A stretch of DNA of 37,852 nt. Source: Methylococcales bacterium (GTDB lineage Bacteria; Pseudomonadota; Gammaproteobacteria; Methylococcales; Methylomonadaceae). The stretch is taken from the NCBI GenBank assembly GCA_026398935.1, contig JAPLRW010000284.1:1-37852 (forward strand), read 5' to 3'. Numbering within the stretch: the first letter of the stretch is position 1; the number at the start of each line of letters is the position of its first letter. The notes under the pieces are model-generated. The model saw only the letters and a list, made by a program, of their open reading frames with translations. It was not told where the DNA came from and searched no databases. Positions 1-37,852 of this stretch are shown piece by piece. Both the position numbers and the translations under genes were made by a program.

Positions 1-75
1 TAATCCTTTGACCGCTGCCAAGGCAACTTTCGCCTTTTCTGCACTTGTAAAAATCTTCCGTTTGTTCTCGCTCAT
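1..75 (-). CDS. IS3-family transposase OrfA, N-terminal 25 codons (partial)
   Basis: Read on the minus strand from ATG at 75, the 25 visible codons begin MSENKRKIFTSAEKAKVALA. This matches the start of IS3-family OrfA proteins, whose N-terminal helix-turn-helix region typically opens with a basic K-R-x-F-(S/T)-x-E-x-K-x-K-V-A-L pattern. OrfA binds the terminal repeats and joins OrfB by programmed frameshifting to make the DDE transposase; that is family knowledge, and only the beginning is present here. A purine-rich AAAAGGG lies just upstream of the ATG and would serve as ribosome binding site. The gene runs off the left edge. Confidence 0.75.
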   Translation of the reverse strand, partial: MSENKRKIFTSAEKAKVALAAVKGL

Positions 76-134
76 TGTTAACCCTTTTCCATGACAGGGT
101 ATAGCTTAAACTATTGTCCTGATTTCGGGGTCCA
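1..134 (-). mobile_element. IS3-family insertion sequence, one end (partial)
   Basis: The window opens inside an insertion sequence read on the minus strand. Its outer end is probably the 20-bp segment at 115-134, which begins TG and ends CA on the plus strand (TGTCCTGATTTCGGGGTCCA), as IS3-family terminal repeats do. The transposase start lies about 40 bp inside this end. The other end and most of the element are outside the window. Immediately beyond 134 an open frame resumes that resembles the C-terminal part of a sugar reductase, so the element appears to sit inside that gene. The target duplication cannot be seen because only one flank is present. Confidence 0.75.
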
Positions 135-476
135 CTATATTTATGCCCGGAACATAAAATTTCTAAATATGATTTGGTGTGTTTATTTGCCAAAATATGG
201 AACAAAGACATAATAATCATTCCCTTTGAAGATTATAGTGTGGATAAAAGTCTGGTATGTACTCGCAAAGAGCTTAAGTACCCTGCATTAACGTATGAAT
301 TGATGTTAAATGAGTTAAAGCAGTGGATTGAAAGTCATCCTGCTTATTATTCAAAAATGGGGTATTCTCGATTTCGTAGTGCAAGCACTATCTGTCGCAG
401 TCAATTTATTGAACGGGGTGGGATGAAAAAATATCCGTTAATTCAAGGAGAAAAAAGCATTCCTCATTATCGATGA
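135..476 (+). pseudogene. RmlD-like SDR sugar reductase/epimerase, C-terminal remnant cut by the IS
   Basis: The frame is open directly from the insertion-sequence end to the stop at 474-476. Its first residues, PEHKISKYDLVCLFAKIWNK, followed by an I-I-P stretch and V-D-K-S-L, resemble the C-terminal substrate-binding part of RmlD-type dTDP-4-dehydrorhamnose reductases and related NAD-dependent sugar epimerases (pattern K-I-S-K-x-x-L ... I-I-P ... D-x-S-L ... W-I-x-x-H). The Rossmann-fold N-terminus and its GxxGxxG motif are absent and would lie left of the insertion. A TTG at 174 could start a 100-residue product, but it has no ribosome binding site and is not a plausible native start. The last ~40 residues do not look like the family and may be a frameshifted tail. 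A role in polysaccharide sugar biosynthesis would suit the exosortase block that follows. Identification is by remembered pattern, not by a search. Confidence 0.6.
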
Positions 477-714
477 TGCATTCTTTTTAGAAGATTTCAT
501 CAAATCAAGCCGTGTAGCTATGAACCGCGATTATGCAATACGCTGCGCTCTTGACAAAAACACCTTGGTTTATCGGTTCTGCCAGTCACGCTAAAAAATT
601 GAATAGCGACTATTAAGGCAAGGTTCAACACTACCAAAAATACGCCTCATTATATCTATAGATAGCTTATAAATGTCATTGACAGTCTTCACTTTTATGA
701 AATGAACAAAAATA
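477..714. other. Intergenic, upstream of the exosortase gene
   Basis: About 240 bp with no convincing gene. It contains two TTGACA hexamers (551-556 and 679-684), but neither has a good -10 box at 16-18 bp. No clear ribosome binding site precedes the ATG at 715. The short minus-strand frame at 591-794 overlaps the exosortase start and looks spurious. Confidence 0.5.
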
Positions 715-2298
715 ATGGTTGCTTTAAATAAAAAATCACTTTTGATACTGTCTTCTTGCGTGATTGGTATTTGTTTGCTGCTTATTTTTGACAAAGGATT
801 GGTTTTTACTGTCGAGCAATGGGAGCGGGATGAATACAGTCATGGCTATTTGATCCCTTTTATTTCTGGATGGTTAGTTTGGGAAAGTCGGGCAACATTA
901 GCTAAATTGACGCATACAGGCAGTTGGGGTGGGTTAGCGGTGGTGGTGTTGGGCTTAATTTTAGGCTTAATGGGTAAGTTATCCTCGTTATTCATTATTA
1001 CGCAATACGCTTTTTTAATGGTGTTATCGGGTTTATGTGTGGCATTTTGGGGGCGGGGGGTGATGAGAATCTTGTGGTTTCCATTAACCTATTTAGACTT
1101 CATGATTCCCGTTCCGCCGTTTTTGTACAACAACTTGTCCTCTAATTTGCAGTTAATTTCATCCGATTTAGGCGTTGCGATTATCAGGCTATTTGATATT
1201 AGTGTGCATCTTGAAGGTAATGTCATTGATTTGGGGGCTTATCAGTTACAGGTGGTCGAAGCGTGTAGTGGTTTACGCTATTTATTCCCGTTGGCCAGCT
1301 TTGGTTTTCTCTGCGCATATTTTTTTCGAGCGCCATTTTGGATGCGCACAGTAATTTTTCTATCGACTGTGCCGATTACCATTTTAATGAACAGTTTTCG
1401 TATTGCCATGATCGGTATCTTGGTTGATAACTTTGGTATTGCACAAGCGGAAGGCTTTTTACATGACTTTGAAGGATGGGTTATTTTTATTGGGTGTTTG
1501 GCGCTGTTATTTGTGGAAATGTGGCTATTGACCCGTTGGTTTATAAAACACAAACAGTTTAGTGATGTATTTGTGGTTGGGATCTCGATACCTGATCTTC
1601 CGGTTCAGCTTCCTAGCAATAAGCATGTAATGGGTATGTCGCTCGGTTTGCCTGCGTCTTACGCGGCCTGTTGCGGGTTATTACTGGTTGCCTCTACATT
1701 TTCTCTGTATCTGGATGATCGGCAGGATTTATCGCCTTCTCGGCGGCATTTTGTTAATTTCCCTTTGCAAATAAATGAGTGGAAAGGTATTGAGGTCGGG
1801 ATGGAGCAGAAGTATATCGATACGTTGCAGTTTGATGATTACATCATTGCTAACTATGCGCGATTAACAGATACTGCCCCCGTTAATTTTTATGTGGCTT
1901 ATTATAGCTCGCAGCGGCAAGGGGCTTCGGTGCATTCACCTAAATCTTGTTTGCCGGGTGATGGTTGGTTAATGGGAGATTTTGAGCAAAAAGTAATCCC
2001 CTCTGTAACCATGCCGAATGGTCAGCCGTTGATGGTTAATCGCGTCGTGATTAGTAAAGGTGATGCTAAACAACTGGTTTATTATTGGTTTCAACAGCGT
2101 GGACGAATTATTACCAATGAATACTTGGCTAAATGGTTTTTATTTTGGGATGCATTGACCCGAAAACGAACCGATGGTGCATTGGTCAGATTGGTGATAC
2201 CGCTGAATGAAACACAGACTGTTGTACAAGGTGATCAAACATTGGATGCGTTTATTCAAGCGGGGATTCCGCTGTTACCGGATTACGTTCCAAATTGA
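715..2298 (+). CDS. xrtD: Exosortase with fused EpsI domain (XrtD/VPLPA-CTERM type)
   Basis: An integral inner-membrane cysteine transpeptidase of the exosortase/archaeosortase family, expected to cut and transfer proteins bearing a PEP-CTERM-type tail. The N-terminal two thirds (about residues 1-300) are multi-spanning and show the exosortase opening W-x-R-D-E-Y-S-H-G-Y-L-I-P (36-48). The three catalytic residues are visible: Cys184 in V-E-A-C-S-G-L-R, Arg229 in M-N-S-F-R, and His250 in F-L-H-D-F-E-G-W. The C-terminal third (about 330-527) is an EpsI domain with H-S-P-K-S-C-L-P-G-D-G-W. EpsI is often a separate gene; the fusion plus the VPVPA-tailed protein at 6750-7253 points to the exosortase D subtype. 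The ATG at 715 is the first usable one: 697 meets a stop at once and 702 is in another frame. It is followed by the PrsT-like and WecA-like genes on the same strand. Confidence 0.88.
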   Translation: MVALNKKSLLILSSCVIGICLLLIFDKGLVFTVEQWERDEYSHGYLIPFISGWLVWESRATLAKLTHTGSWGGLAVVVLGLILGLMGKLSSLFIITQYAFLMVLSGLCVAFWGRGVMRILWFPLTYLDFMIPVPPFLYNNLSSNLQLISSDLGVAIIRLFDISVHLEGNVIDLGAYQLQVVEACSGLRYLFPLASFGFLCAYFFRAPFWMRTVIFLSTVPITILMNSFRIAMIGILVDNFGIAQAEGFLHDFEGWVIFIGCLALLFVEMWLLTRWFIKHKQFSDVFVVGISIPDLPVQLPSNKHVMGMSLGLPASYAACCGLLLVASTFSLYLDDRQDLSPSRRHFVNFPLQINEWKGIEVGMEQKYIDTLQFDDYIIANYARLTDTAPVNFYVAYYSSQRQGASVHSPKSCLPGDGWLMGDFEQKVIPSVTMPNGQPLMVNRVVISKGDAKQLVYYWFQQRGRIITNEYLAKWFLFWDALTRKRTDGALVRLVIPLNETQTVVQGDQTLDAFIQAGIPLLPDYVPN

Positions 2299-2427
2299 TC
2301 GCTGTTTAGTTATGCCGTCTTTAAATAAGCGTTGTTCTATTCTCAACATATTGAATACATTTAAAAATTTTACTCGATGGTTAGTGGTAAACCCTTCCGA
2401 ACTTATTATAGTAGAGCATGTTAGTTT

Positions 2428-4803
2428 ATGATCAATAAAAATATTTTGCGTTATAGCTTGATGGCAGCGGTCATTACTTTAACGGGCTGTGGAAGTTCCG
2501 CCGAAAAAGAAAAGCAGTATTTAGAAAAAGCTCAGGCTTCATTTAAAGTGCAAAATTATGACAAAACGCGGGTTGAATTAAAAAACGTTTTACAAATTAA
2601 CCCTAAAAATACCGATGCGCTATATTTAATGGCGCAGTTGGCGGAAAAGGATCAGGATTGGAAGAAAATGTTCGGGCTATTGTCGGCACTGGTCGTGGAT
2701 AAGCCTGATTTTCTTGAAGCCCAAATTAAATTGGGTAAGCTATTTTTATTTGGTGGGGAGCCGGATAAAGCCCTAGAGAAGTCAGCCTTAGTTCTGGCAA
2801 AAAATGCAGATAACAAAGAAGCACTGGTATTAAAGGCGGCGGTACTGTTACAAAAAAATGACAAAACTTCGGCACAAGCCATTGTTACAAAGGTATTGTC
2901 GCTTAATCCTGGGGATTTAGAAGCGACGTTTTTGTTAGCTAAACTGTACAGTGAATCGAAACAGTATGACGAAGCGCTCAAGGTTATTGATGCCGCGTTA
3001 ACGGCACACCCTGATGAAATTAATCTCGCCTTAATGAAGATGCAAGTATTAATGACTGCAGGAAAAGGCAACGTTGCCGATAACATGGTGAGTGATTTAC
3101 TTACGCGCTTTTCTGATCAGAACGCCTTACATTACAGTATGGCAAAATACTATGTCGTCGCTAAGCAGTTGGACAAGGCGGAGCAGGTGTTGCGGGATCT
3201 TATTGCCAAAAAACCCGCCGAAACTGAGCCAAAATTGGCGTTAATTGAGTATTTTCTAAGTCAGAAAGGTGAGGCGAGAGCAGAAGAGAGCTTACTGGGA
3301 TTCAGTAAAGCGAATCCGACCAATCATGAGTTTAGTTTTGCATTAGTGAGTCTTTATAAGGAAAAGCCAGAAAAGGCTATTCCTGTTTTAAATCATATTA
3401 TTAGCAATGATATAGCGGGCGCTGATGGTTTAAAAGCTAAAAATATGTTGGCTAAGTTTATGTTAAAACAAGGCGATAAAGCCAAGGCTGAGCAATTGAT
3501 TGATGAGGTTATTAAGGTGGATGCGCATAACGCGGACGCCTTAATGATGCGTTCCACGTTATCGGTTGACACGGGTAAATATGAGTCGGCAATCGGTGAT
3601 TTACGAACCGTGTTACGTGATCAACCTGAATCAGAAAAAGCCAATATTTTATCAGCCAGAACGCATTTGAAAAGCGGTTATCTTGATTTGGCGCAAGAAT
3701 CACTTAAAAACAGTCTTGCGATTAATCCTGGCAATATTGATGTGCGTAAAGACTTGGCAAGAATGTTAGCCATGAAAAAAGATGAGACAGCGGCTATTTC
3801 TCTACTGGAAGATTTAGGGCAAGCCAAGCAACAAAATGCGGAAGTGTTAGCGATGTTGGTGGATTTATATGCCCGTAAAACGGAGTGGGCAAAAGCTGAA
3901 GAGACTGCCAAATCGATTGCCAAGGTGGATAATTCCGGATTAGCGGCGTTTAAATTAGCCCAGCTGTATGTGGCACAAAAAAAGCTTCCCGCAGCCGTTG
4001 ATGCTTATAACGAAGCACTTAAATTAAATCCATTAGGATTAGATATTTTGGCTGGATTAAGCAACGTTTATTTGTCCATGGGTGAGGCGGGTAAGGCGAC
4101 TGGTTTATTGGACAAGTTATTGGCAGAACATCCTGCTAACAGTGGCTTATTAAATTTACAGGGTGTTTTGTATCAAAATCAGAAGCGTTTTAGTGATGCC
4201 GAGCGTGTTTTTTCGACGGTTATTAGCTTGGCTAAAACTGAAGAAGTCGGGTATCGAAATTTAGCGGCTGTGTATATTGTGCAAAATCAGTTTGATCAGG
4301 CGCTAAAAGTGTACCAACAAGGACTAGTCGCACTGCCGCAGAATGTTAATTTAATGCAAGCTGTGGCGATGCTGTATGAAAAAACGGCTAAGCCGGATGC
4401 CGCCATCGAAACGTATACGGCTATTTTAAAGATCAAGCCCGATAATAAAGCGGCCATGAATAATCTTGCGGCTATTACCGCTGAGACCACCACCGATCCA
4501 AAACGGCTAAGTGATGTGCTTACTATTGTTAAATCCTTTAAGGATTATAAAGATCCGGTATTTTTGGATACGTTTGGTTGGTTGAGTTATTTGAATGGTC
4601 AATTAGACGATGCGGTGAGTGCATTAGAAAAAGTGGTTAAATTAGAGCCTGATTTTCCGGAGTTTAGTTACCATTTAGCCATGGCTTATGCGGCAAAAGG
4701 GCGAAATGAAGAAGCTAAATTAGCGTTACAAAAAGCGCTGTCTAAAAATAGTCATGCGCCGTGGGTGGATAAAGCAACTATCAAATTAAAAGAACTCAGC
4801 TAA
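2428..4803 (+). CDS. prsT: PEP-CTERM system TPR-repeat lipoprotein (PrsT-like)
   Basis: A 791-residue lipoprotein made almost entirely of tetratricopeptide repeats. The signal peptide MINKNILRYSLMAAVITLTG ends in the lipobox L-T-G-C (Cys21). TPR units then run from about residue 28 to the C-terminus, with recurring A-L-x-L-x-P/N patterns such as A-L-K-L-N-P-L-G and A-I-L-K-I-K-P-D-N. Length, lipobox and placement beside the exosortase match the PrsT family, which accompanies exosortase/EPS loci and is thought to work in exopolysaccharide assembly or export as a periplasmic scaffold. It lies 129 bp after the exosortase and 59 bp before the WecA-like ATG, so co-transcription is likely. The subfamily assignment depends on context, since TPR proteins look alike. 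Confidence 0.85.
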   Translation: MINKNILRYSLMAAVITLTGCGSSAEKEKQYLEKAQASFKVQNYDKTRVELKNVLQINPKNTDALYLMAQLAEKDQDWKKMFGLLSALVVDKPDFLEAQIKLGKLFLFGGEPDKALEKSALVLAKNADNKEALVLKAAVLLQKNDKTSAQAIVTKVLSLNPGDLEATFLLAKLYSESKQYDEALKVIDAALTAHPDEINLALMKMQVLMTAGKGNVADNMVSDLLTRFSDQNALHYSMAKYYVVAKQLDKAEQVLRDLIAKKPAETEPKLALIEYFLSQKGEARAEESLLGFSKANPTNHEFSFALVSLYKEKPEKAIPVLNHIISNDIAGADGLKAKNMLAKFMLKQGDKAKAEQLIDEVIKVDAHNADALMMRSTLSVDTGKYESAIGDLRTVLRDQPESEKANILSARTHLKSGYLDLAQESLKNSLAINPGNIDVRKDLARMLAMKKDETAAISLLEDLGQAKQQNAEVLAMLVDLYARKTEWAKAEETAKSIAKVDNSGLAAFKLAQLYVAQKKLPAAVDAYNEALKLNPLGLDILAGLSNVYLSMGEAGKATGLLDKLLAEHPANSGLLNLQGVLYQNQKRFSDAERVFSTVISLAKTEEVGYRNLAAVYIVQNQFDQALKVYQQGLVALPQNVNLMQAVAMLYEKTAKPDAAIETYTAILKIKPDNKAAMNNLAAITAETTTDPKRLSDVLTIVKSFKDYKDPVFLDTFGWLSYLNGQLDDAVSALEKVVKLEPDFPEFSYHLAMAYAAKGRNEEAKLALQKALSKNSHAPWVDKATIKLKELS

Positions 4804-4862
4804 TATTGAGTAGAAATATTAATGAAACAGTGCCGTTAACAAATTACTTAGTTATTGTATTT

Positions 4863-6167
4863 ATGTCAGAAAATCTATTTTTTTCATCGTTGCTTGCAAC
4901 CGTTATGTTTATTATGGTGTTGTGTCCGTTTGCTGAAAAAATAGGTTTAACGGATCGTCCTGACCATAGAAAACAACATAAAAAACCAACCCCTTTGATT
5001 GGGGGGGTATCTATTTATTTGGCTATTTTAGTAACCTTACTCATTAATGATTTTCAACTGCCACACCAGAATGCTTATTTAGCGGCAGCGGGTCTACTGG
5101 TGTGTGTTGGTTTAGTGGATGATTATAAAGGGCTTGGTGTTAGAATAAGAATGGTAGCCCAAGTCGCCGCCGGGCTCATTATGACTGAAATGGCGGACAT
5201 AAAAATTATCAATTTGGGTGATTTGTTGTTTACAGGCAACATTGAATTAGGTGGTTTTTCCAGTTTTTTCACGTTATTTGCCGTTGTAGGGGGCGTGAAC
5301 GCATTTAATATGATTGATGGCATAGATGGCTTGGCGGGTATGCTGACGTTGGTATCCATGACGGCTTTAGCGCTGATTTCCTGGTTTGCTCAGGATATGC
5401 TGTTGTTTAATTTCTGCAGCATCATTATTGCAACCATAATTGCCTTCTTGGTGTTTAATCTACGTGTGGCGGGGCGCACCAGTGCCAGTGTGTTTTTAGG
5501 CGATACCGGAAGTACGTTATTTGGTTTTACGGTATGCTGGATAGCGATTTCCGCCTCTCAAGGACAGCATCCTATTATTGCATCAACGACTGTTTTATGG
5601 ATTATTGCTATTCCACTCTTTGATTCCGTGTGTATTATGTTACGCCGACTTAGCCAGGGACGGTCGCCGTTTAACCCAGATCGTGAGCATTTACACCACA
5701 TTATGTCTTTAACGGGTTATAGCGTGAATCAGGTGGTTATGCGACTTGCCAGCTATGGCTTAATTATGGCAGCTATTGGTATTATCGCTGACCTTTTATT
5801 CAATATGCCGGAAGGGCTGGTTTTATTATGCTTTTTAGGCTTGTTTACCTGTCATTATTGGGGAATAAGTTATGCGTGGCGCATATTAAAAATCACGCGG
5901 TATATTTGGATGCGTCGAAAAATAAAAGAAGGTGCTGAATTTAAAAAGAAAGAAGAAAGGCGAGGTAATGAACGGGCGTTGATGGGTAATGAGCAACCTA
6001 TTTCTGTAAAGCGTAGAGCCTTAAAAGATCGCCGCTTTACTCCAACTGAGCAGCAGCTAAATATGTTTTACCGTCGTGAAGAAAAAATGGATGATCCTGA
6101 TTATCGAAAAAGACTTAAAGCTAAAATCATTAGCTCCTGGTTGAATTTGTATATTGGTAGTCAATGA
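4863..6167 (+). CDS. wecA: WecA-like undecaprenyl-phosphate GlcNAc-1-phosphate transferase
   Basis: A polytopic membrane enzyme that transfers a sugar-1-phosphate (GlcNAc-1-P in WecA) from a UDP-sugar to undecaprenyl phosphate, the first step of many surface polysaccharides. Family motifs are clear: T-D-R-P-D-H-R-K near the N-terminus, the Mg-binding V-D-D-Y, N-M-I-D-G-I-D-G-L, G-D-T-G-S-T-L-F-G-F, and P-F-N-P-D-R-E-H-L-H-H. About 11 membrane segments are expected. I chose ATG 4863, which gives an N-terminus close to E. coli WecA in length; a TTG at 4806 in frame would add 19 residues, and neither has a good ribosome binding site. A charged C-terminal extension of roughly 80 residues (many K/R/E) is longer than in E. 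coli WecA. The exosortase neighbourhood suggests service to an exopolysaccharide. Confidence 0.88.
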   Translation: MSENLFFSSLLATVMFIMVLCPFAEKIGLTDRPDHRKQHKKPTPLIGGVSIYLAILVTLLINDFQLPHQNAYLAAAGLLVCVGLVDDYKGLGVRIRMVAQVAAGLIMTEMADIKIINLGDLLFTGNIELGGFSSFFTLFAVVGGVNAFNMIDGIDGLAGMLTLVSMTALALISWFAQDMLLFNFCSIIIATIIAFLVFNLRVAGRTSASVFLGDTGSTLFGFTVCWIAISASQGQHPIIASTTVLWIIAIPLFDSVCIMLRRLSQGRSPFNPDREHLHHIMSLTGYSVNQVVMRLASYGLIMAAIGIIADLLFNMPEGLVLLCFLGLFTCHYWGISYAWRILKITRYIWMRRKIKEGAEFKKKEERRGNERALMGNEQPISVKRRALKDRRFTPTEQQLNMFYRREEKMDDPDYRKRLKAKIISSWLNLYIGSQ

Positions 6168-6749
6168 ATTATTAGTTAAAAAAATAACTAAGTGCTATTT
6201 GAAATATAAAAGTATTTCGTCATTTTAGTGTAACTTCAATATGCTACGCTATTTTTTTGGGAGTGTGCCGCAAGCACAGTTATAGTGGCTTGGGCTAGGA
6301 GTATTCGTCCCACCAGAGGTATGCCAAAACCAACAGTAGGCGTTTTAGGCGACGATCTATCACATAAAGGGGCATCGCTATTTTTTTAGTGGATGACGCG
6401 CGATGATTCTGAGTAACGAATGTTTATTTTAAGTCAAACACTTGATAGTGAGTGTAAAAAATAACGCTAATTTACAGGACTAAATTGAGCGCTATGCTGT
6501 TCGTGATTTTTACCCCCCATTTGTAAATAATATCATGCTATTAAGTCGTTTGTGGTGAGCTGGTTGAGCCGTTAAGGGTTTAATAGTTGTATTCTTCTTG
6601 GGGTAAAAGGACAGATTATGATTAGAAAAGGATTTTTATATCGTCTGGGAGTGAAACATGTTGCGGCAGGAATCAGAGGTCAGCCTGTTATTTATGACGT
6701 AGCAGCCAATTGTTCCCAGGTTATTTTTATGTTGTACAAGGAATTAATT
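6168..6749 (+). promoter_or_regulatory. Long (~580 nt) leader region before the VPLPA-CTERM gene
   Basis: No convincing gene lies here. Just after the wecA stop is an AT-rich hairpin (TTAGTTA 6172-6178 with TAACTAA 6185-6191). The stretch 6240-6390 is GC-richer and could fold, but it does not fit the c-di-GMP-I riboswitch core or another riboswitch I recognise. I found no good sigma-54 site. A frame open from ATG 6618 into the next gene lacks a ribosome binding site and would bury the signal peptide. The promoter of the next gene must lie here unless it is read through from wecA. Confidence 0.35.
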
Positions 6750-7253
6750 ATGTCAATTTTTAAATCAGTCGTTTTAGGCGCTTTACTGACCGCGCCGATG
6801 TTAGTGGGGGCAACTACCACCACGAGTTATTCGAGTTCAACCAGTCCATCAAGTAGTTATACGGGCAATGGAACGGGTCAGCTTGATAAAGACTATTCCT
6901 TAACAGGGTTTAGTGACAGTTGGACTTTGAATGTTGGTAGTGGCGATGTAGCAACACTTACTTTTTCTCCAACCACTCTTTCTCAAAGAGGCGCATCTCT
7001 TCTGAGTTTGGATGGTTTTTCAGTCAATGGTGAAACAGGTAATTTTTTTAAAGCTGGCATAACTGCGGGTATTTATAATTTTTCTGTAGCAAGCACTGCT
7101 GCGAGTGGATTATTTGGTGGTACTTATACAGGAACGACAACTGTAGCATCTGCAGTATCGGCTGTGCCAGTTCCTGCTGCCGTATGGTTTATGGGTTCTG
7201 CAATGGTAGGTCTGTTTTCATTCAGAAAACGTAAAGTGACGTTGGTCGCATAA
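6750..7253 (+). CDS. Secreted Ser/Thr-rich protein with VPLPA-CTERM sorting tail
   Basis: A 167-residue exported protein and the probable substrate of the exosortase encoded 4.5 kb upstream. The signal peptide is about residues 1-22 (MSIFKSVVLGALLTAPMLVG), followed by a T/S-rich stretch with several S-S and T-T runs. The C-terminus has the three-part sorting signal: V-P-V-P-A-A-V-W-F, a hydrophobic segment ending G-L-F-S-F, and the basic cluster R-K-R-K. This corresponds to the VPLPA-CTERM variant of PEP-CTERM signals. Family knowledge says such proteins are processed by an exosortase and often glycosylated and displayed with EPS. The start at 6750 is set by AAGGA at 6738-6742 and by the signal peptide; ATG 6618 is in frame but implausible. 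The middle of the protein matches no family I know. A terminator follows at 7316-7340. Confidence 0.85.
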   Translation: MSIFKSVVLGALLTAPMLVGATTTTSYSSSTSPSSSYTGNGTGQLDKDYSLTGFSDSWTLNVGSGDVATLTFSPTTLSQRGASLLSLDGFSVNGETGNFFKAGITAGIYNFSVASTAASGLFGGTYTGTTTVASAVSAVPVPAAVWFMGSAMVGLFSFRKRKVTLVA

Positions 7254-7315
7254 GATGTATTGCCTAGATACTTAGTGAACTGCTAAGTAGCTAAGTATAA
7301 AAGGCTTTTCTATTG

Positions 7316-7340
7316 AAAGGGGCTTAATTGCCCCTTTTTT
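7316..7340 (+). terminator. Rho-independent terminator after the VPLPA-CTERM gene
   Basis: Stem AAAGGGGC (7316-7323) pairs with GCCCCTTT (7330-7337) around a 6-nt loop, and a T run extends to 7340. A second, weaker hairpin (GCTGC-CTA-GCAGC) followed by six T lies about 20 bp further on. Confidence 0.85.
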
Positions 7341-7714
7341 CAGTTTACGGCTGCCTAGCAGCGTTTTTTCGTGCCTGTTGTTGGTGGTGATTGCGGGTAG
7401 TGCGTTTTTGGATAGACCCTATATAAATGTTAATCAATATCGTCATTTTTTACTTTTAGAACTACTTTTTCTGAGGATGGCAGGGATTGCCCGCTTTATC
7501 TCTAGTCTGCGTGCGGAACTCTTCGCTATCACTTGTACCCCCCAAAAAAGGGTGCGTCCTTTGGGGGTAACGCCATAATCGGTATTAGGCAGTTCTGCTC
7601 AAGCCGTTGCGTAACATCCGTTAGTTATCCAAAATAGTCAGCCTTAAGTGACGTAGCTTAATCTGATCCTGTATAATTTTGCCATCATTACACATTATTA
7701 AATAACCCAGTCAT
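7341..7714. other. Intergenic region with hairpin and promoter
   Basis: A CCCCCAAA (7539-7546) / TTTGGGGG (7560-7567) hairpin with a 13-nt loop stands alone here without a T tract. The 66-codon frame from TTG 7378 has no ribosome binding site or recognisable features and is not called. A promoter candidate for the next gene lies at 7648-7677. Confidence 0.4.
7648..7677 (+). promoter_or_regulatory. Candidate sigma-70 promoter for the beta-RFAP synthase gene
   Basis: GTGACG (7648-7653), 18 bp, then a perfect TATAAT (7672-7677). The start codon is 38 bp downstream of the -10 box. Confidence 0.5.
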
Positions 7715-8677
7715 TTGAAGATTTTTCCTAACAAAGTTTCCGTTATAGCGCCAGCCAGATTACACATGGGTTTTATTGATTTGAGTGGTTCTTTGGGGCG
7801 ACATTTTGGCAGTATTGGTGTGGCACTCAATGAAATCAGTACGCGATTATCGCTGGTTGCTGCAACGCAACGTACGGTTTCAGGCCCTTTAGCACAACGG
7901 GCAGAGAGTTGTTTAGCACTGTTTAGTCAGGCATTTAATGTGTCGGATAAACTTAATATTACTATTGAATCAGCTATTCCTGAGCATGTCGGTTTGGGGT
8001 CTGGTACGCAAATGTCACTGGCGATTGGCTCGGCATTAAATGCATATTATGATTTAGGTTTAAGCGTACGTGATATTGCGGCAGTGATGGACAGAGGCTT
8101 ACGCTCAGGTATTGGTATTGGTGTTTTTGAACAGGGTGGCTTGGTCGTTGATGGCGGAAGAGGGGAGCATACCATTACGCCGCCAGTGGTTGCACACATG
8201 GATATTCCAGATGCGTGGCGATTCATTTTGGTGTTTGATGAGCGAGGGCAGGGCTTACATGGTCAGCTGGAAGTGCAAGCATTTAAAACCTTACCGCCTT
8301 TTTCTCAGCAGGAAGCGGCGCGCTTATGCTATTTATTATTGATGCAGGGATTGCCTGCGGTAGCTGAAAATAACTTGCTGCCATTTGGGGAGGTGATTAC
8401 TCAGCTGCAGCGCGCGGTGGGGGAGCATTTTTCTTCTGTGCAAGGCGGCGTTTTTACCAGTCCTGAAGTTGCCGAGGCAATGCAGTGGCTGGCGCTACAA
8501 GGTGCTGTGGCGATTGGTCAGACATCGTGGGGGCCGACGGGTTTTTGTGCAATGGCTGGTGTTGATTTAGCCGAAGCGGTTACTCAGCGAGCCAGACAAG
8601 AGTTTTTACATTTTAAGCATTTGCGGTTTATGCTGGTCAGCGCGCGCAACAGTGGCGGTGAGGTGCAGGTTATTTAG
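7715..8677 (+). CDS. Beta-ribofuranosylaminobenzene 5'-phosphate (beta-RFAP) synthase
   Basis: Expected to catalyse the committed step of tetrahydromethanopterin synthesis, condensing PRPP with a 4-hydroxybenzoate or aminobenzoate acceptor with loss of CO2 and pyrophosphate. The protein has a GHMP-kinase-like fold. The N-terminal A-P-A-R-L-H-M-G-F-I-D-L (residues 12-23) is a family signature, and the glycine-rich V-G-L-G-S-G-T-Q-M-S-L-A-I-G loop near residue 92 corresponds to the GHMP phosphate-binding motif. R-S-G-I-G-I-G-V-F-x-x-G-G follows. At 320 residues the length is normal. The start is a TTG, because the next ATG falls inside the conserved motif. In bacteria this enzyme is a marker of H4MPT-dependent formaldehyde oxidation, so it points to a methylotroph. 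Other H4MPT genes are not in the window. Confidence 0.88.
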   Translation: MKIFPNKVSVIAPARLHMGFIDLSGSLGRHFGSIGVALNEISTRLSLVAATQRTVSGPLAQRAESCLALFSQAFNVSDKLNITIESAIPEHVGLGSGTQMSLAIGSALNAYYDLGLSVRDIAAVMDRGLRSGIGIGVFEQGGLVVDGGRGEHTITPPVVAHMDIPDAWRFILVFDERGQGLHGQLEVQAFKTLPPFSQQEAARLCYLLLMQGLPAVAENNLLPFGEVITQLQRAVGEHFSSVQGGVFTSPEVAEAMQWLALQGAVAIGQTSWGPTGFCAMAGVDLAEAVTQRARQEFLHFKHLRFMLVSARNSGGEVQVI

Positions 8678-9001
8678 TGTTACGCACCTTGATGCCGTTA
8701 TCAAAAAAACACAGTTGTGCTGTTTTTCGCGTTACCTAAAGCCGTGGCTTTTAGGAAATAAATGCCTTAAGTCGTCATCCCCAGTTCGACTATAGGTTTA
8801 TCCTTTATCGCTAAACAAGCGAGCAAGGTGCGTGTCGCCTAGCCTTTTCAAAAAGATTCCGTCAACCCTTCCCTAAAAAGCACTAAACAGATACGCGATG
8901 CGTTCTTGGTGCAGGTGAATGATTTGTTACACTTAAATATACTAAACCACTGATTTAGCGGTTATAATGACGCGTTAATGCGTTATGTTGGGGATAATTG
9001 A
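8678..9001. other. Intergenic region: weak terminator, hairpin, proA promoter area
   Basis: Three things are visible. A weak terminator follows the beta-RFAP gene. A hairpin CCTAAAGCC / GGCTTTTAGG lies at about 8735-8757. A TATAAT at 8963-8968 sits just upstream of proA, but no good -35 box is at the right distance. Confidence 0.4.
8705..8727 (+). terminator. Possible terminator after the beta-RFAP synthase gene
   Basis: AAAAACA (8705-8711) pairs with TGTTTTT (8721-8727) around a 9-nt loop. The stem is A/T-rich and therefore weak, but position and T run fit. Confidence 0.4.
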
Positions 9002-10258
9002 GTGGATATTAAGCAATACATGCAAACCATAGGCCAGCAAGCTAAGCTTGCTGGTCGTGAAATAAGCCGAACACCCTCGCTTAAAAAAAATCAGGCATTG
9101 TTGGCGATTGCTGAAGAAATTTCTCTGGCGCGTGATTTTTTGGTCGCAGAAAATCAAAAGGATTTAGCGGCAGGGCGGTTACAAGGTCTTGACAGTGCGT
9201 CACTAGATCGCTTGGCACTCAGCGTATCTGGCATTGACGCCATGATTGAGGGTTTAAAGCAAGTTGCTGCCTTACCCGATCCGGTGGGGGAAGTGACAAA
9301 TTTAAGCTACCGTCCCAGCGGTATTCAAGTCGGACAGATGCGTGTGCCGTTAGGGGTTATTGGCATTATTTTTGAGTCACGACCCAATGTGACGGTAGAT
9401 GCGGCGGCGCTGTGTCTAAAGTCGGGTAATGCCTGTATTTTAAGAGGTGGCTCAGAGGCGATTCATTCTAATAAGGCCATTGCTAAATGTATCGCAAAAG
9501 GCTTGCAAGTGGCAGGTTTGCCAGTGGATGCCGTGCAGGTCGTGGCGATTACCGATAGAGCGGCTGTAGGTGAACTGATTACTTTACAAGACTATGTCGA
9601 CGTTATCGTACCACGCGGGGGTAAAAGTTTAATTGCCCGTATTACTGCGGAAGCGACGATTCCGGTCATTAAACATTTAGACGGCATTTGTCATGTATAT
9701 ATTGATGATAAAGCTGACGTAAGCAAAGCGGTTGAAATTGCTGTCAATGCGAAAACGCATCGCTATGGTGTCTGTAATGCCATGGAAACTTTACTGGTAG
9801 CAGAAGCGATTGCGCCTAAAGTATTACCGTTGCTTGCGGCGCGTTATCGGCAAGCGCAAGTGGAATTGCGGGGATGCTTGAAGACCTGTGCGTTTATACC
9901 GGATTGTATTCGAGCTACGGAAGAAGATTGGCGTACAGAATATTTAGCGCCGATTTTGTCGATAAAAGTGGTCGCGAATATAGACGAGGCCATGCAGCAT
10001 ATTAATCACTACGGCTCAGCGCATACCGATAGCATTGTGACGGAAGATTATTCGCTTGCCAGACGTTTTCTACGAGAAGTGGACTCAAGTTCGGTTATGG
10101 TGAATGCTTCAACGCGCTTTGCGGATGGTTTTGAATATGGATTGGGTGCTGAAATTGGTATTAGTACCGATAAATTACATGCGCGTGGTCCCGTTGGACT
10201 ATTGGGGCTGACTTCATTGAAATACATTGTGTTAGGTGATGGACACATTAGGCAGTAA
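9002..10258 (+). CDS. proA: Gamma-glutamyl phosphate reductase (proline biosynthesis)
   Basis: Reduces L-glutamyl 5-phosphate with NADPH to glutamate 5-semialdehyde, the second step of proline synthesis in the cytoplasm. The 418-residue length is typical. Recognisable family blocks include [44 protein letters not shown], and the active-site Cys258 in Y-G-V-C-N-A-M-E-T. The C-terminus carries the usual [16 protein letters not shown]. The start is GTG at 9002, preceded by GGGGA about 8 bp upstream, which decides it. The stop abuts the nadD start, so the two genes are translationally close. Confidence 0.96.
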
Positions 10259-10891
10259 ATGATTGGTATTTATGGCGGTACTTTTGATCCCGTGCATTTT
10301 GGGCATTTGCGGACAGCCGTTGAAATTAAAGCGTTGTTTGATTTGGATGAAGTCCGTTTAATTCCTTGTGCGAATCCGCCCCATCGGACAGCGCCGTTAA
10401 CGCCTCCCGCTATGCGTTTACAGATGCTGCAGTTAGCACTGGCAAACAGCCAAGGATTAGTGGCGGACGGTTGTGAGCTTGATAGAACAGGTCCTTCCTA
10501 CACGGTTGATACTCTGCGTGAGTTACGTGCAGCGCATGGCGATACACCGTTATTGCTGTTTATGGGTATGGATGCCTTTGCAGATTTGGAGTGCTGGTAT
10601 CAATGGCCACATTTATTTGATTATGCTCATATCGTGGTGATGACTCGCCCCGGGTTTACAGTGCCAGCAGATATTGGCAGCAAACGTGATCGGCTGGTTA
10701 GTAACGCCGCACTATTACAACACGCACCGGGCGGGAAATTATTTTTTCAACATGTCACACAGCTGGATATTTCGGCGACCGCAATCAGAAACTTGATCGC
10801 TAAACGACAAAACCCACGTTTTTTATTACCGGATAGTGTCATTGACTTTATTCGACAACATAACCTTTACCAGCATGAATCGCTGGTGTAA
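10259..10891 (+). CDS. nadD: Nicotinate-nucleotide adenylyltransferase (NAD biosynthesis)
   Basis: Adenylylates nicotinate mononucleotide to deamido-NAD in the cytoplasm. The protein starts with the nucleotidyltransferase signature G-G-T-F-D-P-V-H-F-G-H-L, containing the (H/T)xGH motif, and ends with I-S-A-T-A-I-R-N-L, the ISSTxxR-type motif. The 210-residue length is normal. Its ATG directly follows the proA stop (TAAATG), so it is almost certainly co-transcribed. proA or holA followed by nadD and rsfS is a common gammaproteobacterial order. Confidence 0.96.
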   Translation: MIGIYGGTFDPVHFGHLRTAVEIKALFDLDEVRLIPCANPPHRTAPLTPPAMRLQMLQLALANSQGLVADGCELDRTGPSYTVDTLRELRAAHGDTPLLLFMGMDAFADLECWYQWPHLFDYAHIVVMTRPGFTVPADIGSKRDRLVSNAALLQHAPGGKLFFQHVTQLDISATAIRNLIAKRQNPRFLLPDSVIDFIRQHNLYQHESLV

Positions 10892-10918
10892 TACCCCCTT
10901 AATACTATAGGAATTTAA

Positions 10919-11266
10919 ATGCAAGCAACTGAATTATTGAATATCATTGAAACCGTTTTAGATGATAAAAAAGCGCAGGATCTGACTGTAATAGACGTGC
11001 GTGGCCGTAGCAGTGTAACTGACTACATGGTCGTTGCAACGGGTACGTCTAATCGTCACCTTTCGTCTATGAGCCATTACGCGTCTGAAGCGGTTAAAGA
11101 AAAAGGTTTTAAGCCCTTAGGTATTGAAGGGGATCAGGGTTCTGATTGGGTATTGGTGGATCTAGGGGATGTTGTGGTACACCTGATGACCGAACAAGCA
11201 CGCGATTATTATCAACTTGAGAAATTATGGGCAGTGGGTGCAGTACCAGAGCAGCGGATAGCGTAA
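10919..11266 (+). CDS. rsfS: Ribosome silencing factor RsfS
   Basis: A small (115-residue) cytoplasmic DUF143/Iojap protein that binds ribosomal protein L14 and blocks subunit joining during slow growth. Diagnostic stretches are D-V-R-G-R-S-S-V-T-D-Y-M-V-V-A-T-G-T-S-N-R, G-I-E-G-D-Q-G-S-D-W-V-L-V-D-L-G-D-V-V-V-H, and R-D-Y-Y-Q-L-E-K-L-W. AGGA at about 10909-10912 is a good ribosome binding site. It lies 27 bp after nadD. In E. coli and many relatives rlmH follows; here the unknown coiled-coil gene takes that place. Confidence 0.95.
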   Translation: MQATELLNIIETVLDDKKAQDLTVIDVRGRSSVTDYMVVATGTSNRHLSSMSHYASEAVKEKGFKPLGIEGDQGSDWVLVDLGDVVVHLMTEQARDYYQLEKLWAVGAVPEQRIA

Positions 11267-11351
11267 CGCTATTGAGTTAGTGAAGATAAAAAATAAAGGT
11301 TGTTACTTACGTAAACAACGTTAATTACACATTTTACCCGGGAATAGTCTT

Positions 11352-13205
11352 ATGCAGGCCTTTGTAAGCAATCTTAAAGAGGTTCTTTTGAACTGGAATT
11401 CCATTACCATTCACAGTCCGTTAGTGAGTGCTGTCATTATTGGCGTTATGATTGCCCTTATGACGTGGTTTTTGTTATCGCGATATTACCGGGCAAAAAT
11501 GGGTAAGGTGCGTGCGCACTGCCAACAACAACTGACGGCCGCTGAGCAAGAGCAACTTCAGGTGAGTGATGTTTTAGCCTCGACGGTTGAGCAGTTGTTA
11601 GATACTGAAACTGAATTGAGCAGCCAAAAACAGCTTGTGCAACAGTTAGAGCATGATAATGCGCTTGCGCAGGTTACGATTGCGCGAGCTTCGGAACTGG
11701 AAAAAAATCTTGCACAAGACTTGCAAACTTTGCAAAGCAATTTTTTCTTCAGCCAGCCTTTACCTGCTATCTCAGAGAGTAATGTCTCTACGTTATGGCA
11801 ACAGCACAGCAGTGTGGTTAATGAGTTGGTCAACCGTTTAAAAACAACCACGCAGGAGCAGTTGGCACTTAAGCAAGAAAAAAGTAAGCAGCGTGATTTA
11901 CTGGCTGGGTTTGAAGTCACTGTGCAAGAGATGAACCAAAAAATGGCTGCCCAGGCAGCGCAACTGGCTAAGCTTGAACACGATTTTGAAACGCAACAGG
12001 CGCGCGTGGTAGAGCAACAAGCACAGCAGGAACAATTAAGTGTGGAACTGGTTTTGGCTAAGGAAGAGCATGCGCAAGCATTGCTGCAACAGGCTGAATT
12101 AATTAAAGCGTCAGCCAAACCGCTACAGACTGAAGCATTACCCGTTATTAATGAGCCCGTTGCCGTGGCAGTTAATGACGAACAAGTCGCTGTAATAGAC
12201 GATGTTATCGCTCAAGCGGCGCATAAAGCGCCTGCTGTAGCAGCAGTGAGTGCCAGTTTTAAAGCACCTGAAGCGCAGATTTTAGTGCAGGACGTAGCAT
12301 CTACACGGGTGTCCGAACCATTAGAATCGGTAGCTATAACGCTGGTATTGGCTGAGCAAGCGTCTGTCGCCGATGCATCCGTCACAAAACTTAAAAGCTT
12401 TTTTAGTTTTAGTAAGAAATCTGAGCAAGAAACGGCAAGCGTGCCGCCAGCCGATCAGGATGAAGCGACATTAATAGTGCCTGAGAGTACTGATCATACG
12501 CTTAGCGTAGAGGTTGAACCAACGGATGCAATAGAAAGCTTTATTCATCAATCTGAGCACAAAGTAGAGTCGTTATTCAATACGTTGAAGTCCAGTTTTA
12601 AATCCAATAAAACGCCTGCTTTACAAAAAGATGTGGAGGATGCTGTGACATCGGTAGCAGCAGAAATAGCGGCTGTAGAAACCAGTACGACTGTAGAGCC
12701 CATGGCGAAGCTTAAAAACAGGTTTAGTTTTGGCAAAAAGGATGAGCAAGACGTGGTAAAAGCCACGCAACCGATTCAGGATGCAACAACAGCATTATTG
12801 AGCACTGACGCGCCCGTTACAGTAGTAACGGCAAATGTTAAGTCAGCGGAAGATAAAAAACCGTCTATGTTTAATGCTTTTAAATTAGGTAAAAAGCAAG
12901 CGAAAGTAGAAGCGCTGGTTATAGATGGTGCGCCGTTATCCGTGGCACCAGCCATTGATGTGTCGGTAAAAACGCCAGTATTGAACGACGTAGTGGTTGA
13001 GCAAGATGTGGCTGTTACTAAGCTTAAAAAACGTTTTGGCTTGGGTCTTTTTAGTAAAGGTGCGCTTGCTGAGTATGCAGAAGAAGCCCTGGAGAAGTTA
13101 GACGCACTTTCTGAGCCCACCGTAGATCAAGAAACGGTTGAGCAAGAACATTCTGTATCGGATAAATTAAAAGGTTTTTTCCGTAAAAAAACCACTGAAA
13201 AATAA
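11352..13205 (+). CDS. Unknown membrane-anchored coiled-coil protein with six basic amphipathic motifs
   Basis: I do not recognise the family. The 617-residue protein has one predicted membrane segment at about 24-44 (S-A-V-I-I-G-V-M-I-A-L-M-T-W-F-L-L), then a Gln/Glu/Leu-rich probable coiled coil at about 55-255. The rest is a low-complexity Ala/Val/Asp/Glu-rich region carrying six spaced basic-aromatic motifs: KLKSFFSFSKK (346-356), TLKSSFKSNK (411-420), KLKNRFSFGKK (453-463), MFNAFKLGKKQAK (506-518), KLKKRFGLGLFSK (557-569) and KLKGFFRKK (605-613). These could be short membrane- or partner-binding helices on a disordered tail. The topology suggests a short periplasmic N-terminus and a long cytoplasmic tail, but the charge rule is not decisive. 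It follows rsfS by 85 bp and ends at a strong terminator, so it may belong to that transcript. Confidence 0.8.
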   Translation: MQAFVSNLKEVLLNWNSITIHSPLVSAVIIGVMIALMTWFLLSRYYRAKMGKVRAHCQQQLTAAEQEQLQVSDVLASTVEQLLDTETELSSQKQLVQQLEHDNALAQVTIARASELEKNLAQDLQTLQSNFFFSQPLPAISESNVSTLWQQHSSVVNELVNRLKTTTQEQLALKQEKSKQRDLLAGFEVTVQEMNQKMAAQAAQLAKLEHDFETQQARVVEQQAQQEQLSVELVLAKEEHAQALLQQAELIKASAKPLQTEALPVINEPVAVAVNDEQVAVIDDVIAQAAHKAPAVAAVSASFKAPEAQILVQDVASTRVSEPLESVAITLVLAEQASVADASVTKLKSFFSFSKKSEQETASVPPADQDEATLIVPESTDHTLSVEVEPTDAIESFIHQSEHKVESLFNTLKSSFKSNKTPALQKDVEDAVTSVAAEIAAVETSTTVEPMAKLKNRFSFGKKDEQDVVKATQPIQDATTALLSTDAPVTVVTANVKSAEDKKPSMFNAFKLGKKQAKVEALVIDGAPLSVAPAIDVSVKTPVLNDVVVEQDVAVTKLKKRFGLGLFSKGALAEYAEEALEKLDALSEPTVDQETVEQEHSVSDKLKGFFRKKTTEK

Positions 13206-13262
13206 TCCTTCGCGTTATTGACGGCGGCTTCGTCGTTAGTGAGGGTCATTGGCCGTTAAATT

Positions 13263-13307
13263 AACCTTGTCGGGTTGGCGCTAGCCTAATTCGACAAGGT
13301 TTTTTTT
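13263..13307 (+). terminator. Strong Rho-independent terminator
   Basis: AACCTTGTCG (13263-13272) pairs perfectly with CGACAAGGTT (13292-13301), with a further GGC/GCC pairing in the loop, and T runs to 13307. It lies between convergent genes and may also slow transcripts of the kinase gene on the other strand. Confidence 0.9.
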
Positions 13308-13329
13308 GGTATGTCTGGTGTGGGGTTTT

Positions 13330-15783
13330 TTACTGATGAATGGGTAGAATAAGTGTAAATGTACAACCAATAGCCGGGTTATTACGTGCAAATAATTGCC
13401 CCCGGTGTGCCTCGACAATGTGTTTGCAAATAGCCAAACCAAGACCCGTACCCCCTGCATTGGTTTTTGTTTTACTGCTTTGAACAAACTTATCAAACAC
13501 CGATTCCAGTTCGTTTTCAGGAATACCTACGCCGGAATCGCTGACCGCTATTTGAATAGTTGGTATTGCTTCCGTACTGTCTGCCTGATTTAACTCGCCT
13601 TGATATAACTGGATGTTAATTGTGCCGCCAGTCGGCGTGAATTTTATAGCGTTAGAGAGTAGGTTACGAATAACTTGTCCGATTTGAGGCGCGTCTACTT
13701 CTGCGATGGTTTCACAGGTTGCGGTATCTAAGGTGACCTGTAATTGCTTGGGAAGGGTGAGTGACTCAAATTCCGTTAGTGCTTCTTGCGTCAGTAATTG
13801 CAGATCATAATGATGTACATCGAGAATCATTTTGTTTGCTTCAAACTTGGAGGAATCGAGTAGATCGTTCAGTAATTTCAATAAGCGCTCGCCGGATACA
13901 TGAATACGATCAAAGTAAGTATGCAGTTTTTCAGAGGGATCGCTGAGTGTATTGTTCAGTCCAAATTCTGCAAAAGAGAGAATGGCATGCATCGGTGTGC
14001 GTAATTCATGCGACATATTGGTGAGAAATTCTGATTTAAGCTTATTTGCGTATTCAGCTACTTCTTTTGCATGCATTAATTCCAGCGTTCGCGCATCAAC
14101 CATATCCTGCAGGTGGTCACGATGCGCTTGTAATTCTATTTCTGCCGCTTTACGGTCACTGATGTCAACATGCGTACCGACCAAGCGCTGCGGAACAAGC
14201 GGCTTGCCATCGCTACCCACTACCAGCTTAGCGCGTGACAGAATATCAACCCAGTGGCCGAGTTTATGGCGCATCCGAAACTCAACTTCAAAGAGGGGGG
14301 ATTTTCCTTCAATATAAGCGACCACTTTTTGTAAAATACCTTCACGTTGTGAGGGATCAATCAGTTTAGTCCAGGTATCTAAATCGGCTTCTAACTCACC
14401 TTCGACGTAGCCAAGCATCGATTCCCAGCGCGGGGAATAGTAAATTTCATTGTTTTCCATATTCCAGTCCCACAAGCCATCATTAGCGCCCTGTAACGCA
14501 TAATTTAAGCGTTCCTGGCTGTGGGTTAATAGTGCTTCCGCTTTTTTATGTTCAGTGGTATCGGTGACAAAGCCATGCCACAGTGTCGAATTATCCGCTT
14601 CTCGCTGCGGCATGGCATTGCCTAAAAGCCAACGTACTTCACCATTGTCGAATTTAACCCGGTACTCATGTTGCCAAAGACTCAATTCTTTTGCGGAGGT
14701 CTGCATCGAAGCTATAACCTGATCGAGGTCATCGGGGTGAATCACCGTCAATATTTTACTGGCATCCTCAAAGACGTCTTCTGGACTGAGCCTGTAAATG
14801 TCATGAATGGCTATGCTGGCGTAAGGGAATGACATGCTACCATTGGGACGTGAACGAAACTGATAGATGAATCCCGGAATACGATTGGCTATTTTTTGGA
14901 AACGGGATTGTAATTCTTGCTGTGTTCTTTTTTCGCTCAAGCGCTCGCTATTACGTTTATAGCGCGTATAGAGAGTGGCGGCCAACAATACGCCAATCAA
15001 GGGTAATAAAAAGAATAAGACAGCGGGGGCTAAAAATGATTGGTCTTGGTAAACACCAAACCATTTTTCATATAAAGCGTCGTAACGTCCAGTGGTCTTT
15101 GTGAGTGCTAAACCTTCATTGATACTCGCGAGTAAATCAGTTTGTCCCTCTTGCACAGCAAAGGAGAATTTTTGGAGAAATCCTATATTGATGGGCAGTG
15201 CGTGAACTTTGGATAAATGATATTTTTCCACGGTTTGCATGCCAGTTAGTTTTCCTAATAACATGGCATCATGCTTACCGGAGGCCAGCATGTTTAAACC
15301 TTCTGCGGAGGTATTTACTAAGACTAATTGTTTTTTCCAGCCTTTGGACAGGGCGTAGTCATGCGCTAAATCACCTTTGAGTACGATGATGGATTTACCG
15401 TTAAGATCGGCTTCTGATTGAATATGTCCCTTGTTGTTGCTTACGAATATTGCACCATGGACGATTACCGTTGGTACGGTAAAATCTGCGAATTGATTAC
15501 GTTGTTCTGACTGCGCGAGATTGATTAATACATCAATTTTCCCCGCTTCAAAGTCTTTAAGCAGTTCATGGGATGGCTTAACCTGAATGGTATACGGGAT
15601 ACCGACTTCGTTAGCCACTGATCGCCATAATTCAACGCTAAATCCTCCTGCTGTTTCATTGGTGTAACCCGTAGCGAAAGGCGGGTAATCTTGTTCACTT
15701 CCCACAACAAGCGGACGATCAATCGCCGCTAGTGCATGGCTTAAAGTGGTCATGCATAAGAAAACAAAACTGAGTAAACGCAT
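13330..15783 (-). CDS. Sensor histidine kinase with periplasmic SBP_bac_3 sensor and two PAS domains
   Basis: A membrane sensor kinase of 817 residues from my chosen start. The order is: signal peptide (1-20, ending H-A-L-A-A), a type-3 solute-binding domain (about 22-245, with G-S-E-Q-D-Y-P-P-F), a membrane segment (about 249-275), two PAS/PAC modules (about 295-415 and 420-548), then HisKA and HATPase_c. His592 in M-S-H-E-L-R-T-P is the phosphorylated residue. The N box (N-L-L-S-N-A-I-K-F) and G boxes (D-S-G-V-G-I-P; G-G-T-G-L-G-L) are intact, so it should be active. There is no receiver domain and no response-regulator gene nearby. The sensor resembles amino-acid-binding proteins, but its ligand is unknown. 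I chose ATG 15783 because it gives a clean signal peptide; in-frame ATGs at 15819 and 15858 would lengthen it, and none has a good ribosome binding site. Confidence 0.9.
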   Translation of the reverse strand: MRLLSFVFLCMTTLSHALAAIDRPLVVGSEQDYPPFATGYTNETAGGFSVELWRSVANEVGIPYTIQVKPSHELLKDFEAGKIDVLINLAQSEQRNQFADFTVPTVIVHGAIFVSNNKGHIQSEADLNGKSIIVLKGDLAHDYALSKGWKKQLVLVNTSAEGLNMLASGKHDAMLLGKLTGMQTVEKYHLSKVHALPINIGFLQKFSFAVQEGQTDLLASINEGLALTKTTGRYDALYEKWFGVYQDQSFLAPAVLFFLLPLIGVLLAATLYTRYKRNSERLSEKRTQQELQSRFQKIANRIPGFIYQFRSRPNGSMSFPYASIAIHDIYRLSPEDVFEDASKILTVIHPDDLDQVIASMQTSAKELSLWQHEYRVKFDNGEVRWLLGNAMPQREADNSTLWHGFVTDTTEHKKAEALLTHSQERLNYALQGANDGLWDWNMENNEIYYSPRWESMLGYVEGELEADLDTWTKLIDPSQREGILQKVVAYIEGKSPLFEVEFRMRHKLGHWVDILSRAKLVVGSDGKPLVPQRLVGTHVDISDRKAAEIELQAHRDHLQDMVDARTLELMHAKEVAEYANKLKSEFLTNMSHELRTPMHAILSFAEFGLNNTLSDPSEKLHTYFDRIHVSGERLLKLLNDLLDSSKFEANKMILDVHHYDLQLLTQEALTEFESLTLPKQLQVTLDTATCETIAEVDAPQIGQVIRNLLSNAIKFTPTGGTINIQLYQGELNQADSTEAIPTIQIAVSDSGVGIPENELESVFDKFVQSSKTKTNAGGTGLGLAICKHIVEAHRGQLFARNNPAIGCTFTLILPIHQ

Positions 15784-16246
15784 CGAATTCGATTGGGAGT
15801 GTATTAAAGGGCTCGACATGAACAACAGCTTACGGATAAGCCAACCCCAACCCTGCATAGTATAGTAGATAGCGGTGACTTTCGCTGAAAATAGTGGTGT
15901 TAGCGAAGCTATGTAGGTTGGCTGATATTGGATAAAGGCCGCTGCTTTCGCCTTTATTTTGGTATGATGGCGAACGGCATCATTAACCAGAAAGGATGCT
16001 GAGGGACAATTTAAACGCTCGTGAATTCTCCGGCAATGGCTTCATACTGCCGTTTTTTCAATAAGAGGGGCGTCTGGATTGGACGCTTTATAGTGTAATA
16101 AAAACCTAAAAAACGAATGCTTTTGCGGTTTATAGTGTGACCGGAAGCGTTACGCTGTCGCGTTATTTTCATAGCTATCTTTAGGATAGCCCTAAGCCGT
16201 TATCCTAAAGCTAGCGATACTTATTCTTAATTTCTACGGAGCAATC
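15784..16246. promoter_or_regulatory. Divergent intergenic region with direct repeat and hairpin
   Basis: About 460 bp between the kinase and the acyl-CoA synthetase gene. TTTATAGTGT occurs twice, at 16087-16096 and 16129-16138, 42 bp apart (about four helical turns). A hairpin CTTTAGGATA / TATCCTAAAG lies at about 16185-16215, just before the ribosome binding site (GGAG at about 16236-16239). No near-consensus -35/-10 pair was found. The region probably drives both genes. Confidence 0.45.
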
Positions 16247-18928
16247 ATGGGTCCTCATTATCTTAGTCGTTTTTTTACTCCTCAATCCGTTGCCATTGTC
16301 GGTGCATCGGAACGTGAAGACAGTGTTGGTTATCGTTTATTGCTGAATATGCAGGAAGCAGGATTTAAGGGTAGGCTCTACCCTGTGAACCATAAGCGCG
16401 AACAAATATTAGGCTTGAAAGTGTATCCAGATATCAATGCGGTGCCTGAAGATCTTGAACTGGTGGTGATTGCTACGCCAGCGCCTAGCGTTCCAAGTAT
16501 TGTGCGGCAATGCGGCGAAAAAGGCGTTACTGCGGTTATTATTATCAGCGCGGGCTTTGGTGAATTAGGGGCAGAAGGTAAGCGCTTACAACAGGAAGTA
16601 CTGGATATTGCCAATCGCTATAGCATACGGCTGATTGGCCCCAATTGTCTGGGTGTTATTCGCCCCAGTGGACAATTAAACGCAACGTTTGGTGATGGTA
16701 CGGTTAAAGACGGTAGTTTGGCGTTACTGTCACAATCTGGAGCGGTTTGTACGGCTATTTTAGATTGGGCTAAAGCGCAGGATATTGGCTTTTCAACCGT
16801 GGTGTCCATGGGCGGTGCGGCGGATATTGATTTCGGTGAAGTACTGGATTATTTAGCCACCGACAGTAAAACCACGGGCATTTTAATGTATGTCGAAGGT
16901 ATTCGTGATGCCCGGCGCTTTTTAACTGGACTTAAAGCCGCGGCGCGTTTGAAGCCAGTTATATTAATCAAATCAGGTCGCCATGAAGCAGGTTGTAAAG
17001 CGGCCATGTCGCATACTGGCGCGATGGTGGGCGGTGATAATGTCTTTGATGCCGCGATTGCCAGAGCTGGGGTGGTCAGGGTATATAGCATCAACGAATT
17101 ATTTTCGGCGGCGCGTATTCTGGCGAATAATTACGTGGTTAAAAAAGACCGCCTTGCGATCATTACCAATGCCGGTGGGCCTGGCGTGATGAGTACCGAC
17201 CGCGCCGAAGATGTCGGTGTACAAATGGCCGAGTTAAGCGAAAACAGTATTGCCGCACTGAATGAAACCTTACCTTTACATTGGTCGCATGCGAATCCCG
17301 TTGATATTCTGGGTGATGCTACTCCCGAACGCTATCAACAAGCATTAGACGTTTGCCTGAAAGATGAGAATATCGATGGCATCTTAGTGATATTAACGCC
17401 ACAGGCAATGACCGATCCTACACACGTCGCGCAATGTATTATTGCCGGAGCAGCGACTAGCCAAAAGCCGGTATTAGCTTCATGGACAGGTGGTGCGCGG
17501 GTACAGGAAGGCCGTAATCTATTTGCTAATAGCAAGGTTGCACACTTTACCACGCCAGAAGTCGCGGTTGATGCCTTTTCCTTTTTGGCGAAATACACGC
17601 AAAATCAAATCCTCGTTAAACAGATTCCCTCTCCGAAAGCGGAGCTGGATCAACCCGATGTACAGGGTGCTCGCTTAATTATTGAACGCGTACTGGCTGA
17701 AGGGCGGCAAGTGTTAACGGCGCAGGAAGCGAAAGCGATTCTGGCGGCGTTTCATATTCCCGTTACGCAAACCATTAAAGTGGCCAGTGCCAAAGACGCC
17801 ATGATCGCCGCTGAAACATTGCGTTTTCCGGTGGTTTTAAAAGTCAACATGGCGGAATTTAGCCATAAATCCGACATTGGTGGTGTTAGGCTAAACATTG
17901 GCAGTGTGCAAGACATCTCGCGTCATTTTGTGGAAATGGAAAACGCGATTAAACAAAAATACCCTGAGATTACCGAAGTGGGTATGACGGTTGAACCGAT
18001 GTTTAAATCCAACAGTGGTCGTGAACTGATGGTGGGTGTGGTGCGTGATCCGGTATTTGGGCCGGCGATCAGTGTTGGCTTGGGTGGCACGTTGGTGGAA
18101 ATACTGCAGGATAATGCTGTCGCTCTGCCGCCGCTGAATACCTATATGGTTGAACAAATGCTAAGCCGAACCAAAGCGGCTAAATACCTGAAAGCGTTTC
18201 GCCACTTACCGCCTGCCAATATGGACGCGTTGATTGACGTATTGCTCAATGTATCCAGCATGGTGAGTGAATTACCCGAAATACTTGAGCTGGATATTAA
18301 TCCCTTGATTGTCGATGAGCATGGCGTGATGGCGGTGGATGCCCGCATTAAAGCGCAAACGTCTCATCAGCTGAGTCCTTATTCGCACATGGCGATTCAT
18401 CCGTATCCACATGAACTCACGCAACACCATCAATTAACCAATGGTGCGAACATTACCATCCGGCCTATTCGTCCTGAAGATGCGGTGATGGAAAAAGATT
18501 TTGTACATCGCCTGTCGGAACGCACTAAATATTTTCGGTACATGCAAGTGTTACAAGAGTTAACGCCAGAAATGATTGTGCGTTTTACGCAAATTGATTA
18601 TGACCGTGAAATGGCGTTTGTTGCCGTAACCGATGATAACACCCTGCCAAATGAAATGGGTGTCGGGCGCTATGTCATGAATCCTGATGGGCATTCTGTC
18701 GAATTTGCCTTGGTGGTAGCGGATGATTGTCAGTGCTTGGGTATTGGCTCAAAACTCATGAAAACCTTAATGCAATCCGCGAAAACCAAAGGCATGACGT
18801 TTTTTGAAGGCGAGGTATTGGCGATTAATACGCCTATGTTATCGCTGGTTAAAAAGCTGGGTTTCAGTATTGAAGTCATTGCTGACGATCATGAAATTGT
18901 GCGGGTGGTTAAAGATTTAAGGCAGTAA
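16247..18928 (+). CDS. NDP-forming acyl-CoA synthetase/GNAT acetyltransferase fusion (PatZ/Pat-like)
   Basis: An 893-residue cytoplasmic fusion. The CoA-binding domain (about 8-130, with V-A-I-V-G-A-S near 15-21), a succinyl-CoA-ligase-like domain (about 150-460), an ATP-grasp domain (about 485-700) and a C-terminal GNAT domain (about 725-893) follow in order. In the GNAT domain, C-Q-C-L-G-I-G-S-K-L-M (828-838) is the acetyl-CoA-binding loop. PatZ/Pat proteins of enteric bacteria have this layout and acetylate protein lysines, for example in acetyl-CoA synthetase. His256 in M-S-H-T-G-A-M matches the phosphohistidine site of ADP-forming synthetases. From memory, Salmonella Pat lacks this His, so the synthetase half could still be active here. 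GGAG supports ATG 16247. It is monocistronic, with a terminator at 18961-18988. Confidence 0.9.
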   Translation: MGPHYLSRFFTPQSVAIVGASEREDSVGYRLLLNMQEAGFKGRLYPVNHKREQILGLKVYPDINAVPEDLELVVIATPAPSVPSIVRQCGEKGVTAVIIISAGFGELGAEGKRLQQEVLDIANRYSIRLIGPNCLGVIRPSGQLNATFGDGTVKDGSLALLSQSGAVCTAILDWAKAQDIGFSTVVSMGGAADIDFGEVLDYLATDSKTTGILMYVEGIRDARRFLTGLKAAARLKPVILIKSGRHEAGCKAAMSHTGAMVGGDNVFDAAIARAGVVRVYSINELFSAARILANNYVVKKDRLAIITNAGGPGVMSTDRAEDVGVQMAELSENSIAALNETLPLHWSHANPVDILGDATPERYQQALDVCLKDENIDGILVILTPQAMTDPTHVAQCIIAGAATSQKPVLASWTGGARVQEGRNLFANSKVAHFTTPEVAVDAFSFLAKYTQNQILVKQIPSPKAELDQPDVQGARLIIERVLAEGRQVLTAQEAKAILAAFHIPVTQTIKVASAKDAMIAAETLRFPVVLKVNMAEFSHKSDIGGVRLNIGSVQDISRHFVEMENAIKQKYPEITEVGMTVEPMFKSNSGRELMVGVVRDPVFGPAISVGLGGTLVEILQDNAVALPPLNTYMVEQMLSRTKAAKYLKAFRHLPPANMDALIDVLLNVSSMVSELPEILELDINPLIVDEHGVMAVDARIKAQTSHQLSPYSHMAIHPYPHELTQHHQLTNGANITIRPIRPEDAVMEKDFVHRLSERTKYFRYMQVLQELTPEMIVRFTQIDYDREMAFVAVTDDNTLPNEMGVGRYVMNPDGHSVEFALVVADDCQCLGIGSKLMKTLMQSAKTKGMTFFEGEVLAINTPMLSLVKKLGFSIEVIADDHEIVRVVKDLRQ

Positions 18929-18960
18929 GCGTCAGCATTTTTTGAGGATAGGCGCGATTA

Positions 18961-18988
18961 AAAAGCGGCGACTTAGGTCGCCGCTTTT
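18961..18988 (+). terminator. Rho-independent terminator after the PatZ-like gene
   Basis: A perfect 12-bp stem, AAAAGCGGCGAC (18961-18972) with GTCGCCGCTTTT (18977-18988), around a TTAG loop. The A and T flanks could let it work in both directions. Confidence 0.85.
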
Positions 18989-19053
18989 GCGTGTTGGGGT
19001 CTTGTGACTGTTTTTGTGTTGAGCGTTGCCAACAATGTTGGTATCTGCTTGCG

Positions 19054-19103
19054 TTACAGTTATTGGTAACAGGTTACAACTGTAATGAAATGGATAGTAT
19101 TAT
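19054..19103 (+). promoter_or_regulatory. Inverted-repeat operator and possible promoter before the porin gene
   Basis: TTACAGTT (19054-19061) and AACTGTAA (19078-19085) form a perfect 8-bp inverted repeat with 16 bp between. The interior carries a second small one, GTAAC-AG-GTTAC. TTACAA (19074-19079), 18 bp, TATTAT (19098-19103) is a weak promoter that overlaps the right arm, as a repressor site would. Which regulator might bind is unknown. Confidence 0.45.
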
Positions 19104-19131
19104 CCGCCAAAGGGTATGTTATTAATCAATC

Positions 19132-20595
19132 ATGGACTGTATTTGCGTGCGTTTTAAACTATTTTTATTTATTGCTTCTATGCTAATTAGCACTGTACTT
19201 CAAGCCGACACGCTGGATACTCAGTCACCCAAAAGGAACAATTTTTCCATGATGGGCGCACTATCGGATTGGGATTTACATGATCTGCAAGATGAAAGCT
19301 GGAACGCCTATGCGCAAGCAACGTATATTTCAAGCTGGAAAAATGCTTTCCCTGCCCGTTACAGTAATTTGAACGGCACACCCAATTCGTTATCAGCCGA
19401 TGCAGAAAACGGCTTTACAGCAACATTTAGCGCCTATATGGGCTTGAAAGGTTGGCAAGGGGCAGAGTTTTACATCGTTCCTGAAATGATTTCAGAAGAA
19501 CCGCTTTCTGGGCTAAAAGGTTTGGGCGGCAGCATTCAAAATTTTGAATTACAAAAAAATGGCACAGCCAGTGCGACGTGGTATCGAGCTAGAGCCTTTT
19601 ATCGTCAAAGCGTGTCGTTAGGTGGCGTAGAACAGACGGTTGATTCCGGCCCCTTGCAATTAGCGGGAAGCGTTAACAGTCGCCGTGCAGTATTCACCGC
19701 TGGAAATCTAAGTGTCGTTGATATTTTTGATCAAAATAGCTATGCCGGTAACCTGCGGCAGCAATTTTTTAACATGGCTTTTATGACGCATGCTGCTTAT
19801 GATTTTGCAGCAGACGCTAGAGGCTATTCTTGGGGTTTGGTCGGTGAATTTTACTTTGATGATTGGGCATTTCGAGTTGGACGGTTTTTAACGCCAAAAA
19901 ATCCGAATGATTTACCGCTGGATTTTAGGTTTTTCACTTTTTATGGCGATCAGGCGGAATTAGTGCATAAGCACCGCCTAAATGGACAAGCAGGTGCGGC
20001 AAGGTTGTTGGTGTACCGTAATCGTGAAAATGCTGGGCGTTGGAGTGATGCGATTGCCGCCTATCAGTCCAATCCTGCACAGAATGCGACCACTTGTACC
20101 GGTTTTAGTTATGATTCCAATAACGCTTCTGCGCCTGATCTTTGTTGGGCGCGGCAACCCACCATTAAAATGGGCATAGGGCTTAACCTGGAACAGGCGC
20201 TAACGGACGACATTGGCGTATTTTTTAGGGGCATGGTTTCTGATGGTCAGTCGGAAGTGTATTCCTATACCTCTTCGGATCGATCATTATCGTTTGGATT
20301 GTCCATGACAGGATTACGTTGGGGAAGAGCGCAAGATGGTTTTGGCATTGGCTATGCGCAAAGCTGGATTTCAAATCAACACGCGCAGTACCTTAATATG
20401 GGAGGGATTGATGGCTTTATCGGCGATGGAAAAATAACGGTGAAACCTGAACGTGTTGTTGACCTGTATTACAAATTACATCTTATGTCATCGACTTGGA
20501 TATCGGTTGACTACCAACACATTGCTAATCCTGCTTATAACGCTGACCGTGGTCCGGTGGATATTTTCGGTTGCAGAGCGCATTTTGAGTTTTAA
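19132..20595 (+). CDS. OprB-family carbohydrate-selective outer-membrane porin
   Basis: A 487-residue predicted outer-membrane beta-barrel. The N-terminus has a signal peptide (cut near V-L-Q-A-D, residue ~25), and the chain ends in the aromatic C-terminal Phe typical of barrel proteins (R-A-H-F-E-F). Alternating polar/aromatic strands run throughout. Stretches such as S-W-N-A-Y-A-Q-A-T-Y-I, the central W-G-L-V-G-E-F-Y-F-D-D-W-A-F-R-V-G-R-F and E-R-V-V-D-L-Y-Y-K fit the OprB carbohydrate porin family. OprB porins admit sugars in Pseudomonas; many non-sugar users also carry homologues, so the substrate is not known. ATG 19132 is accepted although its ribosome binding site is poor (AAAGGG is ~17 bp away). 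The gene stands alone between a terminator and a hairpin. Confidence 0.82.
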   Translation: MDCICVRFKLFLFIASMLISTVLQADTLDTQSPKRNNFSMMGALSDWDLHDLQDESWNAYAQATYISSWKNAFPARYSNLNGTPNSLSADAENGFTATFSAYMGLKGWQGAEFYIVPEMISEEPLSGLKGLGGSIQNFELQKNGTASATWYRARAFYRQSVSLGGVEQTVDSGPLQLAGSVNSRRAVFTAGNLSVVDIFDQNSYAGNLRQQFFNMAFMTHAAYDFAADARGYSWGLVGEFYFDDWAFRVGRFLTPKNPNDLPLDFRFFTFYGDQAELVHKHRLNGQAGAARLLVYRNRENAGRWSDAIAAYQSNPAQNATTCTGFSYDSNNASAPDLCWARQPTIKMGIGLNLEQALTDDIGVFFRGMVSDGQSEVYSYTSSDRSLSFGLSMTGLRWGRAQDGFGIGYAQSWISNQHAQYLNMGGIDGFIGDGKITVKPERVVDLYYKLHLMSSTWISVDYQHIANPAYNADRGPVDIFGCRAHFEF

Positions 20596-20906
20596 GCAGG
20601 CATTATTGTCGATTTTCTATGCGGTAAGTAGGGTTATAAAGCACCGAAAAAACGGTTGACTACAACCGCTGACTTTTTAGCGAGAGGAGTTTGTGTGTTT
20701 TAGCGTGTAAATTCAGTCTATTAGCGTATACATTTAAAAATATATCTTGGCATGGAAATCGCTTGTGTAACGTTAAATACATAATTCTCCGCAACTATTT
20801 TAACGGTGTGCGGCTATAATAGCCAATCGCTATTTAATGATGTATTGAACCATAACCTTATTTTAGCCGCGACCAAAATAACCTAAAATCACTAGGAATT
20901 TCTAAC
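20596..20906. other. Intergenic region: hairpin and possible terB promoter
   Basis: CGGTTG (20653-20658) pairs with CAACCG (20663-20668), followed shortly by five T, which may end the porin transcript. TATAAT at 20815-20820 may be the -10 box of the TerB-domain gene, without a good -35. Nothing else was recognised. Confidence 0.4.
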
Positions 20907-21371
20907 ATGCTTAATCAAATTAAGTGCTTTTTAGAGCAACATTTAACTTTTTTAGAACCGGAAAAGAGTGAAGAGCAATTGGAACTCGCCAGTGTTGCGC
21001 TGCTCTTGGAAATGGTCATTATTGATGGCAATGATGATCCAGCAGAACGTGAATTAGTGTTATCACTGGTTAAAAAGAACTTTTCCTTATCTGATGACAA
21101 CGCCAGCGCCTTAATAGTCTCTGCGGAACAGCAAAGAAAGCAGGCAACGGATTATTTTGAATTTACCTCATTGATTAACAAGCAATGCGGCCTAGAACAA
21201 AAAGTCCAGTTAATTGAATCGCTCTGGCGTCTTGCGTTTAGTGATGGCGTATTAGACCCACAAGAAGAATACTTGGTACGCAAAATAGCTAACTTATTGT
21301 ACGTGCCGCATGCGGATTTTATCCTGACCAAGAACCGTGTTAATGGCTTGTCATCTGCGCCTATTATGTAA
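20907..21371 (+). CDS. TerB-domain protein (tellurite resistance TerB family)
   Basis: A 154-residue soluble, mostly helical protein. Two acidic segments mark the TerB fold: I-I-D-G-N-D-D-P-A-E-R-E-L (about 47-59) and the mirrored F-S-D-G-V-L-D-P-Q-E-E-Y-L-V-R-K-I (about 111-127). In TerB these bind divalent metal. Stand-alone TerB-domain proteins are common and mostly uncharacterised; the name does not prove tellurite resistance, and no terC/D/E/Z genes are present. AGGA about 12 bp upstream supports the ATG. The four following plus-strand genes may or may not be linked to it. Confidence 0.85.
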   Translation: MLNQIKCFLEQHLTFLEPEKSEEQLELASVALLLEMVIIDGNDDPAERELVLSLVKKNFSLSDDNASALIVSAEQQRKQATDYFEFTSLINKQCGLEQKVQLIESLWRLAFSDGVLDPQEEYLVRKIANLLYVPHADFILTKNRVNGLSSAPIM

Positions 21372-21402
21372 CTACTATAATTATCAGTGTAATTATTCAC
21401 TT

Positions 21403-21451
21403 CCCCCTTTTTCAAAGGGGGATTGATACCCAAAGGGTATAAAGGGGGATT
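21403..21451 (+). repeat. Alternative-hairpin repeat with CCCCCTTT arm
   Basis: CCCCCTTT (21403-21410) can pair with AAAGGGGG at 21414-21421 or with a second copy at 21441-21448. A third small hairpin (ATACCC-AAA-GGGTAT, 21426-21440) lies between the two copies. It resembles the short dispersed intergenic repeats seen in many genomes; only one copy is in this window. It may also act as a weak terminator for the TerB gene. Confidence 0.6.
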
Positions 21452-21485
21452 TTATCTATTAAATCTCGTTTACGGTAAGCCGCTA

Positions 21486-21803
21486 ATGATAAAAAAGCAT
21501 CCAACAAATAATACGAATGACCTTTCACATCATATTTTGCCCAACTCGGCGACGATGGTTGGCGTGTGTATTATGGTTATCAGTATTGTAAAAAGCTCGG
21601 ATCAAGGCGTAGCCAATTATTTAATTGATAAGGCGCTGGCGCTTGATAGCGTCTTGTTTATGGTCAGCTCTTTAATGTCATTTTTATCCATTCGCTTAGA
21701 TAAGTCTTCCGTTATGTTAGAGCGCTTGGCGGAAATCATCTTTTTATTAGGCTTGGTGTCCATGACGTTTATTACGGTTATTTTCTCTTTTGAAATTGTG
21801 TAA
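21486..21803 (+). CDS. Small hypothetical membrane protein
   Basis: A 105-residue protein of unknown family. Hydrophobic segments run from T-M-V-G-V-C-I-M-V-I-S-I-V, through S-V-L-F-M-V-S-S-L-M-S-F-L-S-I, to I-I-F-L-L-G-L-V-S-M-T-F-I-T-V-I-F-S-F, suggesting three membrane spans. I chose ATG 21486 over the in-frame TTG at 21423, which lies inside the repeat and adds an unlikely N-terminus. The ribosome binding site is weak. It lies between the TerB gene and a predicted barrel protein on the same strand. Confidence 0.6.
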   Translation: MIKKHPTNNTNDLSHHILPNSATMVGVCIMVISIVKSSDQGVANYLIDKALALDSVLFMVSSLMSFLSIRLDKSSVMLERLAEIIFLLGLVSMTFITVIFSFEIV

Positions 21804-21830
21804 CTTAAATTTTTAAATGTCCAACGTAAT

Positions 21831-22553
21831 ATGTATTATCAAATTACAATAAAAGCAGCGGTGCTGTTTTTATATCAAATGCTATTTTTTACGCTTTTTA
21901 TGGGCAACAGTCATTATTGTGTTGCCCAACAAAACTTATTTAATGTTCCTTCTGCTGAAATTACTCAACAAAAACAGGTTTTTATACAACAACAATTTAA
22001 CGTCTTATCCACGACAACCTCAAATACCACGATAGACTATGGGTTAGGAGATAATTGGGAAATAGGCATAAATTTGTTTAATGTTGATCTGTACAGCTTA
22101 CATGATGAATGGGCCAACCCTTTATTTTTACTAAATTTTCAGAAAGCATTTGAGTTAACGCCGCAATGGAGAATTGGCATTGGTAGTCAATCAGGGCCAA
22201 CACTGCCGATTGTCAACAGCAAAGCGCAATTAGCCAGCTTTAATTATGTGAACAATGCCTTTGATCTGGGGGGGTGGGGGAAATATTATTTGGGTGTTTA
22301 TTACGCCAATCAAGGCTATGCAGGAGAGGGGAGCAATGTGAGTTTAATGGCGGGTATTGAAGTACCAACACCGATTGACACGGTGTTTGTCATGGCTGAC
22401 TATATTGGTGGTAAAAATGCGCTGAATACGGCGGTTATTGGCGTAGTGTGGAAAGCTACCGTGCAGTGGCAACTGTCTTTAGGTGCGCTAATAGCAACGC
22501 CTGAAAGTGACAGCAGCGAAAATGGCGTAGTCGTTGAGATTACCCGTATATAA
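21831..22553 (+). CDS. Predicted outer-membrane beta-barrel protein, unknown
   Basis: A 240-residue exported protein of no family I recognise. The N-terminus carries a long hydrophobic signal sequence ending near Y-C-V-A-Q-Q (residue ~33). The mature part shows alternating strands rich in Gly, Tyr and Trp (D-Y-G-L-G-D-N-W-E-I-G-I-N-L-F; Q-W-R-I-G-I-G-S-Q-S-G; G-W-G-K-Y-Y-L-G-V-Y-Y), the usual look of a small barrel or an outer-membrane transporter-like protein. It ends in Ile rather than Phe. It lies 27 bp after the small membrane protein, so the two may be co-transcribed, and is followed by a terminator at 22564-22588. Confidence 0.7.
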   Translation: MYYQITIKAAVLFLYQMLFFTLFMGNSHYCVAQQNLFNVPSAEITQQKQVFIQQQFNVLSTTTSNTTIDYGLGDNWEIGINLFNVDLYSLHDEWANPLFLLNFQKAFELTPQWRIGIGSQSGPTLPIVNSKAQLASFNYVNNAFDLGGWGKYYLGVYYANQGYAGEGSNVSLMAGIEVPTPIDTVFVMADYIGGKNALNTAVIGVVWKATVQWQLSLGALIATPESDSSENGVVVEITRI

Positions 22554-22563
22554 CGCGATGGAT

Positions 22564-22588
22564 AGTTAAGCGCCTCGTTAACTTTTTT
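22564..22588 (+). terminator. Rho-independent terminator candidate
   Basis: AGTTAA (22564-22569) pairs with TTAACT (22578-22583) around an 8-nt loop, with T continuing to 22588. The stem is short, but its place just after a stop codon fits. Confidence 0.55.
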
Positions 22589-22659
22589 GTGGACATTCAG
22601 TCCGTTATTTAAACTCACTTAAGCAAGTGGTTGTTCAGTACCACTAAAGGATAAAACAC

Positions 22660-23115
22660 ATGAAACCAATAGGTCTACTTGTCTGCTTCGTTACGCTTTT
22701 TCTTCAAGGCTGTACTGTGGAACAAACTGCCAGAAAAGCCGATGATCATCGTGCCTGCGTTGCCCATTATTCGGTCGAAGGAGGGTTTTGGAGTGGTAGA
22801 CAACTTAAAACCTTTGAAGACTTTCCCAACGCAGAAAAAATCAGTACCTTTGATAATTTATTAGACACTATTGCCTCTAGTGGCTACCAGATTATCAGTA
22901 GTAACGAAGAGAGTGGCGTAATCAGTGCCAATCAAACCGTCACTGGTGGTCAAGGAAAATCTGTGCCATTAAACGCGGTGGTTAAACATAACCGTTCTGG
23001 TGGGGTGCGCGTTGAGCTGGTTGTTTCTCTATTAGGTGGTTTTATTACGTCTACGGATTCTCTTGAAGATGAATTTTGCAAAATTCTTGCGACAGTAAGT
23101 CCGGGCAAGAATTAA
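22660..23115 (+). CDS. Hypothetical lipoprotein
   Basis: A 151-residue protein with a lipoprotein signal (L-F-L-Q-G-C, Cys18). The mature part has two further cysteines (C33 in R-A-C-V-A-H-Y and one near the end in E-F-C-K-I), which could form a disulphide. The middle has a G-Y-Q-I-I-S-S-N-E-E-S-G-V-I-S-A-N-Q pattern like beta-strand pairs in small envelope lipoproteins. No function can be assigned. AAAGG (22646-22650) gives a clear ribosome binding site for ATG 22660. It follows a terminator and probably has its own promoter. Confidence 0.72.
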   Translation: MKPIGLLVCFVTLFLQGCTVEQTARKADDHRACVAHYSVEGGFWSGRQLKTFEDFPNAEKISTFDNLLDTIASSGYQIISSNEESGVISANQTVTGGQGKSVPLNAVVKHNRSGGVRVELVVSLLGGFITSTDSLEDEFCKILATVSPGKN

Positions 23116-23223
23116 CCTAAGTGTCCAAGAAATGGGCTGCTTTATGTATGCTACTCAAGGAGAATGGCTTAAGTCCTGATCATTGCTGTTAACGCTCAAA
23201 AACTTTAGGTCACGTAAAGATAG

Positions 23224-24525
23224 ATGTTAAAACTTAACACTGTGTTAAATGTAGTTCTCGCGTTATCGGTGCTAGCAACACCCGCACCGCACGCAGAAAT
23301 CGCTCCCCCAGATGATAAAAATATCGCCATGACTGAACAACAGGTCATTGCGATGTTTTATCAGCGTAATCTGGATTTAATCGCCGCTCACTTCAATATC
23401 GACGTCGCACAGGCACAAGAAGTCATTGCGGCAGCCATTCCAAATCCGGTGTTTAGCTTTAATATATCTTCGTTAAGCCCGGAAATATTTAAAAATTCAA
23501 ACAGTAACCAAACAGCATTGCCGGCCATATCGCCACAACTATCACAACTCATCGAAACAGCAGGGAAGCGCCGCTTACGCATTGAAAGCAGCGAATTGGC
23601 GACGGAAGCGGTGACGTTCGATTTACAAGACACTTTGCGCACCTTAACCAATGCCGTGCGCCATGATTATTACACGTTATTGCTGACGCAAAAGACCGAG
23701 CAAATGGTCAGTGATAACGTAAAACGCTATCAAGATATTCTAAAGGTGAATCGCATCCGCTTGAAAACCGGCGATATTGCTGAAACCGACTATACCCGCA
23801 TTGAAGTGGAAAGTCTGAAAGTGCAAGCGGATCTGGATCAAGCACACGCGGCTTTAAAGCAAGCGCGCGCTGCGTTATTGCTGTTGCTGGGGTGGCCGGA
23901 AAACAAGCTGGATATTGTCGCCGTCGAGGCGTGGCCAAAAGCGACACCGACGATAACCCACGCCAAACAAGAGCAATTGGTTAAACAAGCGCTGGAGCGT
24001 CGACCCGATTTGCAAGCCGCCCGCATCCGTATTGCACAAGCGCAAAAGATGTTGACGCTGGCTAATCGGTTGACCATCCCTGATGTTACCGTTAGCGCCT
24101 ATTACCAACGTGATCCCGGCAATTACTTCACTGACAGCGCGGGCGTTGGTATCAGCGTACCGTTACCGTTGTTTTATCGGCAAGAGGGGGAGATTTCTCA
24201 AGCGCGCGTTGGCGTTAGCTCGGCGGAGCTGGTTCTTACGCAAACTGAACAAACCATTCATAGCGATATTATGCAAGCCTTGGCAGCTTGGCAAGGTGCG
24301 GATGCTATTGCCCAGCGTTTTGAAACACTGGTAGTAACCCGTATTGAAACGTTACGTAAAGAACAGGAATTTGCGTATGAAAATGGTGCTATAGGCTTAC
24401 TGGATTTAATTGATGCCGAAAGGAGTTACAAAGCCATGATGCTGGATTATTACACCGCACTGGCCAATCGCAGTAATGCGTGGGCTGACTTGTTAATGGC
24501 ATATGGCGAAGAAGTTAAACGATGA
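23224..24525 (+). CDS. TolC-family outer-membrane channel of an HME-RND pump (CzcC/CusC-like)
   Basis: The outer-membrane component of a tripartite efflux pump. The 433-residue protein has a signal peptide (to about residue 24) and long helical coiled-coil segments in two related halves, as in all TolC-family proteins. Examples are M-F-Y-Q-R-N-L-D-L-I-A-A-H near the start, R-L-K-T-G-D-I-A-E-T-D in the first half, and the matching E-N-G-A-I-G-L-L-D-L-I-D-A-E-R-S near the end. The position before adaptor and pump genes makes it a CzcC-type subunit. Its stop overlaps the adaptor start (ATGA at 24522-24525), so the two are translationally coupled. The start ATG at 23224 has only a weak ribosome binding site. 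The metal exported cannot be read from the sequence. Confidence 0.9.
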   Translation: MLKLNTVLNVVLALSVLATPAPHAEIAPPDDKNIAMTEQQVIAMFYQRNLDLIAAHFNIDVAQAQEVIAAAIPNPVFSFNISSLSPEIFKNSNSNQTALPAISPQLSQLIETAGKRRLRIESSELATEAVTFDLQDTLRTLTNAVRHDYYTLLLTQKTEQMVSDNVKRYQDILKVNRIRLKTGDIAETDYTRIEVESLKVQADLDQAHAALKQARAALLLLLGWPENKLDIVAVEAWPKATPTITHAKQEQLVKQALERRPDLQAARIRIAQAQKMLTLANRLTIPDVTVSAYYQRDPGNYFTDSAGVGISVPLPLFYRQEGEISQARVGVSSAELVLTQTEQTIHSDIMQALAAWQGADAIAQRFETLVVTRIETLRKEQEFAYENGAIGLLDLIDAERSYKAMMLDYYTALANRSNAWADLLMAYGEEVKR

Positions 24526-25688
24526 ACGGGAAATATCTAACCATGCAACAAGTCATTATCGGACTGTTATGTTTACTGCTCTTGGCTTGTCAGGCGGAAG
24601 AAAAAATACTGCCTAAAAAAAGCATTGCTTTGCCTGAAAACGAAGTCTTGCTGAGTCCTGCATCACCCAAGCGTGCCTATATTAAAGAGGCCATTGTTGA
24701 ATTAGTGCAGCGTCCTTTAATGGATCCCGTTACCGGTAAAATTGCGTATGATGAAACGCATACTGCGCGGGTTAGCTCGCCTATCGCTGGACGTGTCGTC
24801 GAGATTAATACGGCATTAGGCGCAAAAATTCAAGCGGGCACGGTTTTAGCCGTACTGGATAGCCCGGAGTTGGGGCAGGCGCAAGCCGATTATGCTGATG
24901 CGTTAGCGGACTTGAGCCTCGCCAATCGTGCGTTGCAACGTCAGCAAGATCTTTTTAGTCATGGTATTGTGCCGCGTAAAGACCTTGAACAAGCGCAAGA
25001 TGCTATAACGCGTGCGCGCAGTGAAGCCGATCGCGCCAAACTAAAACTGGGTAATCTCGGCGTACAGAATGATCGCACCGATAATCGTTTTGCGTTACAC
25101 GCGCCTATTTCTGGCGTGGTTACTGAGCGAGCGATTAACCCCGGTATGGAAGTCAGGCCGGATTTAGCCGAGCCATTATTTGTGATTGCCGATCTAAAGA
25201 GTCTTTGGTTGCAAATGGATATTTTTGAGAAAGATTTGGGGCTAATCCATGTCGGCGCAAAAGTATTACTCACGGTGCCTGCTTACCCGAATCAGGTCTT
25301 TACGGCGACCGTCAGTTACATTAACCAAGTGCTGGATGAAAGTACGCGAACGGTAAAAGTACGCTGTATGCTACCGAACCCTGATGGGCGTTTGTTACCC
25401 GCCATGTTTGCCGCTGTTGACGTACAAAGTGATCCGAATGATAAGGCGGTTGTAGCCCCTTTAACCGCATTGTTTACGGAAGATGAATCAGACTGGTTGT
25501 TTGTTGCCATTGGTGATGGGCATTATCAAAAACGCCCCGTCAAAGCCGGACTGCGTCTAAAAGATAAAGTAGTCATTGCAGAAGGTCTGCACGCAGGTGA
25601 GCGCTTAGTCATAGACGGTGCATTACTGTTGCGCACAGAAGAAGACACCGAACAGGAAGGGCAGGATGCCGGAGCCAGTCAACCATGA
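24522..25688 (+). CDS. RND periplasmic adaptor lipoprotein (CzcB/CusB-like)
   Basis: The membrane-fusion subunit that bridges the pump and the outer-membrane channel. The N-terminus is a lipoprotein signal with lipobox L-L-A-C (Cys23, counted from ATG 24522; the ATG at 24543 is also possible). The rest shows the usual adaptor order: a lipoyl/barrel-sandwich half (A-R-V-S-S-P-I-A-G-R-V-V-E-I near residue 82), a helical hairpin rich in Ala/Gln (L-G-Q-A-Q-A-D-Y-A-D-A-L-A-D-L), the second lipoyl half (H-A-P-I-S-G-V-V-T-E-R), and a beta-barrel and membrane-proximal domain. There is no extended His/Met-rich metal-binding domain. It overlaps both neighbours by four bases (ATGA). Confidence 0.9.
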   Translation: MNGKYLTMQQVIIGLLCLLLLACQAEEKILPKKSIALPENEVLLSPASPKRAYIKEAIVELVQRPLMDPVTGKIAYDETHTARVSSPIAGRVVEINTALGAKIQAGTVLAVLDSPELGQAQADYADALADLSLANRALQRQQDLFSHGIVPRKDLEQAQDAITRARSEADRAKLKLGNLGVQNDRTDNRFALHAPISGVVTERAINPGMEVRPDLAEPLFVIADLKSLWLQMDIFEKDLGLIHVGAKVLLTVPAYPNQVFTATVSYINQVLDESTRTVKVRCMLPNPDGRLLPAMFAAVDVQSDPNDKAVVAPLTALFTEDESDWLFVAIGDGHYQKRPVKAGLRLKDKVVIAEGLHAGERLVIDGALLLRTEEDTEQEGQDAGASQP

Positions 25689-28600
25689 TTAATCACATCA
25701 TCACGTTTTGTTTACAGCAGCGATTGCTAGTGATCGGTGCGTCACTGGTATTGGCGGTTATTGGCATCGTTTCGTTCGAACGTTTGCCGGTACAGGCATT
25801 TCCTGATGTGCAAAATGTCTTTGTGCAAGTCGTTACTCAATACCCCGGTCAAGCGCCAGAAGAAGTAGAAAAGCTCATTAGCTTGCCGATTGAAAAAGAA
25901 ATGAATGGTCTGCCGCATTTGATGAGTATGCGTTCGGTGTCTATTTTTGGCTTGTCGGTGGTTACCCTGACGTTTGACGATAATGCCGAAGATTATTTTT
26001 CGCGGCAGCAGGTCTTGGAGCGCTTACAAAATGTGAGTTTGCCTAACGAAGTAACGCCAGTATTGGGTCCGTTGACGACTGGCGTTGGTGAAATATTTCG
26101 TTACCGTATTGAAGCGCCAGGCATGCCGTTGGTCGAGCAACGTGCCATTGAAGACTGGCTCATCGAGCGGACACTCCGCTCCGTACAAGGGGTTGCGGAT
26201 GTTGCTTCTTTTGGTGGCGGGGTTAAACAATACCAAGTAGAGGTCGATCCTAATAAGCTTAAAGATTACCAGTTAACCTTACCGGATATTTACCAAGCCA
26301 TTGCCGCGAATAATGCCAATACCGGCGGTGGTTATATTGAGCATGGTTACGAAGCATTAGTGGTACGTGGCGCAGGGCTATTAAAAACGGCGGATGAAAT
26401 TGGCGGCATTGTGGTTGCCAGCCGTAATGGAACGTCTATTTTTGTTAAAAATATTGCAGATATTCACATCGGTCCACAGCCACGTAATGGTATTGTCGGC
26501 TATAACGAGCGTGACGATGTTGTCGAAGGTATCGTTTTGTTGATTAAGGGCAAAGATGCGATTGAAGTATTGCAGGGTGTAAAAGCAAAAATAGAGGATC
26601 TTAATCACCACGGACTTCCGCCGGGGGTCAAAATTGTTCCGATTTATGATCGAACCGACTTAGTCGAGCACACCGTGCATACGGTTGAACACAATATGCT
26701 GGAAGGTGCGGCACTGATTTTGACTATTTTGATCATTTTCCTACGTCGCGTGTTGGCGTCAGCAGTCGTGATTGTGGTCATTCCGTTATCTTTATTGTTC
26801 GCTTTTATTCTCATTAATGCTTGGGATATTTCCGCCAATCTGATTTCCTTAGGTGCCATCGACTTTGGCATTATTGTTGATAGTGCCGTGGTACTGGTCG
26901 AAGCCATTATGGTTAAAGTGACCTTGGAAATGAGCCAAAAAGCCAGCGTATTGCATATGCGGCAGTCCATGCTCATGACTGCCGCAGAAATGGCGCGGCC
27001 TATTTTGTTCTCAAAAGCCATCATCATTATTGCTTTTTTACCGATTTTTACCTTTCAACGGGTTGAAGCGAAAATATTTTCACCGATGGCGTTTACCTTG
27101 ACGTTTGCCTTGTTGGGGTCACTTATCATTAGTATGACCTTAGTGCCCGTGCTCTTAAGCTATTTAATTGGCCCTCGGCTAACGGAAGCGCACAACCCAC
27201 TGGTTGAAAGAATGGAGCGCAGCTATAAAGCATTATTGCAAGCGGTGCTGCGCCATCCGCGCCGCTTATTTGTTGGCGCAGGTCTCGCGTTGGTGTTGGC
27301 ATTGGCATCGACGCCGTTGATTGGTACTGAGTTTATGCCTAAGCTCGACGAAGGCAATATCTGGCTAACCATCACCTTGCCCACCCCGGTTTCATTAACC
27401 AAGGCGAAAGTGTTAGAACAAGATGTACGCGAACGCTTACGTGAGTTTAGTGATGCAAAATCTATTTTGACGCAATTAGGCAGGCCAGAAGATGGTACAG
27501 ACCCTAAGGGCTTTAATAACTTAGAGATTTTAATTGATCTCAAGCCTAAAGAGACTTGGCATTATGCCAGTAAAGATGCCTTAATCGAAGCCATGCAAAA
27601 ACGCTTGGATGCTTTTCCCGGCTTGCAATTTAATTTCTCGCAAGTGATTCAGGATAACGTGGAAGAAGCTATTTCCGGGGTTAAAGGTGAAATTGCCATT
27701 AAAATTTTTGGGGAAGATCTTAAAATACTCCAGGATAAAGCCAATCAAATTACCCATATTCTGCGTGCTATTCAAGGCGCTACGGATGTAGCTGCCGAGC
27801 AGCAATCCGGATTGGCGCAAATGGTGATTACGGTAGACCGCGCTAAAATTGCTCGCTACGGCATTAATGTTAACGCTGTAGAAGATGTTATCGCGATGGC
27901 TGTCGGTGGAAAAACCGCTACGCAAATGTTGGAAGGTGAACGTCGTTTTGATATTACCGTACGATTAGCCAGTACGGCGCGCGATTCTGTTGGTGCTATT
28001 GAAGATATTACGGTTTTATCGGCAACAGGTAGCCGTATTCCCTTGGCTGAGTTAGCGGATATTAAAGTAAATCAAGGTGCTTCACGGATCAGCCGAGAAG
28101 ATAACATGCGGCGTATTGCGATAAAATGTAACCTGATTGGGCGTGATCAAGGCAGCTTTGTGGCCGAAGCGCAGCAAAAAGTAGCGCAGCAAGTGGTATT
28201 GCAGCCCGGCTATCGCATCGTCTGGAGTGGGCAGTTTGAAAATCAGCAGCGGGCAATGAAACGCTTAGTGTTTATTGTTCCGATCAGTTTAATATTGATT
28301 TTTGTGCTGTTGTTTTGGGCTTTCCAGTCCCTCAAGAGTGCATCTTTAATCGTGATGAATGTGCCTTTCGCTATGATTGGCGGGTTAGTGGCATTACTGT
28401 TAACTGGCATTCATCTTAGTGTATCAGCGGCGGTGGGTTTCATTGCCCTCTTCGGTATTGCGGTACAAAACGGTGTTATTCTCTTAACGCAGATAAATCA
28501 TCTCCGACGGGAGGGCGTGCCATTAGGTGACGCCATCTTGCAAGGCTCGGTGAGTCGTTTGCGACCCGTGGTTATGACCGCATTAATGGCGATTCTTGGA

Positions 28601-28753
28601 TTAATGCCAGCGGCCTTATCCACCAGTGTTGGATCAGAAACCGCCAAGCCATTTGCCGTGGTTATTATTGGTGGACTGATTACCGCAACGTTATTAACCT
28701 TAACCATGTTACCCGCGCTTTACCGTAAATTTGAAGATCAACACGAAACCTGA
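25685..28753 (+). CDS. HME-RND heavy-metal efflux pump (CzcA/CusA family)
   Basis: The inner-membrane proton-driven pump (1022 residues). The N-terminus carries the RND pattern R-L-P-V-Q-A-F-P-D-V and later Y-P-G-Q-A-P-E-E-V-E. Transmembrane helix 4 has G-A-I-D-F-G-I-I-V-D-S-A-V-V-L-V-E, giving Asp393, Asp399 and Glu406. These correspond to the proton-relay residues Asp402, Asp408 and Glu415 of CzcA, and place it in the divalent-metal (HME) branch rather than the drug branch. Two large periplasmic loops and 12 membrane helices are expected. Other RND landmarks include G-T-E-F-M-P-K-L-D-E-G and G-R-P-E-D-G-T-D. The gene overlaps the adaptor by ATGA and is followed 9 bp later by the PII-like gene. 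Whether the metal is Co/Zn/Cd, Ni or Cu/Ag is not decided by what I can see. Confidence 0.93.
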   Translation: MINHIITFCLQQRLLVIGASLVLAVIGIVSFERLPVQAFPDVQNVFVQVVTQYPGQAPEEVEKLISLPIEKEMNGLPHLMSMRSVSIFGLSVVTLTFDDNAEDYFSRQQVLERLQNVSLPNEVTPVLGPLTTGVGEIFRYRIEAPGMPLVEQRAIEDWLIERTLRSVQGVADVASFGGGVKQYQVEVDPNKLKDYQLTLPDIYQAIAANNANTGGGYIEHGYEALVVRGAGLLKTADEIGGIVVASRNGTSIFVKNIADIHIGPQPRNGIVGYNERDDVVEGIVLLIKGKDAIEVLQGVKAKIEDLNHHGLPPGVKIVPIYDRTDLVEHTVHTVEHNMLEGAALILTILIIFLRRVLASAVVIVVIPLSLLFAFILINAWDISANLISLGAIDFGIIVDSAVVLVEAIMVKVTLEMSQKASVLHMRQSMLMTAAEMARPILFSKAIIIIAFLPIFTFQRVEAKIFSPMAFTLTFALLGSLIISMTLVPVLLSYLIGPRLTEAHNPLVERMERSYKALLQAVLRHPRRLFVGAGLALVLALASTPLIGTEFMPKLDEGNIWLTITLPTPVSLTKAKVLEQDVRERLREFSDAKSILTQLGRPEDGTDPKGFNNLEILIDLKPKETWHYASKDALIEAMQKRLDAFPGLQFNFSQVIQDNVEEAISGVKGEIAIKIFGEDLKILQDKANQITHILRAIQGATDVAAEQQSGLAQMVITVDRAKIARYGINVNAVEDVIAMAVGGKTATQMLEGERRFDITVRLASTARDSVGAIEDITVLSATGSRIPLAELADIKVNQGASRISREDNMRRIAIKCNLIGRDQGSFVAEAQQKVAQQVVLQPGYRIVWSGQFENQQRAMKRLVFIVPISLILIFVLLFWAFQSLKSASLIVMNVPFAMIGGLVALLLTGIHLSVSAAVGFIALFGIAVQNGVILLTQINHLRREGVPLGDAILQGSVSRLRPVVMTALMAILGLMPAALSTSVGSETAKPFAVVIIGGLITATLLTLTMLPALYRKFEDQHET

Positions 28754-28762
28754 GAGAGACTC

Positions 28763-29089
28763 ATGAAAGAAATTCGCGCGTATATACAGCCGTTTATGCT
28801 GTCCAAGCTCACGCAAGCTTTACTTGAAATTCCAGGCTTTCCGGGCATGAGTATTTCACATTGTGAAGGCTTCGGACGTACACGAGCCATTGAAAATCAG
28901 AATTACACACCTTTCATTGCGAAAACCCGTATTGAGATTTTCACCCCTGATGAATTAGTGGAAGCTATTTTTAATGCGGTCATGCTGGCGGCGAATACCC
29001 ATCAACATGGCGCGGGTAAGGTTTATATCATGGATGTCATAGAAGGCGGGCGTATCTGTAGCAGTCAGCGGGGGGAGGAGATTGCGTAG
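28763..29089 (+). CDS. PII-like protein of a heavy-metal efflux operon (PII-NG type)
   Basis: A 108-residue PII-fold protein. The alignment to GlnB is visible at the start (M-K-E-I-R-A-Y-I-Q-P-F-M-L-S-K-L-T-Q-A-L), at G-M-S-I-S-H-C-E-G-F-G-R, and at the end of the core (G-A-G-K-V-Y-I-M-D-V-I-E-G-G-R-I). The T-loop region is short and lacks the Y-R-G-A-E-Y uridylylation motif of GlnB. So it should not be a nitrogen-signalling PII. A PII group linked to CzcA/CusA-type pump genes has been described (PII-NG, Sant'Anna and colleagues); the position 9 bp after the pump gene fits it. Its ligand and target are unknown; a regulator of the pump is the obvious guess. GAGAGAC just before the ATG is the ribosome binding site. 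Confidence 0.85.
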   Translation: MKEIRAYIQPFMLSKLTQALLEIPGFPGMSISHCEGFGRTRAIENQNYTPFIAKTRIEIFTPDELVEAIFNAVMLAANTHQHGAGKVYIMDVIEGGRICSSQRGEEIA

Positions 29090-29259
29090 CATGTGTTTTA
29101 GAGGTTTTTGCCAGCGTATTTGCGTTAGAATAGTTAAGCTGATCATGGGACGGTAAGCACACCACGAACGATTCGCTAAACTGCTAGCCAGTTTACTAAA
29201 TGATGGTTCAAGTGGGTAGTAATGAGACGTTTGAACACATAACTGATAAGGGCTGAACA

Positions 29260-29658
29260 ATGAGTTATAAAACCCGTTTAATAAAAATAGCAATAAAATT
29301 AACCCCTAATCTCATGATTATATGGGTGGCAAATAGAGTGCTTAAGGGCATTGCGGAATTGACAGATTTTAGTTTTGATATTGATACACGAAAAGTACAC
29401 GTTAAAACAACGCTCTATGGTGAGACAGATGCCATTGAAGTGTGGGTAGACGGTTTTGCGGTTATCAGCGATGAAGCGTCTTATAAATTTATTATTCAAC
29501 AGGCAGAATCAAATCGGCCTTGGTTGAATAATATACTCGCACTTATCGTAGGCAAAGCCTGGAAGATTCCGGTAATACCGCAATTGGCGGCTCAAATGGC
29601 GCTGATTGCTGAATTATTTAACGCCGAGCGTCCAGAGCCGAATGTTGAGGGAGATTGA
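29260..29658 (+). CDS. Hypothetical protein
   Basis: A 132-residue protein of no recognised family. The N-terminus is basic and amphipathic (K-T-R-L-I-K-I-A-I-K-L), followed by a short hydrophobic segment (L-M-I-I-W-V-A-N-R-V-L), probable beta strands (F-D-I-D-T-R-K-V-H-V-K-T-T-L-Y), and a hydrophobic helix in the last third. It has no clear signal peptide. AAGGGC about 8 bp upstream supports ATG 29260. It lies 170 bp after the PII-like gene and before a strong terminator, so a link to the pump operon is possible but not shown. Confidence 0.68.
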   Translation: MSYKTRLIKIAIKLTPNLMIIWVANRVLKGIAELTDFSFDIDTRKVHVKTTLYGETDAIEVWVDGFAVISDEASYKFIIQQAESNRPWLNNILALIVGKAWKIPVIPQLAAQMALIAELFNAERPEPNVEGD

Positions 29659-29674
29659 TCAAGGTAGTAAGCTG

Positions 29675-29704
29675 GAGGGTGGTTTCACGGAGTAAACCAC
29701 CCTC
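29675..29704 (+). terminator. Bidirectional terminator between convergent genes
   Basis: GAGGGTGGTTT (29675-29685) pairs perfectly with AAACCACCCTC (29694-29704) around an 8-nt loop. It sits between the stops of the 132-residue protein and the small membrane protein (minus strand). There is no long T run on either strand. Confidence 0.65.
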
Positions 29705-29717
29705 TCATTGAGATAGG

Positions 29718-30083
29718 TTAGAAGCGGTCTTTATGGTCATGACTCACAGATGTTAAGGCAATAATCAGAAAAATAATCACCAGCATTGGCCAGAAATAAG
29801 GCACTAAGAGCGCCACGAGGGCTAATGTAAGCAGCAGCGCGCCCATAAACATCATGACCCCCATACCTAAAAACAGCAGCAACGCCAATAGGCTGGTCAG
29901 AAATAGAATCACTAAAAAAGACGGCAATGCGGCAAAGCGCACTAACGGTTCTGCCACTGGCTCGCCATTGAACAAAACGGCAAACTGACCCACACCAGGA
30001 TGGAACAAATAGCTCAATAAGGCGATAAGTGCGCCAATAAGGATTACTTTAAAGATGAGTCGGTGATTGGGTTTAGGTTTCAT
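29718..30083 (-). CDS. Small hydrophobic membrane protein
   Basis: A 121-residue protein of unknown family, almost entirely hydrophobic. Likely membrane spans are L-I-F-K-V-I-L-I-G-A-L-I-A-L-L, F-L-V-I-L-F-L-T-S-L-L-A-L-L, the G-M-G-V-M-M-F-M-G-A-L-L-L-T segment, and Y-F-W-P-M-L-V-I-I-F-L-I-I-A-L. The loop after the first span is short and acidic. It lies 30 bp after the HdeD-like gene on the same strand, so co-transcription and a shared envelope role are likely. Confidence 0.7.
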   Translation of the reverse strand: MKPKPNHRLIFKVILIGALIALLSYLFHPGVGQFAVLFNGEPVAEPLVRFAALPSFLVILFLTSLLALLLFLGMGVMMFMGALLLTLALVALLVPYFWPMLVIIFLIIALTSVSHDHKDRF

Positions 30084-30113
30084 AGTGTGTACCCCGTAAA
30101 ATACATTATACGA

Positions 30114-30695
30114 TTAAACGTTATCTTTATGATGCAGGCTGATGTTGACCATCGACCAACCTAATAACAGCATGTTAATGCCTAAAAATAACCCCAACAG
30201 CCACTCCGCAGTTCCAGGCCAGCCCATCCAGATAACCAGCGAAAAAATTAACGCGGTACAGCCACTAAATAGAATAAAACCCCAGTTGGCTAAGGGTCGC
30301 ATCATCAGTGCCAGAGATATTTTTGCCATCCCTTCGAATGCAAAAAACAGTGTCATCAACAGCGTTACGGTGAATATGCCTGAAATAGGCTGTGCAATAA
30401 ACCAATAGCCTAAGATAGCCTGAATAACCCCGATAAATAGCCATAAACCGAAACCGGGCATGGCAGAAAACTTTATTGCTCGCGCGATCTGCGCTACGCC
30501 GCCGAATAGAAATATCCAGCCTAAAAAAAGAATGATCGCCACTGAAAACAGTTGTGGAATAGCAATGGCCGCCAGTCCTAAGAGCATGAAGAGAATGCCT
30601 TCGGCTAAAAATAAGCGCCAATGTTTTTGCAAATACTCTTGTATTTGCTGTTGGACGTGTTGTATTTCAAGACTACTGATGGTTATTTTATTCAT
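30114..30695 (-). CDS. hdeD: HdeD-like acid-resistance membrane protein
   Basis: A 193-residue inner-membrane protein of the HdeD (DUF308) family. It has six hydrophobic spans in three related pairs with the family pattern W-x-L-F-L-A-E-G-I-L-F-M-L-L-G and F-L-G-W-I-F-L-F-G-G-V-A-Q. In E. coli HdeD protects against acid at high cell density; here only the family is certain. I chose ATG 30695 because AAGG precedes it and the GTG/ATG further upstream would add an odd N-terminus. It lies between the SulP transporter gene (60 bp upstream) and the small membrane protein (30 bp downstream), all on the minus strand. Confidence 0.85.
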   Translation of the reverse strand: MNKITISSLEIQHVQQQIQEYLQKHWRLFLAEGILFMLLGLAAIAIPQLFSVAIILFLGWIFLFGGVAQIARAIKFSAMPGFGLWLFIGVIQAILGYWFIAQPISGIFTVTLLMTLFFAFEGMAKISLALMMRPLANWGFILFSGCTALIFSLVIWMGWPGTAEWLLGLFLGINMLLLGWSMVNISLHHKDNV

Positions 30696-30754
30696 GATGA
30701 AAGCCTTTATAGTGTGTTGATACTTGCTCTGACAGAGGGTTGGCAAAATAAATG

Positions 30755-32434
30755 CTAAACGTAATAGTCATAACGATTTGACGGTGTATTTTTTTGAGCG
30801 TCAAGCACGGCATCGGCTACGCTCCAAAAGAGCTTGTCTTGAAAATGCACCGCAGCCAGTTCCAGTAATAATTGCCGTATTGGATCTTTGACGCGCGCTA
30901 ATAACAAGCGTTTATTTTGGCGTTTAAGATCATCAGCCAGTTCAATTAAACATTCAGCCGTCGTGCTGTCAATATTGGTGCTTTGTTCAAGGCTGATAAT
31001 GAGTGTTTCCGCTGCATTGCCTAGCGCTAAACAGCGGTGTATTTCGGTGACAATGCCTTCGACGTTGGCAAAAAATAATGGCTCGTCAGGACGAAGAATC
31101 AGTAGATTTGGGTGAGGCAGGGCATTGGGATGATTTGCTCTATCCACATAATCACGCGATTGATCCAGTTCGGCCAGTTCTCTGACCATCGGCTGACTAA
31201 AGGCGCGTATCGCGGCGGCTAATGACAAGCCTACGCCAATCAACATACCATGTAACACGCCAAATGCTAACACGGCGATAATGGCGGCTAACGCTAGGTA
31301 TTGATCACGATTTATTCGCCAAAGGTGTAGCAGTGACTTGGGGTTTAAGGCATGGCTTAAGGCATTGATAACTGCGGCGGCAACGATGGGTTCTGGAATC
31401 AGTGCCATGTAACCTTGTCCAAAAATGACCATTAACAGTAATAAACTTGCCGCAATCGCTCCCGCCCATTTGCTTTGCGCGCCCGCTTGCTCATTCGCCG
31501 TGCTGGCCGAAAATCCTGCGCCTACGGGCATTCCTTGTAGTAATCCTGATATAAAATTGGCCGTGCCCAGTGCAAATAACTCACGATTGGGTTCTACAAC
31601 ATTGCCATGATTCAGTGAAATGCTGCGAATACTGCCCCATGATTCGGCAACGATGATAACCATTAAGCCACACGCTACCTCTGCTAATTGCAACCATTTT
31701 TCCAATGGTAGTTGTGGCAGGCTTAAACTGGGTGGTTTAATGAGAACGGCACCGACAATCTCTACCTGTAAGTTGGCAAGATTCACCACATTGCTTAAGC
31801 TGATTCCTAAAAGCAACACTACGAAAGCGCCCGGTATTGCAGGCCAGCGTTTTAAAACCCATAACAGCATCAGTGCGCCGCAACCCATTACGGTACTCCA
31901 AAGTGAGTATTCTTGCGCGTGTTTGGCTAATTCAATAATGATTCGGAGTGGATCGGGCGCATGGACTGGAATGCCGAGGATGATGGGTAATTGTTTGGTG
32001 ATGATGGTTATTGCCAATGCAAATGAAAATCCATGCAACACCGGTCGTGATACAAATGCGGATAGTCGCCCCAGTCCTGCTTTCGATACGGCTAACAAGA
32101 CAATGCCCGTTAAAATGACTAAGGCAAACCCTAAATTTGCCGCCGCAGATACATCCACTGGATGCAAAGATAACACCACTGCCGCCATAAGTGCCGCCGC
32201 GGATGACGTCGGGGCGACAATAGCAAATTGACTCCCTCCCAGCCAAGCGTAAGTAAGTAAACCCACTAATACTGCCGTAATGGCGTGTTGAATAGTAAGG
32301 TGCGCAATGGCCGCATAAGCCACCGCTTCCGGCAGTAAAATACTGGCGACCGATAAGCCCGCCACGACATCGGCAAACAAGACCGCCTTAGGCAGTGGAA
32401 AAAGCGGGGACTTTCCGAGTAAATTAGAGTTCAC
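30755..32434 (-). CDS. SulP-family inorganic anion transporter with C-terminal STAS domain
   Basis: An inner-membrane transporter of about 560 residues, likely carrying sulfate, bicarbonate or a related anion; the substrate cannot be told from sequence. The N-terminal signature D-V-V-A-G-L-S-V-A-S-I-L-L-P-E-A-V-A-Y-A matches SulP helix 1. About 11-14 membrane segments follow, and then a cytoplasmic STAS domain (last ~110 residues, with E-Q-S-T-N-I-D-S-T-T-A-E-C-L). The gene overlaps the ParB-like gene upstream by 11 bp if GTG 32434 is used; a GTG at 32473 would add 13 residues and a 50-bp overlap. Neither has a good ribosome binding site, so translational coupling is likely. HdeD-like gene follows 60 bp on. 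Confidence 0.88.
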   Translation of the reverse strand: MNSNLLGKSPLFPLPKAVLFADVVAGLSVASILLPEAVAYAAIAHLTIQHAITAVLVGLLTYAWLGGSQFAIVAPTSSAAALMAAVVLSLHPVDVSAAANLGFALVILTGIVLLAVSKAGLGRLSAFVSRPVLHGFSFALAITIITKQLPIILGIPVHAPDPLRIIIELAKHAQEYSLWSTVMGCGALMLLWVLKRWPAIPGAFVVLLLGISLSNVVNLANLQVEIVGAVLIKPPSLSLPQLPLEKWLQLAEVACGLMVIIVAESWGSIRSISLNHGNVVEPNRELFALGTANFISGLLQGMPVGAGFSASTANEQAGAQSKWAGAIAASLLLLMVIFGQGYMALIPEPIVAAAVINALSHALNPKSLLHLWRINRDQYLALAAIIAVLAFGVLHGMLIGVGLSLAAAIRAFSQPMVRELAELDQSRDYVDRANHPNALPHPNLLILRPDEPLFFANVEGIVTEIHRCLALGNAAETLIISLEQSTNIDSTTAECLIELADDLKRQNKRLLLARVKDPIRQLLLELAAVHFQDKLFWSVADAVLDAQKNTPSNRYDYYV

Positions 32435-33047
32435 TGTCGTTGTGCTCGCTCCAGCCGGGTAAGTGTGCGGCACTGGGGCTATGCGCCAGTGTTAATGCTT
32501 TTTGGAGAGCCACTTCGGGCTCGTCCTTTACCAGCGTTATGTTAACGCGGCGGCGAAAGAAATCTGCCCATAAAAACTCAGCGAAGGGTGTAGCGTCTTT
32601 GACATAAGCGCCTGCGTGACGTGCAGCACCCGCTAAGCTACGATAAGGGTCGTCTTCAAGCTGTACTATTTTCTTAGGAATATCGCTTAATTCTCGGCGT
32701 TTGCCCTGTGCATCATACGGATGCAACCATTGATGATGTTCCATGACTAGCCAAAACTCATCGACATCCAATTGGGAGAAATCTTTAAGGACGATCAGGT
32801 GTGTGTGCTCAACCTCTTCTTCCAGTAGCGCCATTCCTAAATGATGATGGTCAATAATGTAATGGTGCGCATTAGGCCCTAATACGCCGGGAAACCAGTG
32901 GTCAGCAAGGAAATCTTTACGTTCTTTATGTTTAAGGTGTTGCCAGGTCATTTTTTTTGCCTGTACTTCCGCATAGCCAACGGTCATTTGTGTTGGGCGT
33001 AAGCTGTCTAAGTCAACTTTGACTAAATGTTGTTTTTTAGCATCCAT
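32424..33047 (-). CDS. ParB-like-fold protein (ParBc_2 family)
   Basis: A 207-residue soluble protein with a ParB/Sulfiredoxin-like N-terminal region. The opening L-V-K-V-D-L-D-S-L-R-P-T-Q-M-T-V-G-Y-A-E-V and the H-H-Y-I-I-D-H-H-H-L-G-M-A-L segment match the ParBc_2 (PF08857) group of putative ParB-like nucleases. It is not the chromosome-partitioning ParB: it lacks a DNA-binding helix-turn-helix half that I can recognise, and no parA or parS is nearby. The His-rich motif could bind nucleotide or metal, which is inference. Its coding end overlaps the SulP gene, so they form one unit. The relation of a ParB-like fold to an anion transporter is unexplained. Confidence 0.8.
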   Translation of the reverse strand: MDAKKQHLVKVDLDSLRPTQMTVGYAEVQAKKMTWQHLKHKERKDFLADHWFPGVLGPNAHHYIIDHHHLGMALLEEEVEHTHLIVLKDFSQLDVDEFWLVMEHHQWLHPYDAQGKRRELSDIPKKIVQLEDDPYRSLAGAARHAGAYVKDATPFAEFLWADFFRRRVNITLVKDEPEVALQKALTLAHSPSAAHLPGWSEHNDSEL

Positions 33048-33163
33048 GGTAATAAGCGTATTGTTTTGGTTAATGGTCGCTTTATTTTCTTTTAACGGGT
33101 GATTAAAAATTTTCAGGCGATGAGGTAATGCGTCAAAATAAGTAGCGTGACATCCACAGAAAC

Positions 33164-33192
33164 AGCTAACATCCCTTAAAGGGATGTTAGCT
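33164..33192. repeat. 14-bp near-perfect palindrome
   Basis: AGCTAACATCCCTT (33164-33177) is followed, after one base, by its exact reverse complement (33179-33192). It lies upstream of the ParB-like gene (minus strand). It could be an operator or a stem-loop; no T run follows on either strand. Confidence 0.7.
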
Positions 33193-33249
33193 ATGGTCGT
33201 CGTGGAAAATAGTGACGGTGTGCAGGTCTATTTTACCGATAATCCTGCT

Positions 33250-33284
33250 AGGAAATTAACAGGCACAAACCCCGTTAATTTCCT
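33250..33284. repeat. 11-bp inverted repeat
   Basis: AGGAAATTAAC (33250-33260) pairs with GTTAATTTCCT (33274-33284) around a 13-nt loop, 12 bp past the stop of the minus-strand gene that ends at 33297. It may stabilise or end that transcript, although it lacks a T tract. A 38-codon frame (33184-33300) lies between the two palindromes; I do not call it a gene. Confidence 0.6.
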
Positions 33285-33296
33285 TACGCAGTTAGA

Positions 33297-33611
33297 CTAG
33301 GGATGGCTTTTCATTTTACCTTGGTGATGTTCCATCATTTGCGCATGATGGGTTTTCATTAGGTCTAGCTGTTGATTTTTAAGCTGCTCTTTTTTGGCGG
33401 GGTCTTTCTCTGCCAAAATTTGGTTGGACAGGTCATGCATGATTAAGTCCTGTTCTTGTTTAGCACGAAAATGCTGCTCTCTTTGTTCATCAGTCATACC
33501 TGCGCCATGAGTGGCAGGTTGCGGTGGTTGCGGTGCATCGACGGCATGACTGGCCATACTGGCTGCCATTAGCACTAGAAAAAATACGCTGGATAGGTTT
33601 AAGTAGTTCAT
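33297..33611 (-). CDS. Small exported His/Met-rich protein
   Basis: A 104-residue exported protein of unknown family. The signal peptide ends near A-S-H-A-V-D-A (residue ~26). The mature part begins P/Q/H-rich, then is helical and charged (M-T-D-E-Q-R-E-Q-H-F-R-A-K). The end is rich in His and Met: M-K-T-H-H-A-Q-M-M-E-H-H-Q-G-K-M-K-S-H-P. This looks like small periplasmic metal-binding or chaperone-like proteins, but no function is shown. AAAGGA precedes the ATG at 33611. It is on the same strand as the envelope genes that follow (upstream in coordinate). Confidence 0.72.
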   Translation of the reverse strand: MNYLNLSSVFFLVLMAASMASHAVDAPQPPQPATHGAGMTDEQREQHFRAKQEQDLIMHDLSNQILAEKDPAKKEQLKNQQLDLMKTHHAQMMEHHQGKMKSHP

Positions 33612-33686
33612 TGGAAATTCCTTTGCTGCGTGATGGTTTAAAAAATAATAGCGACGATTGTATAGACTAACGTATTAATCGGCATT

Positions 33687-34226
33687 TTAGCGTGGTGGCG
33701 GTGGCGGTGGATTACCGGCGGGTGGCGGCGGTGGCGGTGGTGGTAGTAGGTTAGGCGGTTGTTGACTACGGTTTACGGTGGCGTCATTGGTAATTTGGCC
33801 GGATACGGGTACGCGATGACCGAGTGCGTACATGCACTGTATAAAGCTCGCATCATAATATTGTTGCGCCTCATAACCTGATAAATTGGCCGCACCGCTC
33901 CCCACTACGCTACCAAGCACCAAACCACTGCCTGCACCAATAGCCGCTCCAGAGCCACCGCCGATAGCGGCTCCTGCGCCTGCACCAACACCAGCGCCGA
34001 CTATCGCGCTACCTACGCCACTGGATACCGCCGCTTGCTGTGGTGTTCCACCACCCAATTGCTCGCTTGCAAACTGCTTGCAATAACGATCATCATATCG
34101 AAATTGTTCGAAATTCTTTCCCGAGCCTGCTAATACCATCACACTTGGGCCTGTTGGCATGCTAACGCACGCTGACAATAGTGGCAGCATTAACGTTAGG
34201 TAAGAATATTTATTTATACGTAACAT
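33687..34226 (-). CDS. Glycine-zipper lipoprotein with polyproline tail
   Basis: A 179-residue outer-membrane-type lipoprotein. The lipobox L-S-A-C (Cys20) is followed by a soluble stretch with Cys49, then a glycine-zipper region (about 70-110; repeated G-x-G-x-G-A, for example G-A-G-V-G-A-G-A-G-A-A-I-G-G) expected to insert in or lie on a membrane. A Cys-containing segment (F-I-Q-C-M-Y-A-L-G-H-R-V-P) is typical of the YMGG-like/glycine-zipper family. The C-terminus has two runs of proline. Proteins of this kind are common envelope components of unknown role. It lies 15 bp from the Gly-rich protein gene upstream, suggesting one transcript. Confidence 0.75.
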   Translation of the reverse strand: MLRINKYSYLTLMLPLLSACVSMPTGPSVMVLAGSGKNFEQFRYDDRYCKQFASEQLGGGTPQQAAVSSGVGSAIVGAGVGAGAGAAIGGGSGAAIGAGSGLVLGSVVGSGAANLSGYEAQQYYDASFIQCMYALGHRVPVSGQITNDATVNRSQQPPNLLPPPPPPPPAGNPPPPPPR

Positions 34227-34241
34227 TAGGGTATTCCTTGA

Positions 34242-34646
34242 TTAAGGTGCAGGGGGTTGCGGTGCTACTTTTTCCCAGCCACCCGGACAGTCTCGAATAT
34301 ACGGGTAATAGCCTCCGGCATTACGGCAATAATACCAATAATTGGGTTCTGGTGGTGGCGCTACATTACGTTGAATGTACACGGGTGGGGTGGCTGGGAC
34401 AGCAATTACTGGCGGATATGCATAACCATAACCGCCATAGCCTCCTCCGTAACCACCGTAGCCTCCGTAAGGCCCGTAGCCAAAGCCATAACCCAGAGAG
34501 ATCCCGCCACCACGATACCCTCCGAATCCGCCTCCGCCGTGACCACCAAATCCACCGCCGCCACCATGGCCATGCGCCCATGTAGAATGACTGAACAGCA
34601 ATCCACATAGAACGACCACAACCGATATAAAATGACTTCTTTTCAT
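34242..34646 (-). CDS. Exported Gly/Tyr-rich protein
   Basis: A 134-residue exported protein of low complexity. The signal peptide ends near S-T-W-A-H (residue ~25), followed by G-G and G-Y-G repeats, then a conserved-looking C-terminal part, N-Y-W-Y-Y-C-R-N-A-G-G-Y-Y-P-Y-I-R-D-C-P-G-G-W. The two cysteines there may form a disulphide; this C-terminal motif recurs in many proteobacterial exported proteins of unknown role. GGAG 6 bp upstream of ATG 34646 sets the start; an in-frame ATG at 34658 would put the ribosome binding site inside the gene. It precedes the glycine-zipper lipoprotein gene. Confidence 0.72.
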   Translation of the reverse strand: MKRSHFISVVVVLCGLLFSHSTWAHGHGGGGGFGGHGGGGFGGYRGGGISLGYGFGYGPYGGYGGYGGGYGGYGYAYPPVIAVPATPPVYIQRNVAPPPEPNYWYYCRNAGGYYPYIRDCPGGWEKVAPQPPAP

Positions 34647-34838
34647 ATACGTCTCCATTGCATAAAGGGCGTTAAAAAGGTAATGCCCTTACGGTATAGC
34701 ATAGCGAACGACAGCTAAACAGTGACTGAACGTGTACACCTTGTTTTTCTTTTCGCGGCTTAGTACACACAACATACGCGCTACTGCGATATTGGCAAGG
34801 ATATACGTGCATCGGTTACTGTTCCTTAGCCCGTCGGG

Positions 34839-35768
34839 TTATTTTTTTAAATGCGTTAGCTTCTCTTTTAACGCACCCAAATGTTGTTTAATCGTTGCCC
34901 ACATAGCCGCTGATTTCTCTGAATGAATGGTTTCGTACATTTCATCAATGGCGGTGTACAGGGTTTTATAGTCATTTTTATCACCATAACCCAATACTTG
35001 CGCCAGTTTTAACTGATCTTTTGCTGCATCTGCTAATTTCAGCACGTCTGCACGACTTTGTTCTTGGGATAAGTCTTTTTTATGTTCAATGTCCGCCGCC
35101 TCAGTGAGTAAAATTTCAGCGTATAGCACGGGCAAGGGCGTAATTTCAGTAGTTTTAACCAAAGTATTTAAAACATCATAGATAGCACTGGCGGCCTCAT
35201 TGTTTTTACCTGTACCAAGATACACTTCCGCTTCTTTAATGGCTTTCGGAAACGAGTTAAGTGGAATGCTCGTGGTTGTCATGCGTATTTCACTCTGTAG
35301 CTGGGCAATGATTTGTCTGGCCTCCTGAAGCTTCCCGTCATCAAGTAAATCATCGGCTTCATCAATGGCTTTTTTTACTGCGGCGGCATCGCCCTCAAAC
35401 TCGATAATATCCGTATCAACATCGGCAGAAACCAATGCTACATTAGGGTGTTTTTTTAGAATAGTATCCAGCTTTCCTGAAACATCCTGTAATAGGGATA
35501 AGGCCTTTTTAGTGTCATTGTTTTCAACTGCCCAGAGCGCTTTTTGTGTTTCCATAACCACATCATCGGCTTCTTTAACAATGCGCTGCTCTTTCTCCGC
35601 TAGCATTCGGCTTTTTATCATTGCAGAGTGTTTAGTAATAATACCAGGCACGCTGGTGGGTGTATCGGGTGTTACCTCATTCGCTGACATCGCGATCGGT
35701 GAAAACGGCAGGGATAAAAATAAAATGGCCGCAATGCTGTGACTGATTTTTTTTAAGTTAGGGTTCAT
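34839..35768 (-). CDS. YfdX-family periplasmic protein
   Basis: A 309-residue exported protein matching the YfdX family. The signal peptide ends near P-I-A-M-S-A (residue ~27), and the mature protein is helical with TPR-like features: A-L-W-A-V-E-N-N-D-T-K-K-A-L-S-L-L, L-L-D-D-G-K-L-Q-E-A-R-Q-I-I-A-Q-L, and the Y-L-G-T-G-K-N-N-E-A-A-S-A-I region. In E. coli yfdX is induced by the EvgA acid-response regulator; its biochemical role is unsettled. I chose ATG 35768; a GTG at 35780 would add only four residues. The co-occurrence with an HdeD-like gene 5 kb away recalls mobile stress-tolerance loci that carry yfdX and hdeD together, but other genes of those loci are absent. Confidence 0.85.
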   Translation of the reverse strand: MNPNLKKISHSIAAILFLSLPFSPIAMSANEVTPDTPTSVPGIITKHSAMIKSRMLAEKEQRIVKEADDVVMETQKALWAVENNDTKKALSLLQDVSGKLDTILKKHPNVALVSADVDTDIIEFEGDAAAVKKAIDEADDLLDDGKLQEARQIIAQLQSEIRMTTTSIPLNSFPKAIKEAEVYLGTGKNNEAASAIYDVLNTLVKTTEITPLPVLYAEILLTEAADIEHKKDLSQEQSRADVLKLADAAKDQLKLAQVLGYGDKNDYKTLYTAIDEMYETIHSEKSAAMWATIKQHLGALKEKLTHLKK

Positions 35769-36249
35769 ATTTTTATACACGTAGTTGGGTTAACATTATT
35801 TGATCAACAGGGTATTTAATTTTTAGCAATAAAACAATCCGTAACTACCTTCCATCCTCTTTTTGCCTTAAGGCGCAGTTATCAAAGAGAAGAGGGATAA
35901 CGGCTACAGTTTAAGCCTATGTTGAGTGTTAAGCAATTTATACACCATTGATGTTATTTTAATAAAATCATTTAAAATCAATTGCTAATGTCTTGTGTCA
36001 TAAATTGAACGGGATTGCAGTTAGGTGGGTGGTTTAAATAAACCTACCGCAATGGTTTTTTTACCGCCTTTCAGCATGTAATGTACTGGCTTGTGAGCTG
36101 ACGAATCGCGAGGAGTGTGAAGCAATGATAAGTCAGTCTGCGCTTAATCGAACAACTGACTTGGAGATGACTAATGAGGGTAAAAATTTAAAATAGGGCG
36201 TATTCAACGTCTAAATGCTGAATTAAAAATAACATTAATTAAAAAAAGC
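35769..36249. other. Intergenic region with a terminator-like hairpin
   Basis: About 480 bp without a supported gene. GGTTTA (36031-36036) pairs with TAAACC (36039-36044), and outer bases extend the stem. Seven T follow at 36056-36062, 11 bp later. This looks like a plus-strand terminator with no plus-strand gene before it, so a small RNA is possible. The yfdX promoter should lie near 35780-35850, but I saw no clear box. Confidence 0.4.
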
Positions 36250-36277
36250 TTGCATATGTTGAAAATTAGGCTATAAT
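36250..36277 (+). promoter_or_regulatory. Promoter of the tRNA-Lys gene
   Basis: TTGCAT (36250-36255), 16 bp, then TATAAT (36272-36277). Transcription would start about 7 bp later, just before the tRNA. Confidence 0.7.
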
Positions 36278-36291
36278 TCCATTTCTTTCTC

Positions 36292-36367
36292 GGGTCGTTA
36301 GCTCAGCCGGTAGAGCACCGCACTTTTAATGCGATGGTCGTGCGTTCGAATCGCACACGACCCACCA
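36292..36367 (+). tRNA. tRNA-Lys (anticodon UUU)
   Basis: A complete 76-nt tRNA with the acceptor stem GGGTCGT / ACGACCC, a D-loop with AGCTCAGCCGGTAGAGC, the anticodon loop CTTTTAA (anticodon TTT), a variable loop, and the T-arm GTTCGAATC. CCA is encoded at the 3' end (36365-36367). It has its own promoter and terminator. Genes for tRNAs are common integration sites, and accessory-looking genes follow. Confidence 0.97.
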
Positions 36368-36385
36368 AGAAAGAACATAATAAAC

Positions 36386-36417
36386 AAGCCCTTATGATTT
36401 ATCAAAGGGCTTTTTTT
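36386..36417 (+). terminator. Terminator of the tRNA-Lys gene
   Basis: AAGCCCTT (36386-36393) pairs with AAGGGCTT (36405-36412) around an 11-nt loop; T runs to 36417. Confidence 0.85.
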
Positions 36418-36710
36418 ATGCCTGAAATAAAAATTATCCCAATTTTGTCCCATTCTTAAAAAAATCACCGCAATAATTGCCGATAAATGGCAACAAATAC
36501 ACCTGCAATCACACGCCAAGTTTCAGGCAAAAAAACCGCCAATTAAGACGGTTAATATTGATTGCTATGGTAGAGGTAAATCCCGCTATTAAAAATCACC
36601 CATCAATTACACGGAATGGGTAGAGATGTTCGAGGCGGCGATAATGCAGGAAGAGACAGACACGGTGTTAAAAATACTTCGGGCGCAATTCTTGACGCCA
36701 ATGGGGAGCG
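36418..36710. other. Degenerate stretch downstream of tRNA-Lys
   Basis: No gene is supported. A 42-codon plus-strand frame ends at about 36730 (…T-E-W-V-E-M-F-E-A-A-I-M-Q-E-E-T-D-T-V-L-K) and looks protein-like, but it has a stop just upstream and no start with a ribosome binding site. It may be a gene remnant. Confidence 0.35.
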
Positions 36711-36739
36711 TTGACAAGTTTAGTCTTTGAGCCTATAAA
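36711..36739 (+). promoter_or_regulatory. Near-consensus sigma-70 promoter for the lipoprotein pair
   Basis: TTGACA (36711-36716), exactly 17 bp, then TATAAA (36734-36739). The start codon of the next gene is 47 bp after the -10 box. This is the best promoter match in the window. Confidence 0.8.
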
Positions 36740-36786
36740 CTACCCTGCCGACATTTTTCGGTTGGATCGATGTTTAAAGGGCTTTT

Positions 36787-37224
36787 ATGAGAATCATCAT
36801 TGTGGTAGCAGTGCTTATGATTCAAGGGTGCTCATGGCCACATATCGCTATGACTTATGGAAGTCGTTATGGTTTTAATGTTCCTGGCGCTATATATGCT
36901 GAATCAAAGGGATTTAAAATAGTTGACCGACCAGATTTAAACTTAATCTTTGTATCAGGAGTCTCCCCCCCGTTAGAATATTGGCATGATCCAGTAAAAT
37001 TTAAAGAAATAACCATTGGTTATCTGAATCTTGATCGTAACTGTGAAATAACAAAAGTGGAAGTTATGATGATTATAAATGCAGAGTACACCTATAAATG
37101 TAGTGCTATTGAAGATAATAAGCAACAGACCAGTAGTGCTGGATCAAGCTGTACCACTAATGATAATTGCCTAGAAGATATGCATTGCCGAGCAAAAAAA
37201 GGTGGGGGTATGGAGTGCAGATAA
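36787..37224 (+). CDS. Hypothetical lipoprotein with Cys-rich C-terminus
   Basis: A 145-residue lipoprotein of unknown family. The lipobox M-I-Q-G-C (Cys15) follows a short hydrophobic signal. The middle contains P-P-L-E-Y-W-H-D-P-V-K-F, and the end has a compact Cys-rich segment (C-T-T-N-D-N-C-L-E-D-M-H-C and a final C-R) that could hold two disulphides. The pattern C-x5-C-x5-C-x8-C is unlike the other proteins here. AAAGGG supports the ATG. The next gene starts inside its last codons, so the two are translated together. Codon use looks AT-richer than in the housekeeping genes, which suggests acquired DNA. Confidence 0.7.
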   Translation: MRIIIVVAVLMIQGCSWPHIAMTYGSRYGFNVPGAIYAESKGFKIVDRPDLNLIFVSGVSPPLEYWHDPVKFKEITIGYLNLDRNCEITKVEVMMIINAEYTYKCSAIEDNKQQTSSAGSSCTTNDNCLEDMHCRAKKGGGMECR

Positions 37225-37852
37225 TTAGTAATGGTATAAACATTCAGAAAACAATAATAACATTGCTTATTTGCACACAATTAACCGGATGTTTTTCACA
37301 TGTAGTAAATGTTGAGCAGGTTAACGCCACAAAAAGGGTAAGACTTAATGGAAGTCTGATAGAAATGCCACGATCAGGATGCTATGTAGATAAGGATCAT
37401 GGGAAATTTTGTACTGGCAGTGAATACATGACTAATAACTCAGCTGAATGGGAGTTTTCACAGGATATTTATGGTACAGTCCGGCAAGATGAAGTACCGA
37501 TCTATAAGGTTGCCTCTAGCGATGTTTCAAAACCGATAACTTCCAGTGATACCTCACAATCGAGCAATGAGATTGCTAGCACCATCGGGAAAGTTATTGG
37601 TACAGTAGTACTATTGGCATTGTTTGGGCTGTTTATTTATGCAAGTACAAAAAATAGGCCTATTCAAAGCAATATTTATGCAAGCAGACCACTAACGGTG
37701 AAGGTTGATGGTAATCCATCAAGTACTTATAACGGTGATATTGATGCTAATGGACATATAAGTTTGCGCAATAATAGCGGAAGCACCCTATCAGGAACTA
37801 AGGATAGTATGGGAAATGTCAATATTCGTGGTAATAACGGATGGGTGTTAAA
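37215..37852 (+). CDS. Hypothetical lipoprotein with internal membrane segment (partial, runs off end)
   Basis: An open frame continues to the window end with no stop (212 codons seen). GTG 37215 is preceded by GGGGG at 37204-37208 and overlaps the previous stop by 10 bp. The N-terminus is a lipoprotein signal (I-I-T-L-L-I-C-T-Q-L-T-G-C). The mature part has Cys residues (G-C-Y-V-D-K-D-H-G-K-F-C), then a Ser/Thr-rich linker and a second hydrophobic span, I-G-K-V-I-G-T-V-V-L-L-A-L-F-G-L-F-I-Y. After it come short G-D/N-G repeats: Y-N-G-D-I-D-A-N-G-H-I-S-L-R-N-N-S-G and M-G-N-V-N-I-R-G-N-N-G. No family was recognised. A lipid anchor and a membrane span in one protein is unusual. Confidence 0.65.
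   Translation, partial: MQIISNGINIQKTIITLLICTQLTGCFSHVVNVEQVNATKRVRLNGSLIEMPRSGCYVDKDHGKFCTGSEYMTNNSAEWEFSQDIYGTVRQDEVPIYKVASSDVSKPITSSDTSQSSNEIASTIGKVIGTVVLLALFGLFIYASTKNRPIQSNIYASRPLTVKVDGNPSSTYNGDIDANGHISLRNNSGSTLSGTKDSMGNVNIRGNNGWVL

Follow-up and report, generated by a model that had tools for sequence, protein, structure and literature searches.

A CzcCBA-type metal-efflux operon of a Methylococcales bacterium with a PII-NG gene directly downstream of the pump gene

The 37,852-nt stretch of Methylococcales DNA analysed here (contig JAPLRW010000284.1, assembly GCA_026398935.1; hereafter the window) contains four closely spaced genes that make up a metal-efflux operon:

23224–24525, plus strand: czcC-type outer-membrane channel of the OEP/TolC family, 433 aa (Pfam OEP, 172 bits)
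24522–25688, plus strand: czcB-type periplasmic adaptor, 388 aa (HlyD_D23, 173 bits; RND_mfp, 173 bits)
25685–28753, plus strand: czcA-type HME-RND pump, 1022 aa, TM4 motif DFGIIVDSAVVLVEA (TIGR00914, 1056 bits)
28763–29089, plus strand: PII-NG-type protein, 108 aa, with a short T-loop (PF00543, 60 bits; tree, residues and model)

The families matched by the first three genes (OEP, HlyD_D23/RND_mfp and CusA/CzcA) agree with an earlier note on this DNA, which had read them as channel, adaptor and pump. The pump belongs to the HME-RND family, as evidenced by a score of 1056 bits against the curated CusA/CzcA cut-off of 701 (TIGR00914). The czcC stop and czcB start overlap by the 4 nt ATGA (24522–24525), as do the czcB stop and czcA start (25685–25688), and both overlaps had been described correctly. 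The N terminus of the adaptor resembles a lipoprotein signal (LLLLACQ). The gene described as PII-like does begin 9 nt past the czcA stop, after the spacer GAGAGACTC. A scan for promoters and terminators yielded nothing clearly above shuffled sequences.

The product of the fourth gene is a member of the PII superfamily, as indicated by its PF00543 score (60 bits, cut-off 25) and by fold matches. Its predicted model, with a pLDDT of 87 that falls to about 57 in the T-loop, matches solved PII proteins with a Foldseek E of about 1e-11, and the best 50 matches were all PII. In GlnB and GlnK, Gln39 is a ligand of 2-oxoglutarate and Tyr51 is the site of uridylylation. Both residues occur in 27/27 GlnB/K controls and in 0/114 czcA-linked rows; the window protein likewise has no equivalent of either, and carries Cys34 and His82. 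Given established PII biochemistry, this loss predicts that 2-oxoglutarate is not sensed and that no uridylylation occurs at Tyr51, and the protein probably does not signal nitrogen or carbon status. Most of the nucleotide loop is retained in the PII-NG relatives: G87 and G89 are present almost everywhere among the czcA-linked PIIs, K90 is found in 61/63 rows of the clade of methanotrophs and Nitrosospira, in 30/31 rows from other phyla and in 0/20 betaproteobacterial-type rows, while R101 occurs in 52/63 and R103 in only 5/63 of the methanotroph–Nitrosospira rows. With R103 largely missing from this clade and K90 from the betaproteobacterial branch, the ability to bind nucleotides may be reduced or gone; on these residues, binding is possible but not assured.

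In a tree of 101 rows, 21 of them GlnB/K, a branch of length 0.88 with 100/100 support separates all czcA-linked PIIs from all GlnB/GlnK proteins; the few columns leave the inner forks rough, without affecting this branch. The grouping with GlnB/GlnK that the earlier note had named as a refutation was thus not observed. The row designated L070 carries czcA and groups with the czcA-linked PIIs, not with canonical GlnB/K. The genome contains four PF00543 genes: a GlnB/GlnK pair with canonical motifs, the window PII and one more. The fourth gene (L004:1-2261, contig C143) is clustered with two membrane genes, which we take to be of the DUF1538 type, and a CBS-pair-like gene.

A PII group linked to metal efflux, PII-NG, is attributed to Sant'Anna et al. 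(2009) in a later account (PMC7726332). The later paper places the Geobacter PII-NG GSU2134 in one operon with czcABC (GSU2135–2137), reports that cobalt induces this operon and excess iron lowers it, and proposes metal sensing (PMC7726332). The pairing of a metal pump with PII-NG is therefore already published, and the window operon is of a known kind. Like GSU2134, the window protein is a PF00543 member set apart from GlnB/GlnK and encoded with heavy-metal efflux genes in a CzcCBA-type operon, and the czcA-linked PIIs of Geobacteraceae, the family of GSU2134, fall in the same tree group. The assignment to the described metal-pump PII group, to which the earlier note pointed, fits, and we regard the identity of the window protein as PII-NG as almost certain.

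The window protein differs from PII-NG as known from Sant'Anna et al. (2009) and GSU2134 in a T-loop five residues shorter and in Cys34 and His82, traits shared with its methanotroph and Nitrosospira relatives; its pump has the TM4 motif DFG..DSA..VEA versus SIG..DTT..VEN in the Geobacteraceae relatives. Between positions 39 and 58, the window PII has 13 residues, compared with 18 in 27/27 GlnB/K. The shortened T-loop reported earlier is therefore real in the window, but it is a trait of Methylococcales plus Nitrosospira; as a mark of the whole PII-NG group it was rejected, the 13-residue loop being nearly confined to this clade. Cys34 and His82 are present in 62/63 and 59/63 rows of the methanotroph–Nitrosospira clade, respectively, but in only 2/51 and 1/51 rows outside it, and the betaproteobacterial PII-NG branch has a Cys three residues on from position 34. 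A universal metal site in PII-NG was rejected, as the two residues are almost confined to one clade; within that clade they are candidate metal ligands.

The Nitrosospira PIIs lie inside the nine-row tree clade of the window protein (99/94). The Nitrosospira CzcAs, including that of the isolate Nl12 (L090), are 77–81% identical to the window CzcA, with Methylomonas at 73%. Three Nitrosospira loci (L082, L089 and L090) have the methanotroph version of the czcCBA–PII operon, nested among Methylococcales. It seems that methane oxidisers and ammonia oxidisers have exchanged the operon as one unit by horizontal transfer.

Conserved gene order, the other point on which the earlier note had made its reading depend, was observed. 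Among loci fetched by PII similarity alone, czcA lies directly upstream in 32/32 checked loci of the family and class, and in 78/80 PII-NG loci overall (75 with czcA directly upstream and 3 with the czcA end at a contig edge). The 80 loci come from Methylococcales, Nitrosospira, Dechloromonas, Zoogloea, Geobacteraceae, Nitrospirota, Acidobacteriota, Bacteroidota, Ignavibacteriota, Verrucomicrobiota and others. The PII–czcA gap is 8–9 nt in 24/29 same-family loci, which, together with the 78/80, argues that the pairing is not due to chance. The very tight coupling claimed for the window thus stands as to its 9 nt, but such gaps are the norm for these operons, and a special tightness of the window was rejected. 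As to the two exceptions, L114 has no ORF of at least 70 codons in the 610 nt upstream of the PII gene, and on a Nitrospinota contig (L110:2-780) the PII-NG gene lies 14 nt after that of a CDF-type cation exporter in place of czcA, which indicates that the target is not always CzcA. Identities of PII and CzcA covary (Pearson 0.90, Spearman 0.65), which would agree with an interaction of the two, although the values are inflated by shared ancestry. In one locus (L080:1948-4103) a large deletion, which could be an assembly join, connects about 90 czcB codons to the last 108 of czcA; the PII gene there is intact.

When loci were fetched by CzcA similarity alone, 18/56 evaluable pumps had a PII-fold gene within about 40 nt past the czcA stop, mostly joined to it by an ATGA overlap. 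Most of these genes resemble DUF3240 (PF11582), and some score above the cut-offs of both DUF3240 and P-II. A further PF00543 subgroup (MKE[IV]KAF[IL]H...), strongly unlike both PII-NG and GlnB and often overlapping czcA by ATGA, was seen directly downstream of czcA in L160, L163, L164, L176 and L182. Among the 30 top-scoring HME pumps of the same family, 0/30 had a PII-fold neighbor within flanks of about 1.5 kb (some shorter), and most of them carry a CzcA-type DFG..DGA..VE or a CusA-like AIG..D(A/G)A..E motif. The pairing therefore belongs to certain pump lineages and not to HME pumps generally.

Exactly two pumps of the genome pass the HME cut-off, the window CzcA with its PII-NG and a second pump (C273:5946-9005, TM4 motif AIGMLVDAAVVVVEN), whose stop overlaps by ATGA the start of a gene for another PII-like protein:

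L216:1489-1791 (contig C273), directly after pump C273:5946-9005: DUF3240 gene, PII-like fold, ATGA-coupled

A solved structure of DUF3240 (PF11582), 3ce8, is PII-like. The chance of a PII-fold gene lying so near a given pump is roughly estimated at 2e-4. DUF3240 accompanies an HME pump in 28/29 sampled loci from the class, including L250, where only a short pump fragment was found, at an uncertain distance. Like the window PII, DUF3240 proteins have a PII-like fold and about 100 aa and are encoded directly after an HME pump, but they form a different Pfam family, to which the window PII has no match. A profile comparison linked PII-NG, at 96% probability, to an alignment in which DUF3240 and bridging sequences were mixed; when two pure DUF3240 sequences were used by themselves, there was no significant match to PII-NG. 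A single sequence family of DUF3240 and PII-NG was rejected, the two being joined only through bridging sequences.

TM4 motifs have been linked to substrate class in published schemes (PMC3637150; PMC7060636), and PII-NG accompanies several TM4 types: DFG..D(S/G)A..VEA in pumps of the window type, AIG..DGS..VEN in Dechloromonas and relatives, SIG..DTT..VEN in Geobacteraceae and some Nitrospirota, and DFG..DGS..IEN in Acidobacteriota. The metal is thus likely to vary among these pumps although all have a PII-NG partner, and this argues that the PII is directed at the pump itself and not at a particular metal. Among solved structures, the window pump comes closest to ZneA (861 bits, versus 613 for CusA), with Asp606, Glu614 and Asp657 of the window pump aligned with Asp602, Glu610 and Asp654 of ZneA, presumably its zinc ligands. 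This kinship, the aligned ligands and the DFG-type TM4 motif make a divalent cation our best guess for the substrate. Unlike this HME-RND zinc exporter (PDB 4k0e/4k0j), which has VEN in TM4, the window pump has VEA there and is accompanied by a PII protein.

The operon would yield a tripartite, proton-driven metal exporter of the CzcCBA type and, with it, a dedicated PII-fold protein. RND pumps are trimers. In a review, PII control of transporters seems restricted to those able to work as trimers (PMC10710835). By analogy with GlnK, which docks on AmtB, and SbtB, which docks on SbtA, the PII protein, made in step with CzcA, could form a homotrimer that attaches to the trimeric pump from the cytoplasmic side and there switches or throttles export in response to the adenine-nucleotide state and/or cytosolic metal. 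To such docking and gating, the reading we favour, we give nearly an even chance. It is supported by the linkage to czcA (32/32 and 78/80), the conserved 8–9-nt spacing, the 100/100 branch, the loss of Gln39 and Tyr51, and the coupling of DUF3240 to the only other HME pump of the genome and in 28/29 loci. GlnK–AmtB and SbtB–SbtA likewise pair a PII-fold trimer with a trimeric membrane transporter (PMC10710835), but they are uptake systems with demonstrated complexes, while the window encodes an exporter known here from sequence; AmtB and SbtA take up their substrates as channels or carriers and in this are unlike an RND exporter, which counts against the analogy. The possible weakening or loss of nucleotide binding and the PII-NG gene beside a CDF exporter also speak against this mechanism.

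The PII trimer might instead act as a cytosolic metal sensor or chaperone, binding metal at an inter-subunit cleft (Cys34/His82) and handing it to the pump or reporting its load to another regulator, with no nucleotide switch. The near constancy of both residues in the methanotroph–Nitrosospira clade is in line with this, as are the cobalt induction and proposed metal sensing in Geobacter (PMC7726332) and the PII-NG adjoining a CDF metal exporter. We consider it unlikely, though well worth keeping in mind: Cys34 and His82 are absent from most other PII-NGs, so that a metal site cannot be their shared function, and the comparable metal claim for CutA is disputed, to judge by the title of a paper cited in PMC10890737.

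It is rather improbable that the protein bypasses the pump, acting instead on, for instance, a transcription regulator or two-component system controlling the operon, and is encoded in the operon only for co-expression. Canonical PII proteins do have several kinds of targets, yet the gene stands constantly directly after czcA, not just anywhere in the operon, and among the window neighbors tested no conserved regulator gene lies beside it. An ordinary GlnB/GlnK-type nitrogen regulator, present in a metal operon by happenstance, would share the Pfam family and fold; this reading is largely refuted by the sequences and very improbable, given the long 100/100 branch, the loss of Gln39 and Tyr51 in 114/114 relatives and the genome's own GlnB/GlnK pair, and a nitrogen-type paralogue was rejected on tree and residues. 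Linkage alone is not function, and the covariation of identities (Pearson 0.90) partly reflects shared ancestry, but a passenger gene with no functional tie to the pump, kept beside it by chance or hitch-hiking, is scarcely credible where the linkage spans many phyla and several pump types and is repeated by a second PII-fold family.

Taking docking and gating further, PII-fold proteins may be a general accessory subunit of certain HME-RND exporters, with genes immediately following that of the pump. They would come from two or more Pfam families (PII-NG of PF00543 and DUF3240, PF11582) plus bridging forms, and act as trimer-on-trimer gates that tie export to the cytosolic state, with archetypal Czc/Cus pumps lacking them. 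This proposal is tentative and somewhat short of an even chance; if true, DUF3240 gains a function. The linkage already points to a role for this family of unknown function, on which nothing relevant was found in open papers. To our knowledge, no cytosolic subunit under effector control has been described for any RND metal exporter; what a 2023 review presents as RND modulators are small proteins, AcrZ and WatS1 among them (PMC10710835). If PII gates CzcA, the state of the cell would switch metal export within seconds and not only via gene expression. The Geobacter cobalt study (PMC7726332) was the only PII-NG literature found among open papers; in these, the 2009 PII-NG paper lying outside them, we found no description of how nearly universal the placement is, of the range of pump types, of another PII-fold family taking the same role within one genome, or of the absence from Czc- and Cus-type pumps. 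The constant pairing makes the long-open question of PII-NG function directly testable.

A conserved regulator beside the operon was rejected; what relatives share of the window flanks is mainly an OprB-family porin. In the window this porin gene (19132–20595) lies 2.6 kb upstream of czcC; in five Methylococcales loci a homologue directly follows the PII gene on the same strand (L083, 8357–9793; L091, 8541–9995; L096, 6532–7983; L099, 8623–10059; L024, 29–1447). The porin may be part of the metal-efflux cluster. Farther downstream in the window, on the minus strand, a gene for a SulP-type transporter with a STAS domain (30755–32473) is overlapped by a gene of the ParB-like family PF08857 (32424–33047).
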